From: Pseudomonas serboccidentalis | GTDB lineage: Bacteria; Pseudomonadota; Gammaproteobacteria; Pseudomonadales; Pseudomonadaceae | Direction of reading: 5' to 3' | Assembly (NCBI RefSeq): GCF_028830055.1 | Contig: NZ_CP101655.1 | Coordinates: 4,427,680 to 4,491,679, forward strand | Length of the DNA: 64,000 nt | In this document: one piece after another, positions 1 to 64,000 of the stretch | How positions within the stretch are numbered: the first letter of the stretch is position 1 | Layout: each line of letters begins with the position of its first letter | The notes under the pieces: generated by a model | Database searches by the model: none | Seen by the model: only the letters and a program-made list of their open reading frames with translations | Told to the model about the DNA's origin: nothing | Translations under genes and position numbers: made by a program

Positions 1-67
1 TCATGTCGAGCTACTCTTGGCAGAGCTGATCAAGCACGGTTTCAAAGCGAAGAAGTCCGGCGGCTAG
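1..67 (+). CDS. 3' end of a Sui1/YciH-type translation initiation factor (partial)
   Basis: Only the last 21 codons are inside the window; the frame starts at base 2 and ends at the TAG at 65-67. The visible C-terminus ends in ELIKHGFKAKKSGG, which matches the end of bacterial SUI1/YciH (eIF1-like) proteins, small ribosome-associated factors of unclear role. In pseudomonads such a gene commonly lies just upstream of speA, as here. The identification rests on this short tail and on synteny. Confidence 0.7.
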   Translation, partial: HVELLLAELIKHGFKAKKSGG

Positions 68-71
68 CAGC

Positions 72-148
72 CTCTGTGAAAACCACCCGCGGCTTGATCC
101 GGTTCTGCAATGTTCAGCGCCGGCGTCGTCTCCATGGTTTTCACAGAG
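72..148. repeat. Long-range inverted repeat between sui1 and speA
   Basis: CTCTGTGAAAACCA at 72-85 is exactly the reverse complement of TGGTTTTCACAGAG at 135-148, with 49 bases between. It starts five bases after the sui1 stop. It could form the base of a large mRNA stem-loop, or the two arms could be copies of an intergenic repeat. It has no U-tract, so it is not a standard terminator. Confidence 0.6.
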
Positions 149-179
149 CCTGTTCATACCGGTTTCTAAACTACACGCG

Positions 180-206
180 GTCAGCGCGGTCTACCGCCGC
201 GCTGAC
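180..206 (+). other. GC-rich stem-loop in the speA leader
   Basis: GTCAGCGCGG (180-189) pairs perfectly with CCGCGCTGAC (197-206) across a 7-base loop. The sequence after it is T-rich but has no continuous T-run, so it may be a weak terminator for sui1 or a structured part of the speA leader. Confidence 0.5.
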
Positions 207-284
207 GAACCGTCATTTTCATTCTTTAGACTGCGCCGGCCTGAGATCAGGCGACGCACTATGACTTCTTTATAGGGGACTTCG

Positions 285-2198
285 ATGTCCGTACGACGCA
301 CACGCAAAGACGATGGCAGCCAATGGACAGTTGCGGACAGCCGCAGTGTTTACGGGATTCGCCATTGGGGGGCCGGGTATTTCGCGATCAATGACGCCGG
401 TCGCGTCGAAGTTCGTCCGAACGGCCCGAGCAGCTCGCCTATCGACCTGTTCGAACAAGTCGACCAACTGCGCAAGAGCGGCTTGTCCTTGCCGTTGCTG
501 GTGCGTTTCCCCGACATCCTGCAAGACCGCGTCCGTCAGCTGACCGGTGCTTTCGACTCGAACATCGAGCGCCTGGAATACCAGAGCAAGTACACCGCGC
601 TGTACCCGATCAAGGTCAACCAGCAGGAAGCGGTGATCGAGAACATCATCGCCACCCAGGATGTCTCCATCGGTCTGGAAGCCGGCTCCAAGCCTGAACT
701 GCTGGCCGTGCTGGCGCTGGCGCCGAAGGGCGGCACCATCGTCTGCAACGGCTACAAGGACCGCGAGTTCATCCGTCTGGCGCTGATGGGCCAGAAGCTC
801 GGCCACAACGTGTTCATCGTGATCGAGAAAGAATCCGAAGTCGGTCTGGTGATCGAAGAGGCCGCCTCGCTCAAGGTCAAGCCACAGGTCGGCCTGCGCG
901 TGCGCCTGTCGTCGCTGGCTTCGTCGAAATGGGCGGACACCGGTGGCGAGAAATCCAAGTTCGGTCTGTCGGCGGCGCAACTGCTGTCGGTGGTCGAGCG
1001 CTTCCGCGTGGCCGGTCTGGATCAGGGCATCCGCCTGCTGCACTTCCACATGGGTTCGCAGATCGCCAACCTCGCTGACTACCAGCACGGTTTCAAGGAA
1101 GCGATCCGTTACTACGGCGAGCTGCGCAACCTGGGTCTGCCGGTCGATCACATCGACGTTGGCGGCGGTCTGGGTGTCGACTACGACGGTACCCACTCGC
1201 GCAACGCCAGCTCGATCAACTACGACATGGACGATTACGCCGGTGTGGTGGTCGGGATGCTCAAGGAGTTCTGCGACGCGCAGAGCCTGCCGCACCCGCA
1301 CATCTTCTCCGAAAGCGGCCGCTCGCTGACCGCGCATCACGCGATGCTGGTGGTGCAGGTGACCGACGTCGAGAAGCACAACGACGAAATCCCGCTGATC
1401 GAAAACAAGGAAAACCTGCCGGAAACCGTGCAGTGGCTGGTGGACCTGCTCGGCCCGACCGACATCGAAATGGTCACCGAGACCTACTGGCGCGCCACCC
1501 ACTACATGAGCGATGTGGCGTCGCAGTACGCCGACGGCAAGCTGACCCTGGCCGAAAAAGCCCTGGCCGAGCAGTGCTACTTCGCCGTGTGCCGTCGCCT
1601 GCACAACTCGTTGAAGGCGCGTCAGCGTTCGCACCGTCAGGTGCTCGACGAACTCAACGACAAGCTGGCCGACAAGTACATCTGCAACTTCTCGGTATTC
1701 CAGAGCCTGCCGGACACCTGGGCGATCGATCAGGTACTGCCGATCATCCCGCTGCATCGTCTGGACGAAGAGCCGCTGCGTCGCGCCGTGCTGCAAGACC
1801 TGACCTGCGACTCCGACGGCAAGATCAACCAGTACGTCGACGAGCAGAGCATCGAGACCAGCCTGCCGGTTCACGGTCTGAACGAGGGCGAAGACTACCT
1901 GCTGGGCGTGTTCCTGGTCGGCGCCTATCAGGAAATCCTCGGCGACATGCACAACCTGTTCGGTGACACCGACTCGGTGAACATCTACCAGAACGCCGAT
2001 GGCAGCGTGTACCACGCCGGTATCGAAACCCACGACACCATCGAAGACATGTTGCGCTACGTGCACTTGTCGCCGGAAGAACTGATGACTCACTACCGCG
2101 ACAAGTGCGCCAGTGCCCGCATCAGTGCCAGCGAACGCACGCAGTTCCTCGATGCCCTGCGTCTGGGCCTGACCCGCTCCTCCTACCTGTCTTCCTGA
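285..2198 (+). CDS. speA: Biosynthetic arginine decarboxylase
   Basis: A 637-residue protein of the usual length for bacterial SpeA. This PLP- and Mg-dependent enzyme converts arginine to agmatine, the first step of one putrescine route. It belongs to fold type III (alanine racemase-like barrel): the YPIKVNQ motif near residue 105 carries the PLP lysine, glycine-rich phosphate-binding stretches follow ([12 protein letters not shown] around residue 290), and [12 protein letters not shown] lies near residue 343. The ATG follows a GGGGA ribosome-binding site (TATAGGGGACTTCGATG). It stands alone as a single transcription unit in the same direction as sui1. Identity is secure from the whole-length match to the family pattern. 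Confidence 0.96.
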
Positions 2199-2224
2199 GA
2201 TCAGGTGCGCTCCCGTCGGGTTGT

Positions 2225-2280
2225 CCGAAATTTTTCCGCAGGCTGCGGAAAATTCGGATGATCCGGTGGGACATCTCCCA
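2225..2280 (+). terminator. Tandem stem-loops after speA
   Basis: CCGAA-TTTTCCGCAG at 2225-2241 pairs with CTGCGGAAAATTCGG at 2243-2257 with a two-base bulge. A second small stem, TGGGA/TCCCA (2267-2280), is followed by AAAAA. There is no U-tract on the plus strand, so this is probably a transcript-end or mRNA-stabilising structure rather than a classic intrinsic terminator. Confidence 0.4.
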
Positions 2281-2430
2281 AAAACCTCGCGAAATGTTGG
2301 GCTAACTGCACCAGCAAAGTCATCCGGTCTGCTTTTCGCGTAGGTCATTTCCTAAGTTGTACTTCAGCTCTCTACTCGGCCATGGCTCTCGGCGAGAATC
2401 CCCGGCCGCCCCTCCTGTAGAGATCCGCCC

Positions 2431-3771
2431 ATGTTCGATTCAGTCAACGAGCCGTCGTTTCGTCTCGATGTAGCGGGGCTTTCCGCCTCCTTCGAGGTGC
2501 TGACCTTTACCGGAAGCGAGGGCATCAGCGAACCCTTCGCCGTTGACATCGATCTGTTGGTCGATGACCCGCACCTGGACCTTGCCAGCCTGCTGTATCG
2601 CTCGGCGTTTCTGCAGTTCGGCCCTTTGAACAATGGTCTGAACGGCCAGTTGCAGGGTGTCGTCCAGCATGAACACGGTGAGGGTTCCCGGCTGTGCCGG
2701 GTGACGCTGGGGCCGAAGCTCCGTTGTCTGCAACTGCGTTTCAGTCAGCGGATTTTCAGTAGCCAGAACGTACCGCAGATCCTCGCGCAAGTGCTCAAGG
2801 AACACGGGATTGTCGGCGTGCAACGGCGCTTCGATTTGCGCAGCGAGTACCCGGTCCGGACCTTTTGCACTCAGTATCGCGAATCAGACCTGCAGTTTGT
2901 GCAGCGGCTGTGCGCACAGGCGCGAATCCACTATTACTTCGAGCACAGGCCTGACGGGCACTGTCTGGTCTTCGCCGATGATCCACCGCGTTTGCCCGTG
3001 GTCGACGTGGCGTCGCTGGACCGTGGTTCCGCACCCACAGTGCGTCGCTGGCAAGTAGAAGCGGAAGCGGGGGATGTGCCCGAGCGTCCCGCCGGAACCC
3101 AAAGGGCCGAAGGCCACAGCGAACTGCCGACCTTGCGCAGCGCTCAGTGGCTGGTGCTGAGTGGATATCCGTTGGCCGAGTGCAACCGCCATTGGTTGCT
3201 CAGCCGGATCGAACATCGCGGCGACCCCGCCAGCGAACCGTCGTACAGCAACCGGATTTTCGCCACAGCCCAGGCGCCACTCCCGACACTGGCGAGTACC
3301 TGTGCCAGGCCGCGCATGCACAGCCTGCAACGGGCCTGGGTGGTGACGGTTGACGAACCACAGCCCGATGACCTGCGACCGGTGGCGGTGCAGTTCGATT
3401 GGCTGTATCAGGGCGAGGGCGCTGCCGCCAGCCACTGTTGGCTGCCGCTCGCACCGGCATTGAGCGAGACGGCGCTGGCGTCATTGCGCGAAGGCGTCGA
3501 AGTGGTGGTGAGCTTTCTGGAGGGCGACCCGGATCAACCGGTAATCAGCGGGGTCTTGCAGGTGTCGGCCGTGCTCGAAGACGACGATGAGGCTTCGCTC
3601 CCCGTACTGCCGGACGAACTGCCCAGCGCAGGCCTGATGCAATGGCTCAAGTCCGAAGAGCCGCTACTGCTGTTGTGCCTGATGCCCGGCGGAGGCAGTT
3701 ACAGCCACTGCTCCGCGTCAATCTGCAGTTGCCGACTGGTCGCGTCGCTGGATCAGGGCGGCGCCACTTGA
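2431..3771 (+). CDS. vgrG: Short VgrG-type type VI secretion protein
   Basis: A 446-residue protein with the phage gp27-like fold characteristic of VgrG in its N-terminal two thirds (FRLDVAGLSASFEVLTFTG near the start, YRESDLQFVQRLCAQARIHYYFEH around residues 150-175) and a gp5-type OB segment near 340-395 (VVVSFLEGDPDQPVISGVL). VgrG trimers cap the Hcp tube of the type VI system and carry effectors. Unlike full VgrGs (600 residues or more) it stops soon after the OB segment, without a long beta-helical spike, and ends in a Cys/His cluster (CLMPGGGSYSHC, then CSCR). The stop overlaps the next gene, a DUF4123 adaptor. No other type VI genes are in the window, so it would depend on a system encoded elsewhere. 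Confidence 0.82.
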   Translation: MFDSVNEPSFRLDVAGLSASFEVLTFTGSEGISEPFAVDIDLLVDDPHLDLASLLYRSAFLQFGPLNNGLNGQLQGVVQHEHGEGSRLCRVTLGPKLRCLQLRFSQRIFSSQNVPQILAQVLKEHGIVGVQRRFDLRSEYPVRTFCTQYRESDLQFVQRLCAQARIHYYFEHRPDGHCLVFADDPPRLPVVDVASLDRGSAPTVRRWQVEAEAGDVPERPAGTQRAEGHSELPTLRSAQWLVLSGYPLAECNRHWLLSRIEHRGDPASEPSYSNRIFATAQAPLPTLASTCARPRMHSLQRAWVVTVDEPQPDDLRPVAVQFDWLYQGEGAAASHCWLPLAPALSETALASLREGVEVVVSFLEGDPDQPVISGVLQVSAVLEDDDEASLPVLPDELPSAGLMQWLKSEEPLLLLCLMPGGGSYSHCSASICSCRLVASLDQGGAT

Positions 3772-4562
3772 GCGGCGTGGGATTTGTCCAGCAGGCGAAT
3801 TGGCTGTTGCTCGACAGCGTCGATGCGCAGCAGGCGCTGGCGACACTGCGTCAGGGCTTTGCCGGGGTGCGTTGCACGCGGCTGTTCGACGGCACCGAGT
3901 TTCAGGCCGTGAGCGAGCACGGTCCGCTGCTGGTCGATTTGCATGAGTGCCCGGCATTGGCCGCGTTGTGTCACCACGATCCGCAGACCTGGCGCGGTCT
4001 GCTGATCGCCAGCGAGGCCTCTGAGCAGGCCCTGCTGAGCCACCTGCAACGGATGCTGAGCGTTTCCTTCGGGCTCAACCACCGCGCCTTGCTCGGTTAC
4101 TACAACCGCCAGACGGCCAGCTACTTCTTCGATGCCTGCGATGCCGCCGACCTGAGCCGCTGGCTCGGGCCGATCCGCCTGTTGCGCTGGTTCGGTGGCA
4201 CCTGGGCCGACCTCGCCATTGGCAGTCAGGGCTGGCAGCAATTGCGCAACCCGCAATGGGCGGTCGAACGGCTGGGGATCGACGAAAGTCTCACCCGTCG
4301 TCAGCGTGAGCGCTTGCAAAGCTGCCTGCTGGAACAGCACATCTGGCGCTGGTGCCAATCGGCGGCAACTGACTATCCGACGATGGCTTCCCATGTGCAG
4401 CAGGGGCTGGCGTTGGGGTTTCGCGAAAGGCCGCTGCTCGATGACTGGCTGTGGCTACGCTTGCAGCATCCGCGTGCGCCATTGCTGTCGGCGCCGGACG
4501 GACTGAGTGCGTCAGCGCGGCTCGAACAATTGCGTCAACGCTGGCAACGCGATCAGCCCTGA
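3768..4562 (+). CDS. DUF4123 type VI adaptor/chaperone
   Basis: About 264 residues of DUF4123 type: LLLDSVDAQQALATLRQ near the start, LFDGTEF, GPLLVDL, then HLQRMLSVSFGLNHRALLGYYN and the RWLGPIRLL segment in the middle. DUF4123 proteins load cargo effectors onto their cognate VgrG. The preferred start is a TTG at 3768 that overlaps the vgrG stop (TTGA); a GTG at 3777 is possible. The same frame is open further upstream but reads there as an arginine-rich shadow of vgrG. Downstream, the gene overlaps the convergent MATE gene by 10 bp, so no effector gene follows, which is unusual for a vgrG-adaptor pair. Confidence 0.75.
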   Translation: MSGVGFVQQANWLLLDSVDAQQALATLRQGFAGVRCTRLFDGTEFQAVSEHGPLLVDLHECPALAALCHHDPQTWRGLLIASEASEQALLSHLQRMLSVSFGLNHRALLGYYNRQTASYFFDACDAADLSRWLGPIRLLRWFGGTWADLAIGSQGWQQLRNPQWAVERLGIDESLTRRQRERLQSCLLEQHIWRWCQSAATDYPTMASHVQQGLALGFRERPLLDDWLWLRLQHPRAPLLSAPDGLSASARLEQLRQRWQRDQP

Positions 4563-5908
4563 GCATGGCGGCCGCTGAACCAGCCGTCATTACGCCGCAG
4601 CCACAGGGCCAGTGCGCCGAGGGTCAGACTGCGCAGCACCATGAACAACAGGAAAGATATCCACAGACCGTGATTGCCCAGCCCCTGCAACGCCCAGGCG
4701 AACGGCAGCAGCAGGGCGACGGTCAGCAGCATGCCGTTGCGCATTTCCCGCGCGCGGGTGGCGCCAATGAACAGGCCGTCGAGCAAGTAACTCCAGACCG
4801 CAATCAACGGCAACACCGCCAGATACGGCAGATAGATGAACGCGGTGTCGCGCACGCTCTGGATGTCAGTCTGCATTTCAATGAACAGGTGCCCGGCCAG
4901 CAGAAACAGCGCGGCGAAACCGAGGCTGGCCAGCAGCGACCAGCCCCCGGCCACCACCAATGAGCGACGCAAGGCGAGGCGATCACGGGCGCCGATGGCG
5001 TGTCCGCACAAGGCTTCGACCGCATGCGCCAGACCGTCCAGCGCGTGGGCGGTCAGCAACAGGCCGTTGAGCAACAGGGCATTGGCCGCCACGGTGGCAT
5101 CGCCGAGCCGCGCGCCTTGCACGGTGATCAGGAAAAATACCGATTGCAGCGCCAGGCTGCGAATGAAGATGTCGCGGTTGACCGCCAGCAGCGGGCGCCA
5201 GCTCTGCCACACCTTCAGCGCCGCCCACGCAATGTGCCCGGGATACGCGCGCAATGCGCCACGGGTCAGCCACAGGCCGAGCAGGGCACCGCTCCACTCG
5301 GCGATCACCGAGGCTCGGGCCGAACCGACCACGCCCCATTCCAGACCCATGACGAACCACAGGTTGAGGGCGATGTTGATCAGGTTGGTGCTCAGCAGAA
5401 TCGCCAGCGGCGCCCGGGCGTTCTGGGTGCCTAGAAACCAGCCGACCAGGGCGTAACTGGCCAGCGCCGCCGGCAGCCCGAATAACCGGGTGTGGAAAAA
5501 GTCGCGGGTCAGTTGATCGAGCTCGGCCGACGGCTGCATGAAATGCAAGGCCACGCCGCTCAACGGCACGCCCAGCGCGCCGAGCACGATCGCCAGCCCC
5601 AGGGCCAGCAACAAGCCCTGCAACAGTATCTGCCGCAACGCCGCACCATCGCTGCGCCCGGCGGCCTGCGCGGCAAACCCGGTGGTGCCCATGCGCAGAA
5701 AGCCCATGGCCCAGGCGAGAAAGGTGTAGAGGCTGGCGCCGACTGCCACGGCGCCCAGTTGATGGGCGTGGGGCAGGTGACCGATGACGGTGCTGTCGAC
5801 CAGCGCCACCAGCGGCACGGAAATATTGGAAAGAATCATCGGCGCGGCGAGCGCCCAGACCTTGCGGTGAGTCGGGCGGTCGCGCCAGTCGGCAATCAGG
5901 TTGGACAT
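4553..5908 (-). CDS. MATE family efflux transporter (DinF-like)
   Basis: A 451-residue inner-membrane protein with the twelve hydrophobic segments of the MATE family. It begins WALAAPMILSNISVPLVALVDS, the usual DinF-type first helix, followed by VDSTVIGHL. Members exchange Na+ or H+ for cationic drugs, dyes or metabolites. The ATG at 5908 was chosen because AAGGAG lies just upstream on the minus strand; 18 further in-frame upstream residues lack family resemblance. The 3' end overlaps the DUF4123 gene by 10 bp tail to tail. The substrate cannot be told from sequence. Confidence 0.9.
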   Translation of the reverse strand: MSNLIADWRDRPTHRKVWALAAPMILSNISVPLVALVDSTVIGHLPHAHQLGAVAVGASLYTFLAWAMGFLRMGTTGFAAQAAGRSDGAALRQILLQGLLLALGLAIVLGALGVPLSGVALHFMQPSAELDQLTRDFFHTRLFGLPAALASYALVGWFLGTQNARAPLAILLSTNLINIALNLWFVMGLEWGVVGSARASVIAEWSGALLGLWLTRGALRAYPGHIAWAALKVWQSWRPLLAVNRDIFIRSLALQSVFFLITVQGARLGDATVAANALLLNGLLLTAHALDGLAHAVEALCGHAIGARDRLALRRSLVVAGGWSLLASLGFAALFLLAGHLFIEMQTDIQSVRDTAFIYLPYLAVLPLIAVWSYLLDGLFIGATRAREMRNGMLLTVALLLPFAWALQGLGNHGLWISFLLFMVLRSLTLGALALWLRRNDGWFSGRHAQG

Positions 5909-5995
5909 GCGGGCTCCTTGGAGGAGCGGGGATTGTAGCGATTCATCTGGTCTGACACGCAATCCATTGCAGGCGAAGCCTACAGGGAGGCTGTG

Positions 5996-6289
5996 TCAGT
6001 GGATGATCCAGCTCAGCAACCACAACCCCAGCAGCAGCCAGATGATCCCGGCAATGATCGACGCATTCATGAACGCGCGGATCGCCGACCACAACAGCAT
6101 CAAGCCGACGATCAGCGCGAGAATGCTGATGATCGAGGTGTCCATACCCAGCGTCTTGGCCAGACCGTCGACAAAGTTGCCGCCGGCGTTGCTCAGAATG
6201 TTGAACAGGCCGCTGAGCCCATCGACGATAAAGCGGATGATCGAGCCGAGTGCCTGGCCGAGCCATTCGAAAAAGCTTTCTACCTGCAT
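5996..6289 (-). CDS. Small conserved membrane protein, function unknown
   Basis: A 97-residue protein with an amphipathic N-terminus (MQVESFFEWLGQALGSIIRF) and two strongly hydrophobic segments near residues 52-72 and 76-96, ending SWIIH. There are no recognisable catalytic motifs. It lies upstream of the MATE gene on the same strand, 87 bases away, so the two could be co-transcribed. I do not recognise a named family beyond small Pseudomonas membrane proteins; the coding call rests on clean codon use and typical membrane composition. Confidence 0.7.
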   Translation of the reverse strand: MQVESFFEWLGQALGSIIRFIVDGLSGLFNILSNAGGNFVDGLAKTLGMDTSIISILALIVGLMLLWSAIRAFMNASIIAGIIWLLLGLWLLSWIIH

Positions 6290-6387
6290 GTGTGCATCCT
6301 GATGAAAGAGCTGAGCCTTGGGCCACGCCGAGGGTGGCCGAGTTCCCTGTCAGGAGTATGGCTCAATGCTGCGCCGAACGGAAAACC

Positions 6388-6472
6388 TGTAGGAGCTGCC
6401 GCAGGCTGCGATCTTTTGATCTTGATTTTCAAGGGCAAGATCAAAAGATCGCAGCCTGCGGCAGCTCCTACA
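6388..6472. repeat. Dispersed intergenic inverted repeat, GTAGGAGCTGCC family
   Basis: The left arm GTAGGAGCTGCCGCAGGCTG, followed by CGATCTTTTGATCTTG, is mirrored by the right arm ending CTGCGGCAGCTCCTACA, giving a near-perfect hairpin of about 37 bp per arm. Seven other copies of this family lie in the window: paired arms at 32306, 37759, 38602, 48409, 51337 and 56964, and a single arm at 59860. It is a REP/REPIN-like element of fluorescent pseudomonads. Confidence 0.9.
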
Positions 6473-6528
6473 TGGGCCTTGCCTTCAGGACGTATCCCCC
6501 CGAAGCTATACGCCTTCAGGAGAACCCG

Positions 6529-6831
6529 ATGAACCTTGTTGAACTGACCGAACGCCTGCACGCCATTCGCGACCGCAATGACTGGCGGCAATTTCACAGC
6601 CCGAAAAACCTGGCCATGGCCGCCAGTGTCGAGATGTCCGAGCTGGTGGAGATTTTCCAGTGGCTGACTGAAGACCAGTCGCGCCAGTTGCCGGCGGAAA
6701 AGCTGGCGCATGCCGGGCAGGAAGTCGGCGACATCGTGCTGTACCTGTTGCTGCTGTGCAGCGAGTTGGGGCTGGACATGAATGAAGTGGTGCGCAGCAA
6801 GCTCGCCGACAGCGAACGGCGGTTCAACTGA
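6529..6831 (+). CDS. MazG-like nucleotide pyrophosphohydrolase
   Basis: A 100-residue single MazG-type domain. It starts MNLVELTERLHAIRDRNDW, then the metal-binding helices: MSELVEIFQW (ExxE, about residues 35-41) and the partner QEVGDIVLYLLLL (ExxD, about residues 66-70). This matches the all-alpha NTP-pyrophosphatase fold of RS21-C6/MazG-like proteins that cleave abnormal (d)NTPs. The ATG at 6529 has CAGGAG eight bases upstream. It overlaps the following methyltransferase start by one base (TGATG), so the two form an operon. The exact nucleotide substrate is unknown. Confidence 0.85.
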   Translation: MNLVELTERLHAIRDRNDWRQFHSPKNLAMAASVEMSELVEIFQWLTEDQSRQLPAEKLAHAGQEVGDIVLYLLLLCSELGLDMNEVVRSKLADSERRFN

Positions 6832-7580
6832 TGAGCGACCGGCATTTCGATCAGTTGGCGACCCGGTTCGCCGAAAAAATCTACGGCGGCGCCAAAGGGG
6901 CGATTCGCCTCGCGGTGCTGCAGGCCGACCTTGCCGAAGCGCTGCCGGACCGGCCGTTGCGGGTGCTGGACATCGGTGGAGGCCTGGGCCACATGTCGCT
7001 GTGGCTGGCCGAACGCGGCCACGAAGTGACCTTCACCGAACCGGCCGAGCCGATGCTCGAAGGCGCCCGTCAGCGCTTCGCCGAGGCCGGGCAAACCGCG
7101 ACGTTCATTCAGGCACCGTGGCAGGAGCTGCTCGGTCAGCTCACTGAACCGTACGATCTGGTGATCTGCCATGCCGTGCTCGAATGGCTGGCCGAACCCC
7201 ACGCGATCCTTCCGGTGCTGCATCAGCTGACCAAACCTGGCGGCTGGCTGTCGCTGGCGTTCTACAACCGTGATGCACTGATTTATCGCAACCTGCTCAA
7301 GGGCCATTTCAAGAAAATGCGCAAGAACGTCATGGCCGGCGAAAAGCAGAGCCTGACTCCCCAGCAGCCGCTCGATCCACGGGAACTGGCGACGCAACTC
7401 GAAGGGTTGTGGCAGGTCGAAAGCCAGAGCGGGGTGCGGGTTTTTCACGATTACATGCCGGTGGAATTCCAGGCCCGTGCCGAACTGGCGGACTTGCTGG
7501 AAATGGAACTGGCGCACCGTCGTCACCCAAGCTTCGCCGGGCTTGGGCGTTACTTGCACTGGATCTGCCGGCCGATCTGA
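6831..7580 (+). CDS. cmoM: tRNA 5-carboxymethoxyuridine methyltransferase CmoM
   Basis: A 249-residue class I SAM-dependent methyltransferase. The start RHFDQLATRFAEKIYGGAKG matches the CmoM/SmtA family; motif I is VLDIGGGLGHMSL near residue 45, followed by the acidic TEPAEPML and the ICHAVLEWL segment. CmoM methylates the carboxyl of cmo5U34 in tRNA to give mcmo5U, improving wobble decoding. It is translationally coupled to the MazG-like gene. The assignment rests on the distinctive N-terminus; a generic methyltransferase is the only alternative. Confidence 0.85.
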   Translation: MSDRHFDQLATRFAEKIYGGAKGAIRLAVLQADLAEALPDRPLRVLDIGGGLGHMSLWLAERGHEVTFTEPAEPMLEGARQRFAEAGQTATFIQAPWQELLGQLTEPYDLVICHAVLEWLAEPHAILPVLHQLTKPGGWLSLAFYNRDALIYRNLLKGHFKKMRKNVMAGEKQSLTPQQPLDPRELATQLEGLWQVESQSGVRVFHDYMPVEFQARAELADLLEMELAHRRHPSFAGLGRYLHWICRPI

Positions 7581-7592
7581 TCGGAGCACGAC

Positions 7593-8201
7593 ATGAAAGC
7601 ACAATCGGGGTTATTGCTGATCTGTCTGGGGTTGGCCGCCTGTCAGGGCAGCAACCCGTACGTGGCGCAATCGCGGCCCCTGCCGCCAGCGCCGCCGCAA
7701 GCCGCGACCACCTTCGACCGCAGTGCTTATCCGGCGCCACCGCGCGATTACGGGCGCTATCGCAGTTGGGCCTGGCTCAACGGGCAACTGCCGCCGGGCA
7801 CCGCGTGGGCGGATTCTGCGCAAGTGGCCGAGGCGGTCAGCAATGCCCTCGACCAGCGCGGCTTGCGCCCGTTACACGACAATCGTCCGGCCGACCTGTT
7901 GGTCAGTGCCAACCTGAGTCTGCAAACCCGCCTGCGTCAGGTGCAGGACGATTACGGTTACGGCGGATACAGTGGCTATGATCGATACGGGCGCGGTTAT
8001 GGCATGTACAACAGCGTGCCGATTGTTCGCACCTATCAGGAGCAGGTTGTCGTGGTGCAGGTCAATCTGTTCGACGCCGGCACTGGTCAACCGGTGTGGA
8101 GCGCCAGCGCCGAAACGGCCAGCCAGGGAAGCCAACTGGTGCGCACCGACGCCATTCGCGAGGCTGTGGAAAAAGCCATGTCAGCCTATCCGCCCAGCTA
8201 A
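7593..8201 (+). CDS. DUF4136 lipoprotein 1
   Basis: A 202-residue protein with a type II signal peptide: the lipobox LAAC places the lipid cysteine at about residue 17. The mature part begins with a proline-rich spacer, then the DUF4136 core ([55 protein letters not shown]). A Gly/Tyr-rich insertion ([17 protein letters not shown]) lies mid-domain. DUF4136 proteins are envelope lipoproteins of unknown role. It follows cmoM by 12 bases and may be on the same transcript. It is paralogous to the next gene. Confidence 0.85.
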
Positions 8202-8251
8202 ACTCTATGTGAGAACACTTCGCGGGTTCAGGCCTTCAACCGGAGAAAACC

Positions 8252-8809
8252 ATGTTCCGTCGTCTCGCTTTACTGGTCATGGCCGCGTTGCTCAGTGCCT
8301 GCGCCGCCCACCAGGTCAACCATGACTTCGATGCCAGTCGCGACTTTGCCGCGTATCGCAGCTGGAGCTGGAAAGACCCCGCCCTGCAATACCGCCCGGA
8401 TGATCCCCGGATCAAAAGCGATTTGACCGAGCAACGTATCCGCCAGGCCGTCAGCGACCAGCTCGACCAGCGCGGCTTGCGTCCTGCCGCCGCAGGTACC
8501 AAGGGCGACCTGAGTGTGCAGACCTACCTGATCGTCGAGGATCGCCAGCAGCAAGTGACCACCAACTACGGCGGCGGTTGGGGTGGCCCGTGGAACGGTT
8601 ACTGGGGCGCGCCGATGTACAACGAAACCCGCAACATCACCTACAAGGTAGCGACGATCCAGATTGACCTGCTCGACGGCAAGGACGGCAAACTGGTGTG
8701 GCGCGGCAGTGATGAGCAAATGCTCAGCAGTACGCCCAGTCCACAGGATCGCAGCAACTCGATCCGCGAGACGGTCGGCCGGATTCTGGCCAACTATCCA
8801 CCGCGCTAA
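8252..8809 (+). CDS. DUF4136 lipoprotein 2
   Basis: A 185-residue lipoprotein with lipobox LSAC and the same core as its upstream neighbour: [60 protein letters not shown]. This and the preceding gene are therefore a tandem paralogous pair; this copy lacks the Gly/Tyr-rich insert but keeps a shorter GGGWGGPWNGYWG loop. The unit ends in a good intrinsic terminator 13 bases after the stop. Its function is unknown; the location is probably the outer membrane (the residue after the cysteine is Ala). Confidence 0.87.
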   Translation: MFRRLALLVMAALLSACAAHQVNHDFDASRDFAAYRSWSWKDPALQYRPDDPRIKSDLTEQRIRQAVSDQLDQRGLRPAAAGTKGDLSVQTYLIVEDRQQQVTTNYGGGWGGPWNGYWGAPMYNETRNITYKVATIQIDLLDGKDGKLVWRGSDEQMLSSTPSPQDRSNSIRETVGRILANYPPR

Positions 8810-8822
8810 GCCGGTTTGAAGA

Positions 8823-8850
8823 ATGGGAGCCCAGCGGCTCCCATTTTTTT
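8823..8850 (+). terminator. Intrinsic terminator after the DUF4136 pair
   Basis: ATGGGAGCC and GGCTCCCAT form a 9-bp GC-rich stem around CAGC, followed by an uninterrupted run of T. It closes the mazG-like/cmoM/DUF4136 unit. Confidence 0.93.
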
Positions 8851-8867
8851 GCCTGACACCAATCCCC

Positions 8868-8956
8868 TGTAGGCCTGAGCCTGCTCGCGATAGCGGTCTG
8901 TCTGCCACATAGTTGCTGGATGGATCACCGCCATCGCGAGCAGGCTCACTCCTACA
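8868..8956. repeat. Dispersed inverted repeat, GAGCCTGCTCGC family
   Basis: The arms are TGTAGG-CTGAGCCTGCTCGCGATAGCG and its complement ending GCTCACTCCTACA, with a variable centre. The same element recurs at 30898, 33578, 45012, 47150 and 49721. It is a REP/REPIN-like doublet. Confidence 0.9.
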
Positions 8957-9059
8957 AGGTTTTGCACTGTAGGAAATGGCGCGTTGCCACTAGCCCCGTC
9001 TACACTCAAATCCACCATCGGAGGTCGCGCTCGGCAACATGCCGGCAAAGGAGTGCGCC

Positions 9060-11057
9060 ATGTCGCCTCGTTCGCAGTTCAACGGTCCGGCCCGGCAACA
9101 CGGGGCGATCGGGTTGATGGCGGCTGCCACCCTCAGCCTGGCGCTGGTGCTGATGTTGCTGGTGGTCGACACCGGTCGGCTGTACATGGAGCAGCGCTCG
9201 TTGCAGCGGGTGGTGGACAGTGCGGCGCTGGAAGCCGTCAGTCGCGGCGGCAACTGCCAGTCAGGCCTCAGCGCAGCCACTTATGCCGGGCAAAGCGCTG
9301 TACGCAACGGCTACGTCGTCGATAGCAACAACACCTTGGCGACCACCTGTGGCAGCGTACAGACCGCGGCCAGCGGACTGCGCACGTTCACCGCCGATGC
9401 GACCCGGTCAACGGCGGTCAAAGTCGCGGCCAGTCGCACGGTGACCACCAGTTTTGCCGGTGGCGTACAAGCATTGTTCACCGGCTCAGCGGTCAGCCTC
9501 AACACCACCCTGAATGCCTCGGCCGTCGCCGCCCAGCCGACCCCGACGGTTGCGCAACTGAACATCCGCAGCACGCTGGCGAGCATCAATACTGCGCAGT
9601 CGAACATTCTCAATCCACTGTTCTCCGGCTTGCTGGGCGGCAACGTCAACCTCACGGCAGTGGGCTGGGATGGCCTGCTCAATACTGACATCAACCTGCT
9701 CAGCTACCTCAACCAACTGGCGATCAACCTCAACGTGGCCGCCGGCAACTACACGCAGCTACTCAATACCCAGGCCACGGTCACCCAACTGATTCAGGCG
9801 GCCGCGACGGTGGTGCAGCTCAATGGCGCGACGGCCGAGGTGATCACCGCGTTGGGGCAATTGCAGGTCGCGGCGGCCAACGCCGCACCGGTCAAGCTCG
9901 GCGACATCCTGCAGTTGCAGACCGGCACCACGGCGGCCGGGCTGGATGCCAACCTGCAGCTGCTGCAATTGATTCAGGGCGTGGTGCAGCTGGCCAACAG
10001 CAAAAGTGCGGTGGCCGCGACCTTGCCGATCAGCGTGCTGGGGCTGGCGAACGTCACGGTACGGGTCAAGGTGATCGAGCCGCCGCAGTTTTCGGCGATT
10101 GGCGATCCGGCGCGGGCCAAGGCCAACCCGTTGGGGCCGGACCGGATTTATGTGCGCACGGCGCAGGTTCGCACGATGCTCTCGGTGAATCTGCCGGTGC
10201 TGTCCGGGGTGACCGGGCTGACCAGTGCGGTGCTGGGGCTGGTCGGTACATTGACCCCGACCCTCAATGCGCTGTTGAGTCTGAATCTGGTCGACACGCT
10301 CAACTCAGTGGTCTGTCTGTTGGGCGCCGGTTGCGAGCAACTCGATCCGAAACTGCTGCCGAGCCCGCAAATCGATATCGCACTGGATGCCGGCGGCGCG
10401 AAAAGCTATGTCACCGATTACAGCTGCCCGACCGGCAACACCGGCACCAAAAGCCTGACGGCCCATACCATCACGTCGATCGCAGACCTCAAACTTGGCA
10501 AGATTGACCCGACCAATGCCTTCTCATCGGCAGCCGAGCCTACGGTCGCACCGTTGCCGCTGGTGGATCTGGGCATCGTGACCTGCCACAGGATTCTGGG
10601 CATCGGCAGTTGCGACGCCGCTACCCATGTTCAATACGATGCGGGCGGCATCGCGATCAAACTCGATACCTCCGTCGCGCAGAATACGCAGGACCTGGTG
10701 TTTTCCAGTGGCACGCCGTTCGCAACACCGCCCAACCTCAAACTGCCATCCAGCGTGCAATCGGCGGTCCCCACCAACAATATCGTCGGCAGCCTTAGCA
10801 ACACCTTGGCCGGCATCAACCTGATCGTCTACCAACCGGTGGGCAGCAACCCGCTCGGCGCCATTGTCACCGGTGTGGCTTCGTTGATCAGTGAGGTCAG
10901 CAGCCGTTTGTTGCCTGCGGTCACCGGCGTGGTCAGCCCATTGCTCGACCCATTGCTCAACAACCTGCTCAAGTCCCTGGGCATCAACCTGATGGACGTC
11001 GACGTCGGCGCCAACATGACCTGCGGCCAGACCGGCAAGGCCTATCTGGTGATCTAG
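9060..11057 (+). CDS. tadG: TadG-like Flp pilus assembly protein
   Basis: A 665-residue protein with one N-terminal membrane helix (AIGLMAAATLSLALVLMLLV) followed by DTGRLYMEQRSLQRVVDSAALEA, the hallmark of TadE/TadG-like proteins, and a long alanine/leucine-rich extracytoplasmic region. TadG is a minor component needed for Flp pilus biogenesis. The ATG at 9060 is preferred over a start 21 bases upstream because AAGGAG lies seven bases before it. It is transcribed toward pprA and the two stop codons overlap by 4 bp. The promoter region shares TTGCCACTAG (8984-8993) with the pprB promoter. Confidence 0.85.
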   Translation: MSPRSQFNGPARQHGAIGLMAAATLSLALVLMLLVVDTGRLYMEQRSLQRVVDSAALEAVSRGGNCQSGLSAATYAGQSAVRNGYVVDSNNTLATTCGSVQTAASGLRTFTADATRSTAVKVAASRTVTTSFAGGVQALFTGSAVSLNTTLNASAVAAQPTPTVAQLNIRSTLASINTAQSNILNPLFSGLLGGNVNLTAVGWDGLLNTDINLLSYLNQLAINLNVAAGNYTQLLNTQATVTQLIQAAATVVQLNGATAEVITALGQLQVAAANAAPVKLGDILQLQTGTTAAGLDANLQLLQLIQGVVQLANSKSAVAATLPISVLGLANVTVRVKVIEPPQFSAIGDPARAKANPLGPDRIYVRTAQVRTMLSVNLPVLSGVTGLTSAVLGLVGTLTPTLNALLSLNLVDTLNSVVCLLGAGCEQLDPKLLPSPQIDIALDAGGAKSYVTDYSCPTGNTGTKSLTAHTITSIADLKLGKIDPTNAFSSAAEPTVAPLPLVDLGIVTCHRILGIGSCDAATHVQYDAGGIAIKLDTSVAQNTQDLVFSSGTPFATPPNLKLPSSVQSAVPTNNIVGSLSNTLAGINLIVYQPVGSNPLGAIVTGVASLISEVSSRLLPAVTGVVSPLLDPLLNNLLKSLGINLMDVDVGANMTCGQTGKAYLVI

Positions 11058-13801
11058 ACGTCCGACGCCACCGGCAGTTCGATGCAGAAGCGGGCGCCCT
11101 CCACCGAGTTGCGCACGCTCAAATGGCCGCCCATGTTTTCGATGATGCCGTAGCTCACCGACAGGCCCAGCCCGGTGCCGACACCCACCGGTTTGGTGGT
11201 GAAGAACGGTTCGAAAATCCGCTCCAGCAAGCGCGGGTCGATGCCGCCGCCGTTGTCCTCGACCCACAGCCGCACCGTGTGCTCATCGCGTTCGGCGTAG
11301 ATCGAGATCCATGGCTTGAACGTCGAGTCTTTCTCGCGTTTGCCGAGCAGTGCATCGCGGGCGTTGACCATCAGGTTGATCAGCACCTGTTCCAACTGAT
11401 CGACATAGCCGCGTACTTGCACGGTAAAGCCGGTTTCGCTGATGTGCAGATCCACGCCCTTGCCGCGCATGCCTTCGGCCAGCAGCGACAATGTGCCTTC
11501 GATGGCCGAGGCCGGGTTGAACAGTTGCTGCTCGATCTCCGAGCGGCGGCCGAACACGCGCATGTGATCGACCACTTTCGCGGCACGCTGCACCTGGGCG
11601 TCGATGCGCTTGAGTTTATCGGTCAGGTAGTCGATCTGCGCGTCGCCGTTGCTCAGGCGCTTGAGCACGTTGACGATGGCCATGCGCATCACGTTCAGCG
11701 GCTGGTTGATTTCGTGGGCCAGGCCGGTGGCCATTTCGCCGAGGGTGGCCATTTTCGCGCTTTGTGTGAGTTGCTGCTGCGAGCGCCGCACTTCGGTGTT
11801 GTCACGGCCCACGGCCTGCACTTCGAGCAGGCGCCCGTGTTCATCGAACACCCCGCGATCGGACCACACCCACCACGCATGCTCACGCCCGGGCAGTTGC
11901 AGGCTGATTTCCGCGGTGCTCACCGGCAGCTCCGGGGTCAGCAGCGCCAGGCGTTGCACGAAGGCGGCGCGTTGCTCGTCGGACATCCAGCTGCCCAGAT
12001 CGACCCCCGGCAATTGCTCCGGCGTGCATTCCAGATAGGTCGCCAGCGGCCGGTTGCCGAAGGTCAGGGTCAGGTCCGGGCGATAGCGGCAGATCATTGC
12101 CGGCGAGTCTTCTACCAGAATTCGATAGCGTTCTTCGCTGTGCCTGACCTGTTCGGCAGCGAGGGTCGCTTCGGTGACGTCCAGCCACAGGCCGACGGCT
12201 TCGACCGGCAGGCCAAGGTCATTGCGCAGCAGCTTGGCTTCGTCGAGCAGCCAATGGTATTCGCCGCGCGTGTCGCGCAGGCGATAACGCGCGCGCACCG
12301 AGCCTTCGCGCAATAACTGTCGGGTGCGGGTGAAATACAGTTCGCGGTCTTCGGGATGAATCAGCTGCACCCAGTCGGCGGCGCTGCACTCGTCCGGTGT
12401 CCAGCCCAGCAGAGGTTCCAGGCTGGCACTGAAGAAGGCCGGGATCAGTGCGCCTTCGACGTAGCGCTGGACATAAATCACCGCCGGCGAACTGGCGATC
12501 AGGTTGTCCAGTCGTGCATGGGCGGCTTCGGCCCGTTGCTGCTGGTTCCGGGTGTCGCTGATGTCGAGCATGAACCCCACCAGCCGCCGATGCTCACCCG
12601 TGCCGGCGACCTGCCCCTGCACGCGATACCACTGCGGTATTTGTTCGCGGTCGCTGCGGTGCAGACGAACGCTCAGCGTCAGGGGCTCGCCGTGCAGTTG
12701 CAGGGCGTGCAGGCGGCTGCGCAGTTCTTCGCGATCGGCCGGATGAATCAGCGCCAGCCAGTCTTGCAGCGGGATTCGAGCTCTGTCCGCCGGCAACACG
12801 TCGAGCAGCGACGGGGCCAGCAGCACGTCGTCACCGAGCATCTCCCACCAGCCGGTACCGAGCAGGGTTTGCAGCGATTCGAGCCGCTCGGTGTAGTGAT
12901 GATGCTGCTGGTCACGCAAGCGGCTGAGCAGTGGGGCTGCCAAGGCACTGGTCAGTGACATCCAGTCGCGGTCGCTCAGGTGTGGCGCGGCAACGTCCAC
13001 GGTGTAGAAGCCGCAGAGCAGCCACGCCATTACCCCGCGATCATCGCTGTAGGGCACAGCGAACCCATCGGCGTTGCCGAACGTGGTTTCCACTCGCGAA
13101 TGTTCGTACAGCCCATGATGGGCGCCGAGACGCTGCGGCGCGCTACCGTTGAGGCTGTCGAGCGGTGTGCCCAGACGCTGGCCGTCCTGCCACAGCATCG
13201 GGGCATCGTGGGCGCGATATTGTTCGAAGATCTGCCAGCCCTGTTCCTGTTCGTCGAGCAGGGCGATGGCCAGGCACGGGATATGCCAGCGCTGGGCGAT
13301 GGCCTGCAATTGCTCGCTGACCACCACCGGCAGGCGCGTCAGGCTACAGACGCGCAGGTGCTCGCTGATCTGCCCGGCGAGGGCCTGACAGGCGTCGCGA
13401 TTGCGCGCTTGCTGGCGCTCGAGCAGCAGGTCACCGATGTCCATCAATTGCAGTACCCAACCCTCGGCCAAGGGCTGCACCCAGCCGCGCAAATGCAAGG
13501 TCTGATCACTGAGTCCGGGGAAGTCCAGGTCGAGCATTTGCCCTTGCCAGTCTTGCGGGCGGCCTTCAATCGCCAGTGTGCTGTGCGCCAGTAAATAAGC
13601 CGACAGCGGCAACGGTGACTCGTGGGGCGGCCGTTGGGCCAACTGTTGGCGCAACGGCCCGGCCACCTGCAATACGCAGCCTTCGTTGTCCAGGTGCAGG
13701 TGCAGGCCCAGCGCAGGAGAGCCGAGAAGGTCGGGCAATTCGCTGGCAGGCGTCGGCGCGCGTTTGAGCAAGCGTCCGAACAGATTGTCGCCGGAGGTCA
13801 A
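11054..13801 (-). CDS. pprA: PprA-type PAS/GAF sensor histidine kinase
   Basis: A 915-residue cytoplasmic kinase with no clear membrane segments. It has an N-terminal sensor region, a GAF-like segment (about 140-300), at least three PAS repeats (PAS/PAC motifs such as [37 protein letters not shown] and [20 protein letters not shown]), an H-box [10 protein letters not shown] near residue 695, an N-box [11 protein letters not shown] near 810, and [10 protein letters not shown] near 850. In P. aeruginosa PprA partners PprB to control Flp/Tad and other adhesins, and the neighbours here are the same. The start is a TTG overlapping the upstream tadE-like stop (TTGA), implying coupled translation. 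Confidence 0.88.
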
Positions 13802-14244
13802 AATTTCAGGCTCGACGTGGCAGTAAGGTTGGCGGGCAGGCTCGGCACCGCACCCACGCCCGGCAAGACCAGAAACGGGATGACCTGATTGAGCTTGCTG
13901 GTGGGGTAATTGACGCTGACTGTCAGCGTGCCTTGAGTGGCGTCATACACCGCCGAGGTATCGACGCCGACCACCAGGTTCAGCGTTGATGGCACCCACT
14001 GCAATTGCTGGGTCAACGCGGCGTTGGCGGTACTCACCACCACGCTGGCATAACCGGGGGTATTGGGGTCGACCGCGACGCTGCGGCGCACCGCTTCGGA
14101 CGTCGCCTCGTTGAACGTCTGCATCAATACAAACGGCAGGCTGTAGCTGACCAGTGCGTAGAACACAGCGAAAAAAATCACGAATACCAAGGCGAATTCG
14201 ATCGCCACTGCGCCTGCCTGTGATTTTGCGAAGCCGGTTTTCAT
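13798..14244 (-). CDS. tadE: TadE-like minor pseudopilin
   Basis: About 148 residues: a short leader ending in Gly, then AVAIEFALVFVIFFAVFYALV, a TadE-type prepilin motif (G/AVAIEF) likely processed by FppA, and a small beta-rich periplasmic domain. The ATG at 14244 is chosen; an in-frame GTG at 14268 would add eight residues. The 3' end overlaps the pprA TTG start by four bases, so pseudopilin and sensor kinase form one unit. The homologous position in P. aeruginosa also carries a small gene between pprA and fppA. Confidence 0.8.
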   Translation of the reverse strand: MKTGFAKSQAGAVAIEFALVFVIFFAVFYALVSYSLPFVLMQTFNEATSEAVRRSVAVDPNTPGYASVVVSTANAALTQQLQWVPSTLNLVVGVDTSAVYDATQGTLTVSVNYPTSKLNQVIPFLVLPGVGAVPSLPANLTATSSLKF

Positions 14245-14320
14245 GACTGCGTCTACCCTGACGTTCACTGCGTAGTATCAGCATAGAATCAATCAGCAAA
14301 ATCGGACGGGATTTAACCGG

Positions 14321-14791
14321 ATGCAGAGTTTAGTTCTCCTGATCTGGCTGGCCGTGTGCGCCGCCCAGGATGCCCGGCAACGGCGTATTTCCAATGCTCT
14401 TACGTTCGGTGCGGGGGCGCTGGCGTTGATCCATCTGTCGGTGACTGGCACGACCTGGCTCGGGACCGATGCGCAGGAGGGGCTCTGGGCCGGCGTGATT
14501 GCCCTGGCGTTGACGCTGCCGGGGTATTTCATGGGCCGCATGGGCGCAGGCGATGTGAAATTAATGACAGCCCTGGGCCTTGCGACGAACGGTTTATTCA
14601 TTCTTTGTACGTTTATCGGCGCGGGTGTCGCCAGTTTGCTGTGGCTGCTGATCGCGCCAAGAGTCTGGCTTCATACGAGTCAAGGGCTTAGAGAACATCT
14701 TCGATATATGGAGCCGGGAGTGTCAAAGAAGCAGCCTTTTGCACCGTTCGTGCTGGTGGGAGTACTGCTGTCAGTGCCTTGGATCCATTAG
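14321..14791 (+). CDS. fppA: Flp prepilin peptidase FppA/TadV
   Basis: A 156-residue inner-membrane aspartyl protease (peptidase A24 family) without the N-terminal methylase domain of PilD, as expected for TadV-type enzymes. The two catalytic aspartates sit in CAAQDARQRRISN (about residue 17) and MGAGDVKLM (about residue 76). It cleaves the leaders of Flp, TadE and TadF-type pilins. It is divergent from the tadE-like gene and precedes pprB, as in P. aeruginosa. Confidence 0.92.
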   Translation: MQSLVLLIWLAVCAAQDARQRRISNALTFGAGALALIHLSVTGTTWLGTDAQEGLWAGVIALALTLPGYFMGRMGAGDVKLMTALGLATNGLFILCTFIGAGVASLLWLLIAPRVWLHTSQGLREHLRYMEPGVSKKQPFAPFVLVGVLLSVPWIH

Positions 14792-14798
14792 TCGCAAC

Positions 14799-14822
14799 TT
14801 GCCACTAGTCCTATGTACATAG
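14799..14822 (+). promoter_or_regulatory. pprB upstream regulatory motifs
   Basis: TTGCCACTAG (14799-14808) is identical to a 10-mer 67 bases before the tadG start. It is followed by AGTCCT and a perfect 12-bp palindrome, CTATGTACATAG (14811-14822). The location and sharing suggest a regulator site; the regulator is unknown. Confidence 0.4.
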
Positions 14823-14909
14823 TCGGAAAGTGCGTCTACTTTCAAAGGAAGTCGTTACACCGCCAAAGTGCAGAAAAAGTCAGCTTTGGCCCGAGCAATG
14901 GAGTGGTTC

Positions 14910-15695
14910 GTGAACAAGCTTACGTCTGCGGTAAAAGTGCTCGTGGTCGATGATCAACCGTTGATTGTCGAGGAGTTGTGCGAGTTTCTCGAAAGCAGTG
15001 GTTACCGCTGTGTGCCATGTGAATCCAGTCAGCAGGCGATTGAACGTTTCAGCCAGGACGCGGAAATCGGCCTGGTGCTGAGCGATCTGCATATGCCGGA
15101 CATGAATGGCATCCAGTTGGTGCAGGAGCTGCAACGTATCGGCGGCAAACACCGGGTGTTCGAAGCGATCATGCTCACCGGTCGGGCCGATAAACAGGAC
15201 GTGATCAAGGCTCTGCGCGCAGGGATTGCCGACTACTATCAGAAACCGGTCGATCTGGATGAACTGCTCGAAGGCGTGAAACGTCAGGAAGCGGCGCTGC
15301 AGGATCGGCACAAGAATGTGCAGTTGGGTCATCTGAACCAGAAGCTGCAATTTCTTTCCGAGTCCATCGACGATCTCTACCAGGACCTGGACAAGGTCCG
15401 GCGCAATCCGGCGGCGGTGGTCAGCGACATGCTCGGCGGCGAAGGCGCAGGCGCCGCGCAGGAGATTCCGGCGATCTTCAATCAGTTGTCGCCACGGCAA
15501 CTGGATGTGGCGCGCCTGGTGGGCAAAGGGCAGACCAACTATCAGATCGCCTGCGAGTTGGGCATCACCGAAAACACCGTAAAGTTGTACGTCTCGCAGG
15601 TGTTGCGCCTGACCCACATGCACAACCGCACCCAGCTGGCACTGGCGCTGTCGCCGAGTGCTTCGGCGGCTCGTCAGCGTGTAACCGCACACTGA
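14910..15695 (+). CDS. pprB: PprB response regulator (receiver + LuxR-type HTH)
   Basis: About 261 residues. The receiver domain begins VKVLVVDDQPLIVEELCEFLE, with the phospho-acceptor aspartate in LVLSDLHMPDMNG and the conserved lysine in YYQKPVDLDELL. A helical linker follows, then the C-terminal LuxR/NarL helix-turn-helix (LSPRQLDVARLVGKGQTNYQIACELGITENTV). PprB activates the Flp/Tad locus and other adhesin genes in P. aeruginosa. The GTG at 14910 is preferred (GGAG six bases upstream); ATG 14898 and GTG 14868 are in frame and possible. A hairpin follows the stop. Confidence 0.9.
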   Translation: MNKLTSAVKVLVVDDQPLIVEELCEFLESSGYRCVPCESSQQAIERFSQDAEIGLVLSDLHMPDMNGIQLVQELQRIGGKHRVFEAIMLTGRADKQDVIKALRAGIADYYQKPVDLDELLEGVKRQEAALQDRHKNVQLGHLNQKLQFLSESIDDLYQDLDKVRRNPAAVVSDMLGGEGAGAAQEIPAIFNQLSPRQLDVARLVGKGQTNYQIACELGITENTVKLYVSQVLRLTHMHNRTQLALALSPSASAARQRVTAH

Positions 15696-15703
15696 TTTCG
15701 ATT

Positions 15704-15724
15704 GCCTGTCCATCCCGGACAGGC
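15704..15724 (+). terminator. Stem-loop after pprB
   Basis: GCCTGTCC pairs with GGACAGGC around a short loop, nine bases after the pprB stop, without a clear T-run. It probably protects or partly terminates the pprB transcript facing the convergent receiver gene. Confidence 0.45.
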
Positions 15725-15764
15725 AGTCAATTCTGCCAAAAACACCTCGCCTGAATTACTCTGG

Positions 15765-16163
15765 CTACGTCTTCGGTTTGGGGAACAGATTGTCCAGGGT
15801 TTCCAGCAGGCGCACGTGGTAGATCGGCTTGCGAAACAGGTCCAGCACCTGCAGGCGCAGCATGTCGCTGACGTCCTCCATGTCGGCGTGTCCTGACGTG
15901 ACGATCACCGGCAGATGCTGGCGCGAAGTGTGCTCGCGCAGGCGCTTGATCAGCGACATGCCGGACTCTTCCGGCATGCGCAGATCGGTGATCACCAAGG
16001 CGATATCCGGATTGCGGGTGAGGTGGTGCAGGGCGAGCTTCACCGAAGTCGCGGTGTGGCAGGTAAAGCCCTCGCCCTCCAGTAACTCGGCCAGCTCAAG
16101 CAACGCATCCTCTTCATCGTCAACCAGAAGCAACTGTTGGCGGGGGAGTGAGGAAGCATTCAT
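15765..16163 (-). CDS. Single-domain response regulator receiver
   Basis: About 132 residues consisting only of a CheY-like receiver: QLLLVDDEEDALLELAELLE, the phosphorylated aspartate in LVITDLRMPEESG, VIVTSGHAD, and the lysine in LFRKPI. No output domain is present, so it would act by binding partners or as a phosphate sink in the PprA/PprB pathway. The ATG at 16163 is used; a TTG six bases upstream is less likely. It is convergent with pprB and on the same strand as the flp genes. Confidence 0.88.
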   Translation of the reverse strand: MNASSLPRQQLLLVDDEEDALLELAELLEGEGFTCHTATSVKLALHHLTRNPDIALVITDLRMPEESGMSLIKRLREHTSRQHLPVIVTSGHADMEDVSDMLRLQVLDLFRKPIYHVRLLETLDNLFPKPKT

Positions 16164-16229
16164 GGGCAATCCCTGAGAAGCTGAAAGTGCAATCGAGTGT
16201 AGCGCGACATTCGCCTGACGCGACTCACA

Positions 16230-16448
16230 TCAGGGGGTCTGCACCGGAGCCGTTTGCGCAGTGCCGCCGAGCGCCACCAGAACGTTGTTGAAAATCGCAA
16301 AGATCTTCGCGCCCAAAGGTGTGATGAACACAACGACGACGACCGCCACCATAGCCACCACAATGGCGTATTCGATGGCTGATGCAGCCTCTGTGCTTGC
16401 CAGAAACGACCTCAGGCGCAATATCAGGTATTCAAGGAACATTGACAT
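16230..16448 (-). CDS. flp: Flp-type pilin 1 (alanine at the cleavage -1 position)
   Basis: A 72-residue Flp/Fap pilin precursor: a short basic leader (FLEYLILRLRSFLAS), the Flp motif ASAIEYAIV and a hydrophobic helix, then an Ala/Pro/Thr tail ending APVQTP. Flp pilins assemble into the thin pilus after the leader is removed. The canonical site is Gly followed by xxxxEY; this copy reads EA/ASAIEY, so Ala replaces Gly at -1, whereas its neighbour has EEG/ASAIEY. AAGGAG precedes the start. The second flp gene lies immediately upstream on the same strand. Confidence 0.92.
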   Translation of the reverse strand: MSMFLEYLILRLRSFLASTEAASAIEYAIVVAMVAVVVVVFITPLGAKIFAIFNNVLVALGGTAQTAPVQTP

Positions 16449-16496
16449 TCTCCTTCGTAACGGCGGGTGATCGGACTTACGAAATCCGATGAGTTG

Positions 16497-16542
16497 CCAG
16501 TGCCTGAGCGCTGCTGAACGTCAGCATGGGCACGAGCACTGG
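16497..16542 (-). other. Stem-loop between the two flp genes
   Basis: CCAGTGC (16497-16503) pairs with GCACTGG (16536-16542), enclosing a second small stem GCTG/CAGC. It sits in the 113-base gap between the pilin genes and could stabilise the upstream pilin mRNA or reduce read-through. Confidence 0.45.
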
Positions 16543-16561
16543 AAGAGGGGAAAGGTTTTGA

Positions 16562-16777
16562 TCAGGGCGTCGTTCTGACCTGTGCCGTGCCACCGAGCTT
16601 GGTCAGCACCACGTTGAAAATGGCCAGCACCTTGTCGCCGATGGGCGTTACGAATACCACGACAACGACCGCCACCATTGCCACCACGATCGCGTATTCA
16701 ATGGCAGACGCACCTTCTTCGCTTCTGCACAGCAGCCTGGCCCTGGCCAGTAGATAGTCGATGATCATCCGAAACAT
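16562..16777 (-). CDS. flp: Flp-type pilin 2
   Basis: A 71-residue Flp pilin precursor: leader MFRMIIDYLLARARLLCRSEEG, then the mature start ASAIEYAIVVAMV followed by hydrophobic valine-rich sequence. It has the canonical glycine at -1. It is very similar to pilin 1 over the mature helix but differs in leader and tail (GGTAQVRTTP). The ATG at 16777 has AAGGAG upstream; the open frame runs further but without pilin-like sequence. It is the promoter-proximal pilin, divergent from rcpC, matching the usual flp position at the head of a tad locus. Confidence 0.93.
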   Translation of the reverse strand: MFRMIIDYLLARARLLCRSEEGASAIEYAIVVAMVAVVVVVFVTPIGDKVLAIFNVVLTKLGGTAQVRTTP

Positions 16778-17111
16778 ATGTCCACTCCTTCGCGCCTCTG
16801 GCGCCGATCCAACGCTACAGCGGCATGCTTGCACCGTGCTATCAGAGCATTGTCAACAAACCCTCGGTCAACAACTGTAAGAACGGATTAATCACAAAGG
16901 ATTAACCGGATCGTTAGTCGGGCCGCTCCCTACAGTTAATTGGCCAGGACTCATACTTTAGTGAGTTATTTTCCTGTCAGTAATGGCGTTTTGGCACGGA
17001 TCAGCTAGCTTGGAAATAGCGAAATAGTTGCATGTTCATAGCTGCCTGATCGCGAAAAATTCTCTCATCGGAAGTACAGGTCGTCGGTGCAGCAGGAAAG
17101 GGAGAGCCGTC
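16778..17111. promoter_or_regulatory. Divergent flp / rcpC control region
   Basis: A 334-base AT-rich region without a gene, holding the promoters for the pilins (minus) and the rcpC-tadD operon (plus). It contains two direct-repeat pairs: GTCAACAA at 16852 and 16867 (15-base period) and GGATTAA at 16885 and 16899 (14-base period). AGGACT lies at 16946. Repeats one and a half helical turns apart suit binding of a dimeric activator such as PprB, which is inferred, not shown. Confidence 0.55.
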
Positions 17112-18044
17112 ATGAACAGTCGCGTCACCATGGGTCTTGCAGCGGTGCTGTTGCTGGGTGCAATCATCGTCGGTTACTGGGGTCTGGTTCTCAGTCGGCA
17201 ACCGGCTCCCGTCGCCCAGGCGCCTGCTGCCCCGGTGGTCGTTATGGAAAAAACCGTCGCCGCCGCCGAAGACCAGACCCGTCAGCCAGTGGTCGTGCTG
17301 TTGCACGATGTTCCGCCTTTCACCCCTCTTACAGCTGCCGATGTGGCGCTGGAAAAACTGCGCAGCGCCCCGGCCGGCAGCCTTTCCAGTGTTGATCAAG
17401 CGGTGGGGCGCACGCCGTGGCGGCACCTCAGCGCCGGCACCTGGCTCAATGATCAAAGCTTCGAAGCCGGCGGCGCGCTGGCGCGGATGATCCACAGCGA
17501 TGAGCGCGCGCTCACCGTGGCCGTGGACGAGGTGATCGGTGCCGCCGGGCAATTGGTTCCCGGCGACTACGTCGACGTGCTGCTCTATCTGCGGCAGGAC
17601 GCGAGCAATCTGCAGCAGTCGGCGCAGATTGTGGTGCCGGCCATGCGCGTGCTTGGCGTCGGTGACCAATACGGTCTGACCAACGATGGCCAACCTGCCA
17701 ACCCGGCCCTGAGCGCCGACGACAAACTCAAACAGGATCAACGCCGGATCGCCGCACGCACCGTGGTGCTGGCGGTGCCTGAGCAATTGCTGAGCCGGAT
17801 GATGCTCGCCACCCAGGTCGGCACGTTGCGCCTGGCCGTACGCAGCAGTGAGGAGCAGCGTCTGGCGAAATACTGGGCCGGTGAAAAGCAGTCGCCGGCG
17901 CACCTGGACAACGCCAACAGCCAACTCTTCCAGTTCACGCAACTGGCCCTGGGCGCCGCGCCGAAAGCGCCGGCCATTGGCGGCCATGCGCGGACGCCGA
18001 TGGAAGTGATCCGCGGCAATCAGGTTACCCAACAAGTCCCATGA
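17112..18044 (+). CDS. rcpC: RcpC/CpaB Flp pilus assembly protein
   Basis: A 310-residue protein with one N-terminal anchor (MGLAAVLLLGAIIVGYWGLVL) and a periplasmic SAF domain of CpaB type (VVVLLHDVPPFTPLTAADVALEKL, TPWRHLSAGTWLNDQ, ALTVAVDEVIGAAGQLVPGDYVDVLL). CpaB/RcpC proteins help assemble or gate the outer-membrane secretin. The ATG at 17112 is chosen for the nearby GGGAG. It is the first gene of the operon rcpC-rcpA-tadZ-tadA-tadB-tadC-tadD-DUF3613. Confidence 0.92.
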   Translation: MNSRVTMGLAAVLLLGAIIVGYWGLVLSRQPAPVAQAPAAPVVVMEKTVAAAEDQTRQPVVVLLHDVPPFTPLTAADVALEKLRSAPAGSLSSVDQAVGRTPWRHLSAGTWLNDQSFEAGGALARMIHSDERALTVAVDEVIGAAGQLVPGDYVDVLLYLRQDASNLQQSAQIVVPAMRVLGVGDQYGLTNDGQPANPALSADDKLKQDQRRIAARTVVLAVPEQLLSRMMLATQVGTLRLAVRSSEEQRLAKYWAGEKQSPAHLDNANSQLFQFTQLALGAAPKAPAIGGHARTPMEVIRGNQVTQQVP

Positions 18045-18064
18045 CTGAGCAAGGATCCACGTGC

Positions 18065-19288
18065 ATGCAGAGTCGATTTCGGCCGCTATTAAAACCTGTA
18101 GTCCGGGCCTTGGTACTGATGGGACTGTCGATAAACGCGGCCATGGCGGCCACGGGCAATTGCTCGGCACTGGGTCGTATGCCACCGGTGATCGAGATCG
18201 GCGAAGGGTTCCAGCAGGACATCCAGTCACCCGTGGCAATCACCCGCGTGGCCATTGGCGACCCGAAAATCGCTGATGTGCACGACACCGGCAGCGCGTC
18301 GTTTTTACTGACCGGCGTGGCCCCCGGCGCTACCAGCCTGATGGTCTGGACGGCATGTTCCAGTGAACCTCGCCAGAGCATGGTCTTCGTACAAGGCAGT
18401 GCCACCGCGGCATTGACCAGTGCCAACCGCATGCCTTCCGATGATCCGACGCTGCCCTCGCAAGTGCAGACCGACATTCGTTTCGTCGAAGTCAGCCGCA
18501 CCAAACTCAAGGAGGCCACCGCGTCACTGATTGGCACGCGAGGCAATTTCCTGTTCGGCTCCCCCGGTACTTTGCCGCCCATCGACGGCGTGCCGACGCC
18601 GAGACTGCCGGTGGACAACGGCCTGTTCAACTTCTCGTGGATCGGCGGCAAGACCATGGCGATCATCAACGCGCTGGAAACCAGTGGCTTCGCCTACACC
18701 CTCGCGCGGCCGAGTCTGGTGGCACTGAGCGGGCAGAGCGCAAGCTTTCTGGCCGGGGGGGAAATTCCGATTCCGGTGCCCAGCGCCGGCAGCGACAACG
18801 TGTCGATCGAATACAAGGAGTTCGGCATCCGGCTGACCCTGACCCCGACCGTCATCAGCCACGACCGCATCGCGCTGAAAGTCGCACCGGAAGTCAGCGA
18901 ACTGGATTTGAGTAACGCCGTGCAGATCGCCGGTACCACTGTGCCGGCCCTGACTATCCGCCGTACCGACACCAGCGTCTCGCTGGCCGACGGCGAAAGC
19001 TTCGTGATCAGCGGCTTGATCAGCACCACCAACAGTTCACAGGTGAACAAGTTTCCGGGACTGGGCGATATCCCGGTGCTCGGCGCCTTTTTCAAAGGCT
19101 CGCAGATCAAGCGCGAAGAGCGCGAACTGCTGATGATCGTCACTCCGCATCTGGTCCAGCCGTTGGCGGCCGATGCGCAACTGCCGTCGCTGCCGGGAGA
19201 AAAACTGCGCAACTACGACCCGAACTTCTACCGCATGTTCTTCCTGGAAAACGGCAACTTCGACAAGCGCAGCGGACTGTCCCAATGA
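18065..19288 (+). CDS. rcpA: RcpA/CpaC outer-membrane secretin
   Basis: About 407 residues: a signal peptide (RPLLKPVVRALVLMGLSINAAMA), an N-terminal pilus/BON-like domain (IEIGEGFQQDIQSPVAITRVAIGDPKIADV) and the secretin core ending VPALTIRRTDTSVSLADGESFVISGLI, PGLGDIPVLGAFF and ELLMIVTPHLVQP. It forms the outer-membrane channel for the Flp pilus. ATG 18065 gives a standard signal peptide and has AAGGA upstream; ATG 18041, overlapping the rcpC stop, would add eight residues. It overlaps tadZ by 4 bp. Confidence 0.94.
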   Translation: MQSRFRPLLKPVVRALVLMGLSINAAMAATGNCSALGRMPPVIEIGEGFQQDIQSPVAITRVAIGDPKIADVHDTGSASFLLTGVAPGATSLMVWTACSSEPRQSMVFVQGSATAALTSANRMPSDDPTLPSQVQTDIRFVEVSRTKLKEATASLIGTRGNFLFGSPGTLPPIDGVPTPRLPVDNGLFNFSWIGGKTMAIINALETSGFAYTLARPSLVALSGQSASFLAGGEIPIPVPSAGSDNVSIEYKEFGIRLTLTPTVISHDRIALKVAPEVSELDLSNAVQIAGTTVPALTIRRTDTSVSLADGESFVISGLISTTNSSQVNKFPGLGDIPVLGAFFKGSQIKREERELLMIVTPHLVQPLAADAQLPSLPGEKLRNYDPNFYRMFFLENGNFDKRSGLSQ

Positions 19289-20475
19289 ACCAGAACCTGA
19301 GCCAGACCTTTCTTGCGATCACCCGTAACAGCACTGATCTGGAGTGGCTGCAAGGCGCTCTCGCGCCGCTGGGCCAAGTGGTGAGCGCCGGGGCCGGGAG
19401 CCTGGATGAACTGCTGGCGCTGGTGGACGTCACCTTTGCCAGCCTGGTGTTCGTCGGCCTCGACCGTGACCATGTGGTGGCGCAGAGTGCGTTGATCGAA
19501 GGTGCGCTGGAAGCCAAGCCGATGCTCGCCATCGTTGCGCTCGGCGACGGCATGGACAATCAACTGGTGCTCAACGCGATGCGCGCCGGCGCCCGGGATT
19601 TCGTGGCGTACGGTTCGCGGGCCAGTGAAGTCGCCGGGCTGGTGCGACGCCTGAACAAACGTCTGCCACCGGTGACGGCCAACACCCAGCTCGGTGGCCT
19701 CACCGTGTTGTACGGCGCACAGAGCAATTCCGACGGTGCGTTGTTGACCAGTCACATGGCGCAGGTGGTGCAAAAGAGTGGGCAGCAAACTCTGCTGCTG
19801 GATCTGGGCCTGCCCCGTGGCGACAGCCTGGCATTGCTCGGGCTCGAGAGTTCGTTTCATTTCGGCGATGCCTTGCGTCATTTGCGCAGGCTCGACGCCA
19901 CGCTGATCGACAGCGCCTTCACCAGCACGGACGCCGGCTTGCGGATTCTGGCGTACGCCAGCAGCGACGAGCCGCTGGAAAGCACCAGCGCCGCCGAGCT
20001 GTACATGTTGCTCAGCGCCCTGCGCCAACACTTCCAGCACATCGTCGTGAACCTCACCGGGCAGTCCGAGAGCGAAGCCTTACGCACGTTTGTCAGCCAT
20101 TGCGACAAGCTGCTGTGGTACACCGATCAGAACGTGCTCAACTGCCGCCGCAACCTTGCGGTGCTCAACCTGTGGCGCGAGAAGGGCATGAAGCTCGACC
20201 ACGCGCGTCTGCTGGTGGACGGCTATCTGGGCAACGTTGCACCGGATGCCGAGACCCTGGGCAAAACCTTCAATCTGGAAGTGATCGCGGTGTTGGCCGC
20301 CAACGCCGAAGTGCGCCTGAACGCCAAGAACCAGGGCGTCAGCCTGTTCGAACTGGCCCCGCGGGAAAAACTCACGCAGAGCCTGCGCGCCCTCGGCGAG
20401 CTTCTGGCCAAGCGCTCCGAAGGCCTGGCCAAACCCAAGGTCACCTGGTTCGACCGCTTGCGAGGCACCTCATGA
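19285..20475 (+). CDS. tadZ: TadZ/CpaE-like pilus localisation ATPase
   Basis: A 396-residue protein with an atypical receiver-like N-domain (about residues 5-120; VFVGLDRDHVV, LNAMRAGARDFVAYG) and a C-terminal ParA/MinD-like domain (LLLDLGLPRGDSLALLGL). TadZ places the pilus machine at the pole in other bacteria. The P-loop position reads GAQSNSDGALL and lacks the usual lysines, so ATP binding is doubtful. Overlaps of 4 bp at both ends show tight coupling with rcpA and tadA. Confidence 0.9.
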   Translation: MNQNLSQTFLAITRNSTDLEWLQGALAPLGQVVSAGAGSLDELLALVDVTFASLVFVGLDRDHVVAQSALIEGALEAKPMLAIVALGDGMDNQLVLNAMRAGARDFVAYGSRASEVAGLVRRLNKRLPPVTANTQLGGLTVLYGAQSNSDGALLTSHMAQVVQKSGQQTLLLDLGLPRGDSLALLGLESSFHFGDALRHLRRLDATLIDSAFTSTDAGLRILAYASSDEPLESTSAAELYMLLSALRQHFQHIVVNLTGQSESEALRTFVSHCDKLLWYTDQNVLNCRRNLAVLNLWREKGMKLDHARLLVDGYLGNVAPDAETLGKTFNLEVIAVLAANAEVRLNAKNQGVSLFELAPREKLTQSLRALGELLAKRSEGLAKPKVTWFDRLRGTS

Positions 20476-21740
20476 GCGCAGAAAAACTGTTCGGCGCGGT
20501 GCCGCACGGCGCGGTCGGCAATACCGATCACGAAGGGCTGAAGCTGGTCCTGCACCGCTACATCATCGACGCCATCGAAGAGTCGGGAAAAAACCTGCTG
20601 GAAGGCTCGCGCCAGTTGCTGGCGCAGTTTGTCACCGACAAGGCCGCCGAATACATCGCCCGCTTGCACCTGGCGATTTCCCGTTATGAGATGGAGCGCC
20701 TGGCTGAGGAAATCGTTGATGAACTCACCGGCTTCGGTCCGCTGGAAGTGCTGCTGCGCGATCAGTCGGTGACCGAGATTCTGGTCAACGGCCCGCACCG
20801 GGTGTTCATCGAACGCGATGGCGTGCTGCATCAAAGTGACCTGCGTTTTATCGATGCGCATCACGTCGAGCGGGTCATGCAACGGATTCTCGCGCCGCTC
20901 GGGCGACGCCTCGACGAGTCTTCGCCGATGGTCGATGCGCGCCTGCCGGACGGCAGTCGGGTCAACGCGATCATTCCGCCGATCGCCCTCGACGGCCCTT
21001 GCCTGTCGATCCGCAAGTTTCGCAAGGACATGCTCAAGAGCAGCGACCTGATGGCGATGCAGACCATCGATCTGGCGATTTTCGAGTTTCTCCAGGAGGC
21101 GGTGGGCAAGCGCTGCAACGTGCTCATCAGCGGCGGTACCGGCACCGGCAAAACCACGTTGCTGAACATTCTCAGCCAGTTGATCAACCCGCACGAACGG
21201 CTGGTGACCATCGAGGACGTCGCCGAACTGCAGCTCGGCCACCCGCACGTGGTACGTCTGGAAACCCGTCCGCCGAATGCCGAGGGTCATGGTGAAGTGA
21301 AGGCCAGCGACCTGATTCGCAACGCCCTGCGCATGCGCCCCGACCGGATCATCCTCGGCGAGATTCGCGGCGTCGAAGTGGTCGATGTGCTGACCGCCAT
21401 GAACACCGGGCACGACGGCTCGATGAGCACCGTGCACGCCAACAATGCGCAGGATGCGTTGCTGCGCCTGGAGACGCTGGTGGGGCTGACTGGCCGCTCG
21501 ATCGCCGAGCGCACCTTGCGCCAGATGATCTGCGCCGCCCTCGACGTGATCATCCAGCTGACCCGCATGCCCGATGGCCGGCGCTGCGTCAGCGAGGTGG
21601 TGGAAGTGGTCGGCATTCGTGAAGACGTTTACGTCACCAACACCCTGTTTCGCCTTGATCGACGTACCGGTTTCGGCTTCCTGCGCGAAGCGGTCAATCC
21701 GGCGGGCGACAAGTTGCGGCACGAGACGAACCTGGGCTGA
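20472..21740 (+). CDS. tadA: TadA secretion ATPase (CpaF family)
   Basis: A 422-residue type II/IV secretion ATPase of the CpaF subgroup. The Walker A GGTGTGKTTLLN lies near residue 222, the Asp-box area in LVTIEDVAELQL, the Walker B region in RPDRIILGEIRGVE near 290, and the His-box in MNTGHDGSMSTVHANN. It powers Flp pilus assembly from the cytoplasmic side. The ATG at 20472 overlaps the tadZ stop (ATGA); the frame is open upstream but only as a shadow of tadZ. Confidence 0.97.
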   Translation: MSAEKLFGAVPHGAVGNTDHEGLKLVLHRYIIDAIEESGKNLLEGSRQLLAQFVTDKAAEYIARLHLAISRYEMERLAEEIVDELTGFGPLEVLLRDQSVTEILVNGPHRVFIERDGVLHQSDLRFIDAHHVERVMQRILAPLGRRLDESSPMVDARLPDGSRVNAIIPPIALDGPCLSIRKFRKDMLKSSDLMAMQTIDLAIFEFLQEAVGKRCNVLISGGTGTGKTTLLNILSQLINPHERLVTIEDVAELQLGHPHVVRLETRPPNAEGHGEVKASDLIRNALRMRPDRIILGEIRGVEVVDVLTAMNTGHDGSMSTVHANNAQDALLRLETLVGLTGRSIAERTLRQMICAALDVIIQLTRMPDGRRCVSEVVEVVGIREDVYVTNTLFRLDRRTGFGFLREAVNPAGDKLRHETNLG

Positions 21741-21758
21741 CAGCATGGAACTCGCATC

Positions 21759-22643
21759 ATGATCGGACCGGCCATTCTCATCCTGCTTTGTCTGATCCTG
21801 CTCGGGCTGTCGATCTGGTTGTTCCTGCGCGGCATCCACAAGACCAGCAACGAGCGCGTGCTCAACCGCCTCGCGGCGGGGCAGCCACAACTAGCCGCGC
21901 AGAAACCGACCTGGGTCGGGCTCGAGCGGATGTTTTTGCGCGCCGGACTGGGGCGGCCCAACGAGCGCTTCGGCCTGTGGCTGACGTTGTGGGGTGTGGC
22001 GATTGCCCTCGGTTATCTGCTGGCGAGCTGGATCGGTTTGCTGGCGATGCTGTTGGCGCCGCCGCTGATCTTGCGCCTGTACATTTCCTGGCTGTACCAC
22101 CGCCGGATCAGACGCATGATCGAGCAGTTGCCGGCGTTGCTCGACCACACCGTGCGCAGCCTCAAGTCCGGACGCACCCTGAGCGATGCGGTCATGGGCA
22201 GCATCGAGGCGAGTGACGATCCGCTGAAAGAAGCCATGGGCCGGGTTCAGCGCAACGTGCAGCTGGGCGTCAATCTGCCGGATGCGGTCAGTGACCTTGC
22301 CGAACTGTATGAACAGGACGAGCTGCGCATGTTCGCCCTCGGCCTCAAGGTCAACCATCGCTACGGCGGCAATGCCAGCGAGTTGCTGGAGAACCTGATC
22401 AAGTTGATCCGCGAACGTGATCAGGGCGCCCGGCAACTGCGCGCGCTCACAGGCGAGACGCGCATGACCGCCTGGGTGCTCGGTTCGCTGCCGGTGATCC
22501 TGGTGAGTTACTTCATGCTGACCAACCCCGGCTACATGCTCGGCATGTGGCACGACTCCGGCGGCCAGACCATGTTGATCATCGCCGTGGTGTTGCAAGT
22601 GACCGGTTGCCTGGCGCTGTGGCGCATGTTGCGGAGTATTTGA
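21759..22643 (+). CDS. tadB: TadB inner-membrane pilus platform protein
   Basis: A 294-residue T2SSF-type platform protein: N-terminal helices (ILILLCLILLGLSIWLFL; LTLWGVAIALGYLLASWIGL), the cytoplasmic T2SSF segment (LPALLDHTVRSLKSGRTLSDAVMG) and C-terminal helices. With TadC it forms the membrane platform that TadA drives. It is separated from tadA by 18 bases and from tadC by one. Confidence 0.95.
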   Translation: MIGPAILILLCLILLGLSIWLFLRGIHKTSNERVLNRLAAGQPQLAAQKPTWVGLERMFLRAGLGRPNERFGLWLTLWGVAIALGYLLASWIGLLAMLLAPPLILRLYISWLYHRRIRRMIEQLPALLDHTVRSLKSGRTLSDAVMGSIEASDDPLKEAMGRVQRNVQLGVNLPDAVSDLAELYEQDELRMFALGLKVNHRYGGNASELLENLIKLIRERDQGARQLRALTGETRMTAWVLGSLPVILVSYFMLTNPGYMLGMWHDSGGQTMLIIAVVLQVTGCLALWRMLRSI

Positions 22644-22644
22644 A

Positions 22645-23529
22645 ATGGTTTATCTCGCCGCCCTGATGCTGTTGCTCGGCGCCCTGTTGCTGGTGGTCAA
22701 CCATCTGCTGACGGAGCGGCGTCGGGTGCGCCAGGTCAACCAGCGGTTGCAGGGACATCTGGTGCGCGAGAGCCGCTTCGGCCATTGGCTGCGCGCATTG
22801 GGCAACAGCAAGTTCGGCCAGCGCTCGGTCAGCATCGACAGCGAAACCCAGACCTTGCTCAGCCGCCTCGGCTGGCGCCGCGCCAGTGAGCGCTCGCTGT
22901 ACGCCGCCTGCCAGATTGGCACACCACTGCTGATGCTGGGGTTGGCAATTTTTCTGCAGGAAGTGTTTTTTCCTCACGCGGCCAATCGCTGGATAGTGCC
23001 CATGCTCGCCACCGGCGCCGGTTATCTGCTGCCCAAGCGACTGCTGGCGTACGCCGCCGGGCGTCGGCAGAAAACCATCGCGGTGGAAATCTCCACGTTC
23101 ATCCCGCTGCTGCGCATCCTCTTCGAATCGGGGATGGCGGTCGAACAAGCCTTGCGCGTGCTCAGCAGCGAAGGGCAAAAACTGCTGCCGGAACTGACCC
23201 GCGAGCTGCGCCTGATTCTGGCGCGGGTCGACTCGGGACTCGAGCTGGGACAGGAACTGCACAAGACCTCGGTGATGCTCGCGGTCGATGAGTTCACCGA
23301 CACCTGCGTGATCCTGCAACAGCTGATTCAGCAGGGCGGCGGGGCGATGAAATCGCTGTTGGCGCTCAAGCAATTGCTCGACGACCGACGCCTGACCCGA
23401 CTGCAGGAATATATCTCGAAGATGTCCGCGAAGATGTCGGTGGTGATGATGCTGTTTCTGTTTCCTGCTTTGCTGATCGTACTGGCCGGCCCGGGATTCA
23501 CCGCGATTACCCGGGCGTTTGCAAACTGA
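22645..23529 (+). CDS. tadC: TadC inner-membrane pilus platform protein
   Basis: A 294-residue paralogue of TadB: first helix LAALMLLLGALLLVVNHLL, central helices around residues 90-130, the T2SSF motif FIPLLRILFESGMAVEQALRVL and C-terminal helix MSVVMMLFLFPALLIVLAGPG. It begins one base after the tadB stop, as usual for this pair. Confidence 0.95.
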   Translation: MVYLAALMLLLGALLLVVNHLLTERRRVRQVNQRLQGHLVRESRFGHWLRALGNSKFGQRSVSIDSETQTLLSRLGWRRASERSLYAACQIGTPLLMLGLAIFLQEVFFPHAANRWIVPMLATGAGYLLPKRLLAYAAGRRQKTIAVEISTFIPLLRILFESGMAVEQALRVLSSEGQKLLPELTRELRLILARVDSGLELGQELHKTSVMLAVDEFTDTCVILQQLIQQGGGAMKSLLALKQLLDDRRLTRLQEYISKMSAKMSVVMMLFLFPALLIVLAGPGFTAITRAFAN

Positions 23530-23552
23530 CGTTGGCTCACGGAGAGCATTTG

Positions 23553-24275
23553 ATGAAAGCACTGATTGTCGTGGCAAGTCTGTTGATGCTCGGTGGTTGC
23601 GCCACCGACGGTCAGGCGCCGTGGTCGGCGCTGCTGGCGCCGACCAGTTGCAGCAAGCTCGATTCCGAACAGGAACTGGCCCTGAACCTGGCCGACGACC
23701 TGGCCAACGACGGCAAGCTGCACGCCAGCCTGGCCAACCTGCAAAGCCTGCCCGACAACCTGGTCGAGGTGCGCCTGCGCAAGGCCAAGGTCTACCGCTT
23801 GCTCGGGCGCAATGAGGCCGAGCCGTTATATCGCGGACTGCTCGGTACGTGCCTGACGGCGGACGCCGAACATGGTCTGGGCCAGCTCTATGCGGCCCGT
23901 GGCGATAACGCTCAGGCCCTGACGCACTTGCAGCGCGCGGTGCGTCTGGCGCCAACCAATGAAAAGATTCGCAACGACCTGGGCGTGGTCTACCTCAACC
24001 AGTTGCGCCTTGAAGACGCCCGTTTCGAATTCCTCACCGCCATCGAACTCAAGCAGAACGATCAACTGGCACCGCTGAATCTGGTGACCTTGCTGCTCTA
24101 TCAGAACAACTGGCAGCAAGCTGCCGAAATCGTCAGCCGCGCGCACCTGACGCCGGAGCAATTCTCCGAAGCCCAGAGCCGTGCGGAAAAACTCAAGGTA
24201 CCGGCCAAGGCCCCGGCGGCGGCCGGCAATCAGGTGGCGGTAGTGGCTGACCCACAACCGTCGACGCTCAAGTGA
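23553..24275 (+). CDS. tadD: TadD TPR lipoprotein
   Basis: A 240-residue lipoprotein (lipobox LGGC, cysteine at about residue 15) with tetratricopeptide repeats in the middle (AEHGLGQLYAARGDNAQALTHLQRAVRLAPTN and the next repeat). TadD/pilotin-like lipoproteins assist secretin assembly. The ATG at 23553 has GGAG at a proper distance; an in-frame start 21 bases upstream is not supported. The C-terminal tail is Ala/Pro-rich. Confidence 0.92.
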   Translation: MKALIVVASLLMLGGCATDGQAPWSALLAPTSCSKLDSEQELALNLADDLANDGKLHASLANLQSLPDNLVEVRLRKAKVYRLLGRNEAEPLYRGLLGTCLTADAEHGLGQLYAARGDNAQALTHLQRAVRLAPTNEKIRNDLGVVYLNQLRLEDARFEFLTAIELKQNDQLAPLNLVTLLLYQNNWQQAAEIVSRAHLTPEQFSEAQSRAEKLKVPAKAPAAAGNQVAVVADPQPSTLK

Positions 24276-24292
24276 CACTCCGGGAGATCACC

Positions 24293-24565
24293 ATGAACAC
24301 CTTGCACCGCGTGTGCTGCCTGACCCTGCTCAGCCTGCCGCTTGCAGCCCAGGCAATCGACGCCGGCCCGGCCTCGGCGCAGCAACAGGAAACCGAAGGC
24401 TGGCTGGTGCTGCAAAGCCGCAACCAGGCCGCTTCGCCCAAACCGCAAACCGCCACGGCGACCGAGAGAGAACTGGCGATGCAGCGCTGGCTGAAGAAGT
24501 ACAAGTACGAGATTCCGGATTTCTACGACCCGGATGCCGGTGGCAAGATCGAGACCAAAAACTAG
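24293..24565 (+). CDS. DUF3613 small exported protein at the end of the tad operon
   Basis: A 90-residue protein with a signal peptide (VCCLTLLSLPLAAQA), a Gln-rich mature start and the DUF3613 signature ELAMQRWLKKYKYEIPDFYD. DUF3613 proteins are found next to Pseudomonas tad loci; their role is unknown. GGGAG precedes the ATG, and the gene follows tadD closely, so it is part of the operon. A large inverted repeat ends the unit. Confidence 0.8.
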   Translation: MNTLHRVCCLTLLSLPLAAQAIDAGPASAQQQETEGWLVLQSRNQAASPKPQTATATERELAMQRWLKKYKYEIPDFYDPDAGGKIETKN

Positions 24566-24594
24566 CTTGAGGGCGACACCTGATCCAGCGTTGA

Positions 24595-24650
24595 TCACAG
24601 GCGAGGCCGGCTCTCACTCATGACCTTGTGAGAGCCGGCCTCGCCTGTGA
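24595..24650. terminator. Perfect 23-bp inverted repeat between the tad operon and tpsB
   Basis: TCACAGGCGAGGCCGGCTCTCAC (24595-24617 by position) is perfectly complementary to 24628-24650 around a 10-base loop. It lies between two convergent genes and so can act as a bidirectional terminator for the tad operon and the TpsB gene. It may also be a REP-like element, since its sequence resembles other Pseudomonas intergenic hairpins. Confidence 0.75.
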
Positions 24651-24657
24651 CCGACGT

Positions 24658-26328
24658 TTACAACTGATAGCTGAAACTGATGCTGTAACGCGCCCGGCGA
24701 TTGAACGTATCCAGCGCTTCATCCGACATCGGCTTGGCGGCCTCCAACGCAATGTTGTAGTACTTGGCATCGCCAAAACGCAGCCCCACCGCCGCTGATG
24801 ACAGGTCGTTGCTCTGCACCTGCAGTTTGTTGAACCAGGTTTTGGAACGGTCCAGCACCACGTACGGCTGCAGAATGCGCACCCAGTTGCCGTCGCGATT
24901 GAAGCTGTAGTTGACCTCGTAAGCCGCCCCCCAGCCCTTGTCACCCGACGCTTGATCATCCGGGTAGCCACGGCCGAAGTTTTGCCCGCCAAACACCGCT
25001 CGCTCGCTGTCGGGCAAGGTGTCGTCGCTCCAGTACAGGGCGGCCGACAGCACCCCTTGCCAGTTGTCGAAGAACTTGTCGCTCTGCACCCCGGAGAGGC
25101 GCAGGCGCAGGAAGTTCAGGTCCAGCGCCGGGTTGTTGGAGTGCGCGCCCATGCTGTCGAGGCCTTGATACAGGCCGCCACTGAGAATCCGTAGCTGCCG
25201 GGTATCGGCCTTGCGCCAGTCGCCTTCGAACGCGAGGGCGCGCACGTTGGTGCGCTCCTCGATACTCACCGGGTAGCCGACCACGTCGTAACGGTTTTTG
25301 TCATCCACCGCGTACAGCCGCGCTCCACCATTGAGCAGCTCGTTGGATGCCGCAATGAACGGGTGGCTGACGCCGATGGAATAACGATCGTCCTCCTTGT
25401 GCGGCTTGAGTTCGAAGCCGTCGCTGGTGAGCACGTTGGTGCCCGGGTCGGCCCGGTAGCGAGAGGCGAACAGGCTCAGTTGCGTGCCTTCGCTGTTGAG
25501 GAACTGGTTGTAGTCCAGGCGGTAGTAGTGCTCGTGATCGTCCCCCGGCGGAAACAGACCGCTGAGGGTCAACTGCTCGCCCATGGCCGTCTGAGAATTG
25601 CTGCTGACGCCCAGCAGTGCCTGAGTACCGTTGCGATTGTCTTCGGTGGTGTTCAGGCTGCTGGTGAACGCTTTGCGGCTGGCCTGGGCCACCAGCGTGG
25701 TGGCGCCGTCGGTGGTGCCGGGCGGCGGTACTTGCGCCTGAAGGGTCACACCGGGGATGCGGGTCATCAGCGTGGTGTAGCGTTCGAACGTCTTGCGGGT
25801 CAGCGGTCGTTCGGCCTGGATTTTTGCTGCCAGTTCGTCGAGCAGACCTTTGACCCGACCGATATCGCCCTGCACCTGAACATCACGCACATAACCCTCC
25901 ACCAATACCACCCGGGCCACACCGCCATCGAAGCGCTGTTGCGGCAGGAAGGCATAGGACAGCAGGTAGCCGTCCTTCTGATAGCGACGGGTGATGTTGC
26001 GTGTGGCTTCGATCAGATCGGCCAGGCTGGTCTGGTGGCCGATCAGGGGTTTGTAGACTTCGGCCAGTTCGTTGAGCGGGTAGATCGTGCCGCCTTCGAT
26101 CTGCACGGTTTTCAGATTGATTTTTGTCTCCATCAGCAATGGTTGCGCTGCGGCCGCGCCAGGTTCTGGGACTTGCAGGGGCGTGGCGGCCGGACGATAG
26201 GCATCCGCCGGCAGGTTCGGCACGGGTAGATTGCGAGTGGTTTCGTTGCTGTTGAGAAAGCTGGGAAGGGTGTCGGCGAGGGCGGCGGAACTGATACTGA
26301 GGAACAGCAGGGATGCCATTACGCGCAT
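24658..26328 (-). CDS. ShlB/FhaC/HecB-family (TpsB) outer-membrane transporter
   Basis: A 556-residue Omp85-superfamily protein: signal peptide (MRVMASLLFLSISSAALA), a POTRA domain (LKTVQIEGGTIYPLNELAEVYKPL to FDGGVARVVLVEGYV), a second POTRA-like segment (about 140-205), then the 16-strand barrel with the lid-loop motif VFGGQNFGRGYPDD and terminal strand YSISFSYQL. TpsB proteins export large TpsA partners across the outer membrane. No gene with a haemagglutinin-type TPS secretion domain is nearby; the adjacent gene encodes a Gly/Thr-repeat lipoprotein. ATG 26328 has GGAG seven bases upstream. Confidence 0.9.
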   Translation of the reverse strand: MRVMASLLFLSISSAALADTLPSFLNSNETTRNLPVPNLPADAYRPAATPLQVPEPGAAAAQPLLMETKINLKTVQIEGGTIYPLNELAEVYKPLIGHQTSLADLIEATRNITRRYQKDGYLLSYAFLPQQRFDGGVARVVLVEGYVRDVQVQGDIGRVKGLLDELAAKIQAERPLTRKTFERYTTLMTRIPGVTLQAQVPPPGTTDGATTLVAQASRKAFTSSLNTTEDNRNGTQALLGVSSNSQTAMGEQLTLSGLFPPGDDHEHYYRLDYNQFLNSEGTQLSLFASRYRADPGTNVLTSDGFELKPHKEDDRYSIGVSHPFIAASNELLNGGARLYAVDDKNRYDVVGYPVSIEERTNVRALAFEGDWRKADTRQLRILSGGLYQGLDSMGAHSNNPALDLNFLRLRLSGVQSDKFFDNWQGVLSAALYWSDDTLPDSERAVFGGQNFGRGYPDDQASGDKGWGAAYEVNYSFNRDGNWVRILQPYVVLDRSKTWFNKLQVQSNDLSSAAVGLRFGDAKYYNIALEAAKPMSDEALDTFNRRARYSISFSYQL

Positions 26329-26375
26329 AGGACACTCCATGGTCAGATCACAGCGCTGGACTGAAGTTCTTCTAA

Positions 26376-26408
26376 GAAAAAAGCGGAAGACTCGTGGGAA
26401 TCTTCCGC
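26376..26408 (-). terminator. Intrinsic terminator after the Gly/Thr-rich lipoprotein gene
   Basis: On the minus strand GCGGAAGA and TCTTCCGC form an 8-bp stem followed by TTTTTTCTT. It stands between the lipoprotein gene and tpsB, so tpsB is either transcribed from its own promoter or by limited read-through. Confidence 0.85.
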
Positions 26409-26462
26409 CTTCAACCAAGCGTAGGCGCTGTAGGTGAGGCCGTCGAATCGGCCAGGTGCAAT

Positions 26463-28208
26463 TTAATGTGTGACGCCACCCAGAGTGCCGGTCAGGCCTC
26501 CGAGTACACCGCCCAGGCCGCCGGTGGTGCCGCCGGTGTTGGTTGTGCTGGTGGCGGTATTGAGCAGACCGCCGACCGTGCCGACGACCCCGCCGACCGC
26601 ACCGGCAGTCCCGCCAGTGGTTGTGCCGGTACCGCCGTTGAGCAGGCCGCCGACCGAGGCGACAGTGCTGCCGACATTGTTGACCACCCCACCGACTGCA
26701 GTCGTCACCGGGTTATTGGTGGACGCAATGGTGGTGCCGATGCTGCTCACCGCGCCGCCGACCTGACCGGTGAGACCGGCGACCGGTGCGCCCAGGCCCG
26801 TTGTGGCGCCGACTTGTTGGGTGACGCTGGTGACCGCGCTGGTCACCGGATTAAGCGCTGCGCCGACAGTGGCACCGACGGTGGCCAGCGGCGAAGTGGT
26901 CGCGGTGATCGGTGTGCCCGAGCCGCCGAGCACAGTGTTGACCGAGGCAATGGTGTTGCCCAGCGAGGCGGTGGTGACGCCAGCGGCGCTGACCGTGCCG
27001 TTGGTGTTACCGGCGTTCAGCCCGGAACCGACGTTGACCACTGCACCGCCGACGGTTTGCAACAAGCCCGTACCGCCCAGGCCACCGCTCAGTCCACCAC
27101 CGGAAGTGGTGCCGTTGTTTGCCAGCCCGCCCGCTGTGCTGACGGTGGTGCCGACGTTGCTCAGGGCACCGCCAACGGTGTTGGTCAGGGCATTGCCGCC
27201 GCCCGCGCCTGTGACCTGACCGCCGAGGCTTTTCACCGCGCCACCGACCTGGCCGATGACGCCATTAAGCGGAGCGCCGAGGCCGGTCGTGCTGCCCACT
27301 TTGTTAGTGGTGCTTTCAACCATCGCAATGACTGGTACCAGGCTGTTGCCGACATTCTTGGTCACCGAGCCGAGTGGGCCGGTGGTGGTGGCCAGGCTCA
27401 GGGTGTCGCCGAGCATGGTGACTTTCTCGCCGACGCCGTCAAGCACGGGTGCGACTTTGGTGACCACGCCGCCGACGACCGGAACACTGCCGGTGGCGGT
27501 CGCCAGTTTGCCGCTCAGGTCCGAAACACCAGTGCCGACATCCGCGACCACGCCGCCAACCGATGACGCGGTAACGCCCAGGCCATTGTCGACAGTGCCC
27601 AGTTTGCCGATGCCGTTGGTCACGCCATCACCCAGGGTGCTGACGACGTTGCCGGCGGTGTTGGCCGCGCTTTGCACGACGCCACCGACCACCGGAACGG
27701 TGCTCAACGAGTCGCCGACCTGGCCGACGCCATCGCCAACGCCGCTGACAGTTTTGCCGACATCCTGTACCAGAGTTGTCGTTACCAGTGGGGTAGTGGT
27801 CGGGGTGGTCGGCCCAGTCGGATCAGTTCCGCCTGTCCCCCCCGTGCCGCCTGTACCTCCGGTTCCTCCAGTGCCGGTGCCGCCTGTACCGCCTGTGCCA
27901 GCGGTACCACCTGTGCCTCCGGTTCCTCCTGTGCCACTCGTCCCACCGGTTCCTCCGGTACCACTGGTTCCGCCAGTTCCGCCTGTGCCTGCGGTTCCTC
28001 CGGTTCCGGAATCCGAGCCGCCAGTTCCGCCAGTTCCGCTGGTACCACCGCTGCCACTTGTTCCACCGCTGCCTGCTGCGGCGCTGTCCGGGGAAGAGCT
28101 GCCGGAACTGCTGTGATGGCCGCCACCGCCGCTGCTGCAGCCCGCGAGACCAAGGGAGAGGATCAAAGCCAGCGCTGTTGCCGATTTGCACCACACTTGA
28201 GTTTTCAT
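26463..28208 (-). CDS. Gly/Thr-repeat (collagen-like) surface lipoprotein
   Basis: A 581-residue protein. The signal peptide ends in LAGC (cysteine near residue 24, then SSGGGGHH), followed by roughly 80 residues of G-T-G/S/A triplets with glycine at every third place, as in collagen-like proteins but without proline. A TP-rich hinge follows, then about 440 residues of nearly uncharged Gly/Val/Leu/Thr repeats such as GGVVNNVGSTVASVGGLL. A longer unit TTGLGAPxxGxxGQVGGAV occurs twice. It is probably a surface fibre or matrix protein exported with the help of the adjacent TpsB; this is inference. AAGGA precedes the ATG. A lipobox in a TpsB partner would be atypical. Confidence 0.75.
   Translation of the reverse strand: MKTQVWCKSATALALILSLGLAGCSSGGGGHHSSSGSSSPDSAAAGSGGTSGSGGTSGTGGTGGSDSGTGGTAGTGGTGGTSGTGGTGGTSGTGGTGGTGGTAGTGGTGGTGTGGTGGTGGTGGTGGTDPTGPTTPTTTPLVTTTLVQDVGKTVSGVGDGVGQVGDSLSTVPVVGGVVQSAANTAGNVVSTLGDGVTNGIGKLGTVDNGLGVTASSVGGVVADVGTGVSDLSGKLATATGSVPVVGGVVTKVAPVLDGVGEKVTMLGDTLSLATTTGPLGSVTKNVGNSLVPVIAMVESTTNKVGSTTGLGAPLNGVIGQVGGAVKSLGGQVTGAGGGNALTNTVGGALSNVGTTVSTAGGLANNGTTSGGGLSGGLGGTGLLQTVGGAVVNVGSGLNAGNTNGTVSAAGVTTASLGNTIASVNTVLGGSGTPITATTSPLATVGATVGAALNPVTSAVTSVTQQVGATTGLGAPVAGLTGQVGGAVSSIGTTIASTNNPVTTAVGGVVNNVGSTVASVGGLLNGGTGTTTGGTAGAVGGVVGTVGGLLNTATSTTNTGGTTGGLGGVLGGLTGTLGGVTH
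27826..28070. repeat. GT-X triplet low-complexity tract inside the lipoprotein gene
   Basis: The DNA is a run of near-identical 9- to 18-base units (plus strand GTTCCTCCGGTACCACTG-like), coding on the minus strand for Gly-Thr-Gly/Ser/Ala triplets. Such tracts expand and contract in whole triplets, so length is likely to vary between strains. Confidence 0.8.
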
Positions 28209-28341
28209 GATTGAGATTCCTTGCACCTGTCACAACGTTCGTTGCATTCGATGGCTCACCGATCTGTCGTCGGTAATGCCTCGTCCGTGGTGCCAATCTC
28301 GATCGCGTCGCGGGTTCCCGCCATTCTCAAGTTGGTATTAA

Positions 28342-28401
28342 CGCCTTTATATATAGGGCGCGGCGCAGCGCCTAAGGACTAATACCCAGGATATAAAGGC
28401 G
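28342..28401 (-). promoter_or_regulatory. Palindromic upstream region of the Gly/Thr-rich lipoprotein gene
   Basis: CGCCTTTATAT (28342-28352) and its exact complement ATATAAAGGCG (28391-28401) flank a GC-rich inner stem (GGCGC/GCGCC) and AGGACT (28375). The gene-free stretch 28209-28535 holds this element, a terminator and nothing else I can see. The TATATATA stretch is a candidate -10 for the lipoprotein gene. Confidence 0.45.
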
Positions 28402-28437
28402 CAAAAAAAAGCCTTGAAAATCAAGGCTGGATTTTTT
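28402..28437 (-). terminator. Intrinsic terminator of the maoC-fabG unit
   Basis: AGCCTTGA and TCAAGGCT pair around a 3-base loop; on the minus strand a run of eight T follows. It serves the minus-strand hydratase gene ending at 28536. On the plus strand TTTTTTT also follows, so it may act in both directions. Confidence 0.85.
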
Positions 28438-28535
28438 TCAGGGCCCTGTGTCGGGCGCGGAAAAACTTAAGTGATATATACACAATTTACAGGTTTGGCC
28501 GCCCCGTGACGGCCAGAAAACCTTGTGGCGAGGGA

Positions 28536-29390
28536 TCAGGCGATCGGCTGCCACTGCCCGACCATGTGCTCCAGATCCCCGGCACCGATCAGGCGCAACT
28601 CTCCGCTCGACCCCGGCGCACTGGCCAACAGTGAAACCGCACTGGGCAAGCGCACCGGTTTGCGAAAGTGCACGGCAATTTCAAGGTTGGCCTTGGGCAA
28701 GTGATCGGCGAGTGCCGCGAGGGTTCGCGCCTTGTTCCACAACCCGTGGGCGATGGCAGTGGGAAAACCGAACAGCCTGGCGCTGGCGGCGCTCAAGTGA
28801 ATCGGGTTGTAGTCACCCGAGACCTTGGCGTATTGCCGACCGATGTCGGCCGGCGCTGTCCACTGCGCCACTTGCGTCAACACCTGGGAGGTCTCCCAGC
28901 TTCGCTCGACGGGTTCGCCATCAAGCTTCACGCCGCGACAGAGCATCTGACTTTCCGCTTCCCACAGCGGCCCGAGTTGGTCATCCAGGGTGGTCAACAC
29001 CTCGAAGGTCGCGCCTTTGGAATGCGGTTGCAGGTTGTGCACCCGGACACCGACTTGCGCACGACTGATCCCGCCCATCGGGCGCAATACGCGAATGCGG
29101 TTGCTCAGGTGAATCAGTCCCAGCAGCGGGAATGGAAAGTCTTTTGCCGTGAGCAATTGCATCTGCAGAGCGAATGCCAGGATATGCGGATAAGTCGGCG
29201 GCAACAGGCCGTCATCAGCAAAGCCGCAAACCTTGCGATAGGCCGCCAGTTTCTGCCCGTTGACGTCGACCCAACAGCGCAAACCGTCGTCGGGCAGTTG
29301 GGTGCCGGTGATTTTGCGCCGGGTTGCGGCCCGCGCATACAGGCCGGGCAAGCTCGGTTCACGGTCGAGGGTGTGCCATTCAATGCTCAT
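28536..29390 (-). CDS. MaoC-type (R)-specific enoyl-CoA/acyl hydratase
   Basis: A 284-residue double hot-dog protein. The C-terminal half carries the hydratase-2 motif YAKVSGDYNPIHLSAASARLFGFPTAIAHGLW with the catalytic Asp/His pair (about 190-195); the N-terminal half is the degenerate hot dog. It hydrates trans-2-enoyl-CoA to (R)-3-hydroxyacyl-CoA. It starts two bases after the FabG-like gene, so the two act in succession on acyl-CoA. The ATG at 29390 is used; the open frame continues upstream only as overlap with the reductase gene. Confidence 0.88.
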   Translation of the reverse strand: MSIEWHTLDREPSLPGLYARAATRRKITGTQLPDDGLRCWVDVNGQKLAAYRKVCGFADDGLLPPTYPHILAFALQMQLLTAKDFPFPLLGLIHLSNRIRVLRPMGGISRAQVGVRVHNLQPHSKGATFEVLTTLDDQLGPLWEAESQMLCRGVKLDGEPVERSWETSQVLTQVAQWTAPADIGRQYAKVSGDYNPIHLSAASARLFGFPTAIAHGLWNKARTLAALADHLPKANLEIAVHFRKPVRLPSAVSLLASAPGSSGELRLIGAGDLEHMVGQWQPIA

Positions 29391-29392
29391 GT

Positions 29393-30745
29393 CTACGCCC
29401 CCAGAACACTTTGTCCACAGACCCGCAGCGCCTGGCCGGTGAACGCGCCGGTGCCCGGTTGCGCCAGCCACGCGACGGCTTCGGCGACATCTTGCGGCAA
29501 ACCGCCCTGGCCCAACGAACTCATGCGCCGCCCGGCCTCACGCAGGCCGAAAGGGATGTGCGCGGTCATCTGGGTTTCGATGAAGCCCGGCGCCACCGCG
29601 TTGATGCTGATGCCGCGTTCGAGCAGTGTCGGCGCCCAAGCCTGGGCCAGGCCGATCAAACCGGCCTTGCTGGCCGCGTAGTTGGTCTGCCCGCGGTTGC
29701 CGGCGATGCCGCTGATCGACGCCAGCAGAATCACCCGCGCATCGTCGTGCAGGGTGCCGCTGTCGAGCAGGGCCTTGGTCAGCACCTGCGGGGCATTGAG
29801 ATTGACCGCCAGCACCGCATCCCAGAATTCCGGGGTCATGTTGGCCAGGGTCTTGTCGCGGGTGATGCCGGCGTTGTGCACCAGAATATCGAGGCCGTCC
29901 GGTAACTGTTCGATCAGTTGCGCGGCGGCGTCTTCGGCGCAGATGTCGAGGGTGATCGCCCGGCCAGCGAGGCGAGCGGCGAGGGCTTCCAGATCGGTTT
30001 TGGCCGGAGGAACGTCAAGCAGAATCACCTCGGCACCATCGCGGGCCAGGGTTTCGGCAATCGACGCACCGATCCCGCGTGCCGCGCCGGTGACCAGCGC
30101 CTTGCGCCCGGCCAGTGGCCGAGTCCAGTCGCTGACTTGTGTGGCGCAGGCGCTCAGGCGAATCACCTGTCCGGAGACAAACGCACTTTTTGGCGAGAGG
30201 AAAAACCGCAGCGGGCCTTCCAGCTGGTCCTCGGCGCCTTCTCCGACATAGATCAGTTGCAGCGTACCGCCGCTGCGCAGCTCCTTGGCCAGTGAGCGCG
30301 AAAAGCCTTCGAGCGCCCGTTGCGCGCTGGACGCAAAGGGCTCGCTCAGGGTTTCCGGGGCGCGGCCGAGAATCACCAGATGCGCGCTGTGGTCGAGATT
30401 CTTCATCAGCGGCTGGAAGAACTCGCGCAGCTGTTTGAGCTGGTCGGTGTGCTGCAGGTCGCTGGCGTCGAACACCACGGCCTTGAGTTTCGGCCCGTGC
30501 CCGGGGATCCACGCAGTGGCCATCGAAGGCTCGGTGCCGTAGCTGTAGATCGCATCGGTCAGGCGGTTGGCGAACGCATTGACCCGCTCAGCCAACGGCC
30601 CGCCGCCGATCAGCAGCGCACCGTCCACCGGCCGCAGGCGTCCGGCCTGCCAGCGTTCCAGCCGCACCGGCGACGGCAGGCCCAAGGCCCCGACCAAACG
30701 GTGGCCGATGGACGAGTTGGCGAAGTCGATATAGCGGTCAGACAT
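29393..30745 (-). CDS. FabG4-type 3-oxoacyl reductase (two-domain SDR)
   Basis: A 450-residue protein. The N-terminal ~210 residues form a degenerate Rossmann-like domain, as in high-molecular-weight FabG (FabG4); the C-terminal SDR domain has the cofactor motif ALVTGAARGIG near residue 220, NAG in LVHNAGITRDK, a catalytic serine in LLASISGIAG and YAASK near 357. It reduces 3-oxoacyl-CoA or -ACP with NAD(P)H. It is in an operon with the MaoC hydratase and divergent from the thiolase. Confidence 0.9.
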   Translation of the reverse strand: MSDRYIDFANSSIGHRLVGALGLPSPVRLERWQAGRLRPVDGALLIGGGPLAERVNAFANRLTDAIYSYGTEPSMATAWIPGHGPKLKAVVFDASDLQHTDQLKQLREFFQPLMKNLDHSAHLVILGRAPETLSEPFASSAQRALEGFSRSLAKELRSGGTLQLIYVGEGAEDQLEGPLRFFLSPKSAFVSGQVIRLSACATQVSDWTRPLAGRKALVTGAARGIGASIAETLARDGAEVILLDVPPAKTDLEALAARLAGRAITLDICAEDAAAQLIEQLPDGLDILVHNAGITRDKTLANMTPEFWDAVLAVNLNAPQVLTKALLDSGTLHDDARVILLASISGIAGNRGQTNYAASKAGLIGLAQAWAPTLLERGISINAVAPGFIETQMTAHIPFGLREAGRRMSSLGQGGLPQDVAEAVAWLAQPGTGAFTGQALRVCGQSVLGA

Positions 30746-30897
30746 GGAACGCTCTCCAAAAGTTGGGGTTCAAAGTGTGGACTACCAACGGCAATCAATC
30801 GTTCGATCCACGCAATAAGGCCTACGCTAGAACAGCAGAGTAGTTGGCCGCCGAGGGTTTTGTGGCCGAACACAGATTCAGTAACAACGCTGAACCC

Positions 30898-30987
30898 TGT
30901 AGGAGTGAGCCTGCTCGCGATGAGGCCAGCACATTCGGCATTGTGGTTGGCTGACCCTCCGCCATCGCGAGCAGGCTCACTCCTACA
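30898..30987. repeat. Dispersed inverted repeat, GAGCCTGCTCGC family
   Basis: The arms TGTAGGAGTGAGCCTGCTCG and CGAGCAGGCTCACTCCTACA flank a variable centre with a partly paired CGATGAGG/CCGCCATCG. It lies between the divergent reductase and thiolase genes, close upstream of the thiolase start. Confidence 0.92.
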
Positions 30988-31029
30988 AGAGATTCAGGTG
31001 AATTCGACCATTTGGAAAAGGAGCTTTTC

Positions 31030-32307
31030 ATGAGTCAGCTGCGCCGCGTCGCCATCATCGGTGGTAACCGTATTCCTTTCGCCCGCTCCAACGGGCCGTA
31101 CGCCACTGCCAGCAATCAGGTGATGCTCACCGCAGCCCTTGAAGGCCTGATCGAACGCTACAACCTGCACGGTCTGCGCATCGGCGAAGTGGTGGCGGGT
31201 GCGGTGCTTAAATTGTCACGGGATATGAACCTGACCCGCGAATGCGTGCTCGGCTCGCGGCTGTCGCCCACCACCCCGGCCTATGACATCCAGCAAGCCT
31301 GCGGCACCGGGTTGGAAGCGGCACTGCTGGTGGCGAACAAAATCGCCCTCGGCCAGATCGATTGCGGCATCGCCGGCGGTGTCGACACCACTTCGGACGC
31401 GCCGATCAGCGTCAGCGAAGGCCTGCGCAAGATTCTGCTTCAGGCCAACCGCGCCAAGACCACCGGCGACAAACTGAAAACCTTTCTGCAATTGCGACCA
31501 CGACACCTGATCCCGGAGTTCCCGCGCAACGGCGAGCCACGCACCGGTCTGTCGATGGGCCAGCACTGTGAGCTGATGGCGCAGACCTGGAACATTCCCC
31601 GTGAAGAGCAGGATCAACTGGCCCTCGAAAGCCATCAAAAACTCGCCGCCTCTTACAGCGAAGGCTGGCACAACGACTTGATGACGCCGTTCCTCGGCCT
31701 GACCCGCGACAACAACCTGCGCCCGGACCTGACCCTGGAAAAACTCGCCGCGCTCAAACCTGCTTTCGAAAAAAGCGCCAAGGGCACGCTGACGGCGGGC
31801 AACTCTACGCCGCTCACCGACGGTGCGTCGTTGGTGCTGTTGGCGAGTGAGGAGTGGGCGAAGGAACGTGGCTTGCCAATCCTCGCCTATCTGCGCGATG
31901 GCGAAGCGGCGGCGGTGGATTTCGTCAACGGCGCCGAAGGCCTGTTGATGGCGCCGGCGTATGCGGTGCCGCGTTTGCTGGCGCGCAACGGGCTGACCTT
32001 GCAGGACTTCGACTACTACGAAATTCACGAAGCGTTCGCCGCGCAGGTGCTGTGCACGCTCAAGGCCTGGGAAGACCCCGAATACTGCAAAACCCGTCTT
32101 GGCCTGGATGCACCGCTGGGCTCGATCGACCGCAGCCGGCTGAACGTGAAGGGCAGCTCACTGGCGGCGGGGCACCCGTTTGCCGCGACCGGTGGACGGA
32201 TCGTCGCCAACCTGGCGAAACTGCTGGATGCGGCGGGCAAGGGCCGCGGGCTGATCTCGATCTGCGCAGCAGGGGGGCAGGGCGTCACCGCGATCATCGA
32301 ACGCTAA
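31030..32307 (+). CDS. Acetyl-CoA C-acetyltransferase (FadI/FadA-type thiolase)
   Basis: A 425-residue thiolase: the nucleophilic Cys91 sits in DIQQACGTGLEAAL, the HEAFAAQ histidine near 342, GHPFAATG near 380 and the acid/base cysteine in ISICAAGGQGVTAIIER. It cleaves or condenses 3-ketoacyl-CoA. The ATG at 31030 has AAGGAG nine bases upstream. Together with the divergent reductase and hydratase it makes a small fatty acyl-CoA module, for beta-oxidation or for (R)-3-hydroxyacyl supply. Confidence 0.93.
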   Translation: MSQLRRVAIIGGNRIPFARSNGPYATASNQVMLTAALEGLIERYNLHGLRIGEVVAGAVLKLSRDMNLTRECVLGSRLSPTTPAYDIQQACGTGLEAALLVANKIALGQIDCGIAGGVDTTSDAPISVSEGLRKILLQANRAKTTGDKLKTFLQLRPRHLIPEFPRNGEPRTGLSMGQHCELMAQTWNIPREEQDQLALESHQKLAASYSEGWHNDLMTPFLGLTRDNNLRPDLTLEKLAALKPAFEKSAKGTLTAGNSTPLTDGASLVLLASEEWAKERGLPILAYLRDGEAAAVDFVNGAEGLLMAPAYAVPRLLARNGLTLQDFDYYEIHEAFAAQVLCTLKAWEDPEYCKTRLGLDAPLGSIDRSRLNVKGSSLAAGHPFAATGGRIVANLAKLLDAAGKGRGLISICAAGGQGVTAIIER

Positions 32308-32383
32308 AAGATCGCAGCCTGTGGCAGCTCCTCCAGGGTGCTCGGCGATCTCATGTAGGAGCCGCCGCAGGCTGCGATCTTTT
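32306..32383. repeat. Dispersed inverted repeat, GTAGGAGCTGCC family
   Basis: AAAAGATCGCAGCCTGTGGC and the matching arm ending GGCTGCGATCTTTT. The first bases overlap the thiolase stop codon, so the element may double as the 3' end of that transcript. Between it and the next gene (32384-32616) I see only a probable promoter region. Confidence 0.85.
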
Positions 32384-32616
32384 GATCTTGAATCTTCTGG
32401 ACGCTGCCGCGTGTCAGATTCTGTCGCAAATGCCTTTGGCTGCCGATAACAACAAGCAAGGTGGGCTCGGCTATGATCGGCAACGGTCGATTATTTCGGC
32501 ACAGTGTGTGCATCCACAGGGTTCACAGGTCGGCAACCCCTCCCCGTAGCGCGAGGATTGCCGTATAACGAGTGACATTCGCGTGTTTGGTAATAAAGGA
32601 CCCACAATAAAAGCTG

Positions 32617-33513
32617 ATGAAGACTCCAAAACGCATTGAACCCCTGATCGAAGACGGTCTGGTCGACGAAGTGCTGCGCCCACTCATGAGTGGTAAAGAA
32701 GCAGCTGTTTATGTGGTGCGCTGCGGTAACCAGTTACGTTGCGCGAAGGTCTACAAGGAGGCGAACAAACGCAGTTTCCGCCAGGCAGCCGAGTATCAGG
32801 AAGGCCGCAAGGTGCGTAACAGCCGGCAAGCCCGGGCGATGGCCAAGGGCTCGAAGTTCGGTCGCAAAGAGACCGAGGACGCTTGGCAGAACGCCGAAGT
32901 CGCGGCGCTGTTCCGTCTGGCCGGTGCCGGTGTGCGAGTGCCCAAGCCGTACGATTTTCTCGATGGCGTGCTGCTGATGGAACTGGTAGCCGACGAATAC
33001 GGCGATGCCGCACCGCGTCTGAACGACGTGGTGCTGGAACCGGATCAGGCCCGCGAATATCACGCGTTCCTGATCTCGCAGATCGTGCTCATGTTATGTA
33101 CCGGTCTGGTGCACGGTGACCTCTCTGAGTTCAACGTGCTGCTGACCCCGACAGGTCCTGTGATCATCGACCTGCCGCAGGCGGTGGATGCCGCGGGCAA
33201 CAACCACGCGTTCAGCATGCTGGAGCGGGATGTGGGCAACATGGCTTCGTATTTCGGGCGCTTTGCCCCGGAGCTGAAACAGACCCGCTACGCGAAAGAA
33301 ATGTGGGCGCTGTACGAAGCCGGCACCTTGCACCCCAACAGCGTGCTGACCGGTGAGTTCGACGATCCGCAAGATCTGGCCGACGTCGGCGGCGTGTTGC
33401 GTGAGATCGAAGCGGCGCGTCTGGATGAAGAACGCAAGCAGGCGATCCGTGCGGCGGATGACGAGCCCAAAGGCAAGTCCGACGAACCACCACCGCCACC
33501 GTGGATGCAGTAA
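32617..33513 (+). CDS. RIO-type serine protein kinase
   Basis: A 298-residue RIO1-like kinase: GKEAAVYVVRCG (phosphate loop), Lys44 in CAKVYK, catalytic HGDLSEFNVL near residue 165 and metal-binding IIDLPQAVD near 184; the C-terminus is charged and ends PPPPPWMQ. RIO kinases mature small ribosomal subunits in eukaryotes and archaea; the pseudomonad role is not established. The ribosome-binding site is weak (AAAGGA is 18 bases upstream). An intrinsic terminator follows, so it is a single-gene unit. Confidence 0.92.
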   Translation: MKTPKRIEPLIEDGLVDEVLRPLMSGKEAAVYVVRCGNQLRCAKVYKEANKRSFRQAAEYQEGRKVRNSRQARAMAKGSKFGRKETEDAWQNAEVAALFRLAGAGVRVPKPYDFLDGVLLMELVADEYGDAAPRLNDVVLEPDQAREYHAFLISQIVLMLCTGLVHGDLSEFNVLLTPTGPVIIDLPQAVDAAGNNHAFSMLERDVGNMASYFGRFAPELKQTRYAKEMWALYEAGTLHPNSVLTGEFDDPQDLADVGGVLREIEAARLDEERKQAIRAADDEPKGKSDEPPPPPWMQ

Positions 33514-33525
33514 GCGTTTAAAAAG

Positions 33526-33549
33526 AAACCGGCTTCGGCCGGTTTTTTT
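33526..33549 (+). terminator. Intrinsic terminator of the RIO kinase gene
   Basis: AAACCGGC and GCCGGTTT form a stem with a small TTCG-type loop and a T7 tail, 12 bases after the stop. Confidence 0.95.
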
Positions 33550-33577
33550 GTGCCTGCTCGAAAACGCCGCAAGTCCC

Positions 33578-33670
33578 CTGTAGGAGTGAGCCTGCTCGCG
33601 ATGACGGTGTGTCAGGCAACACTTTTGCTAAATGACACACCGTCATCGCGAGCAGGCTCACACCTACAGG
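33578..33670. repeat. Dispersed inverted repeat, GAGCCTGCTCGC family
   Basis: A near-perfect long hairpin from CCTGTAGGAGTGAGCC to GGCTCACACCTACAGG with an extended inner stem (GATGACGGTGTGTCA/TGACACACCGTCATC). It lies just upstream of the MFS gene. Confidence 0.92.
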
Positions 33671-33733
33671 GGTTGTGGTGTTCTGGAAGTGCGTGTGGGA
33701 TCTTGTCAGCCCCCGCACACTCAAGGATTGAAT

Positions 33734-34936
33734 GTGAACGCTCGCCTTATTGTCACCGCTCGGCTGATCTCCGACTTCGGTGCCTTCCTCAACATGGTCG
33801 CGCTGGCGACTTACGTCTACCTGCTGAGCAACAGCGCCATGAGCGTCGGGATCTTTCTGGCCAGCCGTGTCGGCGGGGGGATTTTTGCCAGTCTGGTCAG
33901 CACGCGATTCTATCGGCGCTGGAATGGCCGGGTGCCGCTGATCGCCTTCGATCTGTTGCGCGCGGCGCTGCTCGGCGGGTTATTGATCCTGCCGGTCAGT
34001 CAGCAGGCCTTGCTGTTGCCGGTGATCGCCTTCGGCCTGGGTTTTGGCAACTCGATGTTCGCCATCGGCCTCAACAGCCAGTTGCCGCGATTGATCGAAC
34101 CGGCGCAGTTGTTGAAAACCAATGCCTGGATCACCTCTGCGTCATCGGCGGCGATGGTCGGTGGCAGCCTGGTCTCTGGTTTGCTGGTGGCGGCATTCGG
34201 TTTCGAAACAGTGTTCGCGCTCAACGCGCTGACCTATTTGCTGGCGGCGCTGTTGATCGCACCATTGCGCTTCGACGCATCAGTAATCAACGTACAATCG
34301 GCCAGCGAACAGGGCGAATGGTCTGCCCTCCGGCAGGGCCTGCGCAGTGCTCCGGTGGTCGCGGCGATGCTCGCCGTAACCATGGCCGACACTCTGGGCA
34401 GCGCTGCGCACAACGTCGGGTTCCCGATCATTTCCAGACTGCTGACGCCCGATTCGGCCAGCACTACGCTGGGCCTGATGCTGGCGGTGTGGGCCAGCGG
34501 CAAACTGCTTGGTGCGCGGATTGCCAGTCGCCTCGAAGGCTCGGACAACCGCCATCTGGAGCGCCGGTTTTTCTTTGGCGTGGCGTTGATGTCCTGCGGT
34601 TTTATCCTGATGTTCCAGCAGCACAGTCTCTATGGTCTGTTGCTCTTTTCATTGCCGGCGGGGTTGGGTGACGGTTTTTCCGAGGTCGGCCTGATGTCGC
34701 GCCTGCAACGCGAACCGGAGCATCTGCGCCTGCCGATCTTCAGCTTCCTGACCTTGTTGCAAATGACCGGGTTCGGCATCGGTATGCTGATTGCCGCGTC
34801 GTTCTATGGCTGGTGGACGCCGGGTGCCGTGGTCCTGTTGTTCCACGGCATCCCGCTCGGCACCTTGTTGACGGTGAAGGGGCTGGCGCTCAGGCGCGAG
34901 CGGGTTGCGCGCAGCAGCCCGACGCCAGTTCCTTGA
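33734..34936 (+). CDS. MFS transporter (EntS-like)
   Basis: A 400-residue, 12-helix MFS protein starting VNARLIVTARLISDFGAFLNMVAL with typical loop 2-3 basic residues and the motif LRAALLGGLLILPV. It resembles the EntS/MFS_3 group of exporters; no substrate can be inferred. A GTG start is chosen because AAGGA lies six bases upstream; the open frame further upstream is the translated repeat element. The 3' end overlaps the convergent cueR gene by 47 bp. Confidence 0.85.
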   Translation: MNARLIVTARLISDFGAFLNMVALATYVYLLSNSAMSVGIFLASRVGGGIFASLVSTRFYRRWNGRVPLIAFDLLRAALLGGLLILPVSQQALLLPVIAFGLGFGNSMFAIGLNSQLPRLIEPAQLLKTNAWITSASSAAMVGGSLVSGLLVAAFGFETVFALNALTYLLAALLIAPLRFDASVINVQSASEQGEWSALRQGLRSAPVVAAMLAVTMADTLGSAAHNVGFPIISRLLTPDSASTTLGLMLAVWASGKLLGARIASRLEGSDNRHLERRFFFGVALMSCGFILMFQQHSLYGLLLFSLPAGLGDGFSEVGLMSRLQREPEHLRLPIFSFLTLLQMTGFGIGMLIAASFYGWWTPGAVVLLFHGIPLGTLLTVKGLALRRERVARSSPTPVP

Positions 34937-35303
34937 GGATCGGGCAATCGGGGCGCTGGTCGCCGTGACAGTGCTCGACCAGGTCCTGCAAGGTGTCGCG
35001 TAGCTCGCCGAGTTCGCGGATCTTCTGATTCAACTCGTCGATGTGCTGACGGGCCAGGGCCTTCACATCGGCACTGGCGCGTTGGCGATCCTGCCAGAGG
35101 GTCAGCAACTTGCCGACCTCCTCCAGCGAGAACCCCAGATCCCGCGAGCGCTTGATGAACGCCAGCGTGTGCAGATCGTCGTCGCCGTAAATCCGGTAGC
35201 CGCTGTCGGTACGATGGGCCGCCTTGAGCAAACCGATCGACTCGTAATAGCGGATCATTTTCGCGCTAAGGCCACTGTGCCGGGCTGCTTGGCCGATGTT
35301 CAT
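34890..35303 (-). CDS. cueR: Cu(I)-responsive MerR-family activator CueR
   Basis: A 137-residue MerR protein: an N-terminal winged helix ([26 protein letters not shown]), a dimerisation coil, and a C-terminal metal loop with Cys112 and Cys120 ([12 protein letters not shown]), exactly the CueR Cu+/Ag+ ligands, plus a CysCys pair at 130-131. It would activate copA and copZ at the 19-bp-spacer promoters found at 37724 and 38331. It overlaps the copA 3' end by 4 bp and so is co-transcribed with it. Confidence 0.95.
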
Positions 35304-37693
35304 CGGTGCTCCTCCAGATCCTTCGGTTTCCAGGTTTTCAACAGTAGCGCATTGCTCACCACGCTGACGCTCGACAGCGCCATCGCCGCGCCGGCCAGTA
35401 CCGGGTTGAGGAAGCCGAACGCTGCCAGTGGAATGCCGATCAGGTTGTAGACGAAGGCCCAGAACAGGTTCTGGCGGATTTTCGCGTAGGTCTTGCGGCT
35501 GATCTCCAGCGCCGCCGGTACCAGCCGTGGATCGCCGCGCATCAAGGTGATGCCGGCCGCGTGCATCGCCACGTCGGTGCCGCCGCCCATGGCAATGCCG
35601 ATGTCCGCTGCGGCGAGTGCCGGGGCGTCGTTGATGCCGTCGCCGACCATGGCCACCACACCGGTTTTCTTCAGTTCGGCGACGGTGGCGGCTTTGTCGG
35701 CCGGCAGCACCTCGGCGTGCACGTTCTGGATGCCCAGGGCTTCGGCGACCACTTTTGCGCTGCCGCGGTTGTCGCCGGTCAGCAGATGGCTGTGGATACC
35801 TCGGGCGGCCAGTTGCTGCACCGCTTGCAGTGCGCCGGGCTTGAGTGTGTCACCGAAGGCGAACAACCCGAGCACACGCGGTTCAGGGCTTTGCTCAATC
35901 AGCCACGACAAGGTCCGGCCTTCGCTTTCCCAGGCCTTGGCGGACTCGGCGAGGTTGCCGGTGCTCAAACCGCTTTCTTCCAGCAAGCGCCGGTTGCCCA
36001 GCGCCAGACGCCGACCCTCAAGATTGCCGGCAATGCCTCGGCCGGTCAGGGATTGGCTGTCGCTGACATCCGGCACACTCAGGGCGCGCTCGGCAGCCGC
36101 GTCCAGCACCGCTTTGGCCAGTGGATGCTCGCTGCCGCGCTGCAGGGCACCGGCCAGTGTCAGCAGGGTATTTTCGTCGCCATTCACTGCGCTGAAATGC
36201 GCGATGCGCGGGGTGCCGGAAGTCAGGGTGCCGGTCTTGTCGAAGACTACGTTGTCGACTTCATGGGCGCGTTCCAGCGCTTCGGCGTCCTTGATCAGAA
36301 TGCCGTGGCGCGCCGCCACGCCAGTGCCGGCCATGATCGCCGTCGGGGTGGCGAGGCCGAGGGCGCACGGACAGGCGATCACCAGCACGGCGACCGCGTT
36401 GATCAACGCGGTTTCCATCGGCGCGCCGTACAGCCACCAACCGATCAGGGTGGCGAGAGCAATCAGCAACACGGTGGGCACGAACACCTGGCTGACTTTA
36501 TCCACCAGTTTCTGGATCGGCGCTTTCGCCGCCTGGGCGTCTTCCACCAGCCGGATGATCCGCGACAGCACAGTTTCTGCGCCGAGGGCGGTGGTGCGCA
36601 CCAGCAGACGACCTTCACCGTTGATCGCACCGCCAGTGACCTTGTCGCCGGGCTGTTTCGGTACCGGCAGGCTTTCGCCGCTGATCAGCGCTTCGTCAGC
36701 GTGGCTCTGGCCTTCCAGCACTTCGCCGTCCACCGGGAAGCGTTCGCCGGGTTTGACCAAGACCTGATCGTTCAGGCGCAGGGCGCTGATCGCCACATCT
36801 TGCTCGCGGCCGTCGATTACTTGAATCGCCCGTTCCGGGCGCAAGGCTTCGAGCGCGCGAATGGCGCTGGCAGTCTGGCGTTTGGCGCGGCTTTCGAGGT
36901 ATTTGCCGAGCAGCACCAGGGCGATCACTACGGCTGACGCTTCGAAATACAGATGCGGCATGCGCCCGGCAGCGGTCGCCCATTCGTACAGGCTCAGGCC
37001 ATAACCGGCGCTGGTGCCGAGGGCGACCAGCAAGTCCATGTTGCCGGCCCCGGCGCGCACGGCTTTCCACGCGGCGACATAGAAACGTGCACCGAAAATG
37101 AACTGCACCGGCGTGGCAAGGGCGAATTGCACCCAGGCCGGGAGCATCCAGTGAATGCCGAACGGTTGCAGCAGCATCGGCAACACCAGCGGCAAGGCCA
37201 GGGCGATCGCGCAGATCAGCGCCCAGCGCTCATGTTGCAGGCGTTGTTGCTGGTTATCGTTGGCGGGATGTTCGGCTTGCCAGACGCTGGCCGAGTAACC
37301 GGCCTTGCTCACGGCGTCGAGCAGCGACTGTGGATCGACCTGACCGAGCAATTCGAGGTGCGCGCGTTCGTTGGCGAGGTTGACGCTGACGCTTTTAACA
37401 CCGGGGACTTTGTTCAGGGCGCGTTCGACACGGCCAACGCAGGAGGCGCAGGTCATGCCCTCGATGCTCAACTCGACAGTCTGCTGCGGTACGCTGTAAC
37501 CGGCGTGCTCCACCGCCTCCATCAACGCCGGCAAGCTGTCGCCGGGGGCCTGGACGCGGGCCCGCTCGGTGGCGAGATTGACGCTCACGGCACTGGCACC
37601 GCTGACTTTGCTCAACGCCCGCTCGACACGCCCGGCGCAACTGGCGCAGGTCATGCCGGCAATCGGCAGATCGAAAGTGATGGAATCGGACAT
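35300..37693 (-). CDS. copA: Cu(I)-exporting P1B-type ATPase CopA
   Basis: A 797-residue copper pump. It has two N-terminal metal-binding domains with CxxC at residues 16-19 ([10 protein letters not shown]) and 82-85 ([10 protein letters not shown]), eight membrane helices, the transport-site motif [12 protein letters not shown] near 440, the phosphorylation loop DKTGTLT near 484 and [11 protein letters not shown]. It exports Cu(I) from cytoplasm to periplasm. It is the first gene of copA-cueR, with a CueR-type promoter 30 bases upstream of the ATG. Confidence 0.97.
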
Positions 37694-37723
37694 CGGTCGT
37701 ACTCCCTGTAGTAGATACCTACA

Positions 37724-37754
37724 AGGATCAACCTTGCCATGCGGGCAAGGTCAA
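37724..37754 (-). promoter_or_regulatory. CueR-type promoter/operator of copA
   Basis: On the minus strand TTGACC (37754-37749) and GATCCT (37729-37724) are separated by 19 bases, the over-long spacer used by MerR-family activators. The dyad ACCTTGCC-N5-GGCAAGGT (37731-37751) fills the spacer. The copZ promoter has the same layout. Confidence 0.88.
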
Positions 37755-37758
37755 GCGC

Positions 37759-37850
37759 AAAAGATCGGACGATCGCTGCCCGAGCCTTCGGCAGCTCCTG
37801 CATTGGAATGCAATCCCACCTGTAGGAGCTGCCGAAGGCTGCGATCTTTT
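37759..37850. repeat. Dispersed inverted repeat, GTAGGAGCTGCC family (variant arm)
   Basis: The right arm is standard (TGTAGGAGCTGCCGAAGGCT, then GCGATCTTTT). The left arm carries the variant GATCGGACGATCGCTGCCCG before AGCCTTCGGCAGCTCC, also seen (as GATCGTCCGATTGCGGCCCG) at 51337-51440. Confidence 0.88.
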
Positions 37851-37859
37851 ACTGGCGAC

Positions 37860-38243
37860 TCAATATTCGAGGGCGGCAGGTCGCAGGTACATACCTTTGG
37901 CAGATGCCGCGATCCGGTACTTCACCACGTCTCCGGCCTTGAGTGTGATTTCCTGAGCCGGTGGTGCCAGCATGCCTGGCTTGCAACCCGGGACCTGACT
38001 CGGCTCAAGCTTCAGGCGTATGGAAAACGTGCCATGTTGCAGGTTGAACGAGGTGGACTGCTCCTGCAGCAGGCGCCCGGCAAACTGGTCCTGAATGTAC
38101 ACGCCGATCTCGCAGGACGTCGGCACTTCCAGGCGCTCGCGCGAGATGATCAGAACCGCGTAGTCCTCACCGGTCGCATTGGCCTGGGGCAGGGCGGCAA
38201 AGAGGCTGAGCAAGCCAAACAGGCTGAAAGCTGACCAGCGCAT
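37860..38243 (-). CDS. Periplasmic protein of unknown function in the copper locus
   Basis: A 127-residue exported protein: signal peptide ending ALPQANA, then a compact beta-rich domain (DYAVLIISRERLEVPTSC, GVYIQDQFAGRLLQ, GTFSIRLKLEPSQVPGCKPG). Two cysteines, in TSCEIG and PGCKPG, could form a disulfide. AGGAG precedes the ATG at 38243. It lies between copA-cueR and copZ, but on its own transcript. I recognise no named family; a copper-stress link is only positional. Confidence 0.75.
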   Translation of the reverse strand: MRWSAFSLFGLLSLFAALPQANATGEDYAVLIISRERLEVPTSCEIGVYIQDQFAGRLLQEQSTSFNLQHGTFSIRLKLEPSQVPGCKPGMLAPPAQEITLKAGDVVKYRIAASAKGMYLRPAALEY

Positions 38244-38330
38244 GGCTGAATCTCCTGAATTTGAGTCATTGATGCGCGCAGCTTGGCTGAGCGCGACGCC
38301 GAATGCCAGCCCGGCAGTTTTTTGCAGAAC

Positions 38331-38361
38331 TTGACCTTGCCATGGTGGCAAGCTCGACACT
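38331..38361 (+). promoter_or_regulatory. CueR-type promoter/operator of copZ
   Basis: TTGACC (38331-38336), 19-base spacer, GACACT (38356-38361). The spacer contains CTTGCC-ATGGT-GGCAAG, matching the copA operator in 11 of the outer positions. It is 31 bases upstream of the copZ ATG. Confidence 0.85.
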
Positions 38362-38391
38362 GCCGGCAACCTCACTCAAAGGAGTCAATCC

Positions 38392-38592
38392 ATGCAAGTG
38401 TTCAACGTTCAAGGCATGTCCTGCGGTCACTGTGTCAAAGCCATCACCAATGCGCTGCAGGCCAAGGATCCGGCAGCCAGCGTACGGGTTGATCTGGCGG
38501 CCAACGAAGTCGGCGTCGAGAGTTCGCTCAGCCCCGAGCAGGTGATCGAGGTCATCAGCGAAGAGGGCTACCAGGTAAAATTGGCCGGATGA
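38392..38592 (+). CDS. copZ: Copper chaperone CopZ
   Basis: A 66-residue heavy-metal-associated domain: QVFNVQGMSCGHCVKAIT places the CxxC copper ligands at residues 11 and 14, with the typical beta-alpha-beta-beta-alpha-beta ending VIEVISEEGYQVKLAG. It buffers cytoplasmic Cu(I) and hands it to CopA. AAAGGAG lies upstream. It is a single gene under its own CueR-type promoter. Confidence 0.93.
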   Translation: MQVFNVQGMSCGHCVKAITNALQAKDPAASVRVDLAANEVGVESSLSPEQVIEVISEEGYQVKLAG

Positions 38593-38601
38593 TCAAAAGC
38601 A

Positions 38602-38678
38602 AAAAGATCGCAGCCTACGGCAGCTCCTGCAAGGTATTGGTGTGGCTCCAGTAGGAGCTGCCGAAGGCTGCGATCTTT
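38602..38678. repeat. Dispersed inverted repeat, GTAGGAGCTGCC family
   Basis: AAGATCGCAGCCTACGGCAG and the matching arm ending CCGAAGGCTGCGATCTT, starting about ten bases after the copZ stop. Confidence 0.88.
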
Positions 38679-38810
38679 TGATCTTTGCAGGCAAGCTCCA
38701 CAGTGCAGTTCGTCTGACTTTCTAATAGTTAGCGAGCTATCGGAATGTTCAAGGCGTCCCGGCGCGGCTAGACTGTCGGGCTGCCGACTTCAATCCCACC
38801 TGGATGCCTG

Positions 38811-40013
38811 ATGAACTTCCGTACCATTCTGATTCTCGGTGCCCTGAGCGCCTTCGGTCCGCTGGCGATCGACTTCTATTTGCCGGCGTTCCCGTCGATG
38901 GCGTTGGCCTTTGGCACCGATGAAAAACACGTTCAGTTGACACTGGCAGCGTATTTCGCTGGCCTGTCGATCGGGCAGTTGCTGTATGGCCCGGTGGCCG
39001 ACCGTTTCGGTCGGCGTGTGCCGCTGCTCGTCGGCGTCGGCCTGTTCACGCTGGCCTCGCTGGCGTGCGCCTACGCACCGAATCTGGAGTGGCTGATCGG
39101 TGCACGCTTCGTCCAGGCCTTGGGCGGTTGTGCGGGGATGGTGATTTCCCGGGCGGTGGTCAGTGACAAGTGCGATGCCGTCGGTTCGGCCAAAGTCTTC
39201 TCGCAATTGATGCTGGTGATGGGCCTGGCGCCGATCCTGGCACCGCTGCTCGGCGGTCTGTTGGTCAACACCACGGGTTGGCAATCGATCTTCCTGGCAC
39301 TGACCGGCTTCAGTGCCCTGGCTGGCCTCGCCGTGGCGCTCGGCCTGCCGGAAAGTCTGCCGGATTACGTGCCGCGCCAACCCTTGTCCGGGGCGCTGCG
39401 CCAATACGGGCGCTTGTTCGGCGACCGGGTGTTCCTCGGCCACGCTCTGACCGGCGGCATCGCGGTCGCCGGGATGTTTTCCTATATCGCCGGTTCACCG
39501 TTCGTCTTCATCAAACTCTACGGCGTGCCGGCCGAGCACTTCGGCTGGCTGTTCGGCGCCAATGCAGCGGGTTTCATTCTGGTGGCTCAGGTCAACGCGC
39601 GTTTGCTGGCCAAGCGCGGTCCGGCGTTCTTGCTGGCGCGCGCGGTGTGGGTGTATCTGTTGGCGGGGGCGACTTTGCTGGCGGTCAGCGCGTTGCACAC
39701 CGAGGCGTTGTGGCCGTTGTTGATTCCGCTGTTCGTGTGCATCGCCAGCCTCGGCTGCATCCTGCCCAATGCCTCGGCGTGTGCGATGAACGGCCAGGGT
39801 GCACGCGCCGGCAGTGCCTCGGCGCTGATGGGCTGTCTGCAGTTCAGTGTGGCGTCCGGTGCGGCGTCACTGGTGGGGATTCTGCACGACGGCAGTGCCA
39901 TGCCGATGGCTATCGTCATCAGCTTGTGTGGATTGCTGGTGGTGAGCGTCGCGATGTACACCCGGCGTTTGCAGAATGCCCGGGCGCTGGCGCAAGCACA
40001 GGCCGAAGCCTGA
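38811..40013 (+). CDS. Bcr/CflA-family drug-resistance MFS transporter
   Basis: A 400-residue, 12-helix MFS protein of Bcr/CflA type: start ILGALSAFGPLAIDFYLPAFPSMA, motif A GPVADRFGRRVPLLVG and late ILPNASACAMNGQGARAGSASALMG, all characteristic of this group. Relatives export bicyclomycin, chloramphenicol or sulfonamides; the substrate here is unknown. The converging small gene follows four bases after its stop. Confidence 0.93.
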   Translation: MNFRTILILGALSAFGPLAIDFYLPAFPSMALAFGTDEKHVQLTLAAYFAGLSIGQLLYGPVADRFGRRVPLLVGVGLFTLASLACAYAPNLEWLIGARFVQALGGCAGMVISRAVVSDKCDAVGSAKVFSQLMLVMGLAPILAPLLGGLLVNTTGWQSIFLALTGFSALAGLAVALGLPESLPDYVPRQPLSGALRQYGRLFGDRVFLGHALTGGIAVAGMFSYIAGSPFVFIKLYGVPAEHFGWLFGANAAGFILVAQVNARLLAKRGPAFLLARAVWVYLLAGATLLAVSALHTEALWPLLIPLFVCIASLGCILPNASACAMNGQGARAGSASALMGCLQFSVASGAASLVGILHDGSAMPMAIVISLCGLLVVSVAMYTRRLQNARALAQAQAEA

Positions 40014-40017
40014 TGGC

Positions 40018-40191
40018 TCAGCCGGCGGCGCGTTGCTGTCCGGGTTGGGGAATCTGATGGGGTGCGTGCAGGCGCGCTTCGAGGGTGCGGGTGAAGGCGA
40101 GAGCCTCGGCTTCACTGCGAAATGTCACGGCGTGCTGGTCCAGACGAACCTGCCATTGGGACTTTGCCACTTCTTTTATCAGGATCTTCAT
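40018..40191 (-). CDS. Small conserved hypothetical protein (57 aa)
   Basis: A short basic protein starting MKILIKEVAKSQWQVRLDQ and containing FRSEAEALAFTRTLEARLHAPH. The ATG at 40191 has an excellent GGGAGG site seven bases upstream, and codon use is normal. I do not recognise a function; it looks like a small beta-hairpin/helix domain in which residues WQVRLDQHAVTFRSEAEA resemble DUF2188-type proteins. Confidence 0.65.
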   Translation of the reverse strand: MKILIKEVAKSQWQVRLDQHAVTFRSEAEALAFTRTLEARLHAPHQIPQPGQQRAAG

Positions 40192-40290
40192 TGCTGACCT
40201 CCCTTGTGTAAAAGATGCATCGCAGAGGTTTCGAGTGTAGACCTGAATACGATCGGATTTGTGACAACGATCAAGCATCTGACTGACGGC

Positions 40291-40328
40291 AAAAATCAGC
40301 GCCAGCCCTTGGAGAGACTGGCGCTGAT
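40291..40328 (-). terminator. Intrinsic terminator of the quinone-reductase-like gene
   Basis: ATCAGCGCCAG and CTGGCGCTGAT form a perfect 11-bp stem; on the minus strand a T-run (TTTTT) follows. It is 17 bases after the reductase stop. Confidence 0.9.
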
Positions 40329-40344
40329 GACGACTTTCGGATTC

Positions 40345-41358
40345 TCAGAAACTTTCTAAAACAATTTTGCCCTTGGCCTTGCCGCTTTCCAGCAGCTCGT
40401 GCGCGCGACGCAGGTTCGCCGCATTGATCGTGCCGAAATGCTCGCCCACGGTGGTCTTCAACGTTCCCGCATCAATCAGCGCGGCCACGCGGTTGAGCAG
40501 GTTGTGCTGCTCGATCATGTCCGGGGTTTCGAACAGCGAGCGGGTGTACATGAATTCCCAATGCAGCGACAGGCTCTTGCGCTTGAGTTTGGTCACGTCC
40601 AGCGACTTCGGATCGTCGATCAACGCCAGTTTGCCCTGCGGTGCCAATGCCTCGATCAGTTGATCGAGGTGATGCTCGGTCTGGGTCAGGCTGGCGACGT
40701 GGGTCACGTGGTCGATTCCGGCGCGTTTGAGTTCTTCGCTCAGTGGCTGGCTGTGGTCGATCACCAGATCGGCGCCCAGCGCCGTCACCCAGTCGCGAGT
40801 TTGCGCGCGGGACGCGGTGCCGATCACTTTGAGCCCCGTCAACTGCTTGGACAATTGAGTGAGGATCGAGCCCACCCCACCGGCAGCGCCGACGATCAGC
40901 AGGCTCTCGCCTTCATCGGTTTGGCCTTCGCGGACCTGCAGGCGCTCGAACAGCAGTTCCCAGGCGGTGATGGCGGTCAGCGGCAGGGCGGCGGCTTCGG
41001 CGAAACCGAGGGACTTGGGCATGTGGCCGACAATGCGCTCATCGACTACGTGCAGCTCGCTGTTGCCCCCGGCGCGAGCGATGGAGCCGGCGTAAAACAC
41101 CTTGTCACCGGCCTTGAACAGGGTCACTTCGCTGCCGACGGCCTTGACCACACCGGCCACGTCCCAGCCCAGCACTTTCGCCGCGCCGTTTTCCGGCGCT
41201 ACGTTCTGCCGCACTTTGGTATCGACCGGGTTGACCGAGATGGCTCTGACTTCCACCAGCAGGTCGCGCGGCCCGGCGACCGGTTCTGGCAGTTCGATGT
41301 CCTGCAGGGATTTTTCGTCGCTGATCGGCAGGGAGGCGTAATAGGCGATGGCTTTCAT
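40345..41358 (-). CDS. Zinc-type alcohol dehydrogenase / quinone reductase family protein
   Basis: A 337-residue medium-chain reductase without structural-zinc cysteines: VSVNPVDTKVRQ, GWDVAGVV, the NADP-binding LLIVGAAGGVGSILTQLSKQL near residue 155 and a C-terminal ARELLESGKAKGKIVL. It is like the zinc-independent QOR/ZADH-type enzymes that reduce quinones or enals. It is divergent from the LysR gene, which may regulate it. The exact substrate is unknown. Confidence 0.9.
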   Translation of the reverse strand: MKAIAYYASLPISDEKSLQDIELPEPVAGPRDLLVEVRAISVNPVDTKVRQNVAPENGAAKVLGWDVAGVVKAVGSEVTLFKAGDKVFYAGSIARAGGNSELHVVDERIVGHMPKSLGFAEAAALPLTAITAWELLFERLQVREGQTDEGESLLIVGAAGGVGSILTQLSKQLTGLKVIGTASRAQTRDWVTALGADLVIDHSQPLSEELKRAGIDHVTHVASLTQTEHHLDQLIEALAPQGKLALIDDPKSLDVTKLKRKSLSLHWEFMYTRSLFETPDMIEQHNLLNRVAALIDAGTLKTTVGEHFGTINAANLRRAHELLESGKAKGKIVLESF

Positions 41359-41507
41359 GACTTGCTCCGTAACGGTAATAGAAGAAGGGCTCGGTGGCTC
41401 AAGCCGTGATCAATTTCGATGGACAGATCATTAGCTATTTCTCGGCGCGATAAAACCGGCTAAAAGAGCAGTCTCTTTCAATGATTTTTTGATAATCGAG
41501 GCTGAGA

Positions 41508-42437
41508 ATGCTGCGTTTCGATGATTTGCAGTTGTTCGTCCGCGCGGCGGATCTGGGCAGTCTGTCGGCGGCGGCGCGGGTCATGGACATGTCTGCTGCA
41601 GTGGCCAGTGCCGCACTCAAGCGCATCGAACAGCAACTGGGCGCCCGTCTGCTGGCCCGCTCGACCCGCAGCCTGCGCCTGACCGCCGAGGGTGAAGGCT
41701 TTCTCGAATACGCCCGCGTCGCCTTGAGCCAACTGGACGAGGGACGGCGCTACCTGTCCAGCGCGCAGGATCAGGTCTGCGGGATCCTGCAGTTGTCGGC
41801 GCCATCGGACTTCGGCCGCAACCTGTTGCTGCCGTGGCTCGACGAGTTTCAGCGCGAACATCCGAAGCTGACGGTGCGTCTGCTGCTGGGTGATCGCATC
41901 GCCGACCTGTTCCGCCAGCCGGTGGACATCGCCTTGCGCTACGGCGAGCCGGAAGACTCCAGCCTGGTGGCCCTGCCTATCGCGCCGGACAATCGCCGCG
42001 TGCTTTGTGCATCGCCGGCGTACCTGGCGCGTCACGGTGAACCGCGCCAGCTCGAACAACTGACGCAGCACAATTGCCTGCTGTACATGCTCGGCAGCCG
42101 GGTGCATGACCGTTGGAGTTTTCATGATGGCAAACGCGAGATCGGCCTGACCGTCAGCGGTGACCGCTTCAGTGATGACGCCGACGTGGTGCGGCTGTGG
42201 GCGGTGGCGGGGGCGGGAATCGCCTACAAGTCGTGGCTCGATGTCGGGGCGGACGTCCTTGCCGGGCGTCTCAAGGTGTTGCTGCCGCAATTGCAGTGCG
42301 AGCGTGCTCCGCTGAATCTGTTGTGCGCTCATCGCGCACAATTGAGTAAGCCGGTGAACCTTCTAAGGGAAATGCTCGCCAGCCGATGCGCCGAACTGAG
42401 TAGTCAATTTCCGCATTTCCCGAAAGTTGATCATTAG
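41508..42437 (+). CDS. LysR-family regulator next to the reductase
   Basis: A 309-residue LysR protein: N-terminal winged helix (DDLQLFVRAADLGSLSAAARVMDMSAAVASAALKRIE) and a periplasmic-binding-like effector domain (CGILQLSAPSDFGRNLLLPWLDEF). The 149-base divergent region toward the reductase is the obvious target. The effector is unknown. It resembles the CrgA-type subgroup with the RLTAEGEGFLEYAR linker. Confidence 0.92.
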   Translation: MLRFDDLQLFVRAADLGSLSAAARVMDMSAAVASAALKRIEQQLGARLLARSTRSLRLTAEGEGFLEYARVALSQLDEGRRYLSSAQDQVCGILQLSAPSDFGRNLLLPWLDEFQREHPKLTVRLLLGDRIADLFRQPVDIALRYGEPEDSSLVALPIAPDNRRVLCASPAYLARHGEPRQLEQLTQHNCLLYMLGSRVHDRWSFHDGKREIGLTVSGDRFSDDADVVRLWAVAGAGIAYKSWLDVGADVLAGRLKVLLPQLQCERAPLNLLCAHRAQLSKPVNLLREMLASRCAELSSQFPHFPKVDH

Positions 42438-42753
42438 TCGCAGGCAATTAGCGAAATTTCACTCAGGAACTATCACCATTCGTGTCAGCCACGGCGCAGG
42501 AAGCGGCGTGCATCCCGCTTATACTAGCGACCGCCTCAAACCTGCACCGATAACCGGCCAGGACCGAATCAGGCCGGTTCCTCCAGAGCCGGGTCAGCGG
42601 TGCGCAAACACCGCAGACACGCCCTTGACGGGTGCTGCACCACCGGCCGGCCTTGCTCCGGTTGATGGCGTTTTACGCGTCTTGGCCGACGACACATTAC
42701 TGGTCAAGATGTCTTCGAGCAGTAGACGATACGATTCAACAGGGAGTGAATAC
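42438..42753 (+). promoter_or_regulatory. Gene-free leader upstream of the ArsR-like gene
   Basis: A 316-base stretch without a convincing gene. It holds a TATACT at 42520-42525 (possible -10) and an 8-bp dyad AACCGGCC/GGCCGGTT (42552-42579). The open frame through it is not protein-like. Confidence 0.35.
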
Positions 42754-43485
42754 ATGGAACATGCACCTTGCATCAGCCAGATCGCCACGCTGCTGGCCGA
42801 CCCCAAGCGCAGTGCGATGATGTGGGCGTTGATGGATGGCGCGGCCCGCCAGACCGAGGAGCTGGCGCTGCTGGCAGGGTTGTCGCCATCGTCTGCCAGT
42901 GCGCACCTGGGGCGCTTGTCCGCCGGCGGTCTGTTGAAAGTCGAGGCCCGTGGGCGCAAGCGCTTTTTCCGCCTGGCCGCCCCGGAAATCGCCGCAGCCA
43001 TCGAAGCGCTGGCCAGTGCCACGATCGCCAGTGCACCGCGCGACATTCCTCACGTATTCAAGCGCTCGACACCGATCGCCAATCCCCAGACCGCACCGTC
43101 TTCGCTGTTGCGCGCGCGTTTTTGCGATGACCATCTGGGTGGCACGCTGGCCGCCGATCTGTATCAGCGCCTGCTCGATACCGGCTGGATCGAACAGATC
43201 GAGCAGCGCGTCATGGTGACTCTCAAGGGGTCGACGCAACTGGCCAACCGGGGCGTGTTCATCCAGGCCCTGGCCCATCGCAAGGCTCAGGTGGCGTGCG
43301 CCTGTCCGGACTGGAGCGAACGGCGTCCGCACCTGGGGGGCGCGCTCGGAGCGGCGCTGCTGCAGCTGTTCATGCAGTCCGGCTGGCTGACGCTGCCCAA
43401 GGACTCGCGTGCCTTGCAGGTGACCCCGGCCGGACAGCGGGAAATTCACCGTTTTGCCAAGGAAACCGAGCTGGAGTTGGCGTAA
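42754..43485 (+). CDS. ArsR-like winged-helix regulator
   Basis: A 243-residue protein. The N-terminal 85 residues form an ArsR-type helix-turn-helix (ISQIATLLADPKRSAMMWALMDGAARQTEELALLAGLSPSSASAHLGRLSAGGLLKV, quoted by position 6-62), followed by a larger C-terminal domain with CACPDWSERRPHLGGALGAAL. AGGGAG precedes the ATG. It has no classic metal-site CxC in the recognition helix. It may control the MFS gene immediately downstream (131 bases). Confidence 0.85.
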   Translation: MEHAPCISQIATLLADPKRSAMMWALMDGAARQTEELALLAGLSPSSASAHLGRLSAGGLLKVEARGRKRFFRLAAPEIAAAIEALASATIASAPRDIPHVFKRSTPIANPQTAPSSLLRARFCDDHLGGTLAADLYQRLLDTGWIEQIEQRVMVTLKGSTQLANRGVFIQALAHRKAQVACACPDWSERRPHLGGALGAALLQLFMQSGWLTLPKDSRALQVTPAGQREIHRFAKETELELA

Positions 43486-43615
43486 CAGAGCGTTCGCCGG
43501 CTGCCAGTTGGGCGTGGGCGTCGCCGGTGACTGCGAACAGGTCGTATCCAGAAAGTGCGCTGAACCGTTATCCCGCACACTCGATCCGCACACATTACGG
43601 AGGGGGAGACGGGCC

Positions 43616-44998
43616 ATGGAGACGCGACACTTCAGCGCGGCAGAACGACTGGAGCGGCTGCCGCTCAGCGGTTATCACCGCGTCATTTTCATCATCATTG
43701 CCCTGGCGTTCTTTTTCGACTCCATGGACCTGGCGATGATGACGTTCCTGCTCGGTTCGATCAAAAGCGAGTTCGGTTTGAGCAGCGCACAAGCCGGGTT
43801 GCTCGCCAGTTCGAGTTTTTTCGGCATGGTGCTGGGGGCGTCGCTGTCGGGCATGCTCGCCGACCGTTTCGGGCGCAAACCGGTGTTCCAGTGGAGCATC
43901 GTTCTGTGGGGCGTAGCGAGTTACCTGTGTTCAACCGCGCAAACGGTCGAGAGCCTGACGCTGTTCCGCATCCTGCTGGGGATCGGTATGGGCATGGAGT
44001 TTCCCATCGCGCAGTCGATGCTGTCCGAGCTGATTCCGGCCCGGCGGCGAGGGCGTTATATCGCGTTGATGGACGGTTTCTGGCCGCTGGGTTTTGTCGC
44101 GGCGGGTGTGTTGTCCTACTTCCTGTTACCGCTGATTGGCTGGCGCGACATCTTTCTGGTGTTGGCGGTGCCAGCGGTGTTCGTTCTGGCGATCCGTTTC
44201 TTTATCCCCGAATCACCGCGCTGGTTGGAGCAGGCCGGGCGGCACGAGGCGGCGGACAAAGTACTGGGCGCGATCGAACAGCGTGTGCGCACATCGCTCG
44301 GGGTCGCGACATTGCCTGAGCCGGTGCGCTTGCCACGGACGGTGACGCCACCGGGCAACTTCTTCTCGGCCCTCAAGCAGATCTGGTCGCCGCAATACCG
44401 CCAGCGCACCACGATGATCTGGAGCCTGTGGTTCTTCGCCTTGCTCGGTTTCTACGGACTGACGTCGTGGCTCAGCGCGTTGCTGCAACAGTCGGGTTTT
44501 GCCGTGACTCAGTCGGTGTATTACACCGTGCTGATTTCGCTGGGCGGGATCCCCGGGTTTCTGATGGCGGCGTGGCTGGTCGAACGCTGGGGGCGCAAGC
44601 CGGTGTGCATCGTCACCTTGCTCGGCGGCGGGGTGATGGCGTTTCTTTATGGTCAGAGTGCGGTGTTCGGCGGCAACGTCGCGTTGCTGATCGGTACCGG
44701 TCTGCTGATGCAGTTCTTCCTGTTCGGCATGTGGGCGGTGCTCTACACCTACACGCCGGAGTTGTACCCGACCTCGGCGCGGGCCACAGGCTCGGGCTTC
44801 GCCTCGGCGATTGGGCGTGTCGGCTCGTTGCTGGGGCCGCTGGTGACCGGCTTGGTGTTCCCGATAACCGGGCAGGGCGGGGTGTTCGCCTTGGGGGCGC
44901 TGTGCTTTGCGATTGCGGCGGGGGTGGTGTGGCTGTTCGGGATGGAGACGCGCGGCAAGACGCTGGAGGAGCTGACTGAAACCCAAGCCGCCGGCTGA
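43616..44998 (+). CDS. MFS metabolite:H+ symporter (NiaP/AAHS-like)
   Basis: A 460-residue, 12-helix transporter: the start YHRVIFIIIALAFFFDSMDLAMM and motif A SGMLADRFGRKPVF point to the organic-acid/sugar (AAHS, NiaP, SV2-like) branch; later PESPRWL and YTYTPELYPTSARATGSG. AAHS/NiaP relatives import aromatic acids or niacin; the substrate here is unknown. A strong GGAGGGGGAG site precedes the ATG at 43616. It is probably co-regulated with the preceding ArsR-like gene. Confidence 0.88.
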   Translation: METRHFSAAERLERLPLSGYHRVIFIIIALAFFFDSMDLAMMTFLLGSIKSEFGLSSAQAGLLASSSFFGMVLGASLSGMLADRFGRKPVFQWSIVLWGVASYLCSTAQTVESLTLFRILLGIGMGMEFPIAQSMLSELIPARRRGRYIALMDGFWPLGFVAAGVLSYFLLPLIGWRDIFLVLAVPAVFVLAIRFFIPESPRWLEQAGRHEAADKVLGAIEQRVRTSLGVATLPEPVRLPRTVTPPGNFFSALKQIWSPQYRQRTTMIWSLWFFALLGFYGLTSWLSALLQQSGFAVTQSVYYTVLISLGGIPGFLMAAWLVERWGRKPVCIVTLLGGGVMAFLYGQSAVFGGNVALLIGTGLLMQFFLFGMWAVLYTYTPELYPTSARATGSGFASAIGRVGSLLGPLVTGLVFPITGQGGVFALGALCFAIAAGVVWLFGMETRGKTLEELTETQAAG

Positions 44999-45011
44999 AC
45001 ACAAATCCAAT

Positions 45012-45100
45012 TGCAGGAGTGAGCCTGCTCGCGATGGCGGTGTGTCAGATACAGATGTTTCGACTGACACAACGCCATCGCGAGCAGGCTCATTCCTACA
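45012..45100. repeat. Dispersed inverted repeat, GAGCCTGCTCGC family
   Basis: TGCAGGAGTGAGCCTGCTCG and CGAGCAGGCTCATTCCTACA with inner GATGGCGGTGTGTCAG/CTGACACAACGCCATC. It is placed between the convergent MFS and deaminase genes. Confidence 0.92.
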
Positions 45101-45119
45101 AAGCGTTATGCGCTGAGGC

Positions 45120-46082
<963 letters not shown>

Positions 46083-46153
46083 TCATCAGGTGCAATGACG
46101 GCATTCTACAGATGCTCGCCGAAACAATTGGCAAAACCTGACCAAGCGATCCA

Positions 46154-47119
46154 TCAGACCGCTTCCTGCTCGCGACGATAGGCGTAGGTATCGGCGAAGC
46201 GCGAGAGCAGGAATTGCGCGCAAGTGGTGGTCGGATATTTCGCCGGGTGCTGTGCGTCCTGGCAACCGGGCAGGCATTCGATGCGGGTGTCCGGGTGTGG
46301 CTCGGCGAAGAACGGCATCGAATAGCGATCCACCCCCAGCGGGCTGATCACTCGATGCGGTGTCGAGCGATAACGGTCGTTGCTCCAGCGCGCCATCATG
46401 TCGCCGAGATTGACCACGAAGGTGCTGTCAATCGGCGGCGCGTCGATCCATTCACCGTTGACGTTCTTTACTTGCAGGCCGCCGGCGCTGTCCTGATAGA
46501 GCAACGTGATGCAGCCGTAATCAGTGTGTGCCCCGGCGCCTTGCTGCTCGGCGCTGCTGGCGGTGTGGCGCGGCGGGTAGTGGATCATGCGCAGCACGCT
46601 GACCGGTTCAACGAAGCGTGAATCGAAGAAATCGCGCTCGATGCCCAGCGCAATCGTCATCGCCCGCAACAGGGTTTGCGCGAGTGCCTGCATGTCGAGG
46701 TAATGCTGCTCCATCAACGCCTCCCAGCCTGCTTGCGCCGGATGGCGATTGGGCCCGCGTAGCGGTTTTTCCGCGAGCACGTCGGGATGATCTGCCGGCA
46801 GGTGCAGGCCCATGTCGAAGGTTTCTTTGAGGTCGCTGGGTTTGTCCGGGTCGAGCTGCTCGGTGGCGATGGCGCCGTAGCCACGGTGGTGACGGGTCTG
46901 GGTGATGTCGATCTGGAGTTTTTCTTCTACCGGTTGCGCAAAAAAGCGCTGCGCGTGATCGAGCAGGGCGGCGATGCGCTGAGCGGAGATCGGATGACCC
47001 TTGATGTAGAAGAAGCCCCATTCGCGGCAGGCCTGGTCGATATGCGCGGCGACGGCGGGCCAGGCGTTTTGGTCGTTGGTGTAGAGCGGGCTGATGTCGA
47101 TGACGGGAAGACTGTTCAT
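46154..47119 (-). CDS. 2-oxoglutarate/Fe(II)-dependent oxygenase
   Basis: A 321-residue isopenicillin N synthase-like oxygenase: N-terminal DIOX_N region (SLPVIDISPLYTND, WGFFYIKGHPI) and jelly-roll core with the iron ligands His198, Asp200 (GAHTDYG) and His255 (STPHRV), plus 2OG-binding Arg265/Ser267 (DRYSMPFF). AAGGA precedes the ATG. It is in the purine cluster next to the deaminase, suggesting a purine or modified-base substrate, which is inference. Confidence 0.9.
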   Translation of the reverse strand: MNSLPVIDISPLYTNDQNAWPAVAAHIDQACREWGFFYIKGHPISAQRIAALLDHAQRFFAQPVEEKLQIDITQTRHHRGYGAIATEQLDPDKPSDLKETFDMGLHLPADHPDVLAEKPLRGPNRHPAQAGWEALMEQHYLDMQALAQTLLRAMTIALGIERDFFDSRFVEPVSVLRMIHYPPRHTASSAEQQGAGAHTDYGCITLLYQDSAGGLQVKNVNGEWIDAPPIDSTFVVNLGDMMARWSNDRYRSTPHRVISPLGVDRYSMPFFAEPHPDTRIECLPGCQDAQHPAKYPTTTCAQFLLSRFADTYAYRREQEAV

Positions 47120-47149
47120 GCACAATCCTTGAGAACGCTGAAGAGCCAT

Positions 47150-47238
47150 TGTAGGAGTGAGCCTGCTCGCGATAGCGGAGTGTCAGATGCAGATATCTCG
47201 ACTGACACTCCGCTATCACGAGCAGGCTCACTCCTACA
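47150..47238. repeat. Dispersed inverted repeat, GAGCCTGCTCGC family
   Basis: TGTAGGAGTGAGCCTGCTCG and CGAGCAGGCTCACTCCTACA with inner CGATAGCGGAGTGTCAG/CTGACACTCCGCTATC, forming an almost perfect hairpin. Confidence 0.93.
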
Positions 47239-47263
47239 GGGGATTTGTGTTTTGGCAGGAGGG

Positions 47264-48337
47264 TTACTTCGGCATCTCGGCCTTCATCCCTTCCACGTAA
47301 TAGTTCATCGACGCCAGTTCCGCATTCGTCGCGCTCACGCCCGCCGGGATTTTTTCCACGCCAGCCTGATCCTTGATCGGCCCGGTGAACGGCTGCAACG
47401 CGCCGCTCTTGATGTCGGCGATGATCTGTTCGGCCTCGGCTTTCACCGGGGCCGGCACCAGGTCGCTGATTGGCAGCTCAACCGTGCCTTCCTTCAGCCC
47501 GCCCCAGTAGTCCTGCGACTTCCAGGTGTGGTCGATCACGCTTTGCGTGGCTTGAATGTAGTGCGGTGCCCAGTCGTTGACGATCGAAGTCAGCACCGCT
47601 TTCGGGCCGAAGTGCGCCATGTCCGAGGCGTATCCCACGGCGTACACGCCACGCCGTTCGGCCGCCTGGATCGGCGCCGGGCTGTCGGTGTGCTGGAACA
47701 CCACGTCCACGCCCTGGTCGATCAGCGCGTTGGCGGCATCGGCTTCCTTGCCTGGGTCGAACCACGAGTTGACCCACACCACCTTGATCTCGGTGCCGGG
47801 GTTGTACTTGTTCAGGGCCAGCTGGATGGCGTTGATATCGCGGATCACTTCCGGAATCGGGAACGAGGCAACGTAGCCGATCTTCTTGGTCTTGGTCATC
47901 TTCGCCGCGAGGAAGCCGCCAACGTAACGGCCTTCATAGGTGCGGGCCAGGTAGGTGCCGAGGTTCTTGTCCTGCTTGTAGCCGGTGGCGTGTTCGAAGG
48001 TCACCTTGGGAAACTGCTTGGCGACTTTCAGCGTCGGGTTCATGTAGCCGAAGGAGGTGGTGAAGATCAGGTCATAGTTGTCCTTGGCCATGTTGCGGAT
48101 TACCCGCTCGGCGTCGGCGCCCTCGGCAACGTTCTCGACGTAATTGGTGGTGATCTGCGGGCCGAACTTTTCCGCCAGCGCCTTGCGCCCCTGTTCATGC
48201 TGATACGTCCAGCCGTGGTCGCCGATCGGGCCGATGTAGACGAAACCGACCTTCAGCGGATCGGCGGCGCTGACGCTCAGGCTGATCCCCAGACCGATGG
48301 CGGCGCACAGCAGTTTGTGCAGCGGACGTATTTGCAT
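47264..48337 (-). CDS. BMP-family ABC substrate-binding protein (purine/nucleoside)
   Basis: A 357-residue periplasmic binding protein: signal peptide ending ISLSVSA, then the BMP (PnrA-like) fold: KVGFVYIGPIGDHGWTYQHEQG, IFTTSFGYMNPTLKVAKQFP, GYASDMAHFGP. There is no lipobox cysteine, so it is free in the periplasm. The ATG at 48337 has GGAG nine bases upstream. It is the likely binding protein for the permease/ATPase set at 52837-56443, although separated from it by about 4.5 kb. Confidence 0.9.
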   Translation of the reverse strand: MQIRPLHKLLCAAIGLGISLSVSAADPLKVGFVYIGPIGDHGWTYQHEQGRKALAEKFGPQITTNYVENVAEGADAERVIRNMAKDNYDLIFTTSFGYMNPTLKVAKQFPKVTFEHATGYKQDKNLGTYLARTYEGRYVGGFLAAKMTKTKKIGYVASFPIPEVIRDINAIQLALNKYNPGTEIKVVWVNSWFDPGKEADAANALIDQGVDVVFQHTDSPAPIQAAERRGVYAVGYASDMAHFGPKAVLTSIVNDWAPHYIQATQSVIDHTWKSQDYWGGLKEGTVELPISDLVPAPVKAEAEQIIADIKSGALQPFTGPIKDQAGVEKIPAGVSATNAELASMNYYVEGMKAEMPK

Positions 48338-48408
48338 GAATTGGAACTCCATTTTGTTGTGTGTGGTCAGGGCCAATGCAAATTGCTGACCAACAGGACA
48401 ACAAAGCA

Positions 48409-48480
48409 GAAGATCGCAGCCTTCGGCAGCTTCTACAGGGGAATGCGAAACCTGTAGGAGCTGCCGAAGGCTGCGATCTT
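48409..48480. repeat. Dispersed inverted repeat, GTAGGAGCTGCC family
   Basis: AAGATCGCAGCCTTCGGCAG and the matching arm CTGCCGAAGGCTGCGATCTT. It lies in the divergent BMP/chaA intergenic region. Confidence 0.9.
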
Positions 48481-48611
48481 TTCAGCGACGGAACCAACGC
48501 AGTGCAAGCCAGTGGATTCACGCTATCGGCTGGTGCGCTAAGGTGTAACGAAACGTTAGCGCCGCCCCGCAGTCAGTAGCTCATTCGAACCTCTCGGCAA
48601 AAAGGCCCGTC

Positions 48612-49703
48612 ATGTTCACGATCCTCAAGCAAGAAAGCTTTCTGTTGCTGGCGGTGATTGCCGCATGCATCGCCTACCCGCTGGAACACTGGATGATGCA
48701 CAGCGGGCAGATCGTCGCGCTGATATCCGGCCTGGTGCTGATCGCCTTCATCGTCGCCGCCTCGATGCGCGTCGCCCATCACGCCGAACTGCTCGCGGAA
48801 AAAGTCGGCGACCCCTACGGCACGATGATCCTGACCCTCGCTGCGGTGCTGGTGGAAGTGGTGATCCTGGCGATCATGATGAGCAACGAAGCGTCGCCCA
48901 CGCTGGTGCGTGACACGATCTATTCGGCGGTGATGCTCGACATCAACGGTATCCTCGGCCTTGCCGCGCTGATGGGCGGGCTCAAGCATGGCGAGCAGTC
49001 GTACAACGATGATTCGGCGCGCAGCTACAGCGTGATGATCCTCACCGCCATGGGCGTGTCGATGGTGGTACCGGAGTTCATTCCGGCGGCCAACTGGAAG
49101 ATTTATTCGGCGTTCACCATCGGCGCGATGGTGGTGCTTTACGCGTTGTTCCTGCGCATGCAGGTCGGCCCGCACAGTTACTTTTTCAGTTACAGCTACC
49201 CGGACAAGCGCCGCAAGAAAGAACCGGTGGAGGAGGAGCCGAAACCGCTGAGCCTGGCGTGGTCGATCGGCACTCTGGTGTTCGGGGTGGTGGTGATCGG
49301 CGCACTGGCCGAAGTGATGTCCAAGACCCTCGATCTGGGCCTGGAAGGCACGGGCGCACCGCCGGTGATCACGGCGATTCTGGTGGCGGCGATTTCGGCG
49401 GCACCGGAGATTCTCACCGCGTTGCGCGCAGCCTTGGCCAACCGCATGCAATCGGTGGTCAACATCGCCATGGGGGCGTCACTGTCGACGGTGATCCTGA
49501 CGGTGCCGGTGATGGAGGCGATGGCGCTGTACACCGGCCAGCCGTTTCAAATGGCGATGACCCCGGTGCAGACGGTGATGATCTTCATCACGCTGATCGT
49601 CAGTGCGATCAACCTGAACGACGGCGAGACCAATGCCATCGAGGGCATGACCCATTTTGTGCTGTTTGCGACGTTTATCATGTTGTCGCTGCTGGGCCTC
49701 TAG
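48612..49703 (+). CDS. chaA: Calcium/proton antiporter ChaA
   Basis: A 363-residue member of the CaCA family with ~11 hydrophobic segments. The two conserved alpha repeats are visible: LAAVLVEVVILAIMMSN near residue 80 and VAAISAAPEILTALRAALANRMQS near 260. It exchanges Ca2+ (or Na+/K+) for protons. It is a single gene flanked by inverted repeats and interrupts the purine cluster. Confidence 0.93.
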   Translation: MFTILKQESFLLLAVIAACIAYPLEHWMMHSGQIVALISGLVLIAFIVAASMRVAHHAELLAEKVGDPYGTMILTLAAVLVEVVILAIMMSNEASPTLVRDTIYSAVMLDINGILGLAALMGGLKHGEQSYNDDSARSYSVMILTAMGVSMVVPEFIPAANWKIYSAFTIGAMVVLYALFLRMQVGPHSYFFSYSYPDKRRKKEPVEEEPKPLSLAWSIGTLVFGVVVIGALAEVMSKTLDLGLEGTGAPPVITAILVAAISAAPEILTALRAALANRMQSVVNIAMGASLSTVILTVPVMEAMALYTGQPFQMAMTPVQTVMIFITLIVSAINLNDGETNAIEGMTHFVLFATFIMLSLLGL

Positions 49704-49720
49704 ACCCACCACAAAACAAT

Positions 49721-49809
49721 TGTAGGAGTGAGCCTGCTCGCGATAGCTGAGTGTCAGTCGAGATATTCATATCTGACACACCGCAATCGCGAGCAGGCTC
49801 ACTCCTACA
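49721..49809. repeat. Dispersed inverted repeat, GAGCCTGCTCGC family
   Basis: TGTAGGAGTGAGCCTGCTCG and CGAGCAGGCTCACTCCTACA around a partly mismatched centre, between the convergent chaA and deaminase genes. Confidence 0.92.
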
Positions 49810-49828
49810 GGGTTTAACCAGCGGTGGA

Positions 49829-51187
49829 TCAGGTCCCGGCGATCAACTGCCGAGCCGCCTGGCTGTGATCAGCGATCAGCCCCTTCAGATCCAGCCCTTC
49901 GACCTGGCCATCCACCACGCGCCACTTGCCACCAATCATCACCCGATCCGCGCGATCCGCACCGCACAACAACAACGCCGAAATCGGATCATGGCTGCCC
50001 GAGAAGCGCAGCTCATCGAGCTTGAACAACGCCAGATCCGCCTGCTTGCCCAACGCCAGTTCACCAATGTCGGTGCGCCCCAACAGGCTCGCCGAACCTT
50101 TGGTTGCCCAGCCCAGCACGCGTTCCGGGGTGATCTTTTCCGCGCCATAACGCAGACGCTGGATGTACAGCGCCTGCCGTGCTTCGAGGATCATGTTCGA
50201 CGCGTCGTTGGAGGCCGAACCGTCCACACCCAGACCAAACAACGCGCCGGCATCGGTCAGCTCGATGCTCGGGCAGATACCGGAAGCCAGGCGCATGTTT
50301 GAGCTCGGGCAATGGCAGATACCCGTGCCGGCCTGGCCGAGGCGGGCGATTTCGTCCGGGTTGAAGTGGATGCCGTGGGCCAGCCAGGTGCGCGGGCCGA
50401 GCCAGCCGACGCTGTCCAGATAATCCACAGTGCGCAGGCCGAAACGCTGCAGGCAGAAATCTTCTTCGTCGAGGGTTTCCGCCAGATGCGTGTGCAGGCG
50501 AACGTCGAGCTGGTTCGCCAGTTCGGCGCTGGCCGACATGATTTCCGGGGTCACCGAGAACGGCGAGCACGGCGCCAGGGCGATCTGGATTTGCGCACCG
50601 TCGCCGCGCTCGTGGTACTCGTGAATCAGGCGCTGACTGTCGTCGAGAATTACCTGGCCTTCCTGCACGGTCTGCTGCGGTGGCAGGCCGCCGTCCTTCT
50701 CGCCGAGGCTCATAGAGCCGCGAGTGAGCATGGCGCGCATGCCCAGTTCGCGTACGGTTTCGACTTGCACGTCGATGGCGTTTTCCAGGCCGTCCGGGAA
50801 CAGATAGTGATGGTCGGCAGCGGTGGTGCAGCCCGACAGCAGCAGTTCAGCCAGCGCGACTTTGCTGGCGAGGGCGAGTTTTTCCGGGGTCAGCCGCGCC
50901 CACACTGGGTACAGGGTTTTCAACCACGGGAACAACGGCTGATTGACCACCGGCGCCCAGGCGCGAGTCAGGGTTTGATAAAAGTGATGGTGGGTGTTGA
51001 TCAGGCCCGGCAGGATCACATGCTCGCGGGCATCGAACACTTCGTTGCACGGCGCGGACGGTTGTTGACCGGCTGCCAGCACTTCGACGATGACGCCGTC
51101 TTGCAGCACCAGACCGCCACGGGCATCGAGCGCGTTGGCCGTGAAAATGGCGAGGGGATTTTTTAACCAGGTACGGGTCGCGGGCAT
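49829..51187 (-). CDS. 8-oxoguanine deaminase
   Basis: A 452-residue amidohydrolase of the ATZ/TRZ type: PGLINTHHHFYQTLTRA with metal histidines 66-68, SGCTTAADHHYLFP, RLHTHLAETLDEEDF, TWLAHGIHFN and GLGVDGSASND. The NTHHHFYQTLTRA motif is characteristic of the P. aeruginosa 8-oxoguanine deaminase (PA0142) group, which converts 8-oxoguanine to uric acid and can also act on isocytosine. The ATG at 51187 has GAGGAG upstream; the frame remains open through the upstream repeat, which is not coding. Confidence 0.9.
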   Translation of the reverse strand: MPATRTWLKNPLAIFTANALDARGGLVLQDGVIVEVLAAGQQPSAPCNEVFDAREHVILPGLINTHHHFYQTLTRAWAPVVNQPLFPWLKTLYPVWARLTPEKLALASKVALAELLLSGCTTAADHHYLFPDGLENAIDVQVETVRELGMRAMLTRGSMSLGEKDGGLPPQQTVQEGQVILDDSQRLIHEYHERGDGAQIQIALAPCSPFSVTPEIMSASAELANQLDVRLHTHLAETLDEEDFCLQRFGLRTVDYLDSVGWLGPRTWLAHGIHFNPDEIARLGQAGTGICHCPSSNMRLASGICPSIELTDAGALFGLGVDGSASNDASNMILEARQALYIQRLRYGAEKITPERVLGWATKGSASLLGRTDIGELALGKQADLALFKLDELRFSGSHDPISALLLCGADRADRVMIGGKWRVVDGQVEGLDLKGLIADHSQAARQLIAGT

Positions 51188-51336
51188 TTTGCCGGCTCCT
51201 CTGAAAGTGGGGTTCAGGGTTGCCAGCTCAGTGTTGCCCTGTCTGCTGATCCAGGGTCGCCGCTTGGGCGAGGCGCGCAGTTTCAAACAAATCGCCGGAT
51301 CGGGCAAGCCCAACCCGACAGCCAACGCATCACCCC

Positions 51337-51440
51337 CTGTAGGAGCTGTAGGAGCTGCCGAAGGCTGCGATCTTTTGACTTGTTTTTTCAAGATCAAAAG
51401 ATCGTCCGATTGCGGCCCGAGCCTTCGGCAGCTCCTACAG
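51337..51440. repeat. Dispersed inverted repeat, GTAGGAGCTGCC family, with a duplicated arm start
   Basis: The left arm begins with a tandem duplication (TGTAGGAGCTGTAGGAGCTG); the right arm has the variant GATCGTCCGATTGCGGCCCG insertion shared with the copy at 37759. Confidence 0.88.
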
Positions 51441-51470
51441 GTATCTGGGGATTTCAGAGGTCTCGTGTGC

Positions 51471-52157
51471 TTACCAGGGAATGGTTTCACCCTTGTAGTT
51501 GATGAAGTGATGTCCGCCCTTGCCGGTATACGCATTCACCTGATCAATCAGCCCACGCGTGCTGGTGTCCACATCGAGGTCGGCACCTTCGCCGCCCATG
51601 TCGGTCTTCACCCAACCCGGGTGCAGCGACAGCACGGTGAGTTTCTGCTCGCCCAATTGCGTGACGAAGCTGTTGGTCATCGAGTTCAGCGCGGCTTTGC
51701 TCGCCTTGTACAGCGCCAGCTCCGGTGCGTCGGGTACGGTGACGCTGCCCAGACCGGAACTCATGAACGCCAGCACGCCGCTGCCATCGCGGATCTGCCC
51801 GACAAAACGTTGCGCCAGATTGATCGGCGCTACGGCGTTGGTGAAGAACAGCTGGCCGACTTCGGCCAGTGTCGCGCCACCGGGTGTCTGGACTTCCGGG
51901 CCTTTGACCCCGGCGTTGACGAACAGCAGGTCGAAGGTTTCGCCCTTGAGTTGCTGACTCAGGGCGATTACCGCCTGCTGGTCATCCATGTCGAGTTTCT
52001 CGATGCGCACACTGCCCAGCGCTTGCAGCGCCTCAGCCTTCTGCGGATTGCGCACGGTGGCGGTCACCTGCCAGCCATCGGCCAGCAGGGTTTTCACCAG
52101 CCCGAGGCCCAAGCCACGGGAGGCGCCGATGATCAGTGCGTTTTTTGCCTGGGACAT
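51471..52157 (-). CDS. Short-chain dehydrogenase/reductase
   Basis: A 228-residue classical SDR: GASRGLGLGLVKTLL nucleotide motif near residue 11, LFVNAGVKGPE (NAG), catalytic Ser in AFMSSGLGSV and YKASKAAL near 150. It resembles the CsgA-like sniffer subgroup; the substrate is unknown. It is divergent from the 140-residue membrane protein across a MerR-type promoter element. Confidence 0.9.
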   Translation of the reverse strand: MSQAKNALIIGASRGLGLGLVKTLLADGWQVTATVRNPQKAEALQALGSVRIEKLDMDDQQAVIALSQQLKGETFDLLFVNAGVKGPEVQTPGGATLAEVGQLFFTNAVAPINLAQRFVGQIRDGSGVLAFMSSGLGSVTVPDAPELALYKASKAALNSMTNSFVTQLGEQKLTVLSLHPGWVKTDMGGEGADLDVDTSTRGLIDQVNAYTGKGGHHFINYKGETIPW

Positions 52158-52263
52158 GAAGGATTCCTTGAAAGTTACGGTTCACGGATTCAATGGACAC
52201 GCCTGACCGAGCCGTTGTTGCAACGCTCGTCGCAACACATCGAGCCGGGTCTCTAAAGAGGTA

Positions 52264-52294
52264 TTGACCTTGGAGCATACTCCAGGCTTTACCG
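52264..52294 (+). promoter_or_regulatory. Orphan MerR-family (NmlR/AdhR-like) promoter
   Basis: TTGACC (52264-52269), 19-base spacer, TTACCG (52289-52294). The spacer carries the dyad CTTGGAG-CATA-CTCCAGG, close to CTTGGAG-N4-CTCCAAG, the operator of aldehyde-sensing MerR proteins. It points at the gene starting at 52323. A small stem (TGCTCC/GGAGCA, 52299-52319) then overlaps its GGAG ribosome-binding site. Confidence 0.7.
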
Positions 52295-52322
52295 TGGTTG
52301 CTCCTCAAATTTTGGAGCATGG

Positions 52323-52745
52323 ATGATGTGGACTTCGACGCAGTATCGCAATGTGGTGCGCGGCAGTGCCTGGTATGACCTGATCGTTACAGCGGCGTTT
52401 GCCACGCCGTGGAGTTTCGCCGCGTTGCATGGTTTTTTGACGTCGCTGGAATTGCCCGGTGAACTGCCGGCGTTCGCGCCGGCGCACATGTTGATGGCGA
52501 ACCTGTTGGGTTCGGTGGTTTGTGTGTGGGCGGTGCTGCGCATTTGTGATCCGCAGGCGCTTTATGGGCGCTATGACGCGGTGGCGCGGTTTCTGTTTGC
52601 GGCCTGGCAGGCGTATGCCTTGGCCCATGGCGCCAGTTCACTGTTGGTGGTTTTTCTGGTCTTCGAGTTGGCGTGGGGCATCGCTCAGACGCTACCCATT
52701 TGTGGCGAGGGAGCTTGCTCTCGCTCGGCTGCGCAGCAGTCGTAA
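52323..52745 (+). CDS. Membrane protein of unknown function
   Basis: A 140-residue protein with about four membrane segments (LIVTAAFATPWSFAAL; LMANLLGSVVCVWAVL; FLFAAWQAYAL; LLVVFLVFELAWGIA). The last 15 residues (ICGEGACSRSAAQQS) are encoded by a dispersed repeat rather than by family sequence. Starts at 52323 and 52326 are both possible after GGAG. It sits under an orphan MerR-type promoter. No function can be assigned. Confidence 0.75.
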   Translation: MMWTSTQYRNVVRGSAWYDLIVTAAFATPWSFAALHGFLTSLELPGELPAFAPAHMLMANLLGSVVCVWAVLRICDPQALYGRYDAVARFLFAAWQAYALAHGASSLLVVFLVFELAWGIAQTLPICGEGACSRSAAQQS

Positions 52746-52822
52746 ATCCTGAGTGCGAGGTCTTCCAGGCTCAATGTTGAGGGCCACTTCGCGCCCCAGC
52801 GGGAGCGAGCTCCCTCGCCACC
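52701..52822. repeat. Dispersed inverted repeat, GGCGAGGGAGCTTGCTC family
   Basis: The left arm TGTGGCGAGGGAGCTTGCTC is partly mirrored by GGGAGCGAGCTCCCTCGCCA, with a centre CTGCGCAGCAGTCGTAAATC. It is the only copy of this third family in the window. It overlaps the 3' end of the membrane-protein gene. Confidence 0.85.
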
Positions 52823-52836
52823 GGTTTTGTGTCTGC

Positions 52837-53763
52837 CTAATGCCCTGCCTGCCACGGCTGCCCCAACGAAACCGGTGCATACAACCGAGTTCGAACGGCA
52901 TCGCGCGACAACAACACCAACACCACAATCGTCGCCACATACGGCAGCATCGCGAGCAGACTTGACGCAATCGCCAGCCCCAAGCCCTGCGCCACCAGGT
53001 GCAGGATGCTGGCGAGCCCAAACAGATAGGCTCCGAGCAACAAGCGCCACACCCGCCAACTGGCAAACACCACCAGCGCCAAGGCGATCCAGCCACGTCC
53101 GGCGGTCATGTTCTCGGCCCACATCGGCGTGTACGCCAGCGACAGATACGCCCCGGCCAACCCGGCCATCGCCCCGCCGAACAACACCGCGAGGGTACGC
53201 ACGGTCAGCACCGGCAAGCCCATCGCGCTGGCCGCATCCGGGTTCTCGCCGACCGCCTGAATGATCAGCCCGACACGACTTTTGATGATCACCCACGCCA
53301 CCAGGGCAAACAGCGCGAACGACAGATACACCAGCAGATCCTGAGCAAACAGCATGCGCCCGATCAGCGGAATCTCACTCAAGTAAGGAATCGCCATCGG
53401 CTCGAATCCGGCCAGCGGCTTGCCGACCCACGCGGCGCCGACAAAGGTTGAAAGCCCCACACCAAAAATCGTCAGTGCCAGTCCGGTCGCGACCTGATTG
53501 GCATTGAACACCAGCGCCACCAAAGCGAACAGTGACGACAGCAGCATCCCCGCGAGCATCGCCAGCACCACGCCGAGCCACAGGTTGCCGGTATTGAGCG
53601 CGACGATGAAACCGATCACCGCGCCGAACAGCATCATCCCTTCCTGGCCGAGGTTGAGCACGCCGCTCTTCTCGCAGATCAGCTCCCCCAGCGCAACCAA
53701 CAGCAGCGGCGTGCCGCAACGCACCATGGCGTAGAAAATATTGCTCAACAGATCGATATCCAT
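52837..53763 (-). CDS. BMP-type ABC transporter permease 2
   Basis: A 308-residue permease of the BPD_transp_2 family: GTPLLLVALGELICEKSGVLNLGQEGMMLFGA is the typical start of the second nucleoside-transporter permease. Its ATG overlaps the stop of the preceding permease by one base (TGATG). It is the third gene of the ATPase-permease-permease operon. Confidence 0.93.
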   Translation of the reverse strand: MDIDLLSNIFYAMVRCGTPLLLVALGELICEKSGVLNLGQEGMMLFGAVIGFIVALNTGNLWLGVVLAMLAGMLLSSLFALVALVFNANQVATGLALTIFGVGLSTFVGAAWVGKPLAGFEPMAIPYLSEIPLIGRMLFAQDLLVYLSFALFALVAWVIIKSRVGLIIQAVGENPDAASAMGLPVLTVRTLAVLFGGAMAGLAGAYLSLAYTPMWAENMTAGRGWIALALVVFASWRVWRLLLGAYLFGLASILHLVAQGLGLAIASSLLAMLPYVATIVVLVLLSRDAVRTRLYAPVSLGQPWQAGH

Positions 53764-54869
53764 CACAGCGCTCCGGCGGTTACGGCAGTGGTCGACGTGC
53801 GCCGTGCCCAGCGCAGTTTCAGGCGTGGCCGATAGAGAATCAGCACGTCACAGGCGAGCAGGAAAAACAGCATCATTCCCTGAAACAGTTGGGTGATCGC
53901 TTGCGGCAGATTGAGGGTCATCTGCGCACTTTCGCCACCGATGTACAGCAGCGCCATCAGCAGGCTGGAAAACAGAATGCCGAGCGGATTGAGCCGCCCG
54001 AGAAACGCCACCGTGATCGCTGCGTAGCCGTAGCCCGGCGACACTTGCGGCACCAACTGGCCGATCGGTCCGGTCACTTCGCAGACCCCGGCCAGCCCGG
54101 CCAAACCACCACTGATCAGTAGCGCGAGCCAGATCAGACGCTTCTCGCGAAAGCCGACGAACCCCGCCGCGCGCTTGTCCAGCCCCAGCACTTTGATCTG
54201 GAAACCGACGAAGCTTTTCTGCAGCAACACCCACACCGCGACCAGCGCGAGCAGGGCGAAATACGCCCCGGCGTGCACCCGCCCATCCTCCATCAGCAAC
54301 GGCAAGCGACTGGCGTCACCGAACATCGCCGACTCGGGAAAGTTGTACCCGGCCGGATCCTTCAGTGGCCCGTGTACGCAGAACAGCAACAGGTTCAGCG
54401 CGATGTAATTGAGCATGATGCTGGTGAGGATTTCGTTGGCGTTGAAGCGCGTGCGCAACCACGCCGTCAGCCCGGCCCATGCGGCGCCGGCGAGGGTGCC
54501 GGTGAGCAGAATCAGCACCAGCGCCCAACGGCTTTGCATATCAATGATGTTCACCGCCAACGCACTGCCGGCAAGTGCACCGAGCAGCAGTTGACCTTCG
54601 GCGCCGATGTTCCAGATTCGTGCTTGATATGCCACGGCCAGACCGAGTGCGCAGAGCAGAATCGGCAGCGCCTTGACCAGTAATTCGGAGACGCCATACA
54701 AATCGCTGATCGGTGCAATCAACAGCGTGTGCAAGGTTTGCAGCGGATCATGGCCGAGGGCGATGAACAGCAGCGAGCCGCAGCCCAGTGTCAGCAGCGC
54801 CGCCAGCAGGGGCGAGCACCACAGCATCAGGCGCGATTGCTGACCACGGGGTTCGAGGGAAAGCAGCAT
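53763..54869 (-). CDS. BMP-type ABC transporter permease 1
   Basis: A 368-residue permease: LLVKALPILLCALGLAVAYQARIWNIGAEGQLLLG is the BPD_transp_2 signature of the first nucleoside permease, with NEILTSIMLNYIA loop. The ATG at 54869 is chosen; the frame stays open upstream into the ATPase gene region without family sequence. The gap to the ATPase gene is 14 bases. Confidence 0.93.
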   Translation of the reverse strand: MLLSLEPRGQQSRLMLWCSPLLAALLTLGCGSLLFIALGHDPLQTLHTLLIAPISDLYGVSELLVKALPILLCALGLAVAYQARIWNIGAEGQLLLGALAGSALAVNIIDMQSRWALVLILLTGTLAGAAWAGLTAWLRTRFNANEILTSIMLNYIALNLLLFCVHGPLKDPAGYNFPESAMFGDASRLPLLMEDGRVHAGAYFALLALVAVWVLLQKSFVGFQIKVLGLDKRAAGFVGFREKRLIWLALLISGGLAGLAGVCEVTGPIGQLVPQVSPGYGYAAITVAFLGRLNPLGILFSSLLMALLYIGGESAQMTLNLPQAITQLFQGMMLFFLLACDVLILYRPRLKLRWARRTSTTAVTAGAL

Positions 54870-54883
54870 GTGGGGAAACTCCG

Positions 54884-56443
54884 TCAGAGCGTGGCCGATG
54901 AAGGCGCGTCGTTGAATTGCCCGGCCATCCAGCCGCCGACATCGCTCAGCAAGGTGTCGGTGGTGTTTTGCAGGGGCGACAGGCGTCCGGCGCACAAGGC
55001 ACCGAGGCGGTCGCTGATCTGGAACAGTTCGTCGAGGTCTTCGGAAATCACCAGAATCGCCGCGCCGGCATCGCGCAAGGCGATCAGCGCCCGATGAATG
55101 GTGGCCGCCGCGCCAACGTCGACGCCCCAGGTCGGGTGCGCCGCGACCAGCAGTTTCGGTTGCTGGAGGATTTCCCGCCCGAGGATGAATTTCTGCAGGT
55201 TGCCGCCGGAGAGACTGCGTGCGGCGGTCTGGCTATCCGGCGTTTTGACCCCGAAGCGCTGAATGATCTGTTGGGCGAGGGCGTCGACTTTGCCGCGCTC
55301 GATCAATCCGTGGCTCACCAGCCCTTGTTGAAAAGCCGTGAGCAGGGCGTTGTCGGCCAGGCTCAATTCCGGCACCGCGCCGTGGCCCAGACGCTCGGCC
55401 GGAACAAACGCCAGTCCGAGTTTGCGTCGCGCATCCGGACGCAGATCAGCGACCGCTTGATCAGCAAAACGAATCGTTGAGGCGCTGTCGCGGGGCAGCG
55501 GTTGTTCGCCACTGAGCAGGGCGAGCAATTCGTCCTGGCCATTGCCCGCGACCCCGGCGATGCCGACGATCTCCCCGCTGCGCACTTGCAGGTTGATCGC
55601 GGCCAGCGAGCAGCCGAACGGATCGGGGTTATGCCAACTCAAGCCGTTGACCTGCAAAAACGCCGCGCCACCCTTGACCTTCGGGTACTCGCCAATCAAG
55701 GCCGCCGCTTCGCCGACCATCAACTGCGCCAATTGTTGGTCCGAGCACTCGGCGGGCACGCAATGCCCGGCCACCCGTCCGCCGCGCAGGACCGTGGCGC
55801 TGTGGCACAACGCACGCACCTCACCGAGTTTGTGGCTGATGAACAGAATGCTGCAGCCCTCGGCCGCCAGACGACGCAGGGTGGTGAACAACTCGTCGGC
55901 CTCCTGCGGGGTGAGCACCGATGTCGGTTCGTCGAGAATCAGCAGGCGGATGTCCTGCATCAGGCAGCGAATGATCTCCACCCGTTGCCGTTCACCGATC
56001 GACAGGCTGTGGACAAGTCGCTCCGGCTCCAGCGCCATGCCGTAGCGGCGCGACACTTCACGAATTTTCGGCTCCAGTTGTTTCGGCGTGCCGGCCTTGG
56101 CGCCCATCGCCAAGGCAATGTTCTGCGCCACGCTGAGGGTTTCGAACAGCGAAAAGTGCTGGAACACCATGCCGATCCCCAACTGCCGGGCCTGCGCCGG
56201 GTTGCGAATATTCACCCGCTGGCCCTGCCAGAGCATCTCGCCCATATCGGCCTGGGTGACGCCGTAGATGATCTTCATCAGCGTACTTTTCCCCGCGCCG
56301 TTCTCGCCGAGCAGGGCGTGGATTTCCCCAGGGGCGATGCTCAGGTCGATGGCGTCATTGGCCAGACAACCGGGGTAGCGTTTGCTGATGTGGCGCAGTT
56401 GCAGGCGCGGGGTAGGATCGGTGGTCGTAGAAGGGGTGTGCAT
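54884..56443 (-). CDS. Double-domain ABC ATPase for nucleoside/purine import
   Basis: A 519-residue protein with two nucleotide-binding domains. Domain 1 has Walker A GENGAGKSTLMK (about residue 45), Q-loop GMVFQHFSLFETLSV, signature LSIGERQRVEI and Walker B LLILDEPTSVLTP. Domain 2 has a degenerate P-loop (GVAGNGQDELLALLSG, no GKS/T) and signature LSGGNLQKFILGRE, as is normal for the sugar/nucleoside class. The first gene of the import operon; a 608-base gene-free region lies upstream. Substrate (purines/nucleosides) is inferred from the deaminases around it. Confidence 0.93.
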   Translation of the reverse strand: MHTPSTTTDPTPRLQLRHISKRYPGCLANDAIDLSIAPGEIHALLGENGAGKSTLMKIIYGVTQADMGEMLWQGQRVNIRNPAQARQLGIGMVFQHFSLFETLSVAQNIALAMGAKAGTPKQLEPKIREVSRRYGMALEPERLVHSLSIGERQRVEIIRCLMQDIRLLILDEPTSVLTPQEADELFTTLRRLAAEGCSILFISHKLGEVRALCHSATVLRGGRVAGHCVPAECSDQQLAQLMVGEAAALIGEYPKVKGGAAFLQVNGLSWHNPDPFGCSLAAINLQVRSGEIVGIAGVAGNGQDELLALLSGEQPLPRDSASTIRFADQAVADLRPDARRKLGLAFVPAERLGHGAVPELSLADNALLTAFQQGLVSHGLIERGKVDALAQQIIQRFGVKTPDSQTAARSLSGGNLQKFILGREILQQPKLLVAAHPTWGVDVGAAATIHRALIALRDAGAAILVISEDLDELFQISDRLGALCAGRLSPLQNTTDTLLSDVGGWMAGQFNDAPSSATL

Positions 56444-57051
56444 GACAGGCTCGTCTGGCTTGGCGTTGTGCCTGTGGATAAAGCAATTTCCTGGCCATTG
56501 AGTCAGGAACGCCCGCAACCGCTGTTGCTACGCGCCGGCAATAGAGCCCCCTGCTAAAAAACGCCAGGCGGGTGGGCACCAATTCGGAGCAAAGCTGTTG
56601 ATCCGGCTCCACTTTTGCACTGTGACAAACTGGTTAAAAAACGAGCAACCGCTGCGAAGCTATGCAGAACCTGCGACTGCGCCAGCCATGAACGGGTTAT
56701 CCACAGGTTGTTCCACAGTATTTGTGCGCAAGCCGCCTGGCCGGGCATAAGCGCTGCGATGCTTTCTTCTAATGGTGATAAACGTAGCTAACCGATTGTT
56801 TCTGTATGGAATTTTCGTTTCGTCGAGAGAATTGAACGAAAAATGAACAATCCGCGCAAAGCCACGTGACAGAAGGGTTACAGCGGAATGTGCTCAGGTT
56901 ATCCACAGTCGGGTGCACAGCAGGTGTGGGCAACTCTGGGGAATAAGGGGAAACGGGGATGCCCTAAAAGATCGCAGCCTTCGGCAGCTCCCACAGGTCG
57001 GCGTATTCCAATGCAGGCGCTGCGGCACGCTGTGATCTTTTGATCTCGCTT
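56444..57051. promoter_or_regulatory. 608-bp gene-free region with three perfect DnaA boxes
   Basis: The E. coli-consensus DnaA box TTATCCACA occurs at 56697-56705 and 56899-56907 on the plus strand and at 56473-56481 on the minus strand. A weaker TGTTCCACA lies at 56709. AT-rich DNA (56761-56860) lies between the boxes. It also holds the promoter of the purine ABC operon and, at 56964-57045, a dispersed repeat. I see no plausible gene in it. Confidence 0.7.
56964..57045. repeat. Dispersed inverted repeat, GTAGGAGCTGCC family (degenerate)
   Basis: TAAAAGATCGCAGCCTTCGG and a diverged right arm GCTGCGGCACGCTGTGATCTTTTGA (given by position 57018-57042). It ends a few bases before the yigZ stop and may serve as the yigZ 3' structure. 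Confidence 0.75.
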
Positions 57052-57633
57052 TTAACGTTGAAGCAGAATCCGCCCCCGGCTCACATCCGCCAGTTGCGTC
57101 TGCAGCAAATCAATCTGCGCCTCACCCACCGCCAACTGCAATTCGACGCCGTTGGCGGTGAAGTTTTCTTCCACCACCAAACCACCCAGATCCGCCACCC
57201 GCAGCTTCACCAGCGGTAACTCGGCAAAGCCGCAGGCACAGCGCAGCGGCACACGGCTGATCAGCTCGATTTTTTCCGCGTTTTGCAGGCACTTGTTCGC
57301 GCCGCCGCCATAGGCTCGGGCCAAACCACCGGTACCCAGTTGAATACCGCCATACCAACGGATCACCAGCACCGCGACCTGATCGCAATCCTGCGCTTCG
57401 ATCGCCGCCAGAATCGGTCGCCCGGCGGTGCCACCGGGTTCGCCATCGTCGTTGCTGCGGTACTGGTTACCGAGCTTCCACGCCCAGCAGTTGTGCGAGG
57501 CGTTCAAATCACTGTGCTGTTCGAAAAACGCCTGCGCCTCGGCAGGGCTGCCGATCGGCGTGGCGAAGGTGATAAAGCGGCTCTTGCGAATCTCTTCGCG
57601 GTACTCGCAAAAACCGCTGAGGGTGAAAGGCAT
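57052..57633 (-). CDS. YigZ/IMPACT family protein
   Basis: A 193-residue protein: the IMPACT/UPF0029 N-terminal domain (REEIRKSRFITFATPI, ASHNCWAWKLG, DDGEPGGTAGRPIL, RWYGGIQLGTGGLARAYG) and a C-terminal DUF1949 domain. YigZ-type proteins have uncertain roles; eukaryotic IMPACT modulates Gcn2. It begins seven bases after the TetR stop and probably shares its transcript. Confidence 0.92.
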   Translation of the reverse strand: MPFTLSGFCEYREEIRKSRFITFATPIGSPAEAQAFFEQHSDLNASHNCWAWKLGNQYRSNDDGEPGGTAGRPILAAIEAQDCDQVAVLVIRWYGGIQLGTGGLARAYGGGANKCLQNAEKIELISRVPLRCACGFAELPLVKLRVADLGGLVVEENFTANGVELQLAVGEAQIDLLQTQLADVSRGRILLQR

Positions 57634-57640
57634 AAACGTC

Positions 57641-58291
57641 TTATACAGAAGGAGTGAGGCCGCAGCCTTTGAGGATGATCCGGATCAGGTTATTGCCGGC
57701 GTCTTCCATGTCTTGCTTGGTCAACTTGCTGCGCCCGCTGACCCGGCAGATTTGCGTGGCGAAGTCGGCGTAATGCTGGGTGCTGCCCCACAGCAGGAAA
57801 ATCAGGTGCACCGGATCCACCGGGTCCATCTTGCCCGCGTCGATCCAGGCCTGGAACACTGCCGCGCGACCCTGGAACCAGGCGCGGTAATCCTGGTTGA
57901 AATATTCGCTCAGGCATTCGCCACCGCTGATCACCTCCATGGCGAAAATCCGCGAGGCCTGTGGCTGGCGGCGGGAGAACTCCATCTTGGCGCGGATGTA
58001 GCGGGTCAGCGCCTCGGCCGGATCGTCCTCGGCGGTCAGGGTGTTAAAGGTGCTGTCCCACAGTTCGATAATGTTGCTCAGCACCGCCACGTACAACCCA
58101 AGCTTGTTGGTGAAGTAGTAATGCAGGTTCGCCTTGGGCAACCCGGCATTCTGGGCGATGGTGTTCATGCTGGTGCCTTTGTAACCGTGACGGGCGAACT
58201 CGTCTTCGGCGGCTTTGAGGATGGTCTCTTCGTTCTTCTGACGAATGCGGCTGGCGGGTTTGCCGCCGTGAGCGGGAACTTCAAAGGTCAT
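57641..58291 (-). CDS. RutR-like TetR-family regulator
   Basis: A 216-residue TetR protein: HTH RIRQKNEETILKAAEDEFARHGYKGTSMNTIAQNAGLPKANLHYYF (residues about 15-60) and a C-terminal YcdC/RutR-type domain (VDPVHLIFLLWGSTQHYADF). RutR relatives sense pyrimidines or purines and control their catabolism. The ATG at 58291 is preferred. It lies just downstream of the nucleobase permease and may regulate it through the dyad at 58309-58347. Confidence 0.88.
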   Translation of the reverse strand: MTFEVPAHGGKPASRIRQKNEETILKAAEDEFARHGYKGTSMNTIAQNAGLPKANLHYYFTNKLGLYVAVLSNIIELWDSTFNTLTAEDDPAEALTRYIRAKMEFSRRQPQASRIFAMEVISGGECLSEYFNQDYRAWFQGRAAVFQAWIDAGKMDPVDPVHLIFLLWGSTQHYADFATQICRVSGRSKLTKQDMEDAGNNLIRIILKGCGLTPSV

Positions 58292-58308
58292 AGGCACTTC
58301 CGGTTTGT

Positions 58309-58347
58309 CTGTGGGCGCAACCAGTTGCGTTGATAACGCACCCACAG
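58309..58347. promoter_or_regulatory. Interrupted dyad upstream of the TetR gene
   Basis: CTGTGGGCGC (58309-58318) and GCACCCACAG (58338-58347) pair with one mismatch and enclose a near-palindrome GCAACCAGTTGC. It lies between permease stop and TetR start, so it is either an operator or a weak terminator. Confidence 0.45.
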
Positions 58348-58378
58348 GCATCCGACAAGTCCTGATGCAATAAAACCG

Positions 58379-59767
58379 TTACGCCTGTTCGATCTTGTTC
58401 AACGATGCGACGGACGCGACGGCCGGGGCTTTCGCCTCCGGCAGCAACAGGCAGAGGAGGATCGCGGTCAGCCCGCCGCTGGTGATCGCCGAGTCGAACA
58501 GGTTCTGCACCAGTTTCGGCATCAGGTGCAGAAGGTTCGGTTGCGCGGCAATGCCCAGGCCGACCCCGAGCGAGGTGGCGATGATCAACATGCTGCGCCG
58601 GTCCAGCGGCGACTGCGCGAGAATCCGCACCCCGGCCGCCGCGACGCTGCCGAACATCACCAGCGTGGCGCCGCCGAGTACCGGTTTCGGGATTTGCTGC
58701 AGCACCGCGCCGATCATGGGAAACAGGCCGAGACAAAACAGGATTGCGCCGATGTACAGCCCGACGTAGCGGCTGGCGACACCGGTCAACTGGATCACGC
58801 CGTTGTTCTGCGCAAACGTGGTGTTGGGGAAGGCGCTGAAGGTGGCGGCGATCATGCAGCTCACGCCGTCGCCCAGTACGCCGCCGCGCAAGCGGCTTAT
58901 ATAAGAAGGGCCGCTGATGGGCTGGCGGGCGAGCATGCAATTGGCCGTGAGGTCACCGACGGTTTCGATGGTGCTGATCAGATAAATCAGCGCGACGGGC
59001 AGGAAAGCCGTCCAGTCGAAGCTGAAACCGAACTTGAATGGTGCAGGAAGACTGACCAGCGGCAGGTCAGGCAATGCCTGTGGAACCAGTTTCCCACTGA
59101 ACCACGCGGCCAGGCTGCCAAGCAGCAGTCCGATAATGATTGCCGACAGCCGCACCCATGGCGTGTTCGAGCGGTTGAGCAGGATGATCGTCAGCAACAC
59201 GAACACCCCCAGCGCCAGATTGCCCGGCGCACCGAAGTCCGGCGCATTGAAGCCACCGCCCAGATCGGTGATGCCGACCTTGATCAGGCTGATGCCGATC
59301 AGGGTAATGACGATCCCGGTCACCAACGGCGTAACGACTCTGCGCAACTGGCCAATGAAGCGGCTGAGGACGATCTGCACCACGGCGCCGAAAAAGCACA
59401 CGCCGAAGATCATCGCCAGAATGTCCTCGGGGCTGCCACCGCGCTGCTTGACCAGAAACCCGGCGGACAGCACGGCACCAAGAAAAGCAAAACTGGTGCC
59501 CTGCAAACAGATCATCCCGGCGCCGATACCGAACGGGCGGCGCGCCTGAATAAAAGTGCCGACCCCGGACACCATCAGCGCCATGCTGATCAGGTACGGC
59601 AGGTGCGCGGTCAGGCCGAGGGCCGAGCCGATCACCAGCGGCGGGGTGATGATGCCGACGAAGCTGGCGAGCACGTGCTGCAGGGCGGCGAGGATCGCGG
59701 CGGGAGGTTTGGGGCGGTCGTCGAGGCCGTAGATCAGTTCGCTGGACGGTTCAGAATCTGGCTGCAT
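58379..59767 (-). CDS. Nucleobase:cation symporter-2 (xanthine/uric acid permease)
   Basis: A 462-residue, 14-helix NCS2 transporter: LQHVLASFVGIITPPLVIG, GAGMICLQGTSFAF, the NAT signature region TFAQNNGVIQLTGVASR, and VALIYLISTIETVGDLTA. The last motif places it with XanQ/UacT purine permeases rather than UraA. It imports xanthine or uric acid, the products of the deaminases nearby. It is followed by TetR and yigZ on the same strand. Confidence 0.93.
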   Translation of the reverse strand: MQPDSEPSSELIYGLDDRPKPPAAILAALQHVLASFVGIITPPLVIGSALGLTAHLPYLISMALMVSGVGTFIQARRPFGIGAGMICLQGTSFAFLGAVLSAGFLVKQRGGSPEDILAMIFGVCFFGAVVQIVLSRFIGQLRRVVTPLVTGIVITLIGISLIKVGITDLGGGFNAPDFGAPGNLALGVFVLLTIILLNRSNTPWVRLSAIIIGLLLGSLAAWFSGKLVPQALPDLPLVSLPAPFKFGFSFDWTAFLPVALIYLISTIETVGDLTANCMLARQPISGPSYISRLRGGVLGDGVSCMIAATFSAFPNTTFAQNNGVIQLTGVASRYVGLYIGAILFCLGLFPMIGAVLQQIPKPVLGGATLVMFGSVAAAGVRILAQSPLDRRSMLIIATSLGVGLGIAAQPNLLHLMPKLVQNLFDSAITSGGLTAILLCLLLPEAKAPAVASVASLNKIEQA

Positions 59768-59859
59768 GGATTAAGGCTTCTTGTTGAAGGATCGGGGTTG
59801 ATCCTGCTTTGCAAAAAGCTGTCCACTTGCTCAACTTTATCGGCTGAAGACCCGCAAAC

Positions 59860-59894
59860 GTAGGAGCTACCGAAGGCTGCGATCTTTTGATCTT
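59860..59894. repeat. Single arm of the GTAGGAGCTGCC family
   Basis: GTAGGAGCTACCGAAGGCTG, then CGATCTTTTGATCTTG, with no second arm. It lies five bases past the bauR stop; singlet copies are often non-mobile relics. Confidence 0.85.
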
Positions 59895-59898
59895 GTTT

Positions 59899-60819
59899 TC
59901 AACGCGTCGCCGCCAGACTCTCTAAAAAGCTTTCCAGCACCAAATGAGGGCGCCGCCCCTTACGCGTGACCGATGCCAGACTCAAATCGTAAAACCGCGT
60001 TCCTGCTTTTAAAGCACGCAACCGCCCCTGTTGCACCCAAAGACTGGCGTAGTGGTCCGGCAGATAACCGATGTAGCGCCCGGTCAGAATCAGAAACGCC
60101 ATGCCCTCACGGTCAGACGCACTGGCGGTGCAATTGAGCGCCTGGTAATGCGCCTGAATCTCCGCCGGCAAACGAAACGTCGGGGCAATCGCGTCCTGAC
60201 TATTAAGACGCTCATCATCCAGTTGCTTGTCATCGACATAAAACAGCGGATGACCCACCGCGCAATAAAGCAGCGAGCGTTCGCTGTATAACGGCTGATA
60301 TTCCAGCCCCGACAAGGCACTGGCCTGCGGCACTACACCGACATGCAGGCGGCCGTCGAGCACGCCTTGTTCGACTTCATTGGGCGCAATCATGCGGATC
60401 TGGATCTGCACGTCCGGGCCACGCTCCTTCAATTGGGCGAGGGCGTGAGTGATGCGCATGTGCGGCAGGGTGACGAGGTTATCGGTCAGGCCGATGATCA
60501 ACTCGCCGCGCAGGTGCTGGTGCAGGCCGTTGACCTCGGTGCGGAAACTTTCCAGCGCACTTAACAGTTGCAGCGCCGACTGATAAACCTCGCGACCTTC
60601 TTCAGTCAGGGAGAACCCGGCGCGACCGCGTTGGCACAAGCGCAGGCCGAGGCGCTGTTCGAGATCGCTCATCTGCTGGCTGATCGCCGAGCGGCCAATG
60701 CCGAGCACGGTTTCCGCCGCCGAGAAGCCGCCGCATTCCACCACGCTGCGAAAAATCCGCAGCAGGCGGATATCAAAGTCACTGACCTGGGCCAGCGGAT
60801 CGGGGCGACGGCTGCTCAT
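59899..60819 (-). CDS. bauR: LysR-family regulator of the beta-alanine genes (BauR)
   Basis: A 306-residue LysR protein: HTH FDIRLLRIFRSVVECGGFSAAETVLGIGRSAISQQMSDLE (by position 14-53), linker, and effector domain with GELIIGLTDNLVTLPHMRI. It is divergent from bauA, as in P. aeruginosa where BauR activates bauABCD for beta-alanine and polyamine catabolism. A dyad of LysR form lies 27 bases upstream. Confidence 0.88.
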   Translation of the reverse strand: MSSRRPDPLAQVSDFDIRLLRIFRSVVECGGFSAAETVLGIGRSAISQQMSDLEQRLGLRLCQRGRAGFSLTEEGREVYQSALQLLSALESFRTEVNGLHQHLRGELIIGLTDNLVTLPHMRITHALAQLKERGPDVQIQIRMIAPNEVEQGVLDGRLHVGVVPQASALSGLEYQPLYSERSLLYCAVGHPLFYVDDKQLDDERLNSQDAIAPTFRLPAEIQAHYQALNCTASASDREGMAFLILTGRYIGYLPDHYASLWVQQGRLRALKAGTRFYDLSLASVTRKGRRPHLVLESFLESLAATR

Positions 60820-60845
60820 GTTTTTATTCTCAATGTTTAGCAGGG

Positions 60846-60864
60846 TTCTAACTGAAGGTTAGAA
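60846..60864. promoter_or_regulatory. Candidate BauR operator
   Basis: TTCTAAC-TGAAG-GTTAGAA, a perfect 7-bp dyad containing the LysR T-N11-A pattern, in the 138-base bauR/bauA divergent region, near bauR and about 95 bases before the bauA start. Confidence 0.65.
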
Positions 60865-60957
60865 AAGTTGGATTTCACCGACTTTATCGCCGTGGCAATT
60901 TAGCTGCAACAACGCTTTCTATCTCCCTGATGCTTATGCCCTGCGAGGTTTTGCCCG

Positions 60958-62307
60958 ATGAACTTGCCTGAAAACGCGCCGTCGCCACTGGCCAGCCAAC
61001 TGAAGCTGGACGCGCACTGGATGCCGTACACCGCCAACCGTAACTTCCAGCGCGATCCGCGTCTGATCGTCGGTGCCGAAGGCAGCTGGCTGTTCGATGA
61101 CAAGGGGCGCAAGATCTACGACTCGCTGTCCGGTCTGTGGACCTGCGGCGCCGGGCACACCCGCAAGGAAATCCAGGAAGCGGTCGCCAAGCAATTGGGC
61201 ACCCTCGATTACTCGCCGGGCTTCCAGTACGGCCACCCGTTGTCGTTCCAGTTGGCGGAAAAAATCACTGATCTGACCCCCGGCAACCTGAACCACGTGT
61301 TCTTCACCGACTCCGGCTCCGAGTGTGCCGACACCGCGGTGAAAATGGTCCGTGCCTACTGGCGTCTGAAAGGTCAGTCGACCAAAACCAAAATGATCGG
61401 CCGTGCCCGTGGTTACCACGGCGTGAACATCGCCGGTACCAGCCTCGGCGGCGTCAATGGCAACCGCAAGCTGTTCGGTCAGGCGATGATGGACGTCGAT
61501 CACCTGCCACACACGCTGCTGGCCAGCAACGCCTTCTCCCGTGGCATGCCGGAGCAGGGCGGTATCGCCCTGGCCGATGAGTTGCTGAAGTTGATTGAGC
61601 TGCACGACGCGTCGAACATCGCGGCGGTATTCGTTGAACCAATGGCCGGTTCCGCTGGCGTACTGGTTCCGCCACAGGGTTATCTGAAACGTCTGCGCGA
61701 GATCTGCGATCAGCACAACATCCTGCTGGTGTTCGACGAAGTGATCACCGGTTTCGGCCGCACCGGTTCGATGTTCGGCGCCGAGAGCTTCGGCGTGACC
61801 CCGGACCTGATGTGCATCGCCAAGCAAGTGACCAACGGCGCGATCCCGATGGGCGCGGTGATTGCTAGCTCCGAGATCTACCAGACCTTCATGAATCAGC
61901 CGACCCCGGAATACGCTGTCGAATTCCCGCACGGCTACACCTACTCGGCACATCCGGTGGCGTGCGCTGCAGGTCTGGCGGCACTCGACCTGCTGCAAAA
62001 GGAAAATCTGGTACAGAGCGTGGCCGACGTTGCGCCGCATTTCGAAAATGCGCTGCACGGTCTGAAAGGTTCGAAAAACGTCATCGACATCCGTAACTAC
62101 GGTCTGGCCGGTGCGATCCAGATCGCGGCCCGTGACGGCGACGCCATCGTGCGCCCATTCGAAGCCGGTATGGCCCTGTGGAAAGCCGGGTTCTACGTGC
62201 GCTTCGGCGGCGACACCCTGCAGTTCGGCCCAACCTTCAACAGCAAGCCGCAAGACCTCGATCGTCTGTTCGACGCGGTTGGCGAAGTGCTGAACAAGCT
62301 CGACTGA
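60958..62307 (+). CDS. bauA: Beta-alanine (omega-amino acid):pyruvate aminotransferase
   Basis: A 449-residue class III PLP aminotransferase: start HWMPYTANRNFQRDPRLIVGAEG, GLWTCGAGHTRKEI, NHVFFTDSGSECADTAVKM, LVFDEVITGFGRTG and the PLP lysine in CIAKQVTNGAIPMGAV (about residue 288). It transaminates beta-alanine with pyruvate to malonate semialdehyde. GAGG precedes the ATG. It is in an operon with mmsA/bauC. Confidence 0.96.
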   Translation: MNLPENAPSPLASQLKLDAHWMPYTANRNFQRDPRLIVGAEGSWLFDDKGRKIYDSLSGLWTCGAGHTRKEIQEAVAKQLGTLDYSPGFQYGHPLSFQLAEKITDLTPGNLNHVFFTDSGSECADTAVKMVRAYWRLKGQSTKTKMIGRARGYHGVNIAGTSLGGVNGNRKLFGQAMMDVDHLPHTLLASNAFSRGMPEQGGIALADELLKLIELHDASNIAAVFVEPMAGSAGVLVPPQGYLKRLREICDQHNILLVFDEVITGFGRTGSMFGAESFGVTPDLMCIAKQVTNGAIPMGAVIASSEIYQTFMNQPTPEYAVEFPHGYTYSAHPVACAAGLAALDLLQKENLVQSVADVAPHFENALHGLKGSKNVIDIRNYGLAGAIQIAARDGDAIVRPFEAGMALWKAGFYVRFGGDTLQFGPTFNSKPQDLDRLFDAVGEVLNKLD

Positions 62308-62332
62308 TTTTCCTTCTATATATACCTAAAAA

Positions 62333-62357
62333 ACAGGCGTCTCTCGCGGGCGCCTGT
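62333..62357 (+). other. Stem-loop between bauA and mmsA
   Basis: ACAGGCG (62333-62339) pairs with CGCCTGT (62351-62357). There is no T-run, so it is likely a processing or attenuating structure within the operon rather than a terminator. Confidence 0.5.
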
Positions 62358-62381
62358 GGACAAGAATTCAGGAGTTACTCG

Positions 62382-63875
62382 ATGAGCGTTATCCCGCATT
62401 TGATCAATGGCGAACTGGTGACCGAGAACGGTCGCGCGGTTGATGTGTTCAACCCGTCCACCGGTCAGGCGATCCACAAGCTGCCACTGGCCACCCGCGA
62501 AACCATCCAGCACGCGATCGATGCCGCCAAGGCTGCCTTCCCGGCCTGGCGCAACACGCCACCGGCCAAACGCGCCCAAGTGATGTTCCGCTTCAAGCAA
62601 CTGCTGGAGCAGAACGAAGCGCGTATCTCGCAATTGATCAGCGAAGAGCACGGCAAAACGCTGGAAGACGCCGCCGGTGAGCTGAAACGCGGTATCGAGA
62701 ACGTTGAGTTCGCCTGCGCTGCCCCGGAAATCCTCAAGGGCGAATACAGCCGTAACGTCGGCCCGAACATCGACGCCTGGTCGGACTTCCAGCCGCTGGG
62801 CGTAGTGGCCGGTATCACTCCGTTCAATTTTCCGGCGATGGTGCCACTGTGGATGTACCCACTGGCGATCGTTTGCGGCAACTGCTTCATCCTCAAACCG
62901 TCCGAGCGTGACCCAAGCTCGACGCTGTTGATCGCTCAACTGCTGCTGGAAGCCGGCCTGCCGAAAGGCGTGCTGAGCGTGGTGCATGGCGACAAGACCG
63001 CGGTAGATGCGCTGATCGAGGCGCCGGAAGTCAAAGCGCTGAGCTTTGTCGGCTCGACGCCGATTGCCGAGTACATCTACGCCGAAGGCACCAAGCGCGG
63101 CAAACGTGTTCAGGCACTGGGCGGGGCGAAGAACCACGCAGTACTGATGCCGGATGCGGACCTGGACAACGCGGTCAGCGCACTGATGGGCGCGGCCTAC
63201 GGTTCCTGCGGCGAACGTTGCATGGCGATCTCGGTCGCGGTGTGCGTTGGCGACCAGGTGGCAGATGCGCTGGTGGCGAAACTGGTTCCGCAGATCAAGG
63301 CGCTGAAAATCGGTGCCGGCACTTCGTGCGGTCTGGACATGGGGCCGCTGGTCACTGGTCAGGCACGTGACAAGGTCAGCGGTTATGTCGATGACGGCGT
63401 GGCGGCGGGCGCGACCCTGGTGGTCGACGGTCGTGGCTTGAGCATTCCAGGCCATGAAGACGGCTTCTTCCTCGGTGGCTGCCTGTTCGACAATGTCACT
63501 CCTGAGATGCGCATCTATAAGGAAGAGATCTTCGGACCGGTGTTGTGCGTGGTTCGGGTCAACAGCCTGGAAGAGGCGATGAAACTGATCAATGATCACG
63601 AATACGGCAACGGCACCTGCATCTTCACTCGTGACGGTGAAGCGGCGCGCCTGTTCTGCGACGAGATCGAAGTCGGCATGGTCGGCGTCAACGTGCCGCT
63701 GCCGGTACCGGTGGCTTACCACAGTTTCGGCGGCTGGAAGCGTTCGCTGTTCGGCGACCTGCATGCCTATGGCCCGGATGGTGTGCGCTTCTATACCCGT
63801 CGCAAAGCCATTACTCAGCGCTGGCCGCAGCGTGCGAGCCATGAAGCTTCGCAATTCGCGTTCCCTAGCTTATAA
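62382..63875 (+). CDS. mmsA: CoA-acylating methylmalonate/malonate-semialdehyde dehydrogenase
   Basis: A 497-residue ALDH-family enzyme: GVVAGITPFNFPAMVPLWMYP, NCFILKPSERDPSSTL, VGSTPIAEYIY and the catalytic Cys in GSCGERCMAI (about residue 280-285), typical of MmsA; it converts (methyl)malonate semialdehyde to acetyl- or propionyl-CoA. Behind bauA this is the BauC role. AGGAG precedes the ATG at 62382; the frame is open upstream only as shadow of bauA. A palindromic terminator follows. Confidence 0.95.
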   Translation: MSVIPHLINGELVTENGRAVDVFNPSTGQAIHKLPLATRETIQHAIDAAKAAFPAWRNTPPAKRAQVMFRFKQLLEQNEARISQLISEEHGKTLEDAAGELKRGIENVEFACAAPEILKGEYSRNVGPNIDAWSDFQPLGVVAGITPFNFPAMVPLWMYPLAIVCGNCFILKPSERDPSSTLLIAQLLLEAGLPKGVLSVVHGDKTAVDALIEAPEVKALSFVGSTPIAEYIYAEGTKRGKRVQALGGAKNHAVLMPDADLDNAVSALMGAAYGSCGERCMAISVAVCVGDQVADALVAKLVPQIKALKIGAGTSCGLDMGPLVTGQARDKVSGYVDDGVAAGATLVVDGRGLSIPGHEDGFFLGGCLFDNVTPEMRIYKEEIFGPVLCVVRVNSLEEAMKLINDHEYGNGTCIFTRDGEAARLFCDEIEVGMVGVNVPLPVPVAYHSFGGWKRSLFGDLHAYGPDGVRFYTRRKAITQRWPQRASHEASQFAFPSL

Positions 63876-63885
63876 GGAGAAGGGC

Positions 63886-63906
63886 ATGACAAAGGCCGAC
63901 CTCTAG
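63886..63906 (+). other. Seven-codon micro-ORF with strong ribosome-binding site
   Basis: ATG ACA AAG GCC GAC CTC TAG (MTKADL) follows AAGGAG at six bases, 10 bases after the mmsA stop. Its last five codons are inside the terminator palindrome. It may be a remnant start of a lost gene or a translated terminator-leader. Confidence 0.35.
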
Positions 63907-63930
63907 AGGTCGGCCTTTGTGTTTTCGGGC
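63889..63930 (+). terminator. Palindromic terminator of the bau operon
   Basis: ACAAAGGCCGACCTCT and its exact complement AGAGGTCGGCCTTTGT are adjacent (63889-63920), giving a 16-bp stem with no loop spacer beyond the central CTCTAGAG. GTGTTTTCGGGCTTTTTT follows, supplying the T-rich tail. Confidence 0.85.
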
Positions 63931-63967
63931 TTTTTTGGTCGATATGACAGAAATGTGAAAATAGCGG

Positions 63968-63995
63968 TTGACGGCAGATTCTGGAGGTCTATAAT
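63968..63995 (+). promoter_or_regulatory. Strong sigma-70 promoter at the right edge
   Basis: TTGACG (63968-63973), 16-base spacer, TATAAT (63990-63995), followed by a GC-rich start CGCC. This layout is typical of tRNA/rRNA-type stable RNA promoters; the gene would lie outside the window. Confidence 0.8.
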
Positions 63996-64000
63996 TCGCC

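What the first reader, a model, noticed from the sequence alone, without database searches (positions are those of the whole stretch)
24658..28208. TpsB transporter paired with a Gly/Thr-repeat lipoprotein instead of a TpsA exoprotein
Seen: a complete ShlB/FhaC-type transporter (POTRA, barrel, lid motif FGRGYPDD) follows a 581-residue protein with lipobox LAGC, about 80 residues of G-T-X triplets and about 440 residues of nearly uncharged Gly/Val repeats. No TPS haemagglutinin domain is present. Known: TpsB proteins usually secrete large beta-helical TpsA proteins. Inference: a non-canonical two-partner system for a fibrous, possibly lipid-anchored matrix protein, adjacent to and maybe co-regulated with the Tad pilus.
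Basis: partly seen in the sequence, partly recalled or inferred. Interest (0 to 1): 0.7.

Follow-up and report, generated by a model that had tools for sequence, protein, structure and literature searches.

The report
Dedicated exporter for collagen-like surface lipoproteins
A soil Pseudomonas carries an outer-membrane export channel of a kind that normally ships giant adhesins, but here, and in many other bacteria, it is paired with a lipid-anchored, repeat-rich protein instead, which points to an unrecognised way of putting lipoproteins on the cell surface.

Summary
A TpsB (ShlB/FhaC-type) transporter follows a 581-aa lipoprotein that Pfam assigns to Collagen_mid (PF15984); no TPS domain is detected. 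The pairing is conserved: of 96 sampled genomes with a Collagen_mid protein above Pfam's cut-off, 95 have tpsB directly downstream; in the other the contig ends. They include Pseudomonas and Burkholderia-, Cupriavidus- and Collimonas-like genomes. In a 47-protein tree, 27 such TpsBs and 7 from loci that lost the lipoprotein form one fully supported group, apart from exoprotein-linked TpsBs. Six such genomes have no TPS-domain match at all. Where pseudomonads lost the lipoprotein, TpsB evolves 1.6-2 times faster. The lipoprotein is predicted helical, neither collagen nor beta-helix. A terminator-like hairpin between the genes, in 64 of 74 loci, suggests more lipoprotein than transporter. Published Burkholderia work places BCAL1524, apparently a homologue, in outer-membrane vesicles and links it to autoaggregation, without noting the transporter. 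Best reading: a type Vb-derived system in which TpsB exports the lipoprotein as an adhesin, often co-deployed with the Tad pilus. Transport is untested; 16 genomes keep TpsB without the lipoprotein, and eight lipoprotein loci lack a nearby TpsB.

The parts
26463..28208 (-). Collagen_mid lipoprotein (CLP), 581 aa, proposed cargo
   Evidence: Translation; Pfam PF15984 E 9.5e-48
28137..28148 (-). Lipobox L-A-G-C24
   Evidence: by a permissive pattern a lipobox-like motif was found in 74 of 74 loci of the genus and 33 of 33 other CLPs examined
27822..28067 (-). Gly-Thr-rich low-complexity linker (residues about 48-129)
   Evidence: Sequence; tandem repeats of period 9/18/27 within 27829-28007
27117..27686 (-). 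Collagen_mid domain, main stretch
   Evidence: Genome positions 4454796-4455365
26634..26906 (-). Second partial Collagen_mid stretch
   Evidence: Genome positions 4454313-4454585
26382..26409 (-). Terminator-like hairpin, followed by a T-run (26374-26381), between CLP and tpsB
   Evidence: RNA fold of 26355-26420 z -4.12; similar element in 64 of 74 loci against 0.6 expected in mononucleotide shuffles. The consensus scan did not list it
24658..26328 (-). TpsB transporter, 556 aa: one POTRA_2 by Pfam, a second POTRA-like unit and an Omp85-type barrel in the model
   Evidence: Pfam; model pLDDT 78, pTM 0.75; best fold matches CdiB and FhaC
25894..26118 (-). POTRA_2 domain
   Evidence: residues 72-146 of the 557-residue query
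24955..24978 (-). Lid-loop motif FGRGYPDD
   Evidence: aligned with the RG motif region of CdiB; Arg453 in 14 of 15 rows, His in L124
17028..24275 (+). Adjacent Tad genes: RcpC/CpaB, RcpA, TadZ, TadA, TadB, TadC, TadD (neighbourhood, not part of the pair)
   Evidence: ORFs; RcpC and T2SSF (TadB) by Pfam; the other names are recalled from gene order and sequence

Best explanation
The two genes are a two-partner export system of a non-canonical kind. The Collagen_mid lipoprotein is made with a lipoprotein signal, lipidated at Cys24 and sent to the outer membrane. The FhaC-like TpsB takes its nearly uncharged, repetitive chain from the periplasm through its POTRA domains and passes it through or along its barrel, so that the protein is shown on the surface, still lipid-anchored, where its heptad-repeat helical domain works as an adhesive or aggregation factor, often together with the Tad pilus. 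Because a terminator between the genes should give more lipoprotein than transporter, TpsB probably acts repeatedly and releases its cargo rather than staying plugged by it. Shown here: gene pairing, lipobox, TpsB family and predicted fold, separate TpsB group, absence of TPS-domain matches in some carriers, faster TpsB change after lipoprotein loss. Inferred: lipidation, recognition, transport, topology and function.
For: Adjacent tpsB in 95 of 96 genomes with above-cut-off Collagen_mid, including genomes where Tad was not detected nearby and the neighbours differ (L223-L225, L227-L231, L271-L273). 47-protein tree: 27 CLP-linked and 7 CLP-less TpsBs form one group, 100/100, without any of the 9 exoprotein-linked TpsBs; TPS domain of those 9 neighbours supported by Pfam for L112, L238 and L282, by annotation for L279, L281 and L283, by a home-made profile for L280 and L285, unverified for L284. 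That profile finds no TPS-like ORF in 74 + 16 + 22 loci of the group; it found 3 of 5 held-out control loci. In 199 genomes of the genus all 76 with CLP have this TpsB. Six CLP+ genomes have no PF05860 match. TpsB/pbpC protein-distance ratio 1.62 in 104 CLP+ pairs and 3.29 in 87 CLP- pairs; TpsB/TadZ 1.53 (147 pairs) and 2.45 (27 pairs). Terminator-like hairpin in 64 of 74 loci. TpsB fold nearest CdiB and FhaC. Published (passages seen): BCAL1524 in outer-membrane vesicles, deletion lowers autoaggregation (PMC10303873); BCAL1520, 1523 and 1524 induced with Flp genes on membrane contact (PMC7970998).
Against: No experiment links this TpsB to surface display. Sixteen genomes of the genus keep an open tpsB without the lipoprotein, and a profile search finds no convincing CLP elsewhere in them (one match in 16, E 0.003; G096 also had a sub-cut-off Pfam match). 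Eight CLP loci in four Burkholderiales-like genomes have no TpsB within the stretch fetched, two of them near contig ends. The CLP has no TPS domain, the recognised TpsB-binding element. In 10 of 74 loci no terminator-like hairpin was found. In three carriers tpsB itself is interrupted (in-frame stop in G119; split frames in G619 and Cupriavidus campinensis), and in G076 the lipoprotein match is broken over short frames. BCAL1524's presence in vesicles does not by itself prove surface exposure.
Confidence: 0.65

Rival explanations
1. The lipoprotein is not cargo but a periplasm-facing accessory of TpsB, as outer-membrane lipoproteins are for BamA, and TpsB exports something else.
For: TpsB persists without it in 16 genomes; BamB is a lipoprotein partner of the Omp85 protein BamA (PMC4104836 passages).
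Against: Extra CLP copies without a nearby TpsB (8 loci), variable repeat length, the terminator favouring CLP excess, and BCAL1524 in vesicles with an aggregation phenotype fit a surface product better.
Confidence: 0.13
2. The two genes are only co-inherited and co-regulated parts of an adhesion island; the lipoprotein reaches the surface by another route or stays inside, and TpsB serves Tad or an unknown protein.
For: Tad core genes in 69 of 74 CLP loci of the genus and in all 9 Burkholderiales or Burkholderiales-like loci that hold the pair; 8 of 16 CLP-less tpsB loci still lie beside Tad core genes; an FhaC-named gene beside Tad falls with Tad in an rpoS mutant of P. fluorescens (PMC6372562 passages; orthology not tested).
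Against: The pair persists where Tad is not detected in the stretch fetched (L223-L225, L227-L231, L271-L273) and in different gene orders; TpsB constraint relaxes when the lipoprotein is lost.
Confidence: 0.17
3. The true partner is a TPS-domain exoprotein encoded elsewhere.
For: The genome has a TPS-domain protein of about 4,160 aa with no TpsB beside it (L113), found in 62 of 199 genomes and statistically associated with this TpsB (46 of 62 have it, Fisher p 1e-7). 85 of the 92 TpsB genomes have some TPS-domain match.
Against: 46 of 92 TpsB+ genomes lack that protein and 16 of its 62 carriers lack TpsB; 6 CLP+ genomes have no TPS-domain match at all; no TPS-like ORF in 112 loci of the TpsB group.
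Confidence: 0.04

Closest known systems
Type Vb two-partner secretion (FhaB/FhaC, CdiA/CdiB)
   Same: TpsB with ShlB-type POTRA, Omp85-type barrel, lid-loop Arg and closest solved folds CdiB and FhaC; cargo gene beside transporter gene.
   Different: Partner has a lipobox, no TPS domain and no predicted beta-helix; its gene lies 5' of tpsB, whereas in the 9 exoprotein-linked loci examined here tpsB is 5'; TpsB forms its own group.
Burkholderia cepacia complex Collagen_mid lipoproteins (Bcc-CLPs; BCAL1523, BCAL1524)
   Same: Same Pfam domain, lipoprotein signal, GT-rich repeats; same layout of two CLPs and an outer-membrane gene beside Flp/Tad (PMC10224339 sections 7 and 16; compare L266).
   Different: That paper lists BCAL1522 as a heme-utilisation-related outer-membrane protein; its main text has no occurrence of ShlB, TpsB or hemolysin.
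Slam (DUF560) surface-lipoprotein export
   Same: Outer-membrane barrel often encoded beside its lipoprotein cargo; works like what is proposed (PMC7857515 passages).
   Different: Slam has two TPRs and a predicted 14-stranded barrel; here it is an Omp85/TpsB with POTRAs.
Autotransporter lipoprotein NalP (type V)
   Same: A lipoprotein passenger exported by a type V route (PMC7857515 passages).
   Different: Single polypeptide with its own barrel; here two separate genes.

Membership tests
Two-partner secretion (type Vb) | Omp85-family transporter with ShlB-type POTRA | tested here: met
   POTRA_2 and ShlB above cut-off; fold nearest CdiB/FhaC
Two-partner secretion (type Vb) | Conserved lid-loop Arg | tested here: met
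   R453 in FGRGY of the window protein, in 14 of 15 aligned rows
Two-partner secretion (type Vb) | Cargo with N-terminal TPS domain | tested here: not met
   No PF05860 in the lipoprotein; the two TPS domains found in the genome lie elsewhere
Two-partner secretion (type Vb) | Beta-helical cargo | tested here: not met
   Heptad-like periodicity 3.55; all-helical model, moderate confidence, pLDDT 72, pTM 0.45
Two-partner secretion (type Vb) | Cargo export depends on TpsB | not testable with these tools
   Needs a deletion mutant
Collagen_mid lipoproteins (PF15984) | Domain above gathering score | tested here: met
   163.1 bits against 31.1
Collagen_mid lipoproteins (PF15984) | Lipoprotein signal | tested here: met
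   L-A-G-C24; permissive pattern met in 74 of 74 and 33 of 33 relatives
True collagen | Proline-rich G-X-Y triple helix | tested here: inconclusive
   G-T-rich triplets with little Pro; a triple helix cannot be tested here
Slam-type export | Slam/DUF560 barrel with TPRs | tested here: not met
   Pfam finds POTRA_2 and ShlB only

The most novel reading that the evidence does not exclude
A branch of the FhaC-like TpsB family has become a dedicated, reusable exporter of lipoproteins: it recognises nearly uncharged heptad-repeat chains without any TPS domain and delivers them, lipid included, to the outer leaflet. This would be a separate POTRA-based route for surface lipoproteins in beta- and gammaproteobacteria, beside Slam.
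Probability: 0.4. Interest if true: 0.85.

Novelty: new variant of a known kind. Interest (0 to 1): 0.68.

Why it matters
How lipoproteins cross the outer membrane is solved for few families. A second dedicated barrel, from a much-studied protein-export superfamily, would show that TpsB channels can work without a TPS domain or beta-helix folding and would make the substrate code of TpsB testable. It also gives Burkholderia collagen-like adhesins, one of which affects aggregation, a likely export partner, and links them to Tad pili across distant proteobacteria.

Tried and rejected
TPS exoprotein elsewhere as partner: rejected on distribution. Strict Tad dependence: rejected; the pair occurs where Tad was not detected within the stretch fetched. 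A diverged CLP hidden in the 16 CLP-less genomes: the profile search gave one match, E 0.003. A conserved basic C-terminus as a general export signal: holds in 72 of 74 loci of the genus but only 25 of 33 others, so not claimed. Solved homologues of the lipoprotein: none by sequence below E 0.1, none significant by fold. The named genome scan returned 80 loci, all Pseudomonas. Tblastn of the lipoprotein against plasmids found nothing, although its relatives lie beside the tpsB genes found there. Rows dropped before counting: seven genomes with sub-cut-off Collagen_mid matches (G028, G096, G240, G337, G728, G806, G939); the loci of two of them were read and hold no TpsB match (L232, L233). The tpsB of L106 (G119, in-frame stop) was left out of the tree and of the rate test. 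The tree used 47 TpsBs that I chose from those fetched; its exoprotein-linked rows are plasmid hits by similarity plus one own-genome protein, several on long branches. In the rate test pairs are not independent, CLP+ pairs were a random 150 per reference where more existed, and pairs with reference distance outside 0.03-0.5 were dropped. The TPS-like profile missed 2 of 5 held-out control loci, one of which has a Pfam TPS domain (L282). Literature: 10 searches of an open-access library only.
Full report
WHAT IS THERE. On the minus strand, a 581-residue lipoprotein (28208-26463) is followed after 134 bases by a 556-residue TpsB (26328-24658). The lipoprotein has a lipobox ending in Cys24, a Gly-Thr-rich stretch of about 80 residues, and about 440 residues without F, W, Y, R or C. 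Pfam assigns the latter to Collagen_mid, PF15984, in two stretches. The transporter matches POTRA_2 and ShlB; its closest solved relatives by sequence are CdiB and TpsB4 and by predicted fold CdiB and FhaC. The Tad locus lies on the plus strand beside it, with TadG-, TadE-, RcpC- and T2SSF-type proteins and a histidine kinase and LuxR-type regulator. The host is probably a Pseudomonas of the P. koreensis group: TpsB identity is 97% to Pseudomonas sp. H1h and 94% to P. koreensis DSM 16610. The other genomes of its genus are unnamed in these tools; I call them Pseudomonas on that basis.

HOW WIDESPREAD THE PAIR IS. In 199 genomes of the genus, 76 have Collagen_mid above the cut-off and 92 have an ortholog of this TpsB at 47% identity or more; the next TpsBs are at 30% or less. 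All 76 are among the 92. In the 74 loci fetched (L038-L111) the lipoprotein gene lies directly upstream, same strand, gap about 88-223 bases; the other two are the window and a short contig (G076), on which the lipoprotein match is broken over short frames. In G119 tpsB has an in-frame stop. Outside that draw I found 20 more genomes with above-cut-off matches: 8 in one small gammaproteobacterial family, G561, and 11 new ones from the phylum draw, one of which (G944) is of the same genus. In 19 of these 20 tpsB is directly downstream (split in two frames in G619); in G608 the contig ends 59 bases after the lipoprotein gene. Total 95 of 96. Three plasmid-collection records, from Cupriavidus metallidurans, C. 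campinensis (tpsB in two frames) and Caballeronia insecticola, show the same pair beside Tad genes. The genome G924, with three large contigs, has tpsB (561 aa), two Collagen_mid lipoproteins and Tad in the same order as published for B. cenocepacia BCAL1522-1524 and Flp (PMC10224339 table); BCAL1522, at 1,686 bp, has the same length. I take BCAL1522 to be this TpsB; its sequence was not fetched. G777 has the contig length of Collimonas fungivorans Ter331.

A SEPARATE TpsB GROUP. In a tree of 47 TpsBs, the 27 lipoprotein-linked proteins and 7 from CLP-less loci form one group (100/100, stem 0.87), apart from 9 with a large exoprotein downstream, two that follow a cyclase gene, and two ungrouped rows. 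Of the 9 exoprotein neighbours, a TPS domain is supported by Pfam for three (L112, L238, L282), by annotation for three (L279, L281, L283), by a home-made profile for two (L280, L285); L284 is unverified. Several outside rows sit on long branches, so their own order is unsure. The same profile finds no TPS-like ORF in 74 + 16 loci of the genus and 22 others of the group; it recovered 3 of 5 held-out controls. The CLP-less proteins nest among lipoprotein-linked ones. In L043, L055, L081, L091 and L095, among others, the order is pbpC - lipoprotein - tpsB; in 14 of the 16 CLP-less loci it is pbpC - tpsB. The lipoprotein was therefore most likely lost, not absent from the start. After loss TpsB changes faster relative to neighbours: TpsB/pbpC 3.29 against 1.62, TpsB/TadZ 2.45 against 1.53 (pairs are not independent, and the CLP+ pairs nearest the CLP-less group run from 1.6 to 2.4 against pbpC). 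This suggests that the lipoprotein constrains TpsB, though the reading frames stay open in the 16 CLP-less genomes.

THE TPS-EXOPROTEIN OBJECTION. The genome has two TPS-domain matches. One follows its own TpsB (L112); the other, beside secretion genes that look like a type II system, has no TpsB next to it (L113). A third TpsB-like gene has a different neighbourhood (L114). The unpaired exoprotein occurs in 62 of 199 genomes; 16 of these lack our TpsB, and 46 of 92 TpsB genomes lack it. The two are nevertheless associated (Fisher p 1e-7), as expected from shared ancestry or from a link that I cannot exclude. TPS domains are common in the genus (159 of 199 genomes), and 70 of 76 lipoprotein-bearing genomes have one. 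But six (G042, G100, G106, G116, G159, G167; estimated 99-100% complete, one of them a single contig) have no PF05860 match. One CLP-less TpsB genome, G103, has none either, so there TpsB has no visible partner of either kind.

THE CARGO CHAIN. Hydrophobic residues recur with period 3.55; the spectral peak, 1,673, exceeds the maximum of 200 shuffles, 1,008. An AlphaFold model of residues 140-581 from 35 sequences is essentially all-helical (mean pLDDT 72, pTM 0.45, five models from 72 down to 56) and matches no PDB fold significantly; the top-ranked are designed helical barrels and bundles. I conclude heptad-repeat helices with moderate confidence. Collagen and beta-helix are not supported. 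The lack of aromatics and of most charge would suit passage through a narrow pore; this is inference.

REGULATION AND STOICHIOMETRY. Between the two genes a strong hairpin (26409-26382) is followed by a T-run at 26381-26374 (fold z -4.12). A similar element is present in 64 of 74 loci against 0.6 expected in mononucleotide shuffles. The generic scan did not list it. It was not found in 10 loci: L061, L068 and eight that I label putida-like. If it terminates partly, the lipoprotein is made in excess over TpsB, which favours a transporter that releases its cargo. At least one Tad core gene is found in 69 of 74 lipoprotein loci; three of the five exceptions have short contigs or flanks. In B. cenocepacia, lipoprotein genes BCAL1520, 1523 and 1524 rise with the Flp genes on contact with host-derived membranes (PMC7970998, passages). 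In P. fluorescens an FhaC-named gene next to the Tad operon falls with it in an rpoS mutant (PMC6372562, passages); I could not test that it is the ortholog.

FUNCTION FROM THE LITERATURE. BCAL1524 was found in outer-membrane vesicles, and its deletion reduced autoaggregation and virulence in wax-moth larvae, but not biofilm formation in the conditions tested (PMC10303873, passages). The main text has no mention of BCAL1522. A review of two-partner secretion has one occurrence of 'lipoprotein' and none of 'collagen' (PMC5422565, find counts and passages). A survey of matrix components and Tad clusters of pseudomonads has no occurrence of hemolysin, FhaC, TpsB or collagen (PMC7716237, find counts and passages). 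I found no paper that joins the two proteins, in ten searches of an open-access library; of most papers I saw listings or passages only.

MECHANISM AND LIMITS. The most likely path is: lipidation, delivery to the outer membrane, capture by the TpsB POTRAs, export through the barrel, folding outside, and release to the outer leaflet. Only pairing and anatomy are shown. Against a strict pair stand 16 TpsB genes without the lipoprotein and 8 lipoprotein loci without a nearby TpsB in four Burkholderiales-like genomes (L258, L260, L262, L264, L265, L267, L268, L269; two of them, L258 and L262, near contig ends). The latter could share one transporter in trans, since each of those genomes also has a paired copy. 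The former suggest either decay or another job for TpsB.

VERDICT. Real, conserved, and not filed as ordinary two-partner secretion, because the defining cargo domain was tested and not met. It works like such a system, with a lipoprotein as cargo: a new variant of a known kind.

Noticed in passing
L113 (G000 1993000-2003000): A TPS-domain protein in an open frame of about 4,160 aa lies next to genes that look like a type II secretion system and has no TpsB beside it; relatives in 62 of 199 genomes of the genus.
   Followed up: partly
L115-L130: In CLP-less pseudomonads tpsB sits directly behind pbpC in 14 of 16 loci; in the one locus scanned (L123) a bacterial alpha-2-macroglobulin precedes pbpC. 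Eight of the 16 loci show no Tad core gene nearby but keep a CpaA-like gene.
   Followed up: partly
L258, L260, L262, L264, L265, L267, L268, L269: Collagen_mid lipoproteins without a TpsB within the stretch fetched, in genomes that also have a paired copy.
   Followed up: no
L237, L276: Azospirillum TpsB relatives directly follow an adenylate/guanylate cyclase gene; in L276 a right-handed beta-helix protein is annotated two genes downstream.
   Followed up: no
window 28410-28428: Inverted repeat followed by a T-run on the minus strand, upstream of the lipoprotein gene.
   Followed up: no
L106, L229 and L235: tpsB has an in-frame stop in G119 and is split into two frames in G619 and Cupriavidus campinensis; sequencing error or decay not resolved.
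   Followed up: no
window 26140-26271: The N-terminal segment of TpsB (about residues 20-63) is conserved in the genus but predicted without confident structure, where FhaC is recalled to have a plug helix.
   Followed up: no
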